This document shows, piece after piece, positions 1 through 44,653 of a DNA stretch of 44,653 nucleotides. Under the pieces are notes generated by a model. It was not told where the DNA came from, did not search any database, and saw only the letters and a program-made list of their open reading frames with translations. The DNA lies in the NCBI GenBank assembly GCA_948434005.1, contig CAOJEH010000005.1:87372-132024 (forward strand). The letters are read 5' to 3'. Source of the DNA: an uncultured Mycoplasmatota bacterium (lineage in GTDB: Bacteria; Bacillota_I; Bacilli_A; RF39; UBA660). Numbering within the stretch: position 1 is the first letter of the stretch; each line of letters starts with the position of its first letter. Position numbers and translations under genes: made by a program.

Positions 1-390
1 GGACAAGATGAAAGTTATGATAAACTAATTATGGATGTGTGGACAAACGGTTCTATAAAACCAGAAGAAGCAATTGCTCTAGCATCAAGAATTTTGATAG
101 AACATTTTGAAATCTTAACAGATTTATCAGCTATTGCAGATGTTACTGGTATGATGATAGAAAAAACTGAAGATCCTACAGTAAAAGCTTTAGAAACTTC
201 TATTGAGGATTTAGATTTCTCTGTAAGAGCATATAACTGTTTAAAAAGAGCAGGTATCCATACTTTACAAGACCTTGTTAATAAGAGTGAAACAGATATG
301 ATGAAAATACGTAATCTAGGAAAGAAATCTCTTAAAGAAGTATTAGATAAAATTAGAGAAATGGGTCTAGTTTTACGTGATGACGATTAA
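1..390 (+). CDS. rpoA: RNA polymerase alpha subunit, C-terminal part (partial, 5' end outside window)
   Basis: The reading frame is open from base 1, so the gene starts upstream of the window; 129 residues are visible. The visible part covers the end of the N-terminal dimerisation domain, a short acidic linker and the alpha-CTD, the helix-hairpin-helix domain that binds UP elements and activators. The CTD signature is clear: an [15 protein letters not shown] segment followed by K-R-A-G-I and a terminal [11 protein letters not shown] helix-hairpin-helix. It lies 20 bp upstream of rplQ, the conserved order of the alpha operon in Bacteria, and probably shares its transcript. Recognition is secure. 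Confidence 0.97.
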
Positions 391-410
391 TTTATAAGGA
401 GGAAATAATT

Positions 411-854
411 ATGGCATATAGAAAATTAGGACGCGATAATAAACATAGAAGAAGTATGCTTGCTACTTTAACTAAGCAATTAGTTATAAATGAAAGTATC
501 AATACAACTGAAACTAGAGCTAAAGAAGTACGCAAGTTTATGGATAAAATGATTACTTATGGTAAAAAAGGTGATTTAGTTTCACGTCGTAAGGCTTTAG
601 CTTTCTTACATAATGATAAGAAAGTTGTTGATAAAATATTCAATGTTTTAGCACCACGTTATGCTACTCGTAATGGTGGGTATACAAGAATATTTAAGTT
701 AGATGAAAGACGTGGCGATGGAGCTTTAGTAGTTATGTTAAAACTAATTGAAGATGAGACAAGTGTTAAAGAAGAAGCTCCTAAAGCTAAAAAAGAGTCT
801 AAACCTAAGACTCAGAAAAAAGAAAAAAAGGAAGAAACAAAAGAAGAAAAATAG
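411..854 (+). CDS. rplQ: 50S ribosomal protein L17 with extended charged tail
   Basis: This is the large-subunit protein L17, which lies next to the polypeptide exit tunnel. The first ~118 residues match the family throughout: M-A-Y-R-K-L-G-R-D at the start, an R-R-S-M-L-A-T-L segment, and G-G-Y-T-R-I-F-K-L near the end of the fold. After about residue 120 there is an additional Lys/Glu-rich tail of roughly 27 residues, so the protein is 147 aa rather than the usual 115-130. The tail is low complexity and probably disordered. An AAGGAGG-like ribosome binding site sits just before the ATG. It is the last gene of the rpoA transcript, since a terminator overlaps its stop codon. Confidence 0.97.
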
Positions 855-875
855 ACAGATTTTTGTCTTTTTTTT
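853..875 (+). terminator. Rho-independent terminator after rplQ
   Basis: AGACA (853-857) pairs with TGTCT (864-868) across a T-rich loop, followed by an uninterrupted T run. The left arm overlaps the rplQ stop codon. Confidence 0.8.
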
Positions 876-980
876 GTTTGAAGTATAAATATCTATATAA
901 AAATAACTGTTTTTTTACACTTTTCTAAATCAATCAATTTTTATTGGAATATCATTATTTGTTTTTTTTCAAAATAAAAA

Positions 981-1008
981 AATCCCTATTTTTTTAGGGA
1001 TTTTTTTG
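981..1008. terminator. Bidirectional terminator
   Basis: AATCCCTA (981-988) and TAGGGATT (995-1002) form a perfect 8-bp stem with a T6 loop, with A runs on the left and T runs on the right. It can serve rplQ on the plus strand and the convergent minus-strand gene that ends at 1046. Confidence 0.8.
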
Positions 1009-1045
1009 AATAACAATTAGTAATTTATAGCTTTACTCATTTTCT

Positions 1046-1363
1046 TTATTTTCGGAAAGCTTTATTATTATCACATTTCTGGTTTATTACTTTGCCAAAG
1101 TTATTGAAATCAAATTCTCCAAAATGATTAGCTGGATCAATTGGTTGTGCTTTTACTCTTACTGTTTCATTATTTGTAAACCAAATATCATAACGATTAT
1201 TTATTGAAGAATTAGTTATTTGAAAAACTTCATATCCCTCTGGGATTTTAATTGCATATAAACCTCCAGTGTTTACAGCAAATAAGTGTTCATATGGTTC
1301 AAATTCTTTTTCATCTCTTGGACTTGGTTTAAATCTAATAAGTTCTTGTTCGGTTTGTCCCAT
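1046..1363 (-). CDS. Hypothetical protein, 105 aa
   Basis: I do not recognise the family. The protein is soluble, without signal peptide or membrane segments, and begins M-G-Q-T-E-Q-E-L-I-R-F-K. It contains short beta-type segments (L-Y-A-I-K-I-P, Y-D-I-W-F-T) and an aromatic E-F-D-F-N-N-F motif, suggesting a small beta-rich domain. I chose the ATG at 1363 because a GGAGA ribosome binding site (complement of 1369-1373) lies the right distance upstream; the longer frame to 1402 would place the start ahead of that site. It is convergent with rplQ and stands alone on the minus strand within the housekeeping block. A small surface or stress protein would be a guess. Confidence 0.6.
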   Translation of the reverse strand: MGQTEQELIRFKPSPRDEKEFEPYEHLFAVNTGGLYAIKIPEGYEVFQITNSSINNRYDIWFTNNETVRVKAQPIDPANHFGEFDFNNFGKVINQKCDNNKAFRK

Positions 1364-1636
1364 GGTATTCTCCTTTCTTTTCATAAATGGAGGCATCAAC
1401 ATTTTTAGGTCATTTAATATAGTTTTTCTTAAATTTTATAATTTACTATATTTATTTTTGAATAAATGTAATTAGTTCTCTGATTGTTATAGTTGTTGCC
1501 CCTCTTTTTGAAATGTAGTCATATTATACAGCAAAATAAGAAATTTTGCAAGGAATGGTTTATAAGCTTTAAAATCAGTATATGTTTATGATATACTTTT
1601 ACTAGATAAGTAATTTATGAAATGGGGCTTTTAGTT

Positions 1637-2194
1637 ATGGAAAAGTTAGAAATATTTGATAAGGTTGAAAAGATAGTATATGTTACACAACCTTCTCCAG
1701 TTGTTTTAGTATCTACTGTTAGTAGTAATGGTATAGATAATGTAGCACCTTTTGCAATGTTTATGAACTGTTCTAATAGTCCTGCTATGGTAGCAATAGC
1801 AATATCTAAAAAATCAGATACATATGAAAATATAAAAGATACAAAAGAATTTATAATTGGTATACCTAAAGAGGATATGTTAGAGAAACTGTATAAAGCA
1901 GGTGAAAAGTTTGATAAAAATATAAGCGAATTTGAAAAAGTTAACTTAACACCATATAAATCAAAACAATTAAAATGTATGAGAATTGAAGAGTGTATAG
2001 TAAATATTGATTGCATATTTGAAAACGAGATAGCTACAGGTAATCATCATATAATAGTTGGTAAGGTGATTGGTTGTGATATAGATAAAGATAAATATTC
2101 TGATGATAAAGTTTTATTAAGAGGTAATATTCCTAATATTTATCATATAACAGGAAATAAATTTATGATAGATGGCGAGTATAACGAGATATAG
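1637..2194 (+). CDS. Flavin reductase-like (FMN-binding split barrel) protein
   Basis: The 185-aa protein resembles the flavin reductase-like/split-barrel family, which bind FMN and typically reduce flavins or related substrates in the cytoplasm. Support comes from the N-terminal Q-P-S-P-V-V-L-V-S-T segment, a following N-V-A-P-F-A-M-F strand (flavin phosphate region in this family), and the spacing of the strands up to a conserved H-H-I-I-V-G-K-V near residue 135. The ATG at 1637 is preferred over 1622 because a GGGG tract lies about ten bases upstream of it, whereas 1622 has no ribosome binding site. An extended -10 (TATACT at 1592-1597) lies upstream. The substrate cannot be told from sequence. 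It is followed by a NUDIX gene 44 bp downstream. Confidence 0.75.
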   Translation: MEKLEIFDKVEKIVYVTQPSPVVLVSTVSSNGIDNVAPFAMFMNCSNSPAMVAIAISKKSDTYENIKDTKEFIIGIPKEDMLEKLYKAGEKFDKNISEFEKVNLTPYKSKQLKCMRIEECIVNIDCIFENEIATGNHHIIVGKVIGCDIDKDKYSDDKVLLRGNIPNIYHITGNKFMIDGEYNEI

Positions 2195-2238
2195 GTTTAT
2201 AATAATTAAAAAATTATGATTTGAAAGAGGCATATATT

Positions 2239-2778
2239 ATGGAATTAATTGATATTTTAGATGAGTTTGGAAATAAAATAGGGAAGACTTCTACTATAAA
2301 AGAACTTCATACATCTGGTAAATGGCATAAGATAGTAGGAATTATAATATATGATTTTAATAATAATATTTTAGTCCAGCAAAGAGCCTTAAAACAAATA
2401 TCCTCACCTGGTAAATGGGATATTGCTGCAGCAGGTCATGTAAATAGTGGCGAGACTGAGATTGATGCAATTAAACGAGAACTATTTGAAGAAATTGGCT
2501 TAGATTTAGAGGAAGATAAAGTAAAGTTTTTTATGTCCTATAAAAAGGAAGTTAATAATAAAACTGTAAATAAAAAACATCTAGAAGATATTTATATTGC
2601 ACAAATAGATTCAAATTGTATTGAAAGTTTTAATATTCAAAAAGATGAGGTTCAACAGGTAAAATGGATTTCAATAAATGAGTTAAAAGAAATGATTAAA
2701 AATAATCAACTATTATCTAGAAGTAATTTATATGAAAGATTATTTGAATTCTTAAGAGGTGATGAAAATGAAACATAA
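2239..2778 (+). CDS. NUDIX hydrolase (YfcD/IDI-like)
   Basis: This NUDIX hydrolase cleaves nucleoside diphosphates linked to another moiety. The NUDIX box is complete: G-H-V-N-S-G-E-T-E ... R-E-L-F-E-E-I-G-L, with the REUXEE metal-binding helix around residues 80-90. The N-terminal L-D-E-F-G-N-K-I-G and W-H-K-I-V-G-I-I layout is that of the YfcD and isopentenyl-diphosphate-isomerase-like branch, so the substrate could be a sugar nucleotide or an isoprenoid diphosphate; this is not decidable by eye. ATG 2239 is chosen because AAAGAGG (2224-2230) precedes it at 8 bp. Its 3' end overlaps the ASCH gene by about 11 bases, suggesting translational coupling. Confidence 0.88.
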   Translation: MELIDILDEFGNKIGKTSTIKELHTSGKWHKIVGIIIYDFNNNILVQQRALKQISSPGKWDIAAAGHVNSGETEIDAIKRELFEEIGLDLEEDKVKFFMSYKKEVNNKTVNKKHLEDIYIAQIDSNCIESFNIQKDEVQQVKWISINELKEMIKNNQLLSRSNLYERLFEFLRGDENET

Positions 2779-3109
2779 AATGAAGTTATTAGAAAAACCA
2801 TTTAATAATATGTTAAATGGAAGTAAAGAAGTTGAGTTTAGATTATATGATGATAAAAGAAAACAAATTAAAGTAGGAGATACTATTGAGTTTTCAAAAT
2901 TACCAGATTTAGTAGAAAAATTAGATGTAGAAGTTATGGATTTATATCAAGCTAAAAAATTTAGAGAACTATTATCTTCTTTAGGATATAGAGATGAGGC
3001 ATTAGATGAAAAAGTATCTGGAATGTATTCTATATATACTAAAGAGCAAGAAAAACTTTATGGTGTTATAGGTATAAAGATTAGGGTGCAAAAAAGGATT
3101 AATAAATAG
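2768..3109 (+). CDS. ASCH/PUA-like domain protein
   Basis: The 113-aa protein has the ASCH-type pattern: an N-terminal K-M-K-L-L-E-K-P-F-N-N-M-L-N-G-S-K-E-V-E segment, then Y-D-D-K-R-K-Q-I-K-V-G-D-T-I-E-F, and a C-terminal G-V-I-G-I-K-I strand. The G-S-K-x-V-E-x-R-L motif is the usual ligand-pocket region. ASCH domains are small beta-barrels related to PUA that bind RNA or hydrolyse modified nucleosides (as in YqfB). ATG 2768 is preferred over 2759/2762 because AAGAGG at 2754-2759 is then 8 bp upstream. It overlaps the preceding NUDIX gene, so the two probably act in one nucleotide- or RNA-related process. The specific role is unknown. Confidence 0.75.
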   Translation: MKHKMKLLEKPFNNMLNGSKEVEFRLYDDKRKQIKVGDTIEFSKLPDLVEKLDVEVMDLYQAKKFRELLSSLGYRDEALDEKVSGMYSIYTKEQEKLYGVIGIKIRVQKRINK

Positions 3110-3144
3110 TTTTATATACACAAACTATTAATTTCATCTTTTAA

Positions 3145-3173
3145 TTTCAAAATAGTAAATATTTTGCTATAAT
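3145..3173 (+). promoter_or_regulatory. Promoter for SDR gene (extended -10)
   Basis: TATAAT at 3168-3173 preceded by TGC forms an extended -10. A weak -35 (TTTCAA, 3145-3150) is 17 bp upstream, and the SDR ATG follows at 3197. Confidence 0.6.
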
Positions 3174-3196
3174 ATAAATAGTTATGAGGTGATAAT

Positions 3197-3955
3197 ATGA
3201 AGGCTTTAATAACTGGTGCATCTAGTGGTATAGGTTTTGAAATAGCTAAGTATTTAGCTTCTAAGAAATTTGAATTAATTTTAGTTTCTAGAAATAGAGA
3301 AAGATTAGAATTAATACAACAAAAACTTCCAACTAAGACAACAATTATTGTTATGGATTTAAGTAATGAGCAAAAAGTAAAAGAATTATGTGTAGTAATT
3401 AAGAATCAAGGTGTTGATATGCTTATAAATAATGCCGGATTTGGAAATTTTGGAGAATTTTTTGAAACTGATTTATCTAATGACTTAGATATGATTAATA
3501 CTAATATAAAAGCAGTTCATATTCTAACTAAATATGCTTTAAAAAATATGATAAAAGAAGATTCTGGCTATATTTTAAATGTAGCATCTTCAGCAGCTTT
3601 TGTTCCAGGCGGACCTTTGATGAGTACTTATTATGCTACTAAGTCATATGTATATAAATTAACTGAAGCTATTAATTATGAGTTAAAGAAAAAAAAGAGT
3701 AATGTAGTTGTCTCAGTTTTATGTCCAGGCCCTGTAGAAACTAATTTTAATAATGTTGCAGGAGTAAGCTTTTCTACTAAACCTTTAAGTGCTAGTTTTG
3801 TAGCAAAATATGCAATAGATATGATGATGGATAAAGAAAAAATGTTAATCATACCAGGTGGGAAGATGAAATTAGCAAAATTCTTTAGTAGATTTTTATC
3901 AGATAGGATGTTACACAGAATAACTTATAGAATCCAAAAGAAAAAGGCTAACTAA
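3197..3955 (+). CDS. Short-chain dehydrogenase/reductase (SDR)
   Basis: This is a classical SDR of 252 aa, an NAD(P)H-dependent cytoplasmic oxidoreductase. The cofactor motif G-A-S-S-G-I-G lies at residues 7-13, N-N-A-G near residue 79, a Ser around residue 132 (V-A-S-S-A-A) and the catalytic Y-Y-A-T-K-S-Y pair near residue 146. The P-G-P-V-E-T motif follows. Basic residues after the second strand (S-R-N-R-E-R) favour NADPH. The C-terminus is Lys/Arg-rich, as in YqjQ/DltE-type members that act on lipids or long-chain substrates. GAGGTGA precedes the ATG. It has its own promoter and a terminator overlapping its stop, so it is monocistronic. Confidence 0.9.
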   Translation: MKALITGASSGIGFEIAKYLASKKFELILVSRNRERLELIQQKLPTKTTIIVMDLSNEQKVKELCVVIKNQGVDMLINNAGFGNFGEFFETDLSNDLDMINTNIKAVHILTKYALKNMIKEDSGYILNVASSAAFVPGGPLMSTYYATKSYVYKLTEAINYELKKKKSNVVVSVLCPGPVETNFNNVAGVSFSTKPLSASFVAKYAIDMMMDKEKMLIIPGGKMKLAKFFSRFLSDRMLHRITYRIQKKKAN

Positions 3956-3970
3956 TTATAGTTAGTTTTT
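3948..3970 (+). terminator. Terminator after SDR gene
   Basis: CTAACTA (3948-3954) pairs with TAGTTAG (3959-3965) across ATTA, followed by T5. The left arm overlaps the stop codon. Confidence 0.75.
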
Positions 3971-3989
3971 ATTAACAGGTGGTGGTTAT

Positions 3990-4769
3990 ATGTCAAAGTT
4001 ATGTATTAAGAATTTATCTTATGAATCAATATTAAAAGATATTAATATAGAATTTAAAGAAAATAGTATTAATTATATATCAGGTTCTAATAAATGTGGT
4101 AAAACTACACTTATTAAGATTTTATGTGGTCAAATTGATATAAAAGAATCAGTTTATTATGACAATAAAGATATTTATAACTTTAGCTCTTATGAATTAT
4201 CAACTGTTTTTGGTAGAGTATCTAACAGTATGAATAATACCTTTTTAACAATAGATCAGGAATTATTATATAAACTAGATAAATTAGGAATAGATAGAAA
4301 AGAAAAAAAGAAAAGATATAATGAAGTAGTTAAATTATTTAATTTTTCTGATATTTTATATTCAAATATCAATGAATTATCTATTATTAATAAGATAGAA
4401 CTTTCTATAGCCATTTCATTATTATCAAAACCAGAAGTTATATTCTTAGATGATATCTTTGCAGAAGTAGATTATCATATAGCAAAGAAAATATTAACTA
4501 AACTAAAAAGTATTAATAATTTAACTATTATACTTACATCAAATAATTTAGAATTATCTACTTTGTCAGATAAACTTATAATTTTAAATAATGGTGAAGT
4601 TGTTTTAGAAGGGGATACACCTTTAGTATTAAAAGAAGATAGTCTTTTGAATAAAGTTGGTTTAGAAGTTCCTTTTATGATTGATTTATCTATTAAACTA
4701 AAATATTATGGCTTATTAGATGATATAGAACTAGATATGAATAGGATGGTAGATAAACTATGGAAATAA
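3990..4769 (+). CDS. Degenerate energy-coupling-factor-type ABC ATPase (EcfA1 position)
   Basis: This 259-aa ABC ATPase sits exactly where ecfA1 lies in Bacillota, between rplQ and truA. The Walker A motif is intact (G-S-N-K-C-G-K-T-T, residues 32-40). Other motifs are eroded: the Q-loop region has no Gln, the LSGGQ signature reads L-S-I-I-N (130-134), the Walker B motif ends in D-D instead of D-E (150-155), and the switch His is replaced by Ser-Asn around T-S-N-N. Canonical EcfA proteins energise vitamin and metal uptake together with EcfT. Here there is no ecfT, and the partner gene is worse preserved. It could bind ATP without efficient hydrolysis. GGTGG precedes the ATG; it overlaps the next gene by 10 bp. 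Confidence 0.8.
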   Translation: MSKLCIKNLSYESILKDINIEFKENSINYISGSNKCGKTTLIKILCGQIDIKESVYYDNKDIYNFSSYELSTVFGRVSNSMNNTFLTIDQELLYKLDKLGIDRKEKKKRYNEVVKLFNFSDILYSNINELSIINKIELSIAISLLSKPEVIFLDDIFAEVDYHIAKKILTKLKSINNLTIILTSNNLELSTLSDKLIILNNGEVVLEGDTPLVLKEDSLLNKVGLEVPFMIDLSIKLKYYGLLDDIELDMNRMVDKLWK

Positions 4770-5518
4770 AAATAAATAAGACTTTAGTAGATTCTACTTG
4801 TATTAATGGTATTATTGGAGATTATAATACATTTGTTAATGATTTAAAAAGAATAGATTTTGATAACAATAATATTATTATAGATAAAAAGAAATTAACT
4901 AAAGAAGAAAAAAGAAATCTACATAAAAAGATAGCTATAGTAGAAAAAAATATAAGTGATAATTATAAAATATTAACTGTTTATGATTTTATGAAACTAT
5001 ATGTATTAGAAAATTACTTAATATTAAAAGATTATAAAAAGAAAATAAAAGATTCTTTAAAAATAGTTGGTCTTACTAATTATCACGAAAGACTAGTTAA
5101 TACGTTATCATCATCAGAAATTAAACTATTATTATTAGCGACAACCATGCTATCTAATCCAGATATAATAGTTATAGATGATTTATTTACTTATTTTGAT
5201 ATAAAATGGGAAAAGAAAGTACTAAGTTTATTAAATCAATTAGTTGATAAATATAAAAAAGTAATTATAATATGTACTAATGATTCGGAGTTTGTTTATA
5301 AGTATACAAAAAATTTAATATGTTTTTCTAATGATAAAATACTTATTCAAGGTAATACTGATTATTTATTTGAAGAAAATACATCTTTACTTATGAATAA
5401 TAAAATAGGTATACCTAAAACTATTTTATTTACTAATTTGGTATTAAAGAAAGATATAAAATTAAATTATAGTAAAGATATTAGGGATTTAATAAAGGAT
5501 ATATATAAGAAGGTATAG
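4760..5518 (+). CDS. Pseudo-ABC ATPase lacking Walker A (EcfA2 position)
   Basis: This is the 252-aa partner of the preceding gene, located where ecfA2 normally lies. The segment corresponding to Walker A reads G-I-I-G-D-Y-N-T-F, so the Gly-Lys-Ser/Thr that binds nucleotide phosphate is absent. A shortened signature (T-L-S-S-S-E), a Walker B-like strand (I-I-V-I-D-D) and the D-K-I-L-I-Q-G-N-T near the C-terminus retain the ABC fold. The switch His is replaced (I-I-C-T-N-D). The frame is intact over the full family length, so the protein is kept by selection rather than decaying at random. It overlaps the upstream gene and ends 8 bp before truA, where ecfT would be expected. The function is unknown. 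Confidence 0.75.
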   Translation: MEIKINKTLVDSTCINGIIGDYNTFVNDLKRIDFDNNNIIIDKKKLTKEEKRNLHKKIAIVEKNISDNYKILTVYDFMKLYVLENYLILKDYKKKIKDSLKIVGLTNYHERLVNTLSSSEIKLLLLATTMLSNPDIIVIDDLFTYFDIKWEKKVLSLLNQLVDKYKKVIIICTNDSEFVYKYTKNLICFSNDKILIQGNTDYLFEENTSLLMNNKIGIPKTILFTNLVLKKDIKLNYSKDIRDLIKDIYKKV

Positions 5519-5526
5519 GTGATTTA

Positions 5527-6270
5527 ATGAGGTATTTAATTAAGTTTTCTTATGATGGTACTAATTTTTGTGGTTATCAAACTCAACCTAATTTAAGGAC
5601 TATTCAAACTGAACTTGAAAATGCAATAGAAGTTGTTAATAATAATATAAGAAAAGTAGTTCAATCATCTGGCAGAACTGATAAAGGAGTTCATGCATTA
5701 TGTCAGTATGCACATGTTGACCTAGATATAGATATTACACCTCAAAAATTAAAACGAGCAATAAACAGTAATCTAGCAGATGATATTCATGTTATTGATA
5801 CAAAGATTGTTCCTGATAATTTTCATGCTAGATATAGTACTAAAAAGAAGGAATATAAATATTACATAAACTTAGGAGAATATAATCCAATAGAGAGAAA
5901 TTATGTATTTCAATATAATTATAAGTTAGATATTGAAGCAATGAGAGAGGCTATAAAAGTATTTATTGGTGAACATGATTTTAGAGCATTTGTTACAGAG
6001 AATAGTGATAAGCCAAATTGTGTTAGAACAATTGATATAGCAGAACTAGAACAAGTTAATGATAAAGTAGTTTTTACTTTTAAAGGTAATGGTTTTTTAA
6101 GATATCAAGTTAGAAATATGGTAGGAATACTAATAAAAGTAGGCGAAGGTAAGATAAATAAAAATGATTTAGAAGAAATACTTGAGAGTCGGGATAGAAG
6201 TAAATGTGGTGTTACTGCACCTAGCTGTGGATTATATCTAGTTAATGTTTTATATGATGATTTAGATTAG
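5527..6270 (+). CDS. truA: tRNA pseudouridine(38-40) synthase
   Basis: TruA converts uridines 38-40 of tRNA anticodon stems to pseudouridine. The 247-aa protein contains the catalytic motif S-S-G-R-T-D-K-G-V-H-A with the essential Asp near residue 53, the N-terminal Y-D-G-T-N-F-C-G-Y-Q strand, and the G-N-G-F-L-R-Y-Q-V-R-N-M-V-G helix typical of the family near residue 195. Length matches the family. An AGGTGA ribosome binding site precedes the ATG. It follows the two ECF-like ATPases directly, as in other Bacillota except for the absent ecfT. Confidence 0.96.
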   Translation: MRYLIKFSYDGTNFCGYQTQPNLRTIQTELENAIEVVNNNIRKVVQSSGRTDKGVHALCQYAHVDLDIDITPQKLKRAINSNLADDIHVIDTKIVPDNFHARYSTKKKEYKYYINLGEYNPIERNYVFQYNYKLDIEAMREAIKVFIGEHDFRAFVTENSDKPNCVRTIDIAELEQVNDKVVFTFKGNGFLRYQVRNMVGILIKVGEGKINKNDLEEILESRDRSKCGVTAPSCGLYLVNVLYDDLD

Positions 6271-6284
6271 ATTATTATAATTTC

Positions 6285-6313
6285 TTGAAAAATAAGCAGT
6301 TATATGGTATAAT
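6285..6313 (+). promoter_or_regulatory. Promoter of kinase-like gene
   Basis: TTGAAA (6285-6290), a 17-bp spacer and TATAAT (6308-6313) preceded by TGG give a near-consensus extended promoter just upstream of the start at 6337. Confidence 0.8.
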
Positions 6314-6336
6314 ATATCACTAATTAGGGTGGTATT

Positions 6337-7049
6337 ATGATGTTATACATTAATGATGAAATGGTTATAATATTTCCAAGGTTTCTCAAAAAAATTGATT
6401 CTGGACAGCAAGGAACAGTATATGAATATAAAGGTAAAGCGTTGAAAATACCATATAAGCATTCTTTTATTTCTATGGATTATGATATAAGTATTAGGGA
6501 TTGTGAGTATTTAAAAAAAATGAATACAAAGAGGATATTACTTCCAGAAGATGCCCTTACAAATAGAAGAGGAGATTATTTACGTGCTTATACTTTAGAA
6601 CTTATTACTAAAAATGATCATGATGAGTTATTTAATATTTCTAAAGATAAGTTTTTAGAAGAGTTATATGCAATAAGAGATGAGCTCAAACTATTATCAG
6701 AAAACAATGTTATGGTTCATGATTTAATAATGGAGAATTTCATGTACGATGGCATGTTTAGATTTGTGGATTGTGGTAGAATGATATTAAATATAATAAC
6801 TTAGAAAATATGGATGAAGATGTTATAAAAGGTATCGAAAGAGATAATAATAATGAATTTGAAGATTTTGTTATTAATAGTTTATTTTTTAAAAACAAGA
6901 CTGTACTTTCAAGTGATTTTACAAAAGTTGCAGATGAAATTAAAGCTGTTGGTAGTGGTTTTGTAGGAGACTATGTAGAGAAAACTATGCCTAAAAATGC
7001 TACTCTTAATGAGTATGTAAAGAAAAAATTTATTAGTAAAGTTGCATAA
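6337..7049 (+). pseudogene. Protein-kinase-like gene interrupted by a frameshift
   Basis: The first 155 codons encode a compact kinase-like fold: a glycine-loop-like S-G-Q-Q-G-T-V-Y near residue 22, a Lys in A-L-K-I-P, a catalytic-loop-like V-H-D-L-I-M-E-N-F near residue 127, and a metal-binding-like F-V-D-C-G-R-M. The frame ends at 6804. The sequence just downstream continues in frame 3, reading N-N-L-E-N-M-D-E-D-V and then a 79-codon open frame to 7049. Switching frames near 6781-6790 joins the two into one protein of about 235 aa with no loss. So it is either a recent frameshift or an assembly error. The gene is cytoplasmic and has a strong promoter. Substrate unknown. Confidence 0.7.
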
Positions 7050-7127
7050 TATATTTGATAAAATAGCTAATATTTTGTAAATAGTTGAATATTATTAATA
7101 GAAATGTAAAAATAGTGGGTAAAAGTA

Positions 7128-7156
7128 TTGATTTTTTGGTATTTTTTTAGTACAAT
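7128..7156 (+). promoter_or_regulatory. Promoter of rplM-rpsI
   Basis: TTGATT (7128-7133), a 17-bp spacer and TACAAT (7151-7156). The predicted start of transcription is near 7163, leaving a ~70-nt leader before rplM. Confidence 0.8.
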
Positions 7157-7162
7157 TATAAG

Positions 7163-7215
7163 CGGTACATTCAAATATCCCCACTAAAATTAAGTCCTGG
7201 GAAAACTTAATTTAA
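7163..7215 (+). promoter_or_regulatory. Probable L13 ribosomal-protein leader
   Basis: The rplM leader contains a perfect 9-bp stem, AAATTAAGT pairing with ACTTAATTT, closing a C-C-T-G-G-G loop, preceded by a GCGGTAC / CCCCAC region. Bacillota rplM genes are known to carry an autoregulatory L13-binding leader. Position and a structured, relatively GC-rich element in an AT-rich background fit this, but I have not matched it to the covariance model. Confidence 0.5.
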
Positions 7216-7233
7216 GTAAAAGGAGAGAAAAAA

Positions 7234-7665
7234 ATGAAAAGTTTTATGCAAAAGAAAGAAACTGTAGAGCGTAAATGGTATGTTATTGATGCTGCTAATA
7301 AACCTCTAGGTAGAGTTGCAACTTTAGCTGCTACTTACTTACGTGGTAAAAACAAACCTACATACACACCACATATTGACTGTGGAGATAATATTATAAT
7401 TATCAATGCAGAAAAAGTTCTTTTAACAGGAAATAAGGAAGAGAAAAAGATTTATTATAATCACTCTATGTATCAAGGTGGATTAAGAGAAAGAACTGCA
7501 AAAGTAATGAGAGAAAGGTATCCTGAAGAAATGATGGAAAGAGCTGTTAAAGGAATGCTTCCTCATAACAGACTTGGTCGTCAAATGTATAGAAAGTTAT
7601 TTGTATACAAAGGATCTGAACATAAGCACGAAGCTCAAAAGCCAGAAGTGCTTGAGGTTAAGTAG
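7234..7665 (+). CDS. rplM: 50S ribosomal protein L13
   Basis: L13 is an early-assembling large-subunit protein. The 143-aa product shows family hallmarks: K-W-Y-V-I-D-A near residue 14, L-G-R-V-A-T-L-A-A near residue 26, L-L-T-G-N-K, and the [12 protein letters not shown] segment near residue 108. AAAGGAGAG precedes the ATG. It is followed by rpsI after 11 bp, the universal rplM-rpsI order, and probably autoregulated through its leader. Confidence 0.97.
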
Positions 7666-7676
7666 GAGGGTAAGTT

Positions 7677-8102
7677 ATGGCAAAAGAAAATAAGAATGTT
7701 TATACTGGTACAGGACGTAGAAAGACTAGTGTAGCTCGTGTTTCATTAACTTCAGGTAAAGGTAAAATTACTGTTAATGGTCATGATGTAGACAAATATT
7801 TCACTGATAAAATATTAGTGTTAGATTTATGTCAACCTTTAGATGTAACTAATACAAGAGATATGTTTGATATTGAAGTTACAGTAAAAGGAGGAGGAGC
7901 ATCTGGTCAGGCTGGAGCTATCCGTTTAGGTATTGCAAGAGCACTACTTGATTATGATAAGACTACACCTGCTGATAGTGAAAATAGTTTCCGTAAAATA
8001 CTAAAGGTAAATGGTTTTATTACTAGAGATGCTCGTAAGAAAGAACGTAAAAAACCTGGATTAAAGAAAGCACGTCGTGCTCCACAATTTAGCAAGCGTT
8101 AA
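7677..8102 (+). CDS. rpsI: 30S ribosomal protein S9
   Basis: S9 is a small-subunit head protein whose C-terminal tail reaches the P-site tRNA. The [11 protein letters not shown] start, the [19 protein letters not shown] segment and the C-terminal R-A-P-Q-F-S-K-R are all present. At 141 aa it is slightly longer than usual owing to an N-terminal M-A-K-E-N-K-N extension. GGAGGG ribosome binding site precedes the ATG. Cotranscribed with rplM. Confidence 0.97.
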
Positions 8103-8123
8103 TATTTACAAGTTTCAATATTT

Positions 8124-8148
8124 AAAGGTTCGTATTTGCGAACTTTTT
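8124..8148 (+). terminator. Terminator after rpsI
   Basis: GTTCG and CGAAC form a stem extended by wobble and A-T pairs, loop TATTTG, followed by T6. Confidence 0.75.
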
Positions 8149-8233
8149 TATTATCTTAATTTATATAGTACTTAGGTTATAAATTCTAATAAAAATTAAT
8201 TAATAATAACAGCTTTTTGAAAAATTATAAAAA

Positions 8234-8242
8234 TGTTATAAT
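8234..8242 (+). promoter_or_regulatory. Extended -10 upstream of the 8304 gene
   Basis: TGT-TATAAT at 8234-8242, about 60 bp before the start codon; a T-rich, poorly matching -35 region lies upstream. Confidence 0.45.
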
Positions 8243-8303
8243 GAATGTGGAAGAAAACAAATAGTAATTTGTTGAATAAAAATTGTTTGGTTTGAAAGGT
8301 AAG

Positions 8304-8861
8304 ATGAATATGAATTATTTATTTTATAGTGTAATTGGTAAACACGCTAGTGAATCTGTTGATGAAATAATCAGACGAAAAGCAAATGAAATTCAACTAT
8401 GTGGCTTTAGTTTATGGTCTGCAAAAATTGATAGACAATCAATAATGCAAGTAAGTAAACTAAGTGAAGAAGATGATGTATATGTGCTATGTAAAGTAAA
8501 TAAAAATGCTAAAGATCCTGTTATTAGTGGTAAAGTTTTTTCGGCTAATAAAATGGTTTATCCTACAGGAGAAGTCAAGCCTATTCCTAGTGGGATTAAT
8601 ACTACATTCACCAAAGGAAAGAATTATCAGGCATATGTAGTTGAATCCTATAATATTTTAGATGAAGAAAAAGATTTTAATTTTGGACCATATGAAACTT
8701 TATTGGCAGATAATTCTGTGAAAACATTTAGCCAAAGATTTAAATGTTTTCAGTTTCAAAATACATTTGGAAAAATAAATCCTTCTATAGATGAAATATG
8801 TAAAAAGAAAATAAGTGTAATAATGAAACTTAAATATCCATTTGTAGTTAATATTTATTAA
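8304..8861 (+). CDS. Hypothetical protein, 185 aa
   Basis: I do not recognise a named family. It is a soluble protein starting M-N-M-N-Y-L-F-Y-S-V-I-G-K. It contains G-F-S-L-W-S-A-K-I-D near residue 35, a V-Y-V-L-C-K-V-N-K-N-A-K-D-P stretch, a G-I-N-T-T-F-T-K-G-K-N-Y-Q-A-Y-V motif in the middle, and ends with K-L-K-Y-P-F-V-V-N-I. The alternating pattern suggests a mixed alpha/beta or beta-barrel fold, possibly PUA/EVE-like. ATG 8304 or 8310 is the likely start; AAAGG at 8295-8299 lies between 4 and 10 bp upstream of these and does not decide. It is monocistronic and followed by a GNAT gene. Confidence 0.6.
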   Translation: MNMNYLFYSVIGKHASESVDEIIRRKANEIQLCGFSLWSAKIDRQSIMQVSKLSEEDDVYVLCKVNKNAKDPVISGKVFSANKMVYPTGEVKPIPSGINTTFTKGKNYQAYVVESYNILDEEKDFNFGPYETLLADNSVKTFSQRFKCFQFQNTFGKINPSIDEICKKKISVIMKLKYPFVVNIY

Positions 8862-8920
8862 TTGAAAAAATTTTATAATGAAAATAATAAACAAATAGTA
8901 TTTTATTGTGGAGAAAAGAT

Positions 8921-9364
8921 ATGAGAGAAATAAAAAGAGAAGAAAGAAATGAAAATTTGATTGAGAACTTATTAAAAGTTTGGGAGAATTCTGTGAGAGA
9001 AACACATAAATTTTTATCAAACGAAGAAATTTTGAAGATTAAGAAATATGTACCTCAAGCATTAAGCGGTATATCTCATTTAATTATTGATACTGATCAA
9101 AATGATAATCCTATTGCATTTATGGGGATTGAAGAGCAAAAACTTGAAATGCTATTTATTGTTGCTGAATATAGAGGTAAAGGTATTGGTAAAAAAATGC
9201 TTTTATATGGAATCGAAAACTACAAAGTAAATAATCTTGCAGTTAATGAAAATAATTCACAAGCAAAAGGTTTTTATGAACATATGAAATTTAAAGTTTA
9301 TCAAAGAAACGAATTAGATGATCAGGGAAACCCTTATCCAGTTTTATATATGAGATTAAAATGA
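8921..9364 (+). CDS. GNAT N-acetyltransferase (YjaB-like)
   Basis: The 147-aa protein is an acetyl-CoA-dependent N-acetyltransferase. The acetyl-CoA-binding motif A reads R-G-K-G-I-G-K-K-M near residue 87, preceded by the L-F-I-V-A-E-Y beta4 strand and followed by L-A-V-N-E-N-N-S-Q-A-K-G-F-Y-E (motif B). The overall length and the initial E-N-L-L-K-V-W-E-N-S-V-R-x-T-H-x-F-L pattern are those of the YjaB/YiaC branch, some members of which acetylate protein lysines. ATG 8921 has GGAG 7 bp upstream. Substrate unknown. Confidence 0.88.
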   Translation: MREIKREERNENLIENLLKVWENSVRETHKFLSNEEILKIKKYVPQALSGISHLIIDTDQNDNPIAFMGIEEQKLEMLFIVAEYRGKGIGKKMLLYGIENYKVNNLAVNENNSQAKGFYEHMKFKVYQRNELDDQGNPYPVLYMRLK

Positions 9365-9443
9365 TAAATTACTATGATACATTAAGATACTTTTAGGATA
9401 ATATTTAAAAGTTTAATGTAGTATTTAAGTGGGGTTAATAAAA

Positions 9444-9452
9444 TGATATAAT
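9444..9452 (+). promoter_or_regulatory. Extended -10 for DUF1653 gene
   Basis: TGA-TATAAT at 9444-9452, 37 bp before the start codon, followed by a CTGGAGG ribosome binding site. Confidence 0.5.
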
Positions 9453-9488
9453 AATATAAATAGAATTTGTAAAACTGGAGGTAATTAT

Positions 9489-9743
9489 ATGAAAGAAAGA
9501 GTTGTAAAACCTTTTACAATGTGGAGACATTTTAAAGGGGCTAGATCTTTTGTAATCACAGTAGCTCAACATAGTGAAACAGGAGAAAAATTAGTTGTTT
9601 ATCGTTGTATGGATAATAATGGAAAAACAAATCATAAGGATGGAATTTACGCAAGGCCATTAGATATGTTTTTATCAGAAGTAGATCACAAAAAATATCC
9701 AGATGCAGGTCAAAAGTATCGTTTTGAAGAGATAATAGAATAA
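9489..9743 (+). CDS. DUF1653-like small protein
   Basis: The 84-aa protein matches the DUF1653 pattern: W-R-H-F-K-G near the start, V-A-Q-H-S-E-T-G-E-K-L-V-V-Y-R in the middle, and a Y-A-R-P-L-D-M-F-L-S-E-V end. These are small single-domain cytoplasmic proteins of unknown function, sometimes fused to other domains. A GGAGG site precedes the ATG. The next gene is the broken flavodoxin. Confidence 0.8.
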   Translation: MKERVVKPFTMWRHFKGARSFVITVAQHSETGEKLVVYRCMDNNGKTNHKDGIYARPLDMFLSEVDHKKYPDAGQKYRFEEIIE

Positions 9744-9821
9744 GCTATCAAGTAAATGGATATAGTGATTAGATAAAAAACAGTAGATATAATAATTATT
9801 GATTGAGAAAGAAGGCATATA

Positions 9822-10463
9822 ATGAGAAATAAAAAAATTATAGCTTTAATTATTATAGTTATAATACTTGTAGGTGTTGTTTTTTTGATAATAAACTTTA
9901 ACTCTAATAAAAATAAAAAAGATGCAAATAACAATACTAATATAGACAACTCAGATATAACTGTTGATAAAAACAATAATCAAAATTCTGAGGATAAGAT
10001 TGCAATAATTTACTTTTCTGCAACAGGTACAACTAAGAAAGTAGCTCAATATATAAAGGATGCAACAGGAGGAGAACTAATTTAAATAAAACCAAAGTAT
10101 AAATATACTGATGAAGATTTGAATTATAGTAGTAATAATAATAGCAGATGTACAAAAGAACAAAATGATTCGTCATCAAGGCCAGCAATTGCAAATAATA
10201 TTAGTACAGATTCTTATGATGTAATTTATTTAGGTTATCCAATTTGGTGGGGAGATTCGCCAAGAATTATGTTAACTTTTTTAGATAACCATAATTTAAG
10301 TGGAAAGACAGTTATTCCATTTTGTACATCTGGTAGTTCAGGGATAGAAACAAGTGTAAGTTATTTTAAGAGTAATTATAAAGATGTTAACTTTCTAGAT
10401 GGTAAAAGACTTAATGTATCAAAAAATGAAGTAATAAATTGGGTTAATGGATTAAATTATTAA
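9822..10463 (+). pseudogene. Membrane-anchored flavodoxin with an in-frame stop
   Basis: The first 87 codons encode an N-terminal hydrophobic anchor (residues 5-27), an Asn/Lys-rich linker, and the FMN phosphate-binding start of a flavodoxin: I-I-Y-F-S-A-T-G-T-T-K-K-V-A near residue 67. TAA at 10083-10085 interrupts the frame. The same frame continues I-K-P-K-Y-K-Y-T-D-E-D-L, then Y-L-G-Y-P-I-W-W-G-D (the FMN-binding loop), P-F-C-T-S-G-S-S-G-I and ends at 10463. Homologues normally have Glu at the stop position (E-I-x-P-x-x-x-Y-T), so GAA to TAA would explain it. With readthrough the product would be a ~213-aa secreted or lipoprotein-like flavodoxin. Either a recent null mutation or a sequencing error. 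Confidence 0.8.
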
Positions 10464-10483
10464 ATGGAGAGGAAGATATTACT

Positions 10484-12244
10484 ATGTATTTAGAAAAGAT
10501 TAATAGTCCAAAAGATGTAAAAAAGTTAAATATAGAAGAATTAGAAAAACTAGCTGAAGAAGTAAGAAAGGCATTAATGAATAGATTATCTAAAATAGGA
10601 GGACATTTTGGCCCTAATTTTGGTATGGTAGAAGCAATTATAGCAATGCACTATGTATTTGAATCACCAGAAGATAAATTTGTATTTGATGTATCACATC
10701 AAACATATACACACAAGATGTTAACAGGGAGAAAAAATGGTTATCTTTATGAAGAAAATTTTAAAGATGTTTCAGGATATACAAATCCAGAAGAAAGTGA
10801 ACATGATTTCTTTAATGTTGGTCATACTTCGACATCAATTAGCTTAGCATCAGGTTTAGCAAAGGCAAGAGATTTAAAAGAGGATAAGGAAAATATTATA
10901 GCAGTTATTGGTGATGGTTCTTTAGGTGGAGGAGAAGCATTTGAGGGTTTAAACTACGTAGGATCTGAATTAGATTCAAACTTTATAGTAGTAGTTAATG
11001 ATAATCAACAATCTATTGCAGAAAATCATGGTGGAATTTATAAGAACTTACAGGAATTAAGAGATACAAATGGTAATGCTAAAACCAATTTATTTAAATC
11101 ATTTGGATTAGATTATATTTATCAAAGTGAAGGTAATAGTATTCAAAAAATGATAGAAACATTTGAACAAGTTAAAAATATAGATCATCCAATAGTAGTA
11201 CATATTAATACACAAAAAGGAAAGGGCTATAAATTAGCAGAAGATAATAAAGAAGCTTGGCATTGGTGCATGCCTTTTGATGAAACAACAGGAAAAACAA
11301 CAGTTGATTTTGGAGATGATTACGATTATGATACTCTAACAGCAGATTACTTACTTGATAAAATGAAAAAAGATAAAACAGTAGTTGCAGTAACTCCTGC
11401 TATGCCTGAAACAATAGGATTTAATATTGAAAAAAGAAAACAGGCAGGTAAACAATTTGTAGATGTAGGAATTGCAGAGGAACAAGCAGTTGCATTAATT
11501 TCAGGGATTGCTAAGAATGGTGGGAAAGCAATTCTTGGTACAAACTCAACATTTATACAAAGAACTTATGATCAAATTTCACAAGATTTATGTATAAATA
11601 ATAATCCAGCAACTATAGTTTTAAATTATACATCGGTTGCAGGGTTAAATGATGTTACACATTTGGGAATATTTACTATTTCAGCATTTTCTCATATTCC
11701 AAATTTAGTAATGCTTGCTCCAACAAATAAGGATGAGTATATATCAATGCTTGATTGGTCTATAGAACAAAGAAAACATCCTGTAATGATATTAATGCCC
11801 GGAAATGGCATAATAGATTATGGCAGAATAGCTGATAAAGATTATAGTAATATTAATAAATATAAAGTAGAAGAGCAGGGAGAAAAAGTTGCAATTTTAG
11901 CTTTAGGCGATTTTTATCAAATAGGGGAAGAAGTTTCAAAGATAGTAAAAGAAAAACTAGGTTTTACTCCAACACTAATTAATCCTAGATATGTAACTGG
12001 TATAGATAAAGAATTGTTAGAAAGTTTAAAAGATAAACATAAACTAGTTATTACATTAGAAGATGGAATCTTAGATGGAGGATTTGGTTCTAATATAGCA
12101 AGTTATTATGGAGATTCAAATATAAAAGTTAAGAATTATGGATTAAAAAAAGAATTCATAGATAGATATGATGTAGAGGAAATTCTAAAAGAAAATAGAC
12201 TTACTCCAAATCAAATAGTAGAAGATATAAAAAATATTATATAA
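10484..12244 (+). CDS. dxs: 1-deoxy-D-xylulose-5-phosphate synthase-like TPP enzyme
   Basis: The 586-aa protein has the transketolase-family layout of DXS, which condenses pyruvate and glyceraldehyde-3-phosphate to DXP for isoprenoid and thiamine synthesis. Visible are an N-terminal G-G-H-F-G-P-N-F-G-M-V-E helix, F-D-V-S-H-Q-T-Y-T-H-K, the TPP/Mg motif G-D-G-S-L-G-G-G-E-A-F-E-G-L-N around residue 143, the pyrimidine-domain motif D-V-G-I-A-E-E-Q-A near residue 327, and a C-terminal transketolase domain with L-E-D-G-I-L-D-G-G-F-G. It is somewhat shorter than E. coli DXS (620 aa) and has S-L-G-G-G in place of A-x-T-x-G. It belongs to the short DXS-like branch common in gut Firmicutes, so the exact substrate is likely but not certain. 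Confidence 0.82.
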   Translation: MYLEKINSPKDVKKLNIEELEKLAEEVRKALMNRLSKIGGHFGPNFGMVEAIIAMHYVFESPEDKFVFDVSHQTYTHKMLTGRKNGYLYEENFKDVSGYTNPEESEHDFFNVGHTSTSISLASGLAKARDLKEDKENIIAVIGDGSLGGGEAFEGLNYVGSELDSNFIVVVNDNQQSIAENHGGIYKNLQELRDTNGNAKTNLFKSFGLDYIYQSEGNSIQKMIETFEQVKNIDHPIVVHINTQKGKGYKLAEDNKEAWHWCMPFDETTGKTTVDFGDDYDYDTLTADYLLDKMKKDKTVVAVTPAMPETIGFNIEKRKQAGKQFVDVGIAEEQAVALISGIAKNGGKAILGTNSTFIQRTYDQISQDLCINNNPATIVLNYTSVAGLNDVTHLGIFTISAFSHIPNLVMLAPTNKDEYISMLDWSIEQRKHPVMILMPGNGIIDYGRIADKDYSNINKYKVEEQGEKVAILALGDFYQIGEEVSKIVKEKLGFTPTLINPRYVTGIDKELLESLKDKHKLVITLEDGILDGGFGSNIASYYGDSNIKVKNYGLKKEFIDRYDVEEILKENRLTPNQIVEDIKNII

Positions 12245-12279
12245 GTTATGATTTGAAAAATTATAACTTATATAATAAA

Positions 12280-12317
12280 AAATCCTATAAATATAAGTAT
12301 TATAGGATTTTATTTTG
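12280..12317 (+). terminator. Terminator after dxs-like gene
   Basis: AAATCCTATAA (12280-12290) and TTATAGGATTT (12300-12310) form an 11-bp stem followed by a T-rich tract. A second dyad, ATAAGTTAT / ATAACTTAT, lies just before it at about 12241-12271. Confidence 0.8.
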
Positions 12318-12361
12318 TAGCAAAATTCCTACTTTTGCATATATTACTCTGGGAGGTAGTA

Positions 12362-12724
12362 ATGTTAAAATTAGAATTATTGCAACAAATGCTTGTGATA
12401 GCAATAGCACTTTCTACAATTACTTGTGCCTTTGTTCAGAAAACTAAGAGATTTATTAAAAAATGTAGGTATTTATGTTTATATTCTTTTATTGTAAATA
12501 TGGCAATTGGTAGTGTTTTTTGTATAACTTTTACTAATATTACATTTCCAACTAGTTTATGGATAGGATTATTTTCATTTCTAGGTGCTGATACAATATA
12601 TAAATCATTAGAAGGAAAACTAGCTGCACATAAAGATTTAGTAACTACTGATACAATAAATGTAAAACGTGAAAATATTATTAATACGGAGGGTGATACT
12701 AATGGAAAAACCTCTATATCCTAG
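12362..12724 (+). CDS. Holin-like small membrane protein
   Basis: The 120-aa protein starts M-L-K-L-E-L-L-Q-Q-M-L-V-I-A-I-A-L. It has a short amphipathic or membrane segment at the N-terminus (residues 6-27), a basic turn (K-R-F-I-K-K-C-R), two further hydrophobic stretches (about 42-62 and 66-85) and a charged C-terminus. This is the shape of phage holins that pair with cell-wall hydrolases. No single signature residue proves it, but it overlaps by 23 bp an M23 endolysin-like gene, the arrangement of a lysis cassette. ATG 12362 has GGGAGG 5 bp upstream; the ATG at 12335 has none. No other phage genes are seen nearby. Confidence 0.65.
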   Translation: MLKLELLQQMLVIAIALSTITCAFVQKTKRFIKKCRYLCLYSFIVNMAIGSVFCITFTNITFPTSLWIGLFSFLGADTIYKSLEGKLAAHKDLVTTDTINVKRENIINTEGDTNGKTSIS

Positions 12725-13403
12725 TTCTTATATGAGAATAACCCAAGGTTATATGACTGGTTCTCATAAAGATAGTTATGCTATAGATGAAGGATCTAAA
12801 GATACAGGTATAAGTGATATTAAAGCTCCATTTACAGGTGTTATTAAAAAAATTTATACGTCAGATGCTAATGAAGTATGGTTAGAAAGCTCTGATAAGG
12901 TTGAATATCCTGATGGAACAATTGATTACATGACAATTTTATTTGCACATGATAATGATGTAAGTAATCTATTTATAGGAAAGACAATCAATAGAGGTGA
13001 AGTATTCTATCAAGAAGGTACAAAAGGTAACGCTACGGGTAATCATTGTCATATAGAATGTGGTAGAGGGAAATTTACCGGTACTGGTTGGCATAAAAAT
13101 TCAAATGGTAATTGGAGTATTAATAATGGAAAAAAACCAGAAGAATGTTTATGGATAGATGATAGTATTAAGGTATTAAATAGTAATGGTTATAATTTTA
13201 AAAAGATAGAAGTAAAACCAACACCAACACCTAATCCAACACCAGCACCAAAACCAACTCCTGATAAGCCTTCTGATGATGATTCAAAAAAAGATGATAC
13301 TAAACCTACTGATAATAATAAACCTAAATTGATTTTTACTTGTAAGAGTGATGATATGTATGCTATTGAGTTAAAAAAAGGACAAAAGCTATACTTAGAA
13401 TAG
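12702..13403 (+). CDS. M23 (LytM-type) metallopeptidase, endolysin-like
   Basis: The 233-aa protein is a zinc endopeptidase of the M23 family, which cuts peptide bridges of peptidoglycan. The zinc ligands are visible as G-S-H-K-D-S-Y-A-I-D near residue 19 (HxxxxxxD type) and the H-C-H pair in T-G-N-H-C-H-I-E near residue 112. There is no signal peptide, so export would depend on a holin. The catalytic domain is followed by a Pro/Thr-rich linker (residues ~168-205, repeated P-T-P-x-P) and a short C-terminal domain with K-S-D-D-M-Y-A-I-E-L that may bind the wall. ATG 12702 has GGAGGG upstream and overlaps the holin-like gene. Confidence 0.85.
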   Translation: MEKPLYPSSYMRITQGYMTGSHKDSYAIDEGSKDTGISDIKAPFTGVIKKIYTSDANEVWLESSDKVEYPDGTIDYMTILFAHDNDVSNLFIGKTINRGEVFYQEGTKGNATGNHCHIECGRGKFTGTGWHKNSNGNWSINNGKKPEECLWIDDSIKVLNSNGYNFKKIEVKPTPTPNPTPAPKPTPDKPSDDDSKKDDTKPTDNNKPKLIFTCKSDDMYAIELKKGQKLYLE

Positions 13404-13412
13404 CTTTTTTTC
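13386..13412 (+). terminator. Terminator after M23 gene
   Basis: AAAGCTAT (13386-13393) pairs with ATAGCTTT (13400-13407), then T7. The right arm overlaps the stop codon. Confidence 0.8.
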
Positions 13413-13455
13413 TTTTATTATTATATAATTTATTTAGAAAGTTGGTAGGATGATT

Positions 13456-14631
13456 ATGAATAAAATTGTATTTACTCATTCAGTTGATAGTATTATTAGT
13501 AAATTTGCTTCACTATTTTTAGCAATTTATTTTTTAAAAATAACAGATGGTAATATAGTTAGTGTTGTAACGTATTATTTATTTAAATATTCTCTTAACG
13601 GATTATTTTCTTATCTATCATTAAAATGTATTAACAAAAAAAATGTCTTAAATATGTATCGATTAGGTTTATTTTCTAATGGACTTTGTTTATTTATTCT
13701 TTTGTTAATGGGTAAAAATGTTGTTGATTATATATATTTATATGCTATATTAGACTGTTCTACTAGCATATTTTATTGGTCAGCTTATAAAATGATACTT
13801 TATAATTTTAAAGGTGATAAACAGTTAAAGAAGTTATTTTCTTATAATAGTATAGTAACTAGTATCATTTCTATTTTATCTACAGTAGGTATGGGATATA
13901 TTATTGTTAATACTTCATATAGTGTAGTTATTATAATTATAATTATTTTAATGATTCTAGCTTTAATTATGACTTTTAGGTTAAATAAATATGAATTTAA
14001 TATTAATAAAATAAAACTGTCTAATTTAAAGTATGCCTTAAAAGATAAACATGCACAAGCTATATATAGTATTAGTTTTTTTGAAGGAATGGGACTTAGA
14101 GGTGGACTTGCTACAACTATTACTTTAATTATATTTTTAACATTAGGAACAGAATCTAGTTTAGGTAATTTAAATGCTATATTTGGTTTATTAGGTTTAA
14201 TTACATCGTTATTTGTTAAGAAATATTTGAAGGAAAAAAATAATAAAAAGGCTTTTGTTATTTCTGCTTTAGCTATATTAATAATTACAATTCCTATAAT
14301 TTTTATTAGTTCATTTACTGTATTTATTATTTATAATATAGTATTTAATATTGCTTATCAAATAATACAAATATTAGTAGATACTGCAGTATTTGATATT
14401 CATTCAAATGAAACTATAAAAAAATATTATTTAGAGTATACTTTTATTGGTGAAGCTATACATGGTTTTGGAAAAGCTTTGAGTGAATTAGTGTTACTTA
14501 TTGTAGTAATTTATTCATTTAATTTAAGTAGTTTACGAATTGCTGCAGCAATATTATCATTTAGTATACTTCTACAAGCATTAGTATATATTAAAGTAAA
14601 AAAAAGGAGGAATTTCAATGAAGGTAATTAA
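13456..14631 (+). CDS. MFS-like transporter
   Basis: The 391-aa protein is almost entirely hydrophobic with about 10-12 predicted membrane segments and a central charged loop near residue 180 (R-L-N-K-Y-E-F-N). The overall shape and length fit a major facilitator superfamily permease, but the classic motif A (G-x-x-x-D-R-x-G-R-R) is not recognisable, so the assignment rests on topology. The second half begins with K-H-A-Q-A-I-Y-S-I-S-F-F-E-G-M-G, typical of the Firmicutes MFS group related to YfkF/YbcL-like proteins. ATG 13456 has GGTAGG about 6 bp upstream. It overlaps the cupin gene by 14 bp, so they are translationally coupled. Confidence 0.7.
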   Translation: MNKIVFTHSVDSIISKFASLFLAIYFLKITDGNIVSVVTYYLFKYSLNGLFSYLSLKCINKKNVLNMYRLGLFSNGLCLFILLLMGKNVVDYIYLYAILDCSTSIFYWSAYKMILYNFKGDKQLKKLFSYNSIVTSIISILSTVGMGYIIVNTSYSVVIIIIIILMILALIMTFRLNKYEFNINKIKLSNLKYALKDKHAQAIYSISFFEGMGLRGGLATTITLIIFLTLGTESSLGNLNAIFGLLGLITSLFVKKYLKEKNNKKAFVISALAILIITIPIIFISSFTVFIIYNIVFNIAYQIIQILVDTAVFDIHSNETIKKYYLEYTFIGEAIHGFGKALSELVLLIVVIYSFNLSSLRIAAAILSFSILLQALVYIKVKKRRNFNEGN

Positions 14632-14965
14632 GTTAAATGAAGCAGTAAAAGAAGCAAATAGTGATGAGTGTAAAATGTTAGAATACTCATTTTTAGATAA
14701 AGATATTGATCTAGGTATTTCAACAATTACTGGTAGATATCCTACGGGGAGCGGTTATTGTGTTAATACTATTAGTAAGGCATTAATTTATGTGCTTGAG
14801 GGTAAAGGGTTCTTATACTTTGAAGATTGTACTATAGAATTTAAAAAGGGTGATTCTATCTTAATTGATACTAATGAAAAGTACTATTGGGATTCTTCTT
14901 ATTGTGTAGTTTCTATGTCTTGTACTCCAGCTTGGAATAAGGATCAATATAAAATAGTTGATTGA
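14618..14965 (+). CDS. Cupin-domain protein
   Basis: The 115-aa single-domain cupin has the beta-barrel pattern: K-A-L-I-Y-V-L-E-G-K-G-F-L-Y-F (motif 1 region), then F-K-K-G-D-S-I-L-I-D and a terminal hydrophobic strand. The metal-binding His residues of cupin motif 1 are replaced (Lys/Tyr), so metal binding is doubtful; it may be a small-molecule or sugar-binding protein. GGAGG in the end of the transporter gene precedes its ATG. Coupling to the transporter suggests both handle one substrate. Confidence 0.75.
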   Translation: MKVIKLNEAVKEANSDECKMLEYSFLDKDIDLGISTITGRYPTGSGYCVNTISKALIYVLEGKGFLYFEDCTIEFKKGDSILIDTNEKYYWDSSYCVVSMSCTPAWNKDQYKIVD

Positions 14966-14982
14966 TACGATTAAGTATCTTT
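14964..14982 (+). terminator. Weak terminator after cupin gene
   Basis: GATAC (14964-14968) and GTATC (14975-14979) form a short stem followed by TTTAATA; the T tract is short. Confidence 0.4.
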
Positions 14983-15019
14983 AATAATACTAAAATAAAA
15001 AGAAAAGTAGGTGTTTGTT

Positions 15020-15566
15020 ATGAATTTATATGTTATTAGGCATGGTCAAACCGAGTGGAATGTAATGAAAAAAATGCAAGGAAGTATAGATATACCATTG
15101 AATAAAAAAGGGATTAAACAAGCCTATATTACAAAGAAAAATCTAGATCATATTTCAATTGATGTTATTTTTTGCTCACCACTTAAAAGAGCTAAACAAA
15201 CAGCAGAAATAATTAATAAGGGTAGAAACTTAGAAATAATATATGATGAACGCCTAAAAGAAAGAAACTACGGAGAATTTGAGGGGGAGCAAACAGGCCT
15301 TTGATTATAATTCTTTTTGGTCATATAATAAAAATTTAAATTATGAGAAGGCTGAGAATGTTCAAGAATTTTTTGAAAGAGTCTATCATTTTTTAGATGA
15401 AATAAAAGAAAAATATGCAGATAAGAATGTTTTAATCGTTTCACATGCAGGTATAATGAAGGTGGTTGAGTGTTATGCAAATGGTATGATGGATGATTGT
15501 GATATTGGTCCTTATTTACCTGACAATGCAAGTGTTTTAAAATATTCATTTACATATAAGGAGTAA
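15020..15566 (+). pseudogene. Histidine phosphatase (phosphoglycerate-mutase family) with a frameshift
   Basis: The first frame encodes the catalytic start L-Y-V-I-R-H-G-Q-T-E-W-N, then G-S-I-D-I-P-L-N-K-K-G and C-S-P-L-K-R-A-K-Q-T-A, with the phosphohistidine motif R-H-G near residue 8. It runs out at 15304. The rest of the protein lies in another frame to 15566 and contains V-S-H-A-G-I-M, the second catalytic His. The two frames join at a run of five G (15283-15287): removing one G gives G-E-F-E-G-S-K-Q-A-F-D, the normal family continuation. So the gene is disabled by one extra G, is phase variable, or is mis-assembled. Intact product would be ~180 aa. ATG 15020 has GTAGGTG upstream. Confidence 0.82.
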
Positions 15567-15570
15567 TAAA

Positions 15571-15687
15571 ATGAAAAGAGCATATTGTATATCTAGTGAT
15601 TTTAATCAAGAAGCTATTGATATTATAAAACAAAGGGTGGATATAGAACTTGTTAATAAAATAGTTGAAACAGTAGATAAATTATAA
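15571..15687 (+). CDS. Small hypothetical protein, 38 aa
   Basis: A short frame starting M-K-R-A-Y-C-I-S-S-D-F-N-Q-E-A with a good AAGGAG site (15558-15563) in the end of the preceding gene. It has no membrane segment and could be a complete small protein or the remnant of a larger gene, since the composition is coding-like. It sits 18 bp before the C39-like gene. I cannot assign a function. Confidence 0.4.
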   Translation: MKRAYCISSDFNQEAIDIIKQRVDIELVNKIVETVDKL

Positions 15688-15705
15688 AAATTATAGGATA
15701 ATTTT

Positions 15706-16257
15706 ATGAAATATAAGAAAATTGTTCAAAAGAAATATTGTTGTGTTGGAGCGTGTCTTGAAATGGTTTTAAATAGACATCATATCAAAAATAGTGGTCA
15801 AGAAGATATTGCATATCAGTTGGGTCTTATAGTACCATATGAAGATAAAGATGATTATAAAAAAGTTAGAAGCGGAAAGATGCCCATCGCAGGATATGGC
15901 ACTCAAATACAGGAAGAACAATATTCTATTAATAATTTTTTTAAGAAAAATAAAATATCTTTAGTGGAAAAATATTACTATTTAACAGATTATGAAGAAG
16001 CTAAGGAATTTCTTTATAAGTATAATGATTATGATATTTTAATTATTTTTCATTGTGGTACCTTATATGATAATCCAAATGCTGATTGGGGACATATGAT
16101 ACTATTTGAAAGGATAGAAAATGATGAAGTTACTATATTAGAAAATGGTCCAAAAAGAGATATTGAAAAGGTAACTTTAGAAAAATTATTAGATTCTATT
16201 AAAATTCATGGCAAAGAAAAAGGCGCAGGATTTTATTTGATTGAAAAGAGAATATGA
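15706..16257 (+). CDS. Peptidase C39-like (papain-fold) protein
   Basis: The 183-aa protein has the layout of C39-like cysteine peptidases: a catalytic Cys in Q-K-K-Y-C-C-V-G-A-C-L-E-M-V-L near residue 13, preceded by Gln (oxyanion hole), a His in A-D-W-G-H-M-I-L-F near residue 131, and I-L-E-N-G-P-K at residue ~145, where the third residue is Asn rather than Asp. There is no signal peptide or transporter fusion, unlike bacteriocin-processing C39 domains. The family often processes or cleaves small peptides, but activity is inferred. It lies downstream of the small 38-aa frame and upstream of an EamA transporter. Confidence 0.65.
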   Translation: MKYKKIVQKKYCCVGACLEMVLNRHHIKNSGQEDIAYQLGLIVPYEDKDDYKKVRSGKMPIAGYGTQIQEEQYSINNFFKKNKISLVEKYYYLTDYEEAKEFLYKYNDYDILIIFHCGTLYDNPNADWGHMILFERIENDEVTILENGPKRDIEKVTLEKLLDSIKIHGKEKGAGFYLIEKRI

Positions 16258-16349
16258 TTATGTCTTCTTGGTTTTGAATAAATGTAAAGCATGGTTTATT
16301 TTTATATAATTATCAATTTTATAGTGTATAATATTATTAGGTGATTTAT

Positions 16350-17192
16350 ATGTGGTTTTTATTTGTTAGTCTCTATATAATTTTAGCAGTAACTTTTACT
16401 CAGTTTTATAAAATTGTTTTAAATACTTCGAAAAGTGATGGAACATTGACCGTATTGTTGCAATTTATAGCGGGATTGAGCGCTCTATTACTTTCTCCAT
16501 TCTTTATGTTTGAATTCCCAACGGATTGGAAAGTATACTCATTATTAGGAATAGCTTGTATTTTCTACGCTTTTTCAGATAGAATGAATACAACAGTAAG
16601 AAGTGGTATAGAAGCATCAACATTTAGTATAATAAAACAATTATCAACAGTATTTATGATAATGGCAGGATTACTATTTTTTAAAGAACAATTTGCTTGG
16701 AAAAAGATTATTGGAGCAGGATTAATTATTTTCAGTAATATTCTTATATTTTATAAAAGAGGAAATCAAAAACTAGATAAATATGTTTTATTAGGCATTC
16801 TATCCAACATAATTTATTCAGTAGCAATATTTCTAGATGTCAATATTTCGGATAATTTTAATTTAGCTTTTTATGTAGCATTAACACTTTTAGTTCCTGC
16901 TTTATTTATTATAGTTGCTGAAAGAGTAAAAATATCAAATATAAAAAAAGAATTTAAAAATGGTAATAAGAAAGCAATTTTGATAACAGGACTTTGTTGG
17001 GGGACAATGCTTGTAGTACAATTAAGAGCTTATCAACTTGGAGAAGCAACTTCTGTTGCTCCACTATGTGCTTTAACAGTAATTGGAAATGTATTAGTTG
17101 GATATTTGTTTTTAAAAGAAAGATCTAATTTATTAAAAAAAATAATTGCTGCTGTTTTAGTTATTATAAGTGTATTTTTGATAAAAGGATAA
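16350..17192 (+). CDS. EamA/DMT-family transporter
   Basis: The 280-aa protein has ten hydrophobic segments in two homologous halves, each ending with the EamA pattern: the first half ends L-L-F-F-K-E-Q-F-A-W-K-K-I-I-G-A-G-L-I and the second V-G-Y-L-F-L-K-E-R-S-N-L-L-K-K. This is the drug/metabolite transporter superfamily, typically exporters of amino acids or metabolites. ATG 16350 is chosen because AGGTGA (16339-16344) lies 5 bp upstream. A TATAAT at 16327-16332 preceded by TG suggests its own promoter. Confidence 0.85.
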   Translation: MWFLFVSLYIILAVTFTQFYKIVLNTSKSDGTLTVLLQFIAGLSALLLSPFFMFEFPTDWKVYSLLGIACIFYAFSDRMNTTVRSGIEASTFSIIKQLSTVFMIMAGLLFFKEQFAWKKIIGAGLIIFSNILIFYKRGNQKLDKYVLLGILSNIIYSVAIFLDVNISDNFNLAFYVALTLLVPALFIIVAERVKISNIKKEFKNGNKKAILITGLCWGTMLVVQLRAYQLGEATSVAPLCALTVIGNVLVGYLFLKERSNLLKKIIAAVLVIISVFLIKG

Positions 17193-17196
17193 GAAT

Positions 17197-17216
17197 AGCT
17201 TTTGATAAGCTTTTTT
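17197..17216 (+). terminator. Terminator after EamA gene
   Basis: AGCTT (17197-17201) pairs with AAGCT (17207-17211) across TTGAT, followed by T6. The right arm and T run recur at 21105-21120 without the left arm, marking the edge of a duplicated segment. Confidence 0.65.
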
Positions 17217-17400
17217 CTTTTGTCAAAATAATAAAAACATTACATAGAATTTACTATGAGAATACTTAAATATAAAATTTGTTTGTTAATATTATTACTA
17301 TTAATGGTATTTAGCCTAAATATAGTGACTGCACATCAAAGTGATGATAATCTAGATCTTTTTTGGAAAAGTCATTACAGTTGATGCTGGTCATGGAGGA
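17201..17400 (+). repeat. Left copy of a ~200-bp direct repeat
   Basis: From TTTGATAAGC onward, 200 bp match 21105-21302 at over 90% identity by eye, with a few substitutions and one-base indels. The repeat covers the promoter region and first ~48 codons of the CwlD-like amidase gene. Similarity stops at the GGTCATGGAGG / GGACATGGGG point. The segment between the two copies carries a kinase, an M20 and a GNAT gene. Confidence 0.85.
17256..17400 (+). pseudogene. 5' fragment of a CwlD-like amidase gene
   Basis: The frame reads M-R-I-L-K-Y-K-I-C-L-L-I, the same signal peptide as the intact amidase at 21160, up to D-N-L-D-L-F. There an extra T in a T6 run (about 17359-17364) shifts the frame and it ends at a TGA ~10 codons later. 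The underlying sequence still encodes V-D-A-G-H-G-G in another frame and is then cut off. It is a dead duplicate of the intact gene. Confidence 0.85.
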
Positions 17401-17457
17401 ATCAGTTAAATCCAAAAATAGTGAAATGGCTATTTTGGTAAGTAAATACAAGGAATT

Positions 17458-17487
17458 AAGGTACTTTTATAGGAAAGTATCTTTTTT
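17458..17487 (+). terminator. Terminator between amidase fragment and kinase gene
   Basis: AAGGTACTTT (17458-17467) and AAAGTATCTT (17474-17483) form a 10-bp stem with one G-T pair, followed by T run. A TATAAT at 17493-17498 lies just beyond and may serve the kinase gene. Confidence 0.7.
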
Positions 17488-17518
17488 GATGATATAATAA
17501 ATTAAAAGGAGTGACAAA

Positions 17519-18655
17519 ATGAGTGGTAATTTAGAAAATAAAATTGTTACATTTGATTCTAGCAAACAATTTAAATATATTAAAAATTTAGGAAGTGGTG
17601 GAACTGGGGATACCAATTTGTTTTTAGACGAAAGTGTGGATATTTTATTTGCCATAAAAAAATATAGTCCTAGTAAAGAAAATGATGTTGAAGAATGTTA
17701 TAAAAGATTTATAGATGAAATAAAAATTTTATTTACAATATTTCATAAAAATATTGTAAGAATATATAATTATTATTTATACCCTTCTTCTAAAACTGGA
17801 TATATTCAAATGGAATATATTGATGGAAAAACAATAGATAAAATTAATCCATTAGATTATGATAAAACATGGAATGAGTATTTCTTGGAAACTATAAATG
17901 CATTTGATTATTTATTTGAAAATCAGATACTACATAGGGATATTAGAACAAGTAATTTTATGGTAACAGAAGATGGGACATTAAAAATTATAGACTTTGG
18001 ATTTGGAAAACAATTTTCTGATAGTAATCAACAAAATAGTATATGTTTAAATTGGCCAGCAACTATTCATCCAGAAGAAGTTATTATAAATAAAGAGTAT
18101 ACTTATGCAACAGAAATATATTATATTGGAGAACTGTTTAAACACTTAGTTGAAAATGATTCTACATTTTTATATAAAGATATTTTAAATAAGATGTTAG
18201 AATATTCTCCAAGTAAAAGATATATATCATATAAAGAGATTAAACAAGATATTTCTGATAACTTGTTTAGCCAAATAGATTTTTCTGATGATGAAAAAGG
18301 TATTTATATAGCTTTTGCAGACGGTTTATATGATTCTATTTCTAAATTTACTTCAACTCCAGAATTTAAATATGATATAGAGAATATTAGAATTTCGTTA
18401 GAAAAAATAGTAAAAATTTCTTCATTAGAGTATTATGTACAAAGAAATAATGAAGTTATATCTTGTTTTGTAAGCGCATCTTTCAAATATAGTCCTAAAA
18501 AAGCAATTGAATCTGAGGCACTTATAAATTTCTATAGACTGCTTGTTGATTCTAATATTTCAAAAAAGAACATTATAATAAATTCAATAATAGCCAGGCT
18601 TAAAAATGTGCCCGTTGAAATAGAAGTTGATCCTTTTGATGATTTACCATTTTAA
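17519..18655 (+). CDS. Stand-alone Ser/Thr protein kinase (eukaryotic-like)
   Basis: The 378-aa protein contains a full kinase domain: glycine loop G-S-G-G-T-G-D-T near residue 25, V-A/AIKK Lys in F-A-I-K-K-Y, catalytic loop L-H-R-D-I-R-T-S-N-F near residue 138, and I-I-D-F-G-F-G (DFG) near residue 158. The usual K of H-R-D-x-K is R. There is no transmembrane segment and no PASTA domain, unlike the cell-wall-sensing PrkC type; instead a ~140-residue C-terminal region of unknown kind follows, ending D-P-F-D-D-L-P-F. It probably phosphorylates proteins in the cytoplasm. It stands alone in the cargo between the amidase repeats and has AAAAGGAG before the ATG. The bacterial partner phosphatase is not visible. 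Confidence 0.85.
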   Translation: MSGNLENKIVTFDSSKQFKYIKNLGSGGTGDTNLFLDESVDILFAIKKYSPSKENDVEECYKRFIDEIKILFTIFHKNIVRIYNYYLYPSSKTGYIQMEYIDGKTIDKINPLDYDKTWNEYFLETINAFDYLFENQILHRDIRTSNFMVTEDGTLKIIDFGFGKQFSDSNQQNSICLNWPATIHPEEVIINKEYTYATEIYYIGELFKHLVENDSTFLYKDILNKMLEYSPSKRYISYKEIKQDISDNLFSQIDFSDDEKGIYIAFADGLYDSISKFTSTPEFKYDIENIRISLEKIVKISSLEYYVQRNNEVISCFVSASFKYSPKKAIESEALINFYRLLVDSNISKKNIIINSIIARLKNVPVEIEVDPFDDLPF

Positions 18656-19032
18656 TATTTTATTTTTAAGGTACTTGAAGAAAGTATATTCTATTGTACA
18701 AAATTTTAAAAAGAGAAGAATTATATTTATTATGGCATATTTATAAGCAAACCAATAATTACTATAAACGATTTGTCACAAATCAGTTTACATAATAAAT
18801 TAAAATTCTATATAATTAATATTGATATTAAATTAGAAGAAATAAAGATAAAATTGAATTAAAATTTTTAATATAGAAATTGTTAAGTAATTTAATTGGT
18901 TGTAAGAGAAAATAAAAAAACTATATTTATTGAAAGAAAAAAGGTCTTTAATAAATGTTAAATACATTAAAAGTATTGTTACTGATAAGTTTAAATTTAC
19001 TATATTTTATAAAATTAAGTTATTTTTGAAAA
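18656..19032. other. AT-rich intergenic region, no gene seen
   Basis: This 377-bp stretch contains no supported gene. A perfect 7-bp dyad GATTTGT-C-ACAAATC (18770-18784) could be an operator. A 24-codon hydrophobic frame (18955-19029) has no convincing ribosome binding site. The rest looks like decayed or spacer DNA. Confidence 0.6.
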
Positions 19033-19061
19033 TTGACAAATAAGTGTAAATATGCTAATAT
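19033..19061 (+). promoter_or_regulatory. Strong promoter of the attenuated M20-GNAT operon
   Basis: Consensus TTGACA (19033-19038), 17-bp spacer, TAATAT (19056-19061) with an upstream TG giving an extended -10. It is the closest to consensus in the window. Transcription would start near 19068, leaving a ~305-nt leader before the M20 gene. Confidence 0.85.
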
Positions 19062-19116
19062 AATGACATCAGTGAGGAACTGGTGAATATAATAAAGAAG
19101 AAAGGATGTTATTTAT

Positions 19117-19179
19117 ATGAAAAAATTTATATTCAATAATACTTGGCGTCATATAGGTAACACTTATACATATCGATAA
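19117..19179 (+). CDS. 20-codon leader peptide of the attenuator
   Basis: A short frame M-K-K-F-I-F-N-N-T-W-R-H-I-G-N-T-Y-T-Y-R with an AAAGGA site upstream. Codons 16-18 overlap segment 1 of the RNA switch described next. It contains consecutive Trp-Arg-His codons (10-12) placed so that a ribosome paused there would leave segment 1 free. Such peptides act by being translated, not by their product. Confidence 0.7.
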   Translation: MKKFIFNNTWRHIGNTYTYR

Positions 19180-19297
19180 AAGTTTCGATTATGGGTATAA
19201 GTGGATTTTTGCATTGCTTATACCTGTATGAAAAATAAATGAACTAAACAATAAAAAGGAATACAGGTTTAAAACTATAACTTGTATTCCTTTTTTC
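19161..19297 (+). promoter_or_regulatory. Ribosome-mediated transcription attenuator (five RNA segments)
   Basis: Five segments pair in a chain. 1: CACTTATAC (19161-19169, inside the leader ORF). 2: GTATAAGTG (19195-19203). 3: CTTATACC (19217-19224) running into ACCTGTAT (19222-19229). 4: ATACAGGT (19261-19268). 5: the right arm at 19279-19295. Pair 1:2 is 9 perfect bp; 2:3 is 8 bp; 3:4 is 8 bp; 4:5 is a ~17-bp terminator stem (19253-19269 with 19279-19295, one G-U) ending in T6. Pairs 1:2 and 3:4 are compatible (ON); 2:3 and 4:5 are compatible (OFF). A ribosome covering segment 1 favours OFF; a ribosome held up earlier favours ON. The pairings are seen directly; the mechanism is inferred. 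Confidence 0.82.
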
Positions 19298-19374
19298 TAT
19301 TCAAAATTATAGATATAGTATTTTCAAAAGGCAAAGCAATGTAATAAATATTTTTAAAATGAAAGGAAAATACT

Positions 19375-20412
19375 ATGAATGTAAAAGAAATATTAAAAAA
19401 GTTGGTTAGCTATAATACAATCAAAGATAATCAAAATAAAGAGATTATGGACTTTATTGAGAATTATTTAAGAAAGTATAATTTTACTATTAAAAGAATT
19501 AAGAAATGTTTAGTCGCTTATAATAGTGAAAAACCTAATATCGGGTTTGTTGGACACACAGATACAGTTGATTATGAATCATGGGATGGTGATCCATTTA
19601 CTCTTCAAGAAAATGAAGATAGGTTAATTGGTCTTGGTGCTTGTGATATGAAAGGTGGATTAGCTGCAATGTTATCTGCTATTACAAAATTAGATTTGAC
19701 TAAAAATAAATTAGCATTATATTTTACAAATGATGAAGAGATTAGTTTTGAAGGAATAAAAAATATTAGAGATTTTATTGTTCCTGAAAATATTATTATT
19801 GGGGAACCAACAAGCAATATACCTATTTATGGTACTAAAGGAGTTTTAGAATTAAAAATTGAATTTTATGGAATAAAGTGTCATTCATCAACTCCGGATA
19901 AAGGAGTTAGTGCAATTTATAAAAGCATTAAATTTATTGAAAGTATTCAAAATTATTATGAAAATAAAATTAAAAAGGAGATAGTATCAGACTTTGAAGT
20001 TCCTTATACAACAATGAATATAGGGATGATTAAAGGCGGAGAATCTGTTAATTCTGTGGCAGGAAAATGTGAAATTAGTATAGACTTTAGAATTGCAAAA
20101 AGAGAACATTTAGAAAGTATAATTGAAAAAGTTAAAGACTTATTAAAACAATATAATTCTAAATTAACAATAAAACAGAGTATTCCACCAAAGATAAATA
20201 AAACTGATATAGGATTCTTGGAAGAAATATCTTCAACAAAGCAAACAAAATGTTATCTAACTGAAGGCTCCTATATTGATAAGAATTTTATTATATTAGG
20301 ACCTGGTCCAGATACATCTCATCAAAAGAATGAATATGTAAATTTAAGTTCACTAAAAGAAACAGAAAAATTGTATAAAAAAATAATAGAGTTTTATAAT
20401 GAAGGGAAGTAG
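19375..20412 (+). CDS. M20 metallohydrolase, ArgE/DapE-like deacetylase
   Basis: The 345-aa protein is an M20-family zinc hydrolase, which removes acyl groups from N-acylated amino acids or cleaves dipeptides. All metal and catalytic motifs are present: G-H-T-D-T-V near residue 60, G-A-C-D-M-K-G-G near residue 88, N-D-E-E near residue 121, G-E-P-T near residue 143 and a final S-H-Q-K-N-E-Y-V (His ligand). A lid domain lies between residues ~160 and 270. It is ArgE-like, so acetylornithine or another N-acetyl amino acid is plausible. It is cotranscribed with the following GNAT gene (3-bp gap) and controlled by the attenuator upstream. No other arginine genes are nearby, so antibiotic or peptide substrates cannot be excluded. 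Confidence 0.85.
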   Translation: MNVKEILKKLVSYNTIKDNQNKEIMDFIENYLRKYNFTIKRIKKCLVAYNSEKPNIGFVGHTDTVDYESWDGDPFTLQENEDRLIGLGACDMKGGLAAMLSAITKLDLTKNKLALYFTNDEEISFEGIKNIRDFIVPENIIIGEPTSNIPIYGTKGVLELKIEFYGIKCHSSTPDKGVSAIYKSIKFIESIQNYYENKIKKEIVSDFEVPYTTMNIGMIKGGESVNSVAGKCEISIDFRIAKREHLESIIEKVKDLLKQYNSKLTIKQSIPPKINKTDIGFLEEISSTKQTKCYLTEGSYIDKNFIILGPGPDTSHQKNEYVNLSSLKETEKLYKKIIEFYNEGK

Positions 20413-20415
20413 AAT

Positions 20416-21045
20416 ATGAAAATAATAGATTACAATAGAAGTATAAATAAAAAGAAAATTGCCGATTCGGCATATAGAATTTGTGGAAATGCAAACTTTC
20501 CAGTTGAATATCAAGATGTTTATGAACATTTATTTGAAAATGATAATTTAATTTTAAAGCTATTGCTAAATGAAGAAAATAATTTAGCAGGTTTTGGAGT
20601 TTTTGAAAATTATAGATTATTTTTAGAAAGTCAGATAATAACAATGCTTTATTTATCCGGAATGGTTATTGATCCTAAATATCAAGGAAAAAATATTTCT
20701 AGAGAGATTATAAAGAATACTTATGCTCAAATACAAGCAGACTTAATTTCGCTACGAACTCAAAATATTGCTATGGCAAAATCTCTATTAGATATCTTTG
20801 ATGATAATTTATTTACAGTTCCGGGTGATATTAATAATGAAATATTGTCTTGTTTAAGACAAACTGCTCCATTTGTGGATATTGATGAATATGGGGTTAT
20901 TAGAGATTGTTATCCTAATCAATTATATTATAACTTAAGTGCTATACAAGATAATTTTGGTGTATGCCTACACTCAACAGATGCTTTAGGTGTTATAGTT
21001 GAACCAAGCAAGAATAAACAGAAGTTATTGTCTCTTTTTAATTAG
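20416..21045 (+). CDS. GNAT-fold acetyltransferase
   Basis: The 209-aa protein has a GNAT core: the beta4 strand M-L-Y-L-S-G-M-V-I-D-P-K-Y-Q-G-K-N-I-S-R-E-I around residues 76-97, with Q-G-K-N-I-S taking the place of the Q/R-x-x-G-x-G/A acetyl-CoA loop. An N-terminal half with F-E-N-D-N-L-I and F-G-V-F-E-N-Y-R fits beta1-3. The C-terminal ~100 residues (S-C-L-R-Q-T-A-P-F) are unusual for small GNATs. It starts 3 bp after the M20 gene with AAGGGAAG as ribosome binding site, so both come from the attenuated transcript. A deacylase and an acetyltransferase side by side suggest an acetyl-group cycle on one small molecule. Confidence 0.75.
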   Translation: MKIIDYNRSINKKKIADSAYRICGNANFPVEYQDVYEHLFENDNLILKLLLNEENNLAGFGVFENYRLFLESQIITMLYLSGMVIDPKYQGKNISREIIKNTYAQIQADLISLRTQNIAMAKSLLDIFDDNLFTVPGDINNEILSCLRQTAPFVDIDEYGVIRDCYPNQLYYNLSAIQDNFGVCLHSTDALGVIVEPSKNKQKLLSLFN

Positions 21046-21104
21046 ATTATAAAAAATGTTTAAAACAAAATAACTGGGTAATACTTTAGTTATTGTAATT
21101 GTAT

Positions 21105-21302
21105 TTTGATAAGCTTTTTTCTTTTGTCAAAATAAGAAAAATATCACATAGAATTTACTATGAGAATACTTAAATATAAAATTTGTTTGTTAATAATATT
21201 ACTCTTAATGGTATTTAGCCTAAATATAGTAACTGCACATCATAGTGATGATAATCTAGATCTTTTTGGCAAAGTCATTACAGTTGATGCTGGACATGGG
21301 GG
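21105..21302 (+). repeat. Right copy of the ~200-bp direct repeat
   Basis: This copy matches 17201-17400 and contains the intact start of the amidase gene. The T run of the terminator is present but its left stem arm is missing, so the left copy keeps the ancestral junction with the EamA gene. Confidence 0.85.
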
Positions 21303-21828
21303 TCGCGATCCTGGAACTAGATTTGGTAATATTTTAGAGAAAAACTTGAATTTAGAAATATCAAAGAAACTAGAAAAAGAACTTATTAAAAATGGTGCGA
21401 TTGTTTATATGATAAGGGAAAGTGATGTTTCTCTAAATTCTAAATACGATGTTAGAAAAAAAAGAAGTGATTTATATAGAAGAATTAAATTTATAGAAGA
21501 TAAAAAAAGTGATTTATATTTATCAATTCACCTTAATTGGTATAATAATGCTTATTATGGGGGAATAGAGATTCTATATAACAATATTAATAAAAATAAT
21601 AAATTACTTGCTGGTAATATTAGGGATTCATTTATTGATAGTAATATTAAAACTAGAGAAATAAAGACAACTAATCTATATATTTATAGAAATACTAATA
21701 CACCCGGAGTTTTAATAGAATGCGGTTTTCTATCTAATAAAAATGATAGATATTTACTACAGAAACCTAGTTATCAAAAGAAGATAGCTACTGTAATAAC
21801 TGATGGTGTTATTGATTTTTTTAACTAA
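21160..21828 (+). CDS. N-acetylmuramoyl-L-alanine amidase (CwlD-like, Amidase_3)
   Basis: This 222-aa exported enzyme cleaves the bond between MurNAc and L-Ala in peptidoglycan. It has a signal peptide (residues 1-26, hydrophobic L-L-I-I-L-L-L-M-V-F), then the zinc motif V-D-A-G-H-G-G-R-D-P-G near residue 42, a catalytic Glu in N-I-L-E-K-N-L-N-L, the S-I-H-L-N zinc ligand near residue 121, and V-L-I-E-C-G-F-L-S-N near residue 186. Size and order resemble CwlD of sporeformers. No clear Shine-Dalgarno precedes the ATG (it is only ~5 nt after a TAGAAT), so translation may be inefficient or leaderless. A truncated duplicate precedes it 3.9 kb upstream. Confidence 0.9.
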   Translation: MRILKYKICLLIILLLMVFSLNIVTAHHSDDNLDLFGKVITVDAGHGGRDPGTRFGNILEKNLNLEISKKLEKELIKNGAIVYMIRESDVSLNSKYDVRKKRSDLYRRIKFIEDKKSDLYLSIHLNWYNNAYYGGIEILYNNINKNNKLLAGNIRDSFIDSNIKTREIKTTNLYIYRNTNTPGVLIECGFLSNKNDRYLLQKPSYQKKIATVITDGVIDFFN

Positions 21829-21858
21829 CTATTATCTTAGATTTAAAATATTCAAAAT

Positions 21859-21916
21859 AGACTAATCTTAAAGTTATTTTATAGTATTAAATTTGCTTTG
21901 AAATTAGTCTTTTTAT
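21859..21916 (+). terminator. Long-loop terminator after amidase gene
   Basis: AGACTAAT (21859-21866) pairs with ATTAGTCT (21903-21910) across a 36-nt loop, followed by TTTTT. Confidence 0.5.
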
Positions 21917-21917
21917 A

Positions 21918-21946
21918 TTGTAAAGTTGTAAAAAAAAATGTATAAT
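21918..21946 (+). promoter_or_regulatory. Promoter of the type VII secretion operon
   Basis: TTGTAA (21918-21923), 17-bp spacer, TATAAT (21941-21946) with TG immediately before. The essC-like start follows at 21994. Confidence 0.75.
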
Positions 21947-21993
21947 TAAATATAGTAGGGTACTATCAAAAAGAATAGAATGAGGTGAATCCA

Positions 21994-24900
21994 ATGATTG
22001 TTAGACTTATTAAGAAATCTAAGATATATAATTTTTCTTTGCCTAATAAAGTATCTGGTAGTTATTGGATTGAAGATAATGATAGATATGGTAATACTAG
22101 AAACTTAATTAATGTTGAAGCAGAAAATGGTCTATGGAAAATAAAAAGTGACTTTGAAACAAAAATATTATCTGGTAATAATATACTTGAATCAGCATAT
22201 TTAAAGGAATATACAATGTATTTCTTAAAGATAAATACAGATAATGAGTTTGTTATTTTATATTGCTCTCCTTCAATGGATTCTCAACTTAGTAAGCTTA
22301 AAGTTAATAGAAATGGTGAATTTATAATTGGTAGTGGTAATCAAACACATATAACATATTCTTATCCTTTAGTTTCAAAACAACATGCTAAACTTAGTTA
22401 TGCAGATGGACATTGGGTTATAAAAGATTTAAATAGTAAATATGGTACTTATGTTAATGATCAAGCAGTTAATACTAAGGTATTAGAGTATGGCGATATT
22501 ATTTTTGTAATGGGACTTAGAATAATTGTAATGAAGGATTATTTAGTTTTAAATAATATTTTAAATATGGTTAGTTATGATAGTAATAGTTTTACTTTAT
22601 TAGAACCAGTTATTCAAAAATTTGATGGTGTAGAATCTATAGAAGATGAGAGTATTGATTTTTATAAGACAGAGGATTATTTCTTTAGGTCTCCTAGATT
22701 CAAATCAAAGATAGAACCAGTAAATATTGTAGTTGAAGATCCTCCTGCTAAAGAAAATCAAGAACAAATGCCTGCGATATATACAATTGGTCCAATGATA
22801 ACTATGGCTATGAGCTCTGTTGCTATGAGTTTTTCTTCAATAGCAGGTCTTATTAATGGAACAATGGAATTTAAGAATGCTATGCCATCATTAGTTATGT
22901 CTTTTGCTATGTTATTAACTATGTTGTTATGGCCACTTCTTTCTAATAAATATCAACAAAAACAACGCAAAAAACGTGAAGAACTACGTCAAAATAAATA
23001 TATGGAATATGTCCAAGAAAAACATCAAAGTATACTTTCTGAAATGAAGGTTCAAAGACAAATATTAGTAGATAATTATCTACCTTTAGATGTAGTTGAA
23101 AATATTGTTAAGGGTAAAAAAAGAAACTTATGGGAAAGAGAATTAAAACAAGATGACTTCCTAGATTTACGTTTAGGAATAGGATCTTCTGAATTGCAAG
23201 GAGATATAGTATTCCCAACACCTAAATTTGAACTTGATAATGATAATTTAAGAGATTTAGTTTTAAAGGTAGCTAGTGAATCAAGAGTACTTACCGATGT
23301 TCCTATATCATTATCTTTTGTTAGAAATTATATTTCTGCAATTATTGGTGATGGTAGTCAAAAGCAAAAGTTTATTGAAGGTCTACTTCTTCAAATGGTT
23401 GCTTTTCATAGTTATGAAGATTTAAAAATAGTCTTATTTACTAATGAAAATAATTCTTCATTATGGAATTATTTGAAAGTATTACCTCATTGCTGGAGCA
23501 ATGATAAGTCTATTAGATTTTTTGCTACTAATAAAGATGAGAGAAAAGAATTATCGCTATATTTAGAAAAAGAATTTCAAAATAGAAGATCTTCTGATGA
23601 TAATTCAAATGTTAATGAGTTACCATACTATAGTTTTTCGCCATATTACTTTATTATAACTGATGATTATAAATCAATAAGGGATATAGAGATAATAAAA
23701 GATGTATGTAGTTTAGAAGCTAATTTAGGCTTTAGTTTATGTATAATTAGTCCTAGATTAACTAATTTACCTAATAAGTGTAAAACGTTTATAAGTATAG
23801 GGGATGTAAAATCAGGTGTATTTGAAAATGAATTAGTCTCTAATAAACAAAAAGAATTTGTTGCAGATGTTAGTAGTAACCTAAATATGCATGAGATATG
23901 TAGACAGCTTTCAAATATTCCTATTGATATTGCTAAAGAAGAGAAAAATATTCCGTCTGCAGTTACATTCTTAGAAATGTATAATATTGGTTTAATAGAG
24001 CAGTTAAATATTTTAAATCGTTGGAAACATAATGATCCTACTAAATCATTACAAGTACCAATAGGTATAGATAAAAATGGTGAACAATTTCAGCTAGACT
24101 TACACGAGAAATATTATGGACCACATGGCCTTGTTGCAGGTATGACTGGTTCAGGTAAAAGTGAACTTCTTTTATCATATATATTATCTATGGCAGTTAA
24201 TTTCCATCCGTATGAAGTTTCTTTTGTTTTAATAGATTATAAAGGTGGAGGTTTAGCAGGAGTATTTCAAAATAAAGAAAATGGTATAAAGCTTCCTCAT
24301 TTAGCAGGTGCTATTACTAACTTGGATACTATTGAGATGAATAGAGCTTTGGCTTCAATCCAAAGTGAGCTTAGAAGAAGACAAAGAATGTTTAATATAG
24401 CACGTGATAATTTAAATGAAAGTACTATTGATATTTATAAGTATCAGCGTTTATATAGAGAGGGTATGGTAGATACTCCTATCTCTCATTTATTTATAAT
24501 ATCCGATGAGTTTGCAGAGTTAAAATCACAACAACCTGAATTTATGGACCAGCTTATATCAACAGCGCGTATCGGTCGTAGTTTAGGAGTACATTTAATT
24601 TTGGCAACTCAAAAACCAAGTGGAGTTGTAGATGATCAAATTTGGTCAAACTCTAAATTTAAAATATGTTTAAAAGTTCAAGATAATTCTGATAGTATGG
24701 ATATGATTAAACGTCCAGATGCAGCAGCTTTAAAAAATCCTGGAAGATTCTATTTACAAGTTGGTTATAATGAATTATTTGCATTAGGACAATCTGCATG
24801 GACAGGAGCACAGTATTATCCTACAGAAAAAAGAAAGAAAAATATTGATAATGATGTAGACTTTATTGATAACGTAGGTAATATTATAAAATCAATGGAT

Positions 24901-26592
24901 ACTTCTAATAATGTAGCTAAAGTAAAAGCAGAGGGTGAAGAATTATCGGGAATTGTTAAATATATTGTTGATACTGCAAAGGCAGAAAATATAAAGATTC
25001 CACAGTTATGGTTAGATAGAATTCCTGATTTTATTTATATAGAAGACTTAAAGAAAAAGTATCAGTATAATACTCCTAGTAATGATGTTGAACTAGTAAT
25101 TGGAGAATATGATGACCCTGATAATCAAAAACAATTCTTACTTAAGTTATCATTAATGACAGATGGTAATACAATTATTTATGGTTCTACAGGTTCCGGT
25201 AAAGAAATACTTCTTTCTAGTATTATATATTCTGCTATTACAAGTTATAATCCAGATGAAGTTAATTTCTATATTATGGATTTTGGAGCAGAAATTCTTA
25301 ATATGTTTTCTAATGCTCCTCAAGTGGGAAATATTTTATCTTCTAGTGCTACTGAACAGATAGAAAACTTATTTAAAATGCTTAATTCAATATTAGAAGA
25401 ACGTAAAAAACTTTTTGCTGACTATAATGGTTCCTATAGTTTTTATAAAGAACATAGTAATAAAAAAGTTCCTATAGTTACAGTAATTATAAATAATTAT
25501 GAAGGCTTTATTGAAACATATGAGGATTATGAAGATATATTATTGCAGCTTACTAGAGAAGGATCTAAGTATGGAATTGTATTTATTTTAACAAGTAATA
25601 GTACTAATGCAATTAGATATCGTATGAAGCAAAACTTTAAAAATAATTTATGTTTACAATTTAATGATTCATCGGATTATAGTGATGTTTTATCTGCAGT
25701 AGGAAAGAAAGTTCCTTCTAAAGTATTTGGTAGAGGTCTAGTTGAATTAGATAATGTATATGAATTTCAAACTGCTTATGCCTATAAAAGTGAGAAACTA
25801 TCAGATTATATTAAGATAATATCTTCTAGATTAAAGGATATTTGTAAAATTAGTGCTGCTAAAATACCAGTTTTACCTGAAGTGGTATCAATATCAGATG
25901 TAGAAGAAGCACTTGGAAATTTATCTACTGTACCAGTTGGAATATCTAAAAATGATTTATCTATTGCAACATTTGACTTTGACTCTAATCCAGTGACACT
26001 CGTAACAGCATTAGATTTCTATAATTATAGGGAATTTTATAAATCGATGATTAATATCATTTCTAAAATATCATATAAGAATGTTGTTATTATAGATGCA
26101 GCTAAAACATTTAAAAAGAGTGATGTATCAGTAGAATATCATAATACTAATTTTGATGATATAGTATCTTCTATAAATAATAAGTATGTAAAACAAAAAG
26201 CTATATATGAAGCTAATAATTATGATGAGAATGCTTTACAAAAAGAAGCTAAGACTACTTATTTTATATTTGGTATATCTAATTTATTTACAAGAATAGA
26301 TGATAGTAATAAAGAGGTATTCCAAAACGCTATAAGTGATACTAAGAATTTTGGCCTAGATAATTATATTATAATAGATAGTTCTGATAAACTTAAAAAT
26401 TCTGCTTATGATGCTTGGTATAAAGAATCTATTGATGATTCTCAAGGAATATGGTTAGGTAATGGTATATCTGAACAATATACGTTGAAACTATTATCTA
26501 CACCTAGAGAACTTAGAGAAGAAATAGATGAAGACTTTGGATATATTGTAAAGAATGGAAAAGCTACTTTGGTTAAATTAGTACAAAAATAG
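21994..26592 (+). CDS. essC: Type VIIb secretion ATPase EssC/YukB-like
   Basis: The 1532-aa membrane ATPase is the motor of Firmicutes type VII secretion. From the N-terminus: an FHA-like domain (1-90), a second, clear FHA domain (~105-190; R-N-G-E-F-I-I-G-S-G, S-K-Q-H-A-K-L, N-S-K-Y-G-T-Y-V-N), two membrane helices (~262-314), a long stalk, then FtsK/SpoIIIE domains. Domain 1 has Walker A G-M-T-G-S-G-K-S-E at ~716 and Walker B I-I-S-D-E-F at ~838. Domain 2 Walker A reads G-S-T-G-S-G-K-E (~1064), with Glu where Ser/Thr should be. Domain 3 lacks a Walker A. So only domain 1 seems fully competent, as known for the family. ATG 21994 has GAGGTG 6 bp upstream. First gene of a four-gene operon. Confidence 0.92.
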   Translation: MIVRLIKKSKIYNFSLPNKVSGSYWIEDNDRYGNTRNLINVEAENGLWKIKSDFETKILSGNNILESAYLKEYTMYFLKINTDNEFVILYCSPSMDSQLSKLKVNRNGEFIIGSGNQTHITYSYPLVSKQHAKLSYADGHWVIKDLNSKYGTYVNDQAVNTKVLEYGDIIFVMGLRIIVMKDYLVLNNILNMVSYDSNSFTLLEPVIQKFDGVESIEDESIDFYKTEDYFFRSPRFKSKIEPVNIVVEDPPAKENQEQMPAIYTIGPMITMAMSSVAMSFSSIAGLINGTMEFKNAMPSLVMSFAMLLTMLLWPLLSNKYQQKQRKKREELRQNKYMEYVQEKHQSILSEMKVQRQILVDNYLPLDVVENIVKGKKRNLWERELKQDDFLDLRLGIGSSELQGDIVFPTPKFELDNDNLRDLVLKVASESRVLTDVPISLSFVRNYISAIIGDGSQKQKFIEGLLLQMVAFHSYEDLKIVLFTNENNSSLWNYLKVLPHCWSNDKSIRFFATNKDERKELSLYLEKEFQNRRSSDDNSNVNELPYYSFSPYYFIITDDYKSIRDIEIIKDVCSLEANLGFSLCIISPRLTNLPNKCKTFISIGDVKSGVFENELVSNKQKEFVADVSSNLNMHEICRQLSNIPIDIAKEEKNIPSAVTFLEMYNIGLIEQLNILNRWKHNDPTKSLQVPIGIDKNGEQFQLDLHEKYYGPHGLVAGMTGSGKSELLLSYILSMAVNFHPYEVSFVLIDYKGGGLAGVFQNKENGIKLPHLAGAITNLDTIEMNRALASIQSELRRRQRMFNIARDNLNESTIDIYKYQRLYREGMVDTPISHLFIISDEFAELKSQQPEFMDQLISTARIGRSLGVHLILATQKPSGVVDDQIWSNSKFKICLKVQDNSDSMDMIKRPDAAALKNPGRFYLQVGYNELFALGQSAWTGAQYYPTEKRKKNIDNDVDFIDNVGNIIKSMDTSNNVAKVKAEGEELSGIVKYIVDTAKAENIKIPQLWLDRIPDFIYIEDLKKKYQYNTPSNDVELVIGEYDDPDNQKQFLLKLSLMTDGNTIIYGSTGSGKEILLSSIIYSAITSYNPDEVNFYIMDFGAEILNMFSNAPQVGNILSSSATEQIENLFKMLNSILEERKKLFADYNGSYSFYKEHSNKKVPIVTVIINNYEGFIETYEDYEDILLQLTREGSKYGIVFILTSNSTNAIRYRMKQNFKNNLCLQFNDSSDYSDVLSAVGKKVPSKVFGRGLVELDNVYEFQTAYAYKSEKLSDYIKIISSRLKDICKISAAKIPVLPEVVSISDVEEALGNLSTVPVGISKNDLSIATFDFDSNPVTLVTALDFYNYREFYKSMINIISKISYKNVVIIDAAKTFKKSDVSVEYHNTNFDDIVSSINNKYVKQKAIYEANNYDENALQKEAKTTYFIFGISNLFTRIDDSNKEVFQNAISDTKNFGLDNYIIIDSSDKLKNSAYDAWYKESIDDSQGIWLGNGISEQYTLKLLSTPRELREEIDEDFGYIVKNGKATLVKLVQK

Positions 26593-26600
26593 GAGGACAT

Positions 26601-26858
26601 ATGGATAGTAATAAAATTTTATTAGAGGTTTATATACCTTCTATAGAAAAAGAATATGATATATTTGTTCCTATTAATAAAAAGATAGGTACTATTAAAA
26701 AAATGATAGAAAAGGGTATCACTGATTTAACAGACGAAGTTTATATTATAAGTGAGGATAGTAATTTATATAGTAAAGATACTGGTAATATGTATGATGT
26801 TAATGTTAAATTAATTGATACTGATTTAAAAAACGGTTCAAGGGTCATACTTATATAG
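26601..26858 (+). CDS. YukD/EsaB-like ubiquitin-fold protein
   Basis: The 85-aa protein has the ubiquitin-like layout of YukD/EsaB, cytoplasmic regulators of type VIIb secretion: K-I-L-L-E-V-Y-I-P strand, Y-D-I-F-V-P second strand, K-I-G-T-I-K-K-M-I helix, and a final L-K-N-G-S-R-V-I-L-I strand. It has no di-Gly tail. It sits 8 bp after essC, as in other T7SSb operons, with AGGAGG before its ATG. Confidence 0.88.
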   Translation: MDSNKILLEVYIPSIEKEYDIFVPINKKIGTIKKMIEKGITDLTDEVYIISEDSNLYSKDTGNMYDVNVKLIDTDLKNGSRVILI

Positions 26859-26868
26859 GAGGGTTTCT

Positions 26869-27066
26869 ATGAAAAAAAGTGATGTGTATATAAAAGAAGT
26901 AAACTTAATATTTTCTATATTAGAAAAGTTAGAATCGTCATGGTCAAATAGTGATAGTTTAAGTTATATAGAGGAGTTAAAAAAATATAGAAATGTATTA
27001 GTTAATATTGCTCCTAGCAAGGCAGTTCCTGTAAATTTAGAAAAGTTAGACGAGGAGAAGGTGTAA
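26869..27066 (+). CDS. Small helical T7SS-associated protein (WXG-like), 65 aa
   Basis: A 65-aa protein predicted to be two helices, with L-E-S-S-W-S-N-S-D-S-L at the turn. The Trp resembles the W-x-G turn of WXG100 substrates but the Gly is a Ser and the protein is much shorter than 100 aa. In T7SSb loci such short partners include EsxA-like proteins and the helical LXG-associated proteins. It begins 10 bp after the YukD-like gene with AGGAGGG, and its end contains the ribosome binding site of the next gene. Role as substrate or chaperone is inferred from position. Confidence 0.6.
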   Translation: MKKSDVYIKEVNLIFSILEKLESSWSNSDSLSYIEELKKYRNVLVNIAPSKAVPVNLEKLDEEKV

Positions 27067-27068
27067 AT

Positions 27069-27293
27069 ATGATAGGTGGATTATCATATGATGATATGCT
27101 TAAATTAGTAAATGAGTTAAATAGAGCCTCTAATAGTATTAAATCACTTATTGAAGATAAGGATAGTAATGTTAATAATATAAAAAAATTTTGTGAAGAA
27201 GTAGATGTTTATGTTAGATTTTTAACATCATCTGTAGAATTATATAGAGACTCTGATGAGGCTTTAAAACTAATGATAGAAAAAAATAAATAA
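27069..27293 (+). CDS. Small helical T7SS-associated protein, 74 aa
   Basis: A 74-aa, mostly helical protein starting M-I-G-G-L-S-Y-D-D-M-L-K-L-V-N-E-L, with heptad-like spacing (N-R-A-S-N-S-I-K-S-L-I-E) and a second helix V-D-V-Y-V-R-F-L-T-S-S-V-E-L-Y. It has no W-x-G. Two nested small helical proteins next to essC are reminiscent of heterodimeric Esx or Lap partners, suggesting that the 65- and 74-aa proteins bind each other. Start is 2 bp after the previous stop; AAGGTG precedes. Low-level certainty about function. Confidence 0.6.
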   Translation: MIGGLSYDDMLKLVNELNRASNSIKSLIEDKDSNVNNIKKFCEEVDVYVRFLTSSVELYRDSDEALKLMIEKNK

Positions 27294-27317
27294 CTTTCAA
27301 ATGAAAGTTATTTTTAA
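27288..27317. terminator. Bidirectional terminator between T7SS operon and SpoIID-like gene
   Basis: AAATAACTTTC (27288-27298) and GAAAGTTATTT (27303-27313) form an 11-bp perfect stem with AAAT loop, flanked by A and T runs. Confidence 0.85.
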
Positions 27318-28363
27318 ATATATCTTTTTATCTTTACTTTAGGAAAATAATAATTAAGTATCTTTATATAAGATAGTTCTTGTTTTGCAAGTTCGTTAGC
27401 GCCAAATTCACTTAATCCCATATTATGTCCCCATCCTTTAGTAATAAATCTTATATGTGTGGGATTAACAATCATATTTATATCTGTAGATTTTAGATTT
27501 AATAGTTTTCTAAACTCATCTCCAGTATATGCGGTATTATTTATTTTTATTTTCTTAACTAGATTACTCTTAGATATTTCTATTATAGTAATCTTTTTCA
27601 TTTCCTTCTTTTTCATATTAAATATTTTTTCTAATTCATCATAATTATAGTCTTTTATTTCTAAATAATTTGGTGATGCATAATCCCACAGGCTATTTAT
27701 TTTTTCTAGATATGGATAATTATTATTTGCCTCAGTTATAGAATTACTACATATATGAATAAATGGCAAAATATAATTATCTTCATAAGTTAAAAATTCT
27801 CCATTAGTTTCATCTATAGCTTTTTCTATTCTATCATAGTAATATTGATAATCCTTTTTCCATATTGTTTTATAATTTTCTATAGGTGTATAAATACTAA
27901 AGTTATCTATTACACTAATAGTATTATCTTCTTTCATTTTCTTATAAGCATAAGTTCTATATAATAAAACTAAGGCCTTTATAGTATCTATTTCTAGATC
28001 TAAAATACTATTTGTAGCAATAACTCCTAACAAATAGGTTTTTAAATCTATTTTAGTTATAATATTATTTTTATCTTTTAAATTTATAGTAAATAAGTTA
28101 TTAGAATAATTATTATTTTTAATATTTATGGTTTCATTTTGTTTATCCATTTCTAGGGTTTTAACTATTATACCATCAACTACTAAATATATTTTATTAC
28201 CACTAAAGTCTATACTGTTATTTTTAATAAAAGCTTCAGCATTTTCTTCTATCTTATTTCCTTCATTACTATCTAGTTCTTTAGAAAATTCATAATTCAT
28301 AGTTAAATATAAGTATAGTATATCTTCTTTTCCATTATTTCTTATTTCATATCTATAAAACAT
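27314..28363 (-). CDS. SpoIID/LytB-domain protein without the catalytic Glu
   Basis: The 349-aa protein ends with the SpoIID hallmark: F-I-T-K-G-W-G-H-N-M-G-L-S-E-F-G-A, then Y-I-K-I-L-N-Y-Y-F-P. The central L-K-T-Y-L-L-G-V-I-A-T-N-S segment corresponds to the V-x-G-V-V-A-x-E-M-P motif of SpoIID, where the catalytic Glu is replaced here by Asn, and L-Y-R-T-Y-A-Y follows as in A-A-R-T-Y-A. SpoIID is a peptidoglycan transglycosylase active in engulfment or division. No signal peptide is visible in the N-terminal region, which begins with M-F-Y-R-Y-E-I-R. Start 28363 has AGGTGAT upstream. Binding without cleavage is a possible role. Confidence 0.8.
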   Translation of the reverse strand: MFYRYEIRNNGKEDILYLYLTMNYEFSKELDSNEGNKIEENAEAFIKNNSIDFSGNKIYLVVDGIIVKTLEMDKQNETINIKNNNYSNNLFTINLKDKNNIITKIDLKTYLLGVIATNSILDLEIDTIKALVLLYRTYAYKKMKEDNTISVIDNFSIYTPIENYKTIWKKDYQYYYDRIEKAIDETNGEFLTYEDNYILPFIHICSNSITEANNNYPYLEKINSLWDYASPNYLEIKDYNYDELEKIFNMKKKEMKKITIIEISKSNLVKKIKINNTAYTGDEFRKLLNLKSTDINMIVNPTHIRFITKGWGHNMGLSEFGANELAKQELSYIKILNYYFPKVKIKRYI

Positions 28364-28406
28364 AATATCACCTATCATTATTATGAAATAAGTTTAAAAT
28401 ATTATA

Positions 28407-29387
28407 CTAGAATTCAAAGTATTTTTGTTTTAATTTACTATTACAATCTATACCAGTAACGTAACTTTTATTTTTAAATAATTTATTTATATCAATTTCT
28501 TTATCATTGTAGAAATAATCATTTACATTACTTATTATATATAGAGCTTCTTCTATAGAATCATTATATATATCATAAAATGATTTAGTGCTAGTTATAT
28601 TTTTATCTACTGGATAGTTCCACTTATTATGCTCTATATTTAAATAGTTATTATTATCTTCTAAGGATTGATTATATGATAATGAATCAAATATGAATAG
28701 GCTTTTTGGTGTTACCAAATCTATTAAATTATAGAATATTTTTTTAACTCCGTAACTATCTTTTCTAAATAGATTTAAAAATGTTTTCATATGTTTTAAT
28801 GAAGTATAATATATTCTACTCATATACTTTATATTAAATGTTTTATTAAAAGTATAATTAATTGTATTATTTAATTCAGATGGGAATTTTTCTATATCAA
28901 AAACATAATTACTAATACTAAATTTTTTATAGTTTTTGTTTATTCTATTACTAATCATAATATTATCTATAAATATTTCCATATAATGATGAAGACAATT
29001 ATATTTAATAGTAGATTTATCTTTATTGATATACTCTCCAGTTTTATAAAATATATAAGGGTGAGTATTACTATCAAGAACAAAGTGAGATATAAATCCA
29101 TATAAAAATACTAATACTTTAGGTTCATTATAATATTTTTGTTGTTTAATATAAGTTATTAAATTATAGAAAAATTCATTAGTTTTTATACAATGACATA
29201 TATATTGCTGTTTTCTTATATTCTTACCTTTTTTTAAATTCATAATATTATAAAACATTAATGGGTCTGTATTTTGAGCAAACATTAGTAAAGCTTTTTT
29301 ATTATTACTTATTTTCTTTTTTGTAAAGTCGTCTAGTCTATTATATAAATCTTCTGCAAAAAAGGCATGTGTTGCAGTAGCAGGCAT
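28407..29387 (-). CDS. Zinc-dependent phospholipase C-like protein
   Basis: The 326-aa protein starts M-P-A-T-A-T-H-A-F-F-A-E-D, the typical N-terminus of the Zn_dep_PLPC family, in which the early His binds zinc. Other expected ligands occur in A-Q-N-T-D-P-L, in L-Y-G-F-I-S-H-F-V-L-D-S-N-T-H-P near residue 100, and in H-H-Y-M-E. These hydrolases cleave phospholipid head groups; substrates of this bacterial branch are unknown. No signal peptide is present, unlike secreted clostridial toxins. It is convergent with nothing and is expressed on the same strand as the SpoIID-like gene 43 bp downstream. Confidence 0.85.
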   Translation of the reverse strand: MPATATHAFFAEDLYNRLDDFTKKKISNNKKALLMFAQNTDPLMFYNIMNLKKGKNIRKQQYICHCIKTNEFFYNLITYIKQQKYYNEPKVLVFLYGFISHFVLDSNTHPYIFYKTGEYINKDKSTIKYNCLHHYMEIFIDNIMISNRINKNYKKFSISNYVFDIEKFPSELNNTINYTFNKTFNIKYMSRIYYTSLKHMKTFLNLFRKDSYGVKKIFYNLIDLVTPKSLFIFDSLSYNQSLEDNNNYLNIEHNKWNYPVDKNITSTKSFYDIYNDSIEEALYIISNVNDYFYNDKEIDINKLFKNKSYVTGIDCNSKLKQKYFEF

Positions 29388-29485
29388 ATAATCACTTCCT
29401 CTAATAAATTATATCAAAAAAAATATAAAAATTTCATATTTATTATAATATTTTTATATGTTATAATTTATAATAGGTGAGTATT

Positions 29486-30442
29486 ATGGTAGAAAAGCAA
29501 TTTAGAACCTTAGATGAACAAATAGAAATATTAAAATCTAAGAATCTAATTATTAATAATGAAGAATATGCAAAGAGTATCCTACTTAGAGAAAATTATT
29601 TCTTTATTAATGGATATAGACATTTATTTTCGCATCAGAATAATAAAGAATTTAGACAAGGTACTACATTTGAAGAGCTTTATAGCTTATTCTTATTTGA
29701 TAGAACCTTTAGAACTATTTGTTTTAAGAATTTACTTATTATTGAAAATAATTTTAAGTCTATAACATCATATCAATTATCTAAAAAATATGGATATAAG
29801 GAAAAGGAATATTTAAAACCAAAGAATTTTACAAATAGACCGGATAAGAGAAGACAATTAAATGATTTACTTAAGAAGATGCAAAGACAGATACGAGTTA
29901 ATGGTAGTCAACATTCTGCTACTCAGCATTATGCTTGTAATTATGGATATATACCATTATGGATTTTAGTTAAAGTATTATCATTTGGTATAGTTAGTGA
30001 AATGTATTCTGTATTAAAAACAGATGATCAAAAAGCTATTAGTGCTGTATATGAAATTAGTAATGATGTATTTTCTGATTACTTACCAGTTCTTGCAAAT
30101 TATAGGAATTTATGTGCTCATGAAGACATATTATATGAAAATAGAACACAGAAATCTATAGATGATACAATATATCATAAACTACTAAATATACCTAAAA
30201 CAGATGGTGAATATATATATGGGAAGAATGATTTATTTGCCCTATTAATAATAATGAAGCAGTTACTTGATAAAACAAAGTTTAATAGTATGATTATAGA
30301 AATGGAGAATGCTATACAAACTCTACATTATAATTTAAAATCTATTAGTATAAGAGATGTACTTAATAGAATGGGATTTCCAGAAAATTGGAAGGATTTA
30401 AAAAATATAGATAGGAGTGTTATAAAAGATGAAGAAGAGTAA
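29486..30442 (+). CDS. Abi_2 (AbiD/AbiF-like) abortive-infection protein
   Basis: The 318-aa protein matches the Abi_2 family: N-terminal K-Q-F-R-T-L-D-E-Q-I-E-I-L-K-S-K, R-E-N-Y-F-F-I-N-G-Y, F-D-R-T-F-R near residue 75, and the HEPN-like signature Y-R-N-L-C-A-H-E-D-I-L-Y-E-N-R near residue 209, whose R-x(4)-H is the presumed RNase site. Family members abort phage infection by cutting RNA or blocking phage development; some work with a small upstream RNA, which I do not see here. ATG 29486 has AGGTGA upstream. It overlaps htrA by 14 bp, so toxin and protease are cotranscribed, an unusual pairing. Confidence 0.85.
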   Translation: MVEKQFRTLDEQIEILKSKNLIINNEEYAKSILLRENYFFINGYRHLFSHQNNKEFRQGTTFEELYSLFLFDRTFRTICFKNLLIIENNFKSITSYQLSKKYGYKEKEYLKPKNFTNRPDKRRQLNDLLKKMQRQIRVNGSQHSATQHYACNYGYIPLWILVKVLSFGIVSEMYSVLKTDDQKAISAVYEISNDVFSDYLPVLANYRNLCAHEDILYENRTQKSIDDTIYHKLLNIPKTDGEYIYGKNDLFALLIIMKQLLDKTKFNSMIIEMENAIQTLHYNLKSISIRDVLNRMGFPENWKDLKNIDRSVIKDEEE

Positions 30443-31547
30443 AAGTGAAGTTAGTGATAGTAGTAAGACATTATTTCTTGTATTATTTTCATTTGTAATG
30501 GGAGGGCTTATAATGGTGCTTATACTTAAATATACACCAATATTTGATAATTCTACTACGCCTATTACTGAAAAGAAGGGGAAAAATGTTGTATATGAAA
30601 AAACAAGTTTAGCTGCTGCTGTTGATAATATATATGATGCAGTAGTTATGGTAAAATCATTTAAAGGTGATGAAGAGTATTCAACTGGTACAGGATTTGT
30701 ATATAAAACAGATAATAAATTTGGATATTTAATTACAAATCATCATGTAGTATCAGGGTGTAATAGTGTTAAACTAGTTTTATCTACTGATGAGGAAGTG
30801 GAAGCTAAAATATTAGGTGGAGATGAATATTTAGATATTGCAGTATTATCTATACCTAAAGAAAAAGTATTAAAGATTGCTACTATAGGAAATTCTGATA
30901 AAGTTTCAGTAGGAGATACTATTTTTACAGTGGGTTCTCCAATGGGATATGATTATAGGGGAAGTGTTACTTCTGGAATTTTATCTGGTAAAGATAGAAT
31001 GGTATCCTTAAGTGTATCTGGTTCAACTAGTGAAGACTGGGTTATGAAAGTATTACAAATTGATGCGGCAATTAATCCAGGAAATAGTGGTGGTCCACTT
31101 TTAAATGTTAATGGTGAAGTAATTGGTGTTAATTCTATGAAATTAGTTCAAGATGAAATAGAAGGTATGGGATTTGCTATACCAATAGAAATAGCTATGG
31201 CTCATTTAGGTGAATTAGAAAAGGGTAAAAAAATAGAATGGCCAATGCTAGGAATAAGTATGGTTAATTTAACTGATACGTCATCACTATATAGATATAA
31301 TATTAAAGTAGATGATAATATTACAGAAGGAGTTGCTGTTGCTGATATATCTAAAGGATCAGGTGCTGCTAGTTCTGATTTAAAAGTAGGGGATATAGTT
31401 ACTAAGCTTAATGGACAAAAGGTAAAAAATTCAGCTTATTTAAGATATGAATTATATAAAAATAAACCTGGTGATAGTATCGAGTTAACTTATATAAGAA
31501 ATGGTAAGGAACATACTACTAAAGTTAAATTAACAAAATTAAGTTAA
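30429..31547 (+). CDS. HtrA/DegP-like membrane-anchored serine protease
   Basis: The 372-aa protein handles misfolded extracytoplasmic proteins. It has an N-terminal membrane anchor (residues ~13-36), a trypsin-like domain with catalytic His in T-N-H-H-V-V near residue 112, Asp in Y-L-D-I-A-V-L near residue 141, and Ser in N-P-G-N-S-G-G-P-L near residue 221, and one C-terminal PDZ domain (~285-365; L-K-V-G-D-I-V-T-K-L-N-G). It overlaps the Abi_2 gene and ends in a terminator. The AGGAG site lies 11 bp upstream of the ATG, within the abi gene. Confidence 0.93.
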   Translation: MKKSKSEVSDSSKTLFLVLFSFVMGGLIMVLILKYTPIFDNSTTPITEKKGKNVVYEKTSLAAAVDNIYDAVVMVKSFKGDEEYSTGTGFVYKTDNKFGYLITNHHVVSGCNSVKLVLSTDEEVEAKILGGDEYLDIAVLSIPKEKVLKIATIGNSDKVSVGDTIFTVGSPMGYDYRGSVTSGILSGKDRMVSLSVSGSTSEDWVMKVLQIDAAINPGNSGGPLLNVNGEVIGVNSMKLVQDEIEGMGFAIPIEIAMAHLGELEKGKKIEWPMLGISMVNLTDTSSLYRYNIKVDDNITEGVAVADISKGSGAASSDLKVGDIVTKLNGQKVKNSAYLRYELYKNKPGDSIELTYIRNGKEHTTKVKLTKLS

Positions 31548-31550
31548 TTT

Positions 31551-31577
31551 AAAAAGATATCAATATAGATATCTTTT
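31551..31577. terminator. Bidirectional terminator between htrA and the TasA/SipW operon
   Basis: AAAAGATATC (31552-31561) and GATATCTTTT (31568-31577) form a 10-bp perfect stem with A- and T-rich flanks for both convergent transcripts. Confidence 0.8.
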
Positions 31578-31578
31578 C

Positions 31579-32640
31579 TTATGCCTTTAAAACATATTTA
31601 TATAAGGTATTGTTATGCGTAATAGTAAATGTAGCAGTATGTGAATAAATACTTTCATATAATATTATTGGTATTCTTAATTCCTCTTCTAAATCAATCA
31701 TCTCTTCAAAATTCTTAACTTGAATAGATTCATATCCTTTAGATTTTACAGGAGTAGCTACTTCAACAATAACTTCACCATATGATTTAAGAATTTTTTC
31801 TAATTCTTTAGTATATTTACTTTTTGGTTTAACATTAAATATTGCTTTATAAATTAATAGGAATAATACTAGAGTTATTAACATTATTATAATGCATATT
31901 GCAATTAACAAAGTGCCACTTTTTTTAACTATAGGATTATCTTTATAAATGGTATAATTACCTTTTTTATTATAGTTATTATTGATTGAGAAAGCTTGTG
32001 TACCTAATGGAATATCTAGTACTATCTTATCAGTTTTATCAATTCTATTCATATTGTAGCTGCCACTGTATTTTATATTCATTGTTATTTCTAGTCTAGT
32101 TGTTAGATTCATTCCAAATTGTTTTTTAAAATTGTTTACTGTTTCTTTATATTTTGGATAATCTATATTAATATTTTCAGTTATATTAAATCCTGTTTTA
32201 TTAGTAATAAATTTATCTTGTTCTTCTAGTAATGTATAATCTTTTTTCCAAACAAGTTCATTTTCACCGGTTGTATTATTTACATTTTCACCAAATAATT
32301 TTGCTTTGATATCATAAGTATATTTTAATGTGGAATTATCAGTACCATTATATGTATAGTATAAATCTAGATCAATGTTTTTTACTAAATCTGATATATA
32401 TACTTGATCAGAACTCATTTCATCCCCATCTATAAATTTATTATCAAATAGTTCTACTTTATAATCAGAGTTTTTATTTATAGTTGCACTATATAATTTA
32501 GTTCTTTTACCTTTTTCTACAGTAGTTTGATTTTTATATATTCCAATTATTGGTAAAAACAAACCCAAAGCTATAATAATAAGTAATAAAACTCTAACCC
32601 ATAATTTAAGTTTCCTTCTTTCCCTTTTTTCTGTTTCCAT
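31579..32640 (-). CDS. DUF5305-like membrane protein
   Basis: The 353-aa protein has an N-terminal membrane anchor (residues ~12-35), a large extracytoplasmic beta-rich region rich in Asn, Lys and Tyr, a second membrane helix (~258-285), and a cytoplasmic tail with K-S-K-Y-T-K-E-L-E and F-E-E-M-I-D-L-E-E. The architecture matches DUF5305 proteins, which often sit with SipW-type signal peptidases. It may monitor or assist assembly of the surface proteins encoded upstream. AAAGGAA precedes the ATG. It is the last gene of the minus-strand operon. Confidence 0.75.
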   Translation of the reverse strand: METEKRERRKLKLWVRVLLLIIIALGLFLPIIGIYKNQTTVEKGKRTKLYSATINKNSDYKVELFDNKFIDGDEMSSDQVYISDLVKNIDLDLYYTYNGTDNSTLKYTYDIKAKLFGENVNNTTGENELVWKKDYTLLEEQDKFITNKTGFNITENINIDYPKYKETVNNFKKQFGMNLTTRLEITMNIKYSGSYNMNRIDKTDKIVLDIPLGTQAFSINNNYNKKGNYTIYKDNPIVKKSGTLLIAICIIIMLITLVLFLLIYKAIFNVKPKSKYTKELEKILKSYGEVIVEVATPVKSKGYESIQVKNFEEMIDLEEELRIPIILYESIYSHTATFTITHNNTLYKYVLKA

Positions 32641-32652
32641 AATTATTCCTTT

Positions 32653-33837
32653 CTATTTATCACCAGTAGCTACCTTGGCTTTTCTTTCTTTATTGAAAAA
32701 TTCGTTTAAATAGACACTTGGATAACCTACTTTTGCAACACTAAATTTTACTCTACCTATAACTTGTTCTGCTTTAACTTTTTTTGTGTCTGCTGCATTA
32801 TTATTATCACCCTTAGTAGTAATTAAGATAGTACCATTAGAATGTTTTTCAATATTTATAATTCTATGTGCAACAATAGTACCATCTAGTATATATTCAA
32901 TTATATCATACTTTTTTAATTTGTTTAATTCCTTTTTTGATAACTTTTCTACAACAACAACATCACCTCTACTATAAATAGGTTTCATACTATTAGATAA
33001 TATAGCAGTAGGTTTATACTTGAATATACCTGCTACAAAGCAAATACATATAAGTAAAGGAATTATAATATATATCATTTTTATAGTGCTTTTCTTTTTA
33101 AGTCTTCTTTTTGATTCATAATTATTTATTTTATCATCGATATTTTTTACAAATATATAAGTAATTAATGGTAATAGTATTCCTAAAATAGCAGTGTAGT
33201 ACCAATCGAGGTTAGGAATTATTGGAAGGCATATATTTGTTATTTGAAGAGGTAATTTATAAAATAAGTTTCCATAATAGTTACAATTAATAGATAAATA
33301 AGTTAATAGTATATTTGATGTTATGTTTGGTATTGCGATAGAAGATAAATTCTTAAATATAGTTGAATAATTAGAATTAGTAAATATAGATTGAATATTA
33401 ATACCAGCAAATGTAAATAGTATCGTAATTATAATGTAGTTATACATTTTTTTATTACTATTAGTGAGTGCGGTACGAGTATATTCCATAAATATGATAG
33501 GTATTATATAGACATAAGCATTTTTAATGATACCTACTATCGAATTGTTATATACATTTTTGGCATAACCAAGAAATAAACCTAGCGAGAAGTATAATAT
33601 TAAATAAGTTAAAATAATTATAAATATAGTTTGTAATTTAACACTTTTGAATTTAGTTATTTTTATATATTCTTTATTAATATAATAAGATATTATAAAA
33701 AGAATAAGCCAAAAAATAGGATTAATTATATAATTAAATATATTTGTAAAATCTTTATATCCTATAGTATCATTAAAAAAAATATATATAATTAGTAATA
33801 GATATATAATTATTGTTTTGATATTAAATTTTTTCAT
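32653..33837 (-). CDS. SipW-type (ER-type) signal peptidase I with N-terminal multi-TM extension
   Basis: The 394-aa protein carries an ER-type signal peptidase domain in its last ~150 residues: catalytic Ser in I-L-S-N-S-M-K-P near residue 280, a His in place of Lys (I-V-A-H-R-I), and G-D-N-N-N-A-A. ER-type peptidases in Bacillota (SipW) process TasA-like secreted fibres. The first ~235 residues contain about seven hydrophobic segments, an extension not found in B. subtilis SipW (190 aa). ATG 33837 has AAGGTGG upstream. Its partners, the TasA-like and CBM-like proteins, are its likely substrates. Confidence 0.85.
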   Translation of the reverse strand: MKKFNIKTIIIYLLLIIYIFFNDTIGYKDFTNIFNYIINPIFWLILFIISYYINKEYIKITKFKSVKLQTIFIIILTYLILYFSLGLFLGYAKNVYNNSIVGIIKNAYVYIIPIIFMEYTRTALTNSNKKMYNYIIITILFTFAGINIQSIFTNSNYSTIFKNLSSIAIPNITSNILLTYLSINCNYYGNLFYKLPLQITNICLPIIPNLDWYYTAILGILLPLITYIFVKNIDDKINNYESKRRLKKKSTIKMIYIIIPLLICICFVAGIFKYKPTAILSNSMKPIYSRGDVVVVEKLSKKELNKLKKYDIIEYILDGTIVAHRIINIEKHSNGTILITTKGDNNNAADTKKVKAEQVIGRVKFSVAKVGYPSVYLNEFFNKERKAKVATGDK

Positions 33838-33838
33838 A

Positions 33839-34759
33839 TTAACCACCTTGAACTGTAAGATTTGCTTTTACTTCTACTTCATCAACTGTAACTCCACGGA
33901 AACCTACAACTGTTGGGATGTAAGGGCTATCTTCTGGAGTTTTCATGTATATGTTTATTTCAGTATTAGATGATGGAGGAAGTGTTGGAGACCATGCAGG
34001 TGCATGAAGGGTTAGTTCTCCAGTATCACTATTAAATTCATATTCACCACCCCATAAGCTTGAAACTTCTGAACCTATAGGAAAGTTTATTCTTGCTGAC
34101 CAGGAGTTGATTGTAGTAGAATTTGAGGTGTTTGCTACATTAAACACATAAGTTGTTGTTTTGTCCCATCCTCCTGTAACTTTAAGAGTAGGAGTTAAAT
34201 AGTCAACTAATTGAATAGTTGGATCATTTGGATTGATAGGTTCGTCTGGCTTTATTGTTGAGCCGTTATTCCCAAAATCATTAGTTGTATCTGTTATAAA
34301 ATATGCCCCTAAGGCTTTAAAATCATAATCGTTATTATTAGTTTTTATTTGAAAACTAAATGATGCTGTTTTATTATTAGGCGATAGGACTCTATTATTC
34401 ATATTATTTGTAATTGTTAGTACTTCTCCTTCTACGATACATGAATCTGCATCAAAGCAGCCAAATACTTCAGTATCATAAGGAACTTTAATGTAATAAC
34501 GCCATCCTGTTGTTGGTTCTACTCCTGAGTATTCGAAGTTTACTGTATAATGATAAAAGTGTGCTCCTTCTCCACCGTTATTCCATTTAGCAACTAATAT
34601 ATAGTCTGAGTTATAATTATCACTTGATACACCTGTAGTTGCTTTTATAGATAAATCTGTATTAAAAAAAGAATAAGCTGTGCTTATTGTTAACAAGATA
34701 ACGAAATATATAATTCCTATGATAACAAAACTATTTGGCTTATTCTTTTTCCTTTTCAT
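33839..34759 (-). CDS. Secreted protein with tandem CBM2-like beta domains
   Basis: The 306-aa protein has an N-terminal signal/anchor (residues 9-30, ending T-A-Y-S-F-F-N-T-D), similar to SipW-type signal peptides. Two beta-sandwich repeats follow: ~50-165 and ~195-295. The second shows the CBM2-like pattern: N-S-W-S-A-R-I-N-F-P near residue 217, S-L-W-G-G-E-Y, L-H-A-P-A-W-S-P-T-L-P-P near residue 250. A D-S-C pair region in the first repeat (G-C-F-D-A-D-S-C) could form a disulfide. Likely a cell-surface or matrix protein that binds polysaccharide. Lies 16 bp after the TasA-like gene. Confidence 0.75.
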   Translation of the reverse strand: MKRKKNKPNSFVIIGIIYFVILLTISTAYSFFNTDLSIKATTGVSSDNYNSDYILVAKWNNGGEGAHFYHYTVNFEYSGVEPTTGWRYYIKVPYDTEVFGCFDADSCIVEGEVLTITNNMNNRVLSPNNKTASFSFQIKTNNNDYDFKALGAYFITDTTNDFGNNGSTIKPDEPINPNDPTIQLVDYLTPTLKVTGGWDKTTTYVFNVANTSNSTTINSWSARINFPIGSEVSSLWGGEYEFNSDTGELTLHAPAWSPTLPPSSNTEINIYMKTPEDSPYIPTVVGFRGVTVDEVEVKANLTVQGG

Positions 34760-34775
34760 AAAATCACCTATTTGA

Positions 34776-35336
34776 TTAATCTACTTTTTGTTGATAATCT
34801 AAGTATATAGTACCAGTTTTTGATACAGCACCAGTTGGAACTGTAGTAGATGCTTGTGGCCATTCAACTGTTACTCTGAAATAGTTTTTACCAGTTGTAT
34901 TTAATAAATCACCAGTACCAGTAACTACATTACCATTTTCTCCGTCTAATCTAACAGCAGTATACTTAATTTCTTGTGGTGCAGCTGCGTTTAGTTCGTC
35001 AACACCAGTTAATTCTTTAAAAGTAGCATCGATAGTACCTGTATTTTGTACAACAATATCGTATACCATTTTTGAACCTGGCTTTGGTAATTTAACATCA
35101 AATGTAGCAGCAGTACCAGTAGCTGTAGGTGCAGAGTTTTCAACTGCATCAGTACTAGATAAAGTAGTGTTCTTTTCTATTGATAGGAAAGAAATATCCC
35201 AACTAGCGTCTGCTGTAGATGCTGTACCATTAATAGTTAATTGAGTAGCAAGTGCAGCATAACCAACTGTCATTAATGCTATAGTTATTAATAAAGCACC
35301 AATAATAATACCATTTCTTTTACTTTCACTTTTCAT
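34776..35336 (-). CDS. TasA/CalY-like matrix protein
   Basis: The 186-aa protein has a SipW-type signal peptide (R-N-G-I-I-I-G-A-L-L-I-T-I-A-L-M-T-V-G-Y, then A-A-L-A-T-Q) followed by Thr/Ala-rich beta domain: T-I-N-G-T-A-S, W-D-I-S-F, M-V-Y-D-I-V-V-Q-N-T-G-T-I-D-A near the middle and T-G-T-I-Y-L-D-Y at the end. TasA and CalY form extracellular fibres of biofilm matrix; this is shorter than TasA (261 aa) and closer in size to CalY-like and archaeal relatives. It is the first gene of the operon, with AAGGAGG before its ATG, so it is likely the most abundant product. Confidence 0.82.
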   Translation of the reverse strand: MKSESKRNGIIIGALLITIALMTVGYAALATQLTINGTASTADASWDISFLSIEKNTTLSSTDAVENSAPTATGTAATFDVKLPKPGSKMVYDIVVQNTGTIDATFKELTGVDELNAAAPQEIKYTAVRLDGENGNVVTGTGDLLNTTGKNYFRVTVEWPQASTTVPTGAVSKTGTIYLDYQQKVD

Positions 35337-35363
35337 TTATTTTCCTCCTTATATTATAAGTAC

Positions 35364-35392
35364 ATTTTATCATATGGTTTTTTTAGATGCAA
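35364..35392 (-). promoter_or_regulatory. Promoter of the TasA-like operon
   Basis: On the minus strand, TTGCAT (complement of 35387-35392), 17-bp spacer and TAAAAT (complement of 35364-35369), close to the AAGGAGG site. Confidence 0.7.
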
Positions 35393-35482
35393 TATGGTTT
35401 CAATAAGTTGACATTTTTTTCACACCTTTTTGTTTTAGTAGCAAAATTAATATATTCTCATAGTTTATATTGAGGTGATTAT

Positions 35483-35764
35483 ATGAACGAACGTGAAATC
35501 ACAGGGGTTATTGTTGATGCTGGACATGGTGGAGTTGATTCGGGTGCTGTAAATGGAAATATTTATGAGAAAAATTTTAATTTACAGGCCGCTGAGTATA
35601 TATATGATAGGTTAAGAGAGTTAGGTATACCGGCAAAAATGACTAGAGAAGAAGATGTGAATTTACCAAAAAATGAGAGGATAGCAAAGGTAAGAGAACT
35701 ATATCCATTAGATGAGAGTGTGTTATTGATATCTAATCACATGAATGCGGGTGGAGAGACTTAG
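35483..35764 (+). pseudogene. 5' part of an Amidase_3 gene, truncated at the defence island
   Basis: Ninety-three codons encode the N-terminal half of an N-acetylmuramoyl-L-alanine amidase: V-D-A-G-H-G-G-V-D-S-G near residue 11, I-Y-E-K-N-F-N-L (catalytic Glu region), then L-I-S-N-H-M-N-A-G-G where the second zinc ligand lies. It stops at TAG right after A-G-G-E-T. Full proteins need another ~100 residues with a second Glu motif, so this copy is not functional unless completed elsewhere. No signal peptide. The break coincides with the start of the gajA-to-dpnII island, so insertion or deletion here probably cut it. GAGGTGA precedes the ATG. Confidence 0.75.
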
Positions 35765-35928
35765 CTCTTACATGGATTAAATTTATAAGGGTATTAAGAC
35801 GGCTATATTTAAATAAAAATATAGAATAGTATAATTATTGAACAAATTGATAAAATGCTTTAAAATAGTTTTTATTTAAGAAATAAACGCTTGTTTTTTT
35901 TATCACTTCTTAAAGTTATTAAAAATTA

Positions 35929-35937
35929 TGTTATAAT
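35929..35937 (+). promoter_or_regulatory. Extended -10 promoter of gajA
   Basis: TG-T-TATAAT at 35929-35937, directly followed by a short leader and AGAGGTGATGG before the gajA ATG. Confidence 0.6.
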
Positions 35938-35960
35938 ACTATTATAAGAGGTGATGGTGC

Positions 35961-37664
35961 ATGATAATTAGCAGATTAAAAATCAAAAATTATAGAGGAT
36001 TAGATATAAATATTGATACTATAGATAAAGTGTCAATAATGATAGGGCAAAATGATAGCGGGAAAACAAATATATGTTCAGCAATATTAAAAGTATTAGA
36101 TTATAATAAAAGAAGAATTCCTTTTGTTGCTTCCGATTCAACAAACTCAAATAAAGAAAATATTGAAATTGAAATAAAGCTTTTAGCAAATGATTTATCT
36201 AATGAACAATCTGCAATTGTGGGTAATTATATACATATAGATTCTGATGGTAATAAATATATTATTGCAAAGTTAATTTCTGTATATAATAGTGATACTT
36301 TAGAATATGAAGATACATTAATATATGGTGATCCAGATATAGACCCTAAAGAAATTAGAATAAATTCACAGACACAGCTAGATAAAATCCTTTCTATAGT
36401 ATATATTAACCCAGTATATGATATTGAAAATTCAAAAAAAGATTTTTTTAAATTTAAGGAAAGTGATAATAAAGAGAATGGTATATTTTTTAGTGAAAAT
36501 ATTTTAAAAGAAATAACAAACTTAAATAATAGTATACAAGCAGAAGAAATAATAAATGATATTCAAAAAGAAATAAATGAAAAAGGAGAATTTAAAGATT
36601 TATTTGAAGATTTGAATTTTAAAGTTACACCAAGCATAAAAGAGGAAAATATATATAAATCTTTAAGTGTAAATGCTTATGACACTAACGATAATGAATT
36701 TGGAAGTATTGGTGATGGAAAAAGTAAAATATTTTCTATGATATTAAAATCAAAAATATATAAAGAAGATAAACAAAAAATATATATTATTGAAGAACCA
36801 GAAAATCATTTATATGTATTGTTACAAAGAGTATACATTAGTGCATTGCTAAAGATGAATCCAAGTCAACTTATAATTACTACTCATTCACCATATACAA
36901 TTGATTTTGAAAAAGTTAATCAAATAATAAAGATTACATATGATAGAACTAATTTTAAAAGAATTGTAAATAGTTTTGATAACATAGATAATGAAGATTT
37001 TAAAAAATTTGGTTATTTAATTAATATAGAGGTTGCCGAAATGCTATACTACGACAATGTTCTTTTGATTGAGGGTGACTCCGAAAAGTATTTTTATAGT
37101 TTATTGATGACAAAAGACAGTAATTTTTTAAGATTAATAAATGAAAAAAGATTTGGAATTTATTCGGTTGACGGTATTGCATTTAAAACAATAAAAGTGC
37201 TTTTAGAAAAACTAGGTATAAAGGTTTATATTAAAACAGATAACGATATTTTCAAAGTTCCACATGTTGATGAATATAGATATGCTGGTTTAGAAAGGTG
37301 TATTGAGTATTTGTCGGAAGAAGCAAAGGAAAACTTAAAAAAACTTTTGGATATAAAAGAATTAGAATTTAGATTTAAAAATAAAGATACTAAATTACAA
37401 AACATTGAAAGTAAGATAGAAGAAATATGTTCGTTATTATTTAAAAATAATATATTATTTTCTAAGCATAACGAAGGTTTTGAAAAGGATTTTATTGACT
37501 ATATAAGATCAAATCCAAACAACAATATTACTGATGATGCTATTTCTTACTTAAAACAAGCAAAACTTAAAAATTTACATTCATTTATAAACGATTATGG
37601 TATAGATATAAAAATCTGTAAATCAAATGAAGATTCAATATTAGTGAGTTTTTTGTATGAATAA
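35961..37664 (+). CDS. gajA: Gabija defence protein GajA (OLD-family ATPase-TOPRIM nuclease)
   Basis: The 567-aa protein is an OLD-family nuclease. The N-terminal ABC-type ATPase has Walker A G-Q-N-D-S-G-K-T (29-36), the signature-like G-D-G-K-S-K-I-F and Walker B I-I-E-E-P-E-N-H near residue 278. The C-terminal TOPRIM domain has L-I-E-G-D-S-E-K (Glu ~371) and T-D-N-D (Asp ~427/429), the metal-binding residues of the endonuclease. In Gabija, GajA cuts DNA when nucleotide levels fall during phage infection. Size (B. cereus GajA 578 aa) and adjacency to a UvrD-like helicase make the call strong. It overlaps gajB by 8 bp. Confidence 0.93.
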   Translation: MIISRLKIKNYRGLDINIDTIDKVSIMIGQNDSGKTNICSAILKVLDYNKRRIPFVASDSTNSNKENIEIEIKLLANDLSNEQSAIVGNYIHIDSDGNKYIIAKLISVYNSDTLEYEDTLIYGDPDIDPKEIRINSQTQLDKILSIVYINPVYDIENSKKDFFKFKESDNKENGIFFSENILKEITNLNNSIQAEEIINDIQKEINEKGEFKDLFEDLNFKVTPSIKEENIYKSLSVNAYDTNDNEFGSIGDGKSKIFSMILKSKIYKEDKQKIYIIEEPENHLYVLLQRVYISALLKMNPSQLIITTHSPYTIDFEKVNQIIKITYDRTNFKRIVNSFDNIDNEDFKKFGYLINIEVAEMLYYDNVLLIEGDSEKYFYSLLMTKDSNFLRLINEKRFGIYSVDGIAFKTIKVLLEKLGIKVYIKTDNDIFKVPHVDEYRYAGLERCIEYLSEEAKENLKKLLDIKELEFRFKNKDTKLQNIESKIEEICSLLFKNNILFSKHNEGFEKDFIDYIRSNPNNNITDDAISYLKQAKLKNLHSFINDYGIDIKICKSNEDSILVSFLYE

Positions 37665-39222
37665 TATTTCAGATGATATAAAGAAAACTTTAGATTTAGA
37701 ACAAGAAGAAATTATAAATGCTAATGACAAATACATTTTTGTATCAGCATGTCCCGGATCTGGGAAAACTTATACTATTGTTAAAAAAATAGAGAAAGAA
37801 TTAAACGAAATTGAAAATTATCAAGGGATAATAGCATGTTCATTTACACGAGAAGCATCTGAAGATTTAAAATCTAGAATAAATACCAAATTGGATATAG
37901 AGAACAGTTTTATAGGAACAATAGATTCATTTGTTAAAGATATTATATGTATGTTTGTAAATAGGACTTTAATTTTGAATAATTTATTTGAAAATCAAGT
38001 TGTTATAGATAAACAAATTATTTTCCCAGAAGAATGCATTAAAATAAATGGTAATTTTATAATAAAAAAGAATGGCAAACCACTTACAATTAATGAATTA
38101 ACAAAATATTATGATCAAAATCAATCATTAAGGACGATTGGAAAAAAATATTCTTATGATTGGTTAGAAAAGTTAAAAGACAATCAATATGAAATATCAT
38201 TCCCATCCTATTTTTTTGCTACAAAGATTATAAAAATGCAAATTTTTCAAGATTGGTTTAATAGCAAATTTACTACTTTATATGTGGATGAAGCACAGGA
38301 TTTGAATTTTTTTCAGCATTATTTTTTTAAAGCAATAAAAGAAAATACTAATATAAATATTGTAATGGTTGGTGATGCCAATCAATCAATATATCAGTTT
38401 AGGGGTGCACGACCAGAGTTATTTAAATCATTAGTGAACTATGGATATAATAAATATAAAATAAGTGTTAGTGTAAGATGCCATCCCAGTATAATTTATT
38501 ATGCAAATAAAATATATGAAATGGATTTACAAAAGAAATACCAAGGAGATTCACATGTTAAAATACTTAGTGAGCTAGACATAAAATTTTTAAAAAAACT
38601 TAAAGGCTCTAGTTTCATTTTGACAGAAAGTAATAAAACTGCACAAGATACATACGAATTGTATAAAGATGATTATGATATTATTTATACTAAAAAAATA
38701 GATTTAGATAATAAAAGGTTTAATGATTATTATGAAAACTCGGATATTATTGATGAATTATTAAAATATTATTTAAACTATAATAATGATTTAGATAAAT
38801 ATAAGTATCCATATGAGAAGATTGAACCGATATTATTGAATTGCAATATTAAAATAAAACAAAGAGAATTCTCTTTAAGAGATCAAAAGGATTTAAAAAA
38901 ATTCTTAAGGAATAGTTGTCCAAAATTAGGAATATTGTTATCTATGGAAACTATAAATGAAATTATAAATAAGTTAGAAGATAAAAAATATAAATACAAT
39001 TATTACATTGTGGAAAAGGAAAATCGCATAATGACAATACATAGTTCTAAAGGGCTCGAGAGCGATAATGTTGTAATTATTTTAGATAATTCTTATAATA
39101 AAATAAATAATGAATTTAAAAACAAACTTTTTGTTGCAATAACAAGGGCAAGGAACAATGTGTATATTTTATCAAAAAATAATGATGGTGTTTTGCAGTT
39201 TATTAATAATTTATTAAATTAA
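37657..39222 (+). CDS. gajB: Gabija defence protein GajB (UvrD-like helicase)
   Basis: The 521-aa superfamily 1A helicase partners GajA. Motifs are Walker A A-C-P-G-S-G-K-T (31-38), Walker B V-D-E-A-Q-D near residue 210, motif III/Q region G-D-A-N-Q-S-I-Y-Q-F-R-G-A around 238-251, S-V-R-C-H-P (motif IV-like), H-S-S-K-G-L-E (motif V) and V-A-I-T-R-A-R-N-N-V-Y-I (motif VI). It is slightly longer than B. cereus GajB (494 aa). Start overlaps gajA, indicating coupled translation and a fixed stoichiometry. Confidence 0.92.
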   Translation: MNNISDDIKKTLDLEQEEIINANDKYIFVSACPGSGKTYTIVKKIEKELNEIENYQGIIACSFTREASEDLKSRINTKLDIENSFIGTIDSFVKDIICMFVNRTLILNNLFENQVVIDKQIIFPEECIKINGNFIIKKNGKPLTINELTKYYDQNQSLRTIGKKYSYDWLEKLKDNQYEISFPSYFFATKIIKMQIFQDWFNSKFTTLYVDEAQDLNFFQHYFFKAIKENTNINIVMVGDANQSIYQFRGARPELFKSLVNYGYNKYKISVSVRCHPSIIYYANKIYEMDLQKKYQGDSHVKILSELDIKFLKKLKGSSFILTESNKTAQDTYELYKDDYDIIYTKKIDLDNKRFNDYYENSDIIDELLKYYLNYNNDLDKYKYPYEKIEPILLNCNIKIKQREFSLRDQKDLKKFLRNSCPKLGILLSMETINEIINKLEDKKYKYNYYIVEKENRIMTIHSSKGLESDNVVIILDNSYNKINNEFKNKLFVAITRARNNVYILSKNNDGVLQFINNLLN

Positions 39223-39268
39223 AATATGATTAATATAAATGCTATGTTAAGTAGAGAAAGGATTAATT

Positions 39269-40117
39269 ATGAGTGAAAAAGAATTAGATTCAAGTGTTAA
39301 TGAATATGAGGAAGAATATAAATCTAATAACTATATAAAACAATTACAATGGGATATGGCTATTGGACTTCAAGCAGTAGATAATTTAAAACCTTCTAAA
39401 TATTTAGAAAAATTATTAGAAGAAAATATAGAAGGTAATTTAACTATAGAAGAAGTAGAAAAAGAGCTAAGAGAATATTACATTGAAAAAGAAAACAAAA
39501 ACGAAATAAATCATAGTGAATTAGAATGTGATTTTGTATCTGCTAGAATAGTTGAATTATTAAATGAAGATAAAATTGAATTGTCGGTTGATTATTTAAA
39601 ATATGTTCATAAGTTTTTGTTTCAAGATGTTTATGAATTTGCTGGTGAGTTTAGAAAAATAGATTTTTCTAAACATGAAAAAATTTTAAATAATGATTCA
39701 GTAGCTTATGGTGATTGTAATACATTAACTGAATCATTAGAATATGATATATCTTTAGAAAAAGAAAAAAATTATAAAGAAATGAATATAGTTGAAGTTA
39801 TCAATAATATAACTAAATTCTCATCTAATATATGGCAAGTACATCCATTTAGAGAAGGTAATACTAGGACAACAGCATTATTTATTGAAAAGTATTTAAT
39901 TAGTTTAGGATATAATGTAGATAATACTTTATTTAAAGATAAATCGGTGTATTTTAGAAATGCATTAGTTAGAAGTAATTATTTTAATAACTATTTAAAT
40001 ATAAAGGAAGATAGCAGTTATTTAGTAAAATTTTATGAAAATTTATTATTAGGAAAAAATAATAATTTACATTCACAAGATTTAATTGTACAAGAATTGT
40101 TTGATAAGAAAGATTAA
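39269..40117 (+). CDS. Fic-domain protein with fused VbhA-like antitoxin region
   Basis: The 282-aa protein carries the Fic core H-P-F-R-E-G-N-T-R (192-200), the AMP-transferase motif, with E replacing the usual D/E position correctly. The N-terminal ~80 residues resemble the VbhA-type inhibitory module that is usually a separate antitoxin: M-A-I-G-L-Q-A-V-D-N-L-K-P-S-K, followed by N-L-T-I-E-E-V-E-K-E-L. The inhibitory motif S/T-x-x-x-E-G appears as L-Q-A-V-D-N, so Ser is lost and Glu is Asp. The protein may thus be a regulated or partly released AMPylating toxin. AAAGGA precedes the ATG. It lies 46 bp after gajB and ends in its own terminator. Confidence 0.85.
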   Translation: MSEKELDSSVNEYEEEYKSNNYIKQLQWDMAIGLQAVDNLKPSKYLEKLLEENIEGNLTIEEVEKELREYYIEKENKNEINHSELECDFVSARIVELLNEDKIELSVDYLKYVHKFLFQDVYEFAGEFRKIDFSKHEKILNNDSVAYGDCNTLTESLEYDISLEKEKNYKEMNIVEVINNITKFSSNIWQVHPFREGNTRTTALFIEKYLISLGYNVDNTLFKDKSVYFRNALVRSNYFNNYLNIKEDSSYLVKFYENLLLGKNNNLHSQDLIVQELFDKKD

Positions 40118-40131
40118 TTTCTTTCTTTTTT
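40106..40131 (+). terminator. Terminator after fic gene
   Basis: AAGAAAG (40106-40112) and CTTTCTT (40121-40127) with T run, overlapping the fic stop codon. Confidence 0.7.
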
Positions 40132-40162
40132 ATTGAAATATAATAGAATATACTGGCTCATA

Positions 40163-40171
40163 TGGTATAAT
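40163..40171 (+). promoter_or_regulatory. Extended -10 of the DpnII-type operon
   Basis: TG-G-TATAAT at 40163-40171, 34 bp before the small membrane protein start. A consensus -35 is absent. Confidence 0.55.
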
Positions 40172-40205
40172 TATATATGTAAGAACAGACTTTAGGAGGT
40201 TGAAT

Positions 40206-40499
40206 ATGTATCAAATTGTGAGCTTAATTAGTTTTTTAGTAAGAGCATGGCTTTGTTATAATTCAATAGATAATATTCCTATACTAGAAAATCCTATTGC
40301 AAATAACATATTACTGGAAGTGGTATCTTTATATACTATTTTAATGTTGATAAGTAGGGCTATAGTTGGAACTTTTTATAAAAGAGGAGAAGCACCTGTT
40401 TTTGGTGCAATAGCATATTTTTTTGTTTATTTAGTAAATTTAGGAATTATGTATGGAATAATGTTTGCATTAACAAAGATAGGTATTTTGCCTATATAG
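40206..40499 (+). CDS. Small multi-TM membrane protein, 97 aa
   Basis: I do not recognise the family. About three hydrophobic stretches are visible: residues 4-18, 35-55 and 66-90, separated by short polar turns with R-A-I-V-G-T-F-Y-K-R-G-E. ATG 40206 is preferred over the upstream TTG because AGGAGG (40194-40199) is 6 bp upstream. It is the first gene of a five-gene operon with dpnM, dpnA and dpnB (the next gene starts 11 bp later). It could be a membrane effector or sensor in the defence operon. Confidence 0.7.
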   Translation: MYQIVSLISFLVRAWLCYNSIDNIPILENPIANNILLEVVSLYTILMLISRAIVGTFYKRGEAPVFGAIAYFFVYLVNLGIMYGIMFALTKIGILPI

Positions 40500-40510
40500 G
40501 AGGTTTTAAA

Positions 40511-41317
40511 ATGTTAAATGAATTTAATATAAAAATTTTTGATTTTATTTTTTCCACTAATATTGGATTGAAGGGTGGTTATTTAGATAATAGTAATGAA
40601 AATTGCTTGTATTCACAACTTAGGGATTTAATTAAAGATGTTTGTGAAGAATATGATTTTTGGGATGAATATAAGAGTTACTTTAATGATAATTGTGTTA
40701 TTGATGCAAGTACATTAGATGGTAGACATTATATTTATAACGAATTTCCAAGGATGAAATTAAATACCAAAAAGATGTATCTTAATTATAAATTAGAGGA
40801 AGTAAAAAAAATTATTGACAATAATGGCGATTTTTCGAAAGAAAAATTTGAAATAATTACTGAAAATATAATCAATGTTGGCAAAAAAGAAATATTAGAT
40901 TATTGCCAGGAAATAGGAATAATTGAATATATTGGTAAAGTTTTTATATCAGCTGATAATTTCCCAGCCATTGCAATTATATATGATAATATTAGGGCAG
41001 TACTTTATACTGAAGAAGAGGTGCAATCTTTAATAGCTGAAAATATTATACTGGTTAGTGGCAATGGAAATAATATTGGAAATATTGAACAAAATGCTAA
41101 TTCAAAAAATAGTGATGATAAATTGTTTGATTTAGTATTAAACAAATTGGATTTATTGGAAAAAGAAGGAATATCTAAAAGTGATTTAAAATTATTAGAA
41201 AAAGCATGCAAGAGTAAAAACAAAGTAAAAGTAGTTAACTTTTTAAAAGATGTTGCAACAGGAACTATAAGCAGTGTTGTAGCTACAGGAATACTTTATT
41301 CTTTAGGAATTCATTAG
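40511..41317 (+). CDS. Unrecognised protein with Abi-effector-like C-terminus, 268 aa
   Basis: The N-terminal ~190 residues are a soluble alpha-helical domain I cannot name. A spacer with G-N-G-N-N-I-G-N-I-E-Q-N-A-N follows at residues ~190-203, then a short helical segment (G-I-S-K-S-D-L-K-L-L-E-K) and a C-terminal hydrophobic helix F-L-K-D-V-A-T-G-T-I-S-S-V-V-A-T-G-I. This tail (Asn-rich spacer, S-x-x-D-x-x-L-x-x-A helix, then membrane-active helix) resembles the C-terminal effector region of AbiTii-like proteins, which I infer may insert in the membrane. It is 12 bp before dpnM and 11 bp after the membrane protein, so the pair may act together. Homology is tentative. Confidence 0.55.
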   Translation: MLNEFNIKIFDFIFSTNIGLKGGYLDNSNENCLYSQLRDLIKDVCEEYDFWDEYKSYFNDNCVIDASTLDGRHYIYNEFPRMKLNTKKMYLNYKLEEVKKIIDNNGDFSKEKFEIITENIINVGKKEILDYCQEIGIIEYIGKVFISADNFPAIAIIYDNIRAVLYTEEEVQSLIAENIILVSGNGNNIGNIEQNANSKNSDDKLFDLVLNKLDLLEKEGISKSDLKLLEKACKSKNKVKVVNFLKDVATGTISSVVATGILYSLGIH

Positions 41318-41329
41318 GTAGGTGTTAAT

Positions 41330-42181
41330 ATGATTAAAGGAAAGCCATTTGTAAAATGGGCAGGAGGAAAAAGACAAATAATAGATAAATTAAAAAGTTT
41401 TGTTCCAGAGCAATTTAATACATATTATGAACCTTTTGTAGGTGGAGGAGCATTATTGTTTGAATTATCGCCTAAAAATGCAGTTATAAATGATTATAAT
41501 AAAGAACTTATAAATGTATATGAGTGTATTAAAGATGAAAAGAAGTTTGAAATGATGTGCAGAGAGTTAAATCATCACGAAACTGAACATTCTGAAGAAT
41601 ATTATTATAAAGTTAGAAATTTAGATAGAGATAAAAAGAAATTCAATAAATTAGCAGATTATAAGAGGGCAGCTCGTACCATTTACTTAAATAAAGCTTG
41701 TTTTAATGGGTTGTATAGAGTTAATAGTAAGAATGAATTTAATGTGCCATTTGGTAAAAAGACTAAAGTAAATACTTATGAAGGACAAAATTTAGGTATT
41801 GTATGCGGGTATTTAAATTATAATGTTGTTAAATTATTATCAGTTGATTTTGAAGAAGCAGTAAAAGATGCTAAAAAAGGTGATTTTATTTATTTTGATC
41901 CACCTTATGATTCTGATACTTCAACTTTTAATAGTTATACTGAAGATGGCTTTGGAAAAGAAGAACAAAAAAGACTTGCTAAAGTATTTAAAGAATTATC
42001 TGATAAAGGTTGTTATGTAATGTTATCAAATCATAATACAACTTTAATAAACGAATTGTATAAAGAATTTAATATTCACGTAATTGAAGCAAAAAGAAAT
42101 ATTAATTCAAATGGAAAGAAAAGAGGAAAAGTAGAAGAAGTTATTATTACAAATTTTGAGAATAAAAAAGGATTTGAGTAA
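41330..42181 (+). CDS. dpnM: DpnM-like Dam-family GATC adenine methyltransferase
   Basis: The 283-aa protein is a class alpha N6-adenine methyltransferase. Motif I-like start F-V-K-W-A-G-G-K-R-Q (8-17), S-adenosylmethionine loop E-P-F-V-G-G-G-A-L-L-F-E near residue 36, catalytic D-P-P-Y at ~190, and C-F-N-G-L-Y-R in the target recognition region are as in Dam/DpnM, which methylate GATC in double-stranded DNA. The order dpnM-dpnA-dpnB is that of the pneumococcal DpnII locus. It protects host DNA from the nuclease encoded downstream. Confidence 0.92.
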   Translation: MIKGKPFVKWAGGKRQIIDKLKSFVPEQFNTYYEPFVGGGALLFELSPKNAVINDYNKELINVYECIKDEKKFEMMCRELNHHETEHSEEYYYKVRNLDRDKKKFNKLADYKRAARTIYLNKACFNGLYRVNSKNEFNVPFGKKTKVNTYEGQNLGIVCGYLNYNVVKLLSVDFEEAVKDAKKGDFIYFDPPYDSDTSTFNSYTEDGFGKEEQKRLAKVFKELSDKGCYVMLSNHNTTLINELYKEFNIHVIEAKRNINSNGKKRGKVEEVIITNFENKKGFE

Positions 42182-42215
42182 TAAATATAGTATAATATAT
42201 AAGGAGGTAGTTTGT

Positions 42216-42980
42216 ATGAGGAAAAAGTATTACTATGAAGATAAAGATTTTAAACTTATACAAGGTGATTCATTGAAGGTACTTAAAAGTATAGAATCAA
42301 AAAGTATTGACATGATATTTGCAGATCCTCCTTATTTTTTATCTAGCGATGGAATATCTTGTAGTGGCGGAAAAATGGTATCAGTAAATAAAGGTGATTG
42401 GGATAAATCAATTAGTATAGAAGAAAAACATAAATTTAATAGAAAATGGATTAAATTATGTTATCAGGTACTAAAAGATAATGGTACTATTTGGATTAGT
42501 GGAACAATGCATAATATTTATTCAATAGGTATGGCATTAGAACAAGAAGGATTTAAAATAATAAATAATATAACTTGGAAAAAGTTAAATCCCCCACCAA
42601 ATATTAGTTGTAGATTTTTTGTTCATTCCACCGAAACAATTATTTGGGCAAAAAAAGATATTAAAAAAGCAAAGCACAAATTTAATTACTCTTTAATGAG
42701 AGAATTAAATGGTGGAAAACAAATGAAAGATGTTTGGGAATCATCTTTGACAAAACCAAGCGAGAAAAAATGTGGTAAACATCCAACACAAAAACCAATA
42801 GAAATATTAGAAAAATTAATACTTGCATCTACTGATGAAGGCGATTTAATATTAGATCCATTTAATGGTAGTGGTACAACTGGAATAGTTGCAAGTAGAT
42901 TGAATAGAAGATATGTAGGAATAGAAAAAGAAAAAAAATATTTAGATTTAACTATAAAACGAAAGGAAAGTGAAAAATGA
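42216..42980 (+). CDS. dpnA: DpnA-like second adenine methyltransferase
   Basis: This 254-aa class beta methyltransferase has the D-P-P-Y catalytic motif first (37-40) and the S-adenosylmethionine loop D-P-F-N-G-S-G-T-T-G near residue 210, the permuted order of the DpnA group. H-P-T-Q-K-P follows in the same C-terminal region. In the pneumococcal system DpnA also methylates single-stranded GATC, protecting incoming DNA during transformation. ATG 42216 is chosen because AAGGAGG (42201-42207) precedes it; the ATG at 42156 lies in the dpnM 3' end. A TATAAT at 42191-42196 could be an internal promoter. It overlaps dpnB by 4 bp. Confidence 0.88.
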   Translation: MRKKYYYEDKDFKLIQGDSLKVLKSIESKSIDMIFADPPYFLSSDGISCSGGKMVSVNKGDWDKSISIEEKHKFNRKWIKLCYQVLKDNGTIWISGTMHNIYSIGMALEQEGFKIINNITWKKLNPPPNISCRFFVHSTETIIWAKKDIKKAKHKFNYSLMRELNGGKQMKDVWESSLTKPSEKKCGKHPTQKPIEILEKLILASTDEGDLILDPFNGSGTTGIVASRLNRRYVGIEKEKKYLDLTIKRKESEK

Positions 42981-43846
42981 AAAGAAATTTTAATGAATGG
43001 TTGAGTAATTTTAAGACTAGTATATCTGACTATACTTATTATGTTGATTTTCAGAAAATTTATAAAAATGTAGATAAAGTAAAAGTTGAACTTAATATTT
43101 TAAATTCCTTAATTGGCAGTAAAAATATAGAGGAAGAATTCCAAAATATAATAATTAAGTATCCAGAAACTTTAGAATGCATTCCGCTTTTATTAGCAGT
43201 TCGTTCTAGAGAAATTTTTGTTAAAGACGAAATAAATGAATATCTTTTTAAATTTGATAAAATGGTATATTCAATAAAAGATTATATAAGATTTATGAAC
43301 GAAAGTGGTTTATTTGATTTATTGCAAAATCATATTATAAATAATTTATATGATTATGTTTTGGGTATAGAAGTTGGCTTGGATTCTAATGGAAGAAAGA
43401 ATCGTGGTGGGCATCTTATGGAAAATCTAGTGGAATCATATATTCAAAAAGCAGGTTATATTAGGGATAAAAATTATTATAAAGAGCTTACAACTGACAA
43501 AATTAAGAGTATGTTTAATTTAGATATTTTATCGCACATATCAGATTCTGATTTAAATAAATCAATAGCTAAAAAAAGATTTGATTTCGTAGTTGTAAAG
43601 GATAATCATTATTATTTATTTGAAACTAACTTTTATGCATCTAATGGCTCAAAATTAAACGAAACAGCTAGAAGCTATAAGATGTTAGCACAGGAACTTT
43701 CAAGTTTAAATAATGTAACATTCATTTGGGTTACTGATGGAGTTGGTTGGAATAGCGCTAAAGGAAACTTAGAAGAAACATTTAATAAATTAGAAACATT
43801 ATATAATATCAATGATTTAGAAAATGGCGTATTAGAAAAAATATAA
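42977..43846 (+). CDS. dpnB: DpnII/MboI-family restriction endonuclease (GATC)
   Basis: The 289-aa protein is a type II endonuclease of the DpnII/MboI family. The characteristic C-terminal segment is present: K-K-R-F-D-F-V-V, then Y-L-F-E-T-N-F-Y-A-S-N-G-S-K-L-N-E-T-A-R, holding the PD-(D/E)xK-type residues (Asp in R-F-D-F, Glu in F-E-T-N). An internal R-G-G-H-L-M-E-N-L-V motif near residue 145 matches too. Pneumococcal DpnII is 288 aa. It would cut unmethylated GATC. It overlaps dpnA, so methylase and nuclease come from one mRNA. Confidence 0.92.
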   Translation: MKRNFNEWLSNFKTSISDYTYYVDFQKIYKNVDKVKVELNILNSLIGSKNIEEEFQNIIIKYPETLECIPLLLAVRSREIFVKDEINEYLFKFDKMVYSIKDYIRFMNESGLFDLLQNHIINNLYDYVLGIEVGLDSNGRKNRGGHLMENLVESYIQKAGYIRDKNYYKELTTDKIKSMFNLDILSHISDSDLNKSIAKKRFDFVVVKDNHYYLFETNFYASNGSKLNETARSYKMLAQELSSLNNVTFIWVTDGVGWNSAKGNLEETFNKLETLYNINDLENGVLEKI

Positions 43847-43905
43847 AATAATAAAAAATAGTAAAAAAAAAAGAAAATAAAAGTAAAAAAAGAAAAATTA
43901 AATTA

Positions 43906-43933
43906 TTGACTATAATGTGGCAAATGATAAAAT
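43906..43933 (+). promoter_or_regulatory. Promoter 1 upstream of repeat array
   Basis: TTGACT (43906-43911), 16-bp spacer, TAAAAT (43928-43933), directly followed by ATAGTAAA. Nearly the same sequence recurs at 44081. Confidence 0.65.
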
Positions 43934-43935
43934 AT

Positions 43936-44082
43936 AGTAAACTAAAGATAAATATGCAACAATATAATCTTAGGTTACTATTTAAATACAATTTAGTGTA
44001 CTTTTCGCATACGATTTAGTTTACTGTTTAAAGTCAATTTGGTTTACTATTCGACTACTAAAAAAACACAATTTAGTTTATT
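43936..44082. repeat. Iteron-like array with 23-bp periodicity
   Basis: Direct copies of a 14-bp unit close to CAATTTAGTTTACT occur with their TTAG/TTGG cores at 43970, 43993, 44016, 44039 and 44073, i.e. spacings of 23, 23, 23 and 34 bp. An inverted copy (AGTAAACTAAA) sits at 43936-43946. Period near two helical turns puts the copies on one face of the DNA. This is the layout of plasmid or phage origin iterons or of cooperative repressor operators. Confidence 0.75.
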
Positions 44083-44108
44083 GACTAAATACAGTCAAGT
44101 GCTAAAAT
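44081..44108 (+). promoter_or_regulatory. Promoter 2 at the right edge of the array
   Basis: TTGACT (44081-44086), 16-bp spacer, TAAAAT (44103-44108), then ATAGTAAAATAG. It is a near copy of promoter 1, so the array is bracketed by duplicated promoters. Confidence 0.7.
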
Positions 44109-44132
44109 ATAGTAAAATAGCAATATTTATGG

Positions 44133-44154
44133 GAAGACTTAGGTCTTCTTTTTT
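44133..44154 (+). terminator. Terminator ~25 bp downstream of promoter 2
   Basis: GAAGAC (44133-44138), loop TTAG, GTCTTC (44143-44148), T6. It would stop transcripts from either promoter early, giving short RNAs or attenuation. Confidence 0.75.
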
Positions 44155-44178
44155 GCTGTTTTAGAGGAGGTGATGCTT

Positions 44179-44226
44179 ATGTCTAGTCATCCTATAAAAA
44201 TTAATAATTTTATTAAAATAGGATGA
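44179..44226 (+). CDS. Possible 15-aa leader peptide
   Basis: ATG at 44179 follows GAGGAGG (44164-44170) at 8 bp and encodes M-S-S-H-P-I-K-I-N-N-F-I-K-I-G. The frame overlaps a CATCCTAT/ATAGGATG dyad. Translation is plausible from the strong ribosome binding site; function unknown. Confidence 0.4.
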   Translation: MSSHPIKINNFIKIG

Positions 44227-44437
44227 AAATGATAAATTAATACTTATTATAAATAAAGGGTTAAATACAGTAACATCCTATGTATTAACCTACGAAGTAG
44301 GATGAATTTCGTAAGTACGAAATAAGAATAGCACCATTAAATTTCCTTATATTATAAGGATTTTTTTAGTTTATGGTGCTATCTTCTTATCCTGCTTTTT
44401 TTAAAACTTGCAATATTTAATAGGAAACCATCCTATT
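44188..44437. repeat. Multiple CATCCTAT/ATAGGATG dyads
   Basis: CATCCTAT occurs at 44188, 44274 and 44429; its complement at 44218-44225 and, as TAGGATG, at 44298-44304. Two of them form dyads (44188/44218 and 44274/44298). The last lies in an AATAGGA/TCCTATT hairpin (44419-44437) next to the AAGGAGG of the RHH-like gene. ATTTCGTA/TACGAAAT (44306-44323) is another 8-bp dyad. These look like operator sites for a DNA-binding protein. Confidence 0.65.
44328..44382. terminator. Nested hairpin/terminator
   Basis: Inner stem TCCTTATA (44344-44351) with TATAAGGA (44353-44360) is followed by T7. It is enclosed by a perfect 10-bp outer stem ATAGCACCAT (44328-44337) with ATGGTGCTAT (44373-44382). The outer stem and the T-run arrangement suggest two alternative folds. 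Confidence 0.7.
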
Positions 44438-44453
44438 AGGAAGGAGGAATATA

Positions 44454-44612
44454 ATGAGAATATTTAAATTATATTTACCATTTGAACTATTTGATAGGAT
44501 AAAACTAATGGCAAAATTTTATAACTTATCTATTTCTAAAATGATGAAAGAATTATTAGAAATGGGTTATATTGAAATGTTAAAAAATCATAATTACGAA
44601 GATAATGATTAG
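44454..44612 (+). CDS. Ribbon-helix-helix-like small DNA-binding protein, 52 aa
   Basis: A short protein of Arc/CopG type: an N-terminal strand I-F-K-L-Y-L-P, then F-E-L-F-D-R-I-K-L-M-A-K helix, a turn Y-N-L-S and a second helix I-S-K-M-M-K-E-L-L-E-M-G. RHH proteins bind DNA as dimers through the strand and often control plasmid copy number, partition or toxin genes. AAGGAGG (44441-44447) precedes the ATG, and CATCCTAT-type dyads lie just upstream, fitting autoregulation. The AGGAGG of the next gene overlaps its stop. Confidence 0.65.
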   Translation: MRIFKLYLPFELFDRIKLMAKFYNLSISKMMKELLEMGYIEMLKNHNYEDND

Positions 44613-44623
44613 GAGGTGGTTTT

Positions 44624-44653
44624 GTGAATTATGATAATTATATAAAAATACCA
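44624..44653 (+). CDS. Start of a further gene (partial, runs off window)
   Basis: GTG at 44624 follows AGGAGGTGG (44611-44619) and begins M-N-Y-D-N-Y-I-K-I-P. Too little is visible for a function; a replication or mobilisation protein would fit the iteron-like array, but this is only position-based. Confidence 0.5.
   Translation, partial: MNYDNYIKIP

Follow-up and report, generated by a model that had tools for sequence, protein, structure and literature searches.

The window, a stretch of 44,653 nucleotides from an uncultured Mycoplasmatota bacterium, carries on its + strand the gene order SDR - A1 - A2 - truA, which corresponds to the ancestral ecfA1-ecfA2-(ecfT)-truA site (Table 1). An earlier note, made from the sequence alone, had placed two full-length genes at the ecfA1-ecfA2 position beside truA, and both points hold: TIGR04520 is the best model for each of the two proteins, with scores far under its cut-off of 315 bits, TIGR00071 identifies truA, and the two frames are intact ORFs. 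The SDR gene and A1 presumably share a transcript. SDR homologues are found at many, not all, family loci; at L082 and L084, where the pair is missing, the SDR gene lies directly before truA, its adjacency outlasting the pair.

Table 1. Features of the SDR - A1 - A2 - truA locus (positions of the window)
Feature	Position	Strand	Basis
SDR-family oxidoreductase gene	3197..3955	+	PF00106, E=1.4e-40; 34 nt upstream of A1
A1 (P0001), degenerate EcfA1, 259 aa	3990..4769	+	best model TIGR04520, 97.6 bits
A1 Walker A GSNKCGKT, intact, residues 32-39	4083..4106	+	sequence; motif kept in 57/57 long EcfT-less loci
A1 signature, LSIIN instead of LSGGQ	4377..4391	+	sequence; signature Gly in 7/57 long EcfT-less vs 17/28 EcfT+ loci
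A1 Walker B VIFLDD, with Asp retained but Asp in place of the catalytic Glu	4437..4454	+	Asp in 56/57, Glu in 5/57 long EcfT-less loci
A1 switch-His position, Ser (TSNN)	4539..4541	+	sequence; His in 1/57 long EcfT-less loci
A1 C-terminal dimerisation domain (VPFMIDLSIKL..., ...LWK)	4617..4766	+	Pro in 126/126 scored family loci; most conserved block in EcfT-less loci
A1/A2 overlap of 10 nt, translational coupling	4760..4769	+	overlap of exactly 10 nt in 116/128 loci
A2 (P0002), degenerate EcfA2, 252 aa	4760..5518	+	best model TIGR04520, 63.2 bits
A2 former P-loop, Walker A lost	4808..4849	+	sequence; intact in 27/28 EcfT+, 0/18 remnant, 9/57 long EcfT-less, 0/23 shrunken loci
A2 signature LSSSE, kept as LSxxE	5105..5119	+	50/57 long EcfT-less loci
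A2 Walker B IIVIDD, lacking the catalytic Glu	5165..5182	+	sequence; Glu in 16/57 long EcfT-less loci
A2 C-terminal tail helix DIRDLIKDIYKKV, family-specific	5477..5515	+	Lys in 123/126 family loci, 0/3 outgroup Bacilli; helix 241-251 in model
truA, marker of the ancestral locus	5527..6270	+	TIGR00071, 223 bits; starts 8 nt after A2

The motif losses described in the earlier note are borne out: A2 lacks Walker A, and A1 has LSIIN for LSGGQ, a Walker B ending in DD and a replaced switch His (TSNN). Its term "pseudo-ATPase" fits as regards hydrolysis, but A1, whose canonical Walker A had been overlooked, probably still binds ATP. The G, N, G and K of this Walker A are invariant in 8/8 aligned genus sequences, and A2 keeps LSxSE; the Walker B Asp varies within the genus, being Gly in L004 and Asn in L008. 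Since A1 Walker A and A2 LSxSE are both kept, nucleotide binding at one composite site would be possible, judging from the residues present, and only hydrolysis would be excluded.

AlphaFold2 models based on a 37-sequence alignment have a pLDDT of 92.8 and a pTM of 0.88 for A1, and 92.2 and 0.87 for A2. Foldseek places both models among EcfA/CbiO chains, A1 matching CbiO/EcfA best (e.g. 4mki_B, TMq 0.89). For A2, the only protein submitted to VIA, the best match is 8bms_A (Z 24.3, rmsd 3.5, 249 aligned), a hydrolysis-dead, ATP-closed EcfA mutant that is tied with several EcfA/CbiO chains and is not diagnostic of state. Both proteins are thus confidently predicted to have the EcfA fold with its C-terminal domain. 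The opposite charge of A1 and A2 (pI 5.3 and 9.1) was dropped as an argument because EcfT+ loci show the same.

EcfT, the third component expected at this site, is absent. A PF02361 profile search is negative for EcfT in the window genome and in 9/9 searched genus genomes, and no CbiQ/EcfT gene lies at the locus. A profile built for EcfT remnants (described below) also has no match in the window genome, so an EcfT or remnant hidden elsewhere in that genome was rejected. The absence of ecfT claimed by the earlier note, and the check for an intact copy elsewhere that it proposed, therefore come out as it expected. PF02361 detects EcfT in 67/288 genomes of the order and, among the matches listed, all are from one family. 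A class-wide sample of 149 genomes has EcfT in 130/131 Bacilli outside the family vs 8/18 inside it. The surveyed order is probably RF39 and the family UBA660.

The earlier note had also concluded that the vitamin-uptake module was lost, and the searches point the same way: besides EcfT and its remnant, no clear S component is found elsewhere in the window genome. The S-component models PF07155, PF02632 and TIGR04518 have no match there, and the single PF12822 match (25.3 bits vs a cut-off of 30.7) lies inside a 926-aa frame. PF12822 is above its cut-off in 5/288 genomes of the order, TIGR04518 is found in 4/288, PF07155 in 1/146 and BioY in 0/146. These counts cover four models, out of a larger set of S families that includes ThiT and QueT, and the models miss some real S components (6/14 PF12822 controls gave a match, four of them above the cut-off). 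Even in the family genomes with EcfT, the four models mostly detect no S component; either these components have diverged strongly or A1-A2-T itself operates in their absence.

To place the locus in its family, truA was used as an anchor. It was found in 136/146 genomes; loci from these and three from a sample of relatives gave 139 scored loci. Both ATPases are present in 128/139 and neither in 10, two of which are cut by contig ends. A2 stands alone in one locus, itself cut by a contig end, so that no uncut locus has a single ATPase. Among the 128 pair loci, 29 have EcfT, 18 have an EcfT remnant and 81 have neither; this last group divides into 57 loci with long ATPases and 24 in which A1 is shrunken to 215 aa or less. 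EcfT-less pairs with open frames occur in 41/76 genera. The EcfT loss that the earlier note described for one locus is thus real there and is not local, recurring across the whole family; with the same arrangement in 81/139 truA loci, chance is no issue. A parsimony reconstruction on the truA tree, which comprises 136 loci, requires at least 17 changes between EcfT-or-remnant and none, and seven losses of the pair. Since the tree is moderately supported (37/133 branches starred), the exact number of EcfT changes is unsure; the starred branches alone force fewer (seven, for the full-EcfT group). The named relatives (57 loci, 54 with both ATPases) are uncultured gut Bacilli/Tenericutes MAGs and Candidatus Onthousia.

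A few loci depart from the common layout. L063, an EcfT+ locus with a run of N, has a 293-aa ORF with four predicted TM segments between A1 and A2, possibly an assembly or mobile-element effect. At L236 the A1 frame is open with no ATG, GTG or TTG at the expected start; perhaps an unusual start codon is used. In the shrunken-A1 part of the family, the pair is repeatedly preceded by two small genes, one of ~100 aa with three TM segments and one of ~100 aa with one TM segment and a coiled coil (L083, L089, L093, L095, L104, L118, L119, L120, L123, L128, L136). By eye they resemble YabQ and DivIC, a hint of a sporulation or division neighbourhood.

The 18 remnants are 194-233 aa long, have a weak or no EcfT score, and are homologous to EcfT by profile. 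The first coupling-helix Arg is kept in 1/18 remnants vs 25/29 EcfT proteins, and the second in 15/18 vs 24/29. Docking to the two ATPases appears to have been lost asymmetrically (L067, L068, L073, L074, L077, L088, L092, L101, L108, L112, L137). Among the 69 searched genomes with an EcfT-less locus (G060 and up), only one, G177, has a PF02361 match (L134), which belongs to another operon that has an intact ATPase of its own as well as an S component of the FolT type. In that genome (L134, G177:C9; L135, G177:C2), the CbiQ-like gene of the FolT-type operon has one stop, and the truA-linked pair is shrunken.

Motif decay across the family is ordered. The motif table comprises 126 family loci (five were dropped) and three outgroup loci, the family loci forming EcfT+ (28), remnant (18), long EcfT-less (57) and shrunken (23) groups. 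In that order, the A2 Walker A is kept in 27, 0, 9 and 0 loci, the A1 signature Gly in 17, 0, 7 and 0, the A1 catalytic Glu in 19, 0, 5 and 3, and the A1 switch His in 18, 0, 1 and 0. The A1 Walker A is kept in 25, 18, 57 and 2, the A1 Walker B Asp in 28, 18, 56 and 6, and the A2 LSxxE in 26, 17, 50 and 20. Thus, one composite site, A2 Walker A with the A1 signature, has lost both of its halves, whereas the other, A1 Walker A/B with the A2 signature, survives up to the shrunken clade, where the nucleotide-binding halves dwindle away. In EcfT-less loci the erosion extends to the Q-loop/T-docking segment FQNPxxQ, so docking to EcfT is no longer under selection. Several EcfT+ loci already have eroded motifs; the erosion is therefore partly earlier than the loss of EcfT.

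These results bear on whether the pair still drives a cryptic transporter, through an over-diverged membrane partner or a different permease. The gradual decay of EcfT through remnants and the low sensitivity of the S-component models speak for this, as does a need for uptake of some kind in an order that, in the available text of PMC6784871, is reported to be without vitamin biosynthesis. However, the window genome gives no match to the remnant profile, the first coupling-helix Arg is nearly gone from the remnants themselves, the catalytic Glu and the switch His have gone from the ATPases, their T-docking Q-loop is eroded, and the shrunken forms, with so few A1 Walker A motifs, would have no conventional ATP binding. 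EcfT loss, the eroded Q-loop, the lost catalytic residues and the lack of recognisable S components together argue against a transporter, which we regard as unlikely.

In EcfT-less loci, conservation is highest in the C-terminal blocks of the proteins. The Pro of the A1 domain is present at every scored family locus and the Lys of the A2 tail at nearly every one (Table 1), and the C-terminal motifs stay near invariant even in A1 forms of 145-213 aa. The A2 tail helix follows the pattern D/E-L-I/L-K-D/A-I-Y-R/K and is absent from the three outgroup Bacilli; because family members with EcfT also have it, the helix is older than the loss of EcfT. In a predicted B. subtilis complex, the C-terminal domains of EcfA1 and EcfA2 touch each other, according to the accessible portion of PMC11487621.

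A1 and A2 are clearly under purifying selection. Between the window genome and its genus mate G005, the NG86 dN/dS is 0.32 for A1, 0.35 for A2 and 0.18 for truA. In 24 EcfT-less pairs, disjoint though phylogenetically dependent, the median is 0.26 for A1 (maximum 0.37) and 0.18 for A2 (maximum 0.38), with 0.13 for truA; the pairs were chosen by a truA dS of 0.05-0.9 and an A1 identity of 0.6 or more, a filter that favours low dN and so biases the values downwards. The shrunken pair L250-L251 is equally constrained (0.15 and 0.14). With values about 1.4 to 2 times those of truA, the constraint is moderate. The earlier note had asked for dN/dS as a check on decay, and no high values are seen. 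Slow decay, with pseudogenes whose frames have stayed open by chance, would account for the stepwise motif loss and for the eight uncut loci without both genes; against it stand dN/dS values far below 1 in 24/24 pairs, open EcfT-less pairs in more than half of the genera and the near-invariant C-terminal motifs of the smallest A1 forms, which make it most improbable. A purely cis role, the ORFs being kept for coupling translation or transcription into truA, draws on the 8-nt spacing to truA in the window and on the overlap of A2 with truA by a few nucleotides at many loci. Yet selection acts on the amino acids, and the deletion loci L082 and L084 join the SDR gene straight to truA, so that this reading is scarcely credible. 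Constraint at the protein level and the retention of the two genes together speak against both readings. The pair is no pseudogene, and it is not a transporter of any recognisable kind.

The pair is not universally essential, its job being dispensable in places, since both genes are missing from eight uncut loci, as the outcome of about seven loss events. The argument from co-retention is weakened in that neighbouring, overlapping genes are removable by a single deletion. A profile search for a relocated pair in nine genomes (eight of the "neither" genomes and G006) found ABC ATPases in all nine; among the matches listed, none went past position 253 of 260. A move of the pair elsewhere in the "neither" genomes seems improbable but conceivable. 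G006, a genus mate that is 66% complete, has no close A1 copy.

We think it likely that A1 and A2 form an obligate, hydrolysis-dead and probably ATP-binding EcfA1-EcfA2 heterodimer retained as a scaffold or regulator outside transport. This putative heterodimer would have outlived its own transporter after EcfT and the recognisable S components were lost. The gene overlap, the co-retention and the C-terminal conservation are indirect indications of such a 1:1 dimer. ATP hydrolysis would be impossible: neither chain retains the catalytic Glu or the switch His, and one composite site is destroyed on both halves. In the window clade, the A1 Walker A and Walker B Asp would face the A2 LSxSE, and the dimer would most likely bind ATP and stay clamped. 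It may then act as a scaffold or a nucleotide-responsive regulator, read out through the C-terminal domains and the A2 tail helix by a presumably cytosolic partner. In the shrunken clade, without an ATP site, the core job would have to lie in the C-terminal half. The computations directly give EcfT loss, co-retention, purifying selection, ordered motif loss and the fold; the heterodimer, its ATP binding without turnover, the cytosolic partner and the new role are inferred from these. The pair might instead be the inactive partner ATPase of another ABC importer, as the genome has 17 ABC-type matches, the pair's own included. But no permease is a consistent neighbour among the mapped loci, hydrolysis would have to come from elsewhere, and the pattern of loss tracks EcfT, all of which renders this very unlikely.

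Heterodimeric ABC proteins with one degenerate site resemble the A1-A2 dimer in having lost one composite site on both halves while keeping the other. Those proteins retain one catalytic site and a membrane domain; the pair retains neither. ABC-F, ABCE1, UvrA and SufC are cases in which the ABC fold acts without a permease, and they retain their ATPase motifs. No sequence or gene-context link of the pair to these four was found. With the Group II ECF module EcfA1-EcfA2-EcfT of Bacilli (B. subtilis YbxA-YbaE-YbaF; PDB 8bms, 4huq), the pair shares gene order, homology, fold and the C-terminal domain; unlike it, the pair has no EcfT, recognisable S component or hydrolysis residues, and one composite site is destroyed. 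The window thus has EcfA homologues at the ecf-truA site without two functional ATP sites. The presumed ATP-clamped state is proposed by analogy with EcfAA' with the Walker B Glu changed to Gln, which the available part of PMC10368641 describes as trapped in an ATP-bound, closed form. That mutant (PDB 8bms) is hydrolysis-dead with a retained ATP site, as the pair appears to be; it differs in being engineered, in having ATP at both sites and in the presence of EcfT. Searches of the open PMC literature, whose scope does not extend to subscription papers, yielded no account of an EcfA1-EcfA2 pair lacking EcfT. One Alicyclobacillaceae species with a deletion of ecfA1A2T, all three genes being lost, is mentioned in the accessible text of PMC8046335.

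RF39 is described, in the available portions of PMC6784871 and PMC13155120, as genome-reduced and without several vitamin and amino-acid pathways. The present results sharpen a paradox, in that a lineage, presumably the same one, described without vitamin synthesis in the former has dismantled its usual vitamin importer. Automatic naming of these proteins as ECF transporter ATPases would wrongly imply vitamin uptake. The family offers a natural stepwise series, from active transporter through EcfT remnant, permease-free dimer and half-size dimer to deletion, which shows how an ABC motor can persist after the loss of its engine. A hidden non-transport function of EcfA1-EcfA2 becomes testable, and the findings also bear on ECF proteins as antibiotic targets. 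We give even chances to the broadest reading, that in a whole family of gut Bacilli the motor of the ECF vitamin importer has become a hydrolysis-dead heterodimer that works without a permease and serves a new cellular function, apparently tied to the C-terminal domains and the EcfA2 tail helix. Since the tail helix is already present in members with EcfT, this second job may predate the loss of transport and may then have permitted the repeated loss of EcfT.

Follow-up and report, generated by a model that had tools for sequence, protein, structure and literature searches.

The question raised by the DNA ahead of an M20 metallohydrolase gene in the window (the whole 44,653 nt stretch analysed here, from an uncultured Mycoplasmatota bacterium) is which signal it reads, and for which genes. 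A first-pass annotation had described positions 19033 to 19297 as a ribosome-mediated attenuator of an M20-GNAT gene pair. The reading preferred here, at a probability of about two in three, is an attenuator that responds to charged tRNA-His, and to charged tRNA-Trp as well within the window's clade, and that controls a mobile M20 hydrolase module, likely for amino-acid salvage.

The leader ORF and its alternative RNA pairings

The leader features and the two genes behind them are on the plus strand. A sequence scan identifies a promoter-like site at 19033–19061, made up of TTGACA (19033–19038), a 17 nt spacer and TAATAT (19056–19061), with a TG before the -10. Such matches are common in AT-rich DNA of this kind (5 observed, 4.3 expected); TTGACA is also found at the corresponding position of L113, a distant paralog. 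The leader ORF (19117–19179) has 20 codons, encoding MKKFIFNNTWRHIGNTYTYR, and its own ribosome binding site, AAAGGA (19101–19106), of which AAGGA is invariant in a six-leader alignment. An ORF of similar size is present in 11 other leaders, the length across all 12 being 20 to 22 codons.

Stem searches and comparison of leaders define the pairing segments. Segment 1 (19161–19169), within the leader ORF, pairs over 9 bp with 19195–19203 of segment 2 (19190–19204). Segment 2 can instead pair with 19214–19228 of segment 3 (19214–19231), and 19222–19229 of segment 3 can pair over 8 bp with 19261–19268 of segment 4 (19253–19269) as an antiterminator. The entire arm of segment 4 also forms a 17 bp helix with 19279–19295, followed by U6; segment 5 and its U-tract (19279–19296) make up the 3' arm of an intrinsic terminator. 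The near-consensus promoter, the leader ORF with its binding site, the four pairings and the location of segment 1 inside the ORF are thus all present as the first-pass annotation described them, while the 8 bp it gave for 2:3 holds as the core of a helix that reaches 15 bp when G-U pairs are counted. Two further pairings were absent from its list. Segment 0 (19107–19120), which spans the leader start codon, forms 14 bp with segment 1a (19149–19162), a conserved early hairpin between the start region and the His-codon region that recurs in the tabulated leaders, and 19149–19159 of segment 1a forms 11 bp with 19221–19231 of segment 3.

Seven stems of -9 kcal/mol or better are observed where 0.35 are expected, there is a chain of four mutually exclusive stems, and none of 1000 dinucleotide-preserving shuffles matches the stem number, the strength of the best stem or the length of the exclusive chain. 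A chance origin of the pairings is excluded. Rfam models at gathering score match no family across the window, T-box RF00230 included, and a consensus terminator scan lists none at the locus, the scan requiring a loop of 3–8 and the loop here being 9.

All four pairings from 1:2 to 4:5 hold in 11 out of 11 tabulated leaders, including those with divergent sequences. Compensatory changes across relatives, which the first-pass annotation had proposed as a check, are found in two places. In the terminator, two pairs are changed on both sides between G-C and A-U among six close leaders. In 1:2, the window's CACUUAUAC/GUAUAAGUG is GCUCAUAC/GUAUGAGU in L103 and GCACUUGU/ACAAGUGC in L113 and L114, altered together and still paired in each case. 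The covariation in segments 1 to 3 comes from these three divergent leaders; the six close leaders are uninformative here because these segments hardly vary among them. The 0:1a hairpin is present in L103 in an altered version with one U-U mismatch, and is shorter in L113 and L114. It is very probable that the locus carries a ribosome-mediated transcription attenuator.

Relatives of the leader and the genes behind it

The gene behind the leader (19375–20412) encodes an ArgE/DapE-like M20 metallohydrolase of 345 aa, whose catalytic and metal-binding residues are intact and conserved across five orthologs. Its nearest solved relative is the acetylornithine deacetylase 7rsf, but it scores 220 bits against the acetylornithine deacetylase model TIGR01892, where the cut-off is 297.7, and is below all curated cut-offs among the NCBIfam models matched, as a member of a related M20 subfamily. 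The next gene (20416–21045) starts 3 bases after the M20 stop codon and encodes a divergent GNAT-like protein of 209 aa, which matches Pfam GNAT at 20.3 bits (gathering score 23.6), with weak matches in all five orthologs. A PDB sequence search with it gives no match, and its fold model is unusable (pLDDT 38). Just 3' of the module, 21160–26592 holds genes for a CwlD-like N-acetylmuramoyl-L-alanine amidase and, after it, a complete EssC of type VII secretion (1535 aa). Peptidoglycan amidases or hydrolases are near the module in L103, L080 and L067 as well as at 21160 in the window, which may be coincidence. Elsewhere in the window, a histidine-phosphatase-like gene (15011–15566) is seemingly frameshifted near 15290 into two overlapping frames.

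There are 12 homologous leaders, every one upstream of an M20 gene. The window's M20 protein belongs to a clade of ten with support of 100/100, and the leader is present in all nine members with upstream DNA; the contig of the tenth, L065, begins inside the M20 gene and is outside the count. A tenth leader, that of L080, precedes an M20 gene truncated at the contig end, and two others precede the distant M20 paralogs L113 and L114. Upstream DNA of the distant paralogs L104, L105, L106, L107 and L109 lacks the leader, in a comparison that omits L108, L110 and L112. Relatives that keep the genes and lose the leader, the case named in the first-pass annotation as contrary evidence, do not occur in the window's M20 clade. 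The M20 gene of L100 (L100:482-1525) has an in-frame TGA, and the leader ahead of it looks intact. In 386 genomes of the same family the leader-core pattern has exact matches in five genomes, a reversed control pattern has none, and the M20 profile matches 17; at E <= 1e-50, a sample of 394 further genomes from the class gives no match to the profile.

The partner of the M20 gene varies. A GNAT-protein scan of genome contigs gives four MAG loci, all of which have M20 and GNAT together. The GNAT is absent from L082, L100, L103 and L113; in L102 a histidine-racemase-like gene takes its place, and in L114 a different GNAT. From gene order, the leader tracks the M20 gene and not the M20-GNAT pair, which corrects the earlier claim of control over the pair; an attenuator before an ArgE-like M20 gene and a GNAT is borne out. 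Unrelated-looking GNAT genes adjoin the distant M20 paralogs of L104 and L114 (L104:719-1498; L114:1145-1495, minus), so that the pairing of M20 with a GNAT recurs.

The L102 partner (L102:738-1502, minus strand) matches HisR and CntK at about 1e-24, these being the only NCBIfam families matching it, with none of the DapF models doing so. Its scores are below the cut-offs for CntK (87.6 against 400 bits) and HisR (84.7 against 300 bits), and both cysteine motifs, CGN and CGS, are present, so that a D-histidine connection is possible. In L065 a trpS gene (L065:1620-2612) is located 24 nt behind the GNAT, and is the sole trpS detected in its MAG. It is 47% identical to trpS of the genome of L067 and 31–33% identical to those of three other carriers. 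The encoded TrpRS has TLAN in place of the TIGN of the solved TrpRS, and retains the His that corresponds to Bst His43. Searches for trpB find it in all 14 control genomes and in none of six carriers, so that these hosts probably rely on an external supply of Trp.

The neighbourhoods, like the partner genes, vary among genomes and the distribution is patchy. Because the neighbours differ, and a serine recombinase is directly upstream of the module in L082, the M20 module probably moves horizontally. Nucleotide BLAST of the leader against plasmids and phages gives no real match, and neither protein and neither of two leader patterns has a match in scans of viral contigs. Other weak in-genome DNA matches, one of them inside an ORF, looked like AT-rich chance and were set aside.

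Putative sensing codons and the predicted ribosome stall

His is found at the same position in all 12 leaders (codon 12 in the window, 19150–19152) and is tandem in six of them. Trp is found in nine (codon 10 in the window, 19144–19146), and as Trp-Trp in L068, both codons being predicted stall sites; in the proteins of the window, His makes up 1.2% and Trp 0.6% of residues. The other peptides are MKKIIINNTWRHIGNTYTYR (L066), MKRMVMINTWRHIGNTYTYRW (L067 and L080), MKTLKTYKTWWNHIGNTYTKNS (L068), MKKIINNKTWRHMGNTYTNR (L082), MRKTIINNAWHHMGNTYTYR (L100), MEKFKMNNTWRHHIGNTYTKKH (L101), MKRITMNFNWHHIGNTYTHR (L102), MKITRFNRKHHIINAHTIRH (L103), MFKNMILLNHHYNSLHLLIRH (L113) and MLKNMQFLDHHNSLHLLIRH (L114). 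His-His tandems include those of L100, L101 and L102, and His occurs without Trp in L103, L113 and L114, the variants of the sensing codons being His-His, Trp-His-His, Trp-Arg-His and Trp-Trp-Asn-His. Thr9 and Arg11 are substituted in some leaders. Of the starvation signals suggested earlier for codons 10 to 12, His and Trp are therefore upheld, and Arg, which is not conserved, is not. A stepwise change from His to Trp along the tree was considered and is unsupported, as L100 (WHH) nests among WRH members and the inner forks are weak.

The HIGNTYT part of the peptide is conserved at the nucleotide level (CATATRGGTAACACTTATAC) because segments 1a and 1 are within it. By comparison, the M20 codons for the same residue are just 59% identical between the window and L068. 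Different peptides occupy the HIGNTYT place in L103, L113 and L114, with pairing retained. Variation is otherwise in the N-terminus of the leader, the end of the ORF (C-termini YR, YRW, KNS, KKH, HR and NR) and the linker, with segments 1 to 3 almost invariant.

The effect of a stalled ribosome was modelled by folding the transcript as far as segment 4, with about 14 bases masked 5' of the P site and 9–13 bases beyond the first base of the A site. For the window, a stall at Trp10 or Arg11 makes 3:4 near certain and one at Ile13 or later favours 2:3; His12 is borderline, its ON or OFF call varying with the assumed ribosome edge. In each of the nine leaders with a Trp codon, a stall there favours 3:4, with a mean margin of +0.55 to +0.99 in six and a weak one of +0.20 to +0.31 in L082, L100 and L102, and His11 is better placed than Trp in L100 and L102. 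In leaders with His but no Trp, a stall at the first His favours 3:4 as well. A ribosome late in the ORF gives 2:3, clearly so in 9 out of 12 leaders, although the margin is small in several with the ribosome exactly at the stop codon. In L067, L080 and L103, 3:4 is favoured for a far broader range of stall sites. Ribosome-free RNA is ambiguous in its folding state.

From this geometry we infer stalling and antitermination of the following kind. With ample His and Trp, the leader ribosome would reach the stop codon and mask segments 1a and 1, so that 2:3 and then 4:5 would form and transcription would terminate. In shortage it would halt at Trp10 (or His12), covering 1a and exposing segment 1; 1:2 and 3:4 would then form, blocking the terminator, and M20 would be transcribed. 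The hairpin 0:1a over the leader start codon may synchronise RNA polymerase with the first ribosome. Since the terminator far outweighs the antiterminator in strength once the RNA is complete, the switch would have to be kinetic, depending on the order of events during transcription. As a leader with predicted His/Trp stall codons is kept in all close relatives with upstream DNA, the genes are probably on when the cell is short of His or Trp. The His-His tandems, the Trp-Trp of L068, the trpS of L065 and the racemase-like partner in L102 agree independently on these two amino acids; His is quite likely a signal throughout the leader family, and Trp, with a little less assurance, in the window's clade.

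Sensing of Trp only was a first idea, dropped once His-His leaders emerged. It may still be that the window's clade senses Trp alone, with His kept only since CAT falls in segment 1a. Trp10 is the best-placed conserved codon in the window and belongs to none of the pairing segments, folding leaves His12 borderline, and the Trp-Trp of L068 and the trpS of L065 point the same way; this is nonetheless doubtful given the His-His tandems of L100, L101 and L102, the His-only leaders of L103, L113 and L114 and the racemase-like partner in L102. Those tandems, and Trp-Trp, at the sensing place also argue against drug sensing in the manner of tet, erm and ABC-F leaders, in which a ribosome-targeting drug would stall translation of the leader and switch on a detoxification operon. 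Such leaders have the general logic in common with this one, and the antitermination for many stall positions in L067, L080 and L103 would suit them. However, codon identity and RNA pairing are all that is conserved here, the peptide varies at both ends with no drug-arrest motif, the leader is by eye unrelated to those of tet(M), tet(O) and tet(S), and M20 and GNAT both fall short of any curated resistance family. Drug sensing is disfavoured and improbable, and with it the drug-induced detoxification module of the first-pass annotation. Least probable of all is a TnaC-like arrest peptide that responds to a small molecule in the exit tunnel, with Trp10 close to the start and release blocked at the stop codon: in most leaders a conserved Trp precedes the stop by about 11 residues, but the C-terminus is variable, Trp is absent from three leaders, and the central codons are conserved as nucleotides, as RNA pairing demands.

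The same attenuator could instead serve resistance to inhibitors of HisRS or TrpRS, either Trojan-horse aminoacyl-nucleotides or indolmycin-like compounds. The drug would mimic starvation, M20 would cleave it, the GNAT would acetylate it and a spare TrpRS, as in L065, would replace the target. The divergence of the L065 trpS from those of three other carriers and its TLAN motif fit this, as do the patchy distribution and the recombinase beside L082, and the indolmycin-resistant TrpRS of Streptomyces coelicolor, trpRS1, is reportedly regulated by attenuation (a finding attributed to Vecchione and Sello in 2010, cited in PMC4787780). A hydrolase with a GNAT is also like MccF with MccE of microcin C immunity (PMC7157772). 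Against these, the GNAT is frequently missing, metabolism better fits the racemase-like partner and the His-His leaders, and trpS occurs in one relative only, where the TrpRS retains the His at the Bst His43 place and the gene is the only one found in its MAG, so that it need not be a spare copy. Resistance of this kind is the main rival on function, though rather unlikely. Salvage of His or Trp fits best, since the partners (GNAT, histidine-racemase-like gene, trpS) vary with His or Trp themes while M20 is constant, and is somewhat favoured over detoxification. M20 would most likely release His or Trp from acylated compounds or from peptides, in hosts that probably cannot make Trp.

Known attenuators and the place of this family

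In the trp and his attenuators of enterobacteria, a stall at starved codons frees an antiterminator segment and completion of the leader gives the terminator. The proposed switch shares this starved-codon stall, but they serve biosynthesis where a mobile hydrolase gene is served here, and the leader here also has a hairpin over its start codon. As with S. coelicolor trpRS1, it would be a case of ribosome-mediated Trp attenuation outside trp biosynthesis, and the L065 operon has a trpS; the host, however, is unrelated, and the leader here precedes M20, while just one relative has the trpS, placed at the far end. The his operon attenuator of enterobacteria is described together with candidate His attenuators, with His leader peptides before his operons, in Bacillota: the B. 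cereus group, Eubacteriales and Erysipelotrichales (PMC9413887). These Bacillota leaders likewise combine an ORF carrying His codons in tandem with hairpins that exclude one another and an intrinsic terminator, but they have 3–5 consecutive His before his operons, compared with one or two His, usually with Trp, before an M20 salvage or detoxification gene here. The S. aureus ilv-leu leader (PMC5794164) is also a ribosome-mediated amino-acid attenuator, for Leu, in a low-GC Gram-positive; unlike here, it has Leu codons and a biosynthetic operon. T-box leaders (RF00230) read tRNA charging too, but by direct tRNA binding, and are frequent in the carrier genomes, with 5–13 matches each. No report of such an attenuator on an M20 gene was found in the open-access literature. 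The mechanism is of a known class; the target operon and the turnover of sensing codons look new.

More tentatively, the leaders may form a portable family of tRNA-charging attenuators, retuned in amino-acid specificity through exchange of one or two codons in the leader on a nearly fixed RNA switch, and travelling with an unrecognised module for His/Trp salvage or aaRS-inhibitor resistance that gains matching partners such as the racemase-like gene and trpS. On the preferred reading, T-box-rich genomes have retained a second, ribosome-based charging sensor on a horizontally moving hydrolase. If that reading is right, the leader codons would reveal the amino acid served by an uncharacterised M20 family and so lead directly to what the family does, and the leaders found in nature would be a ready series of codon swaps on a single switch.
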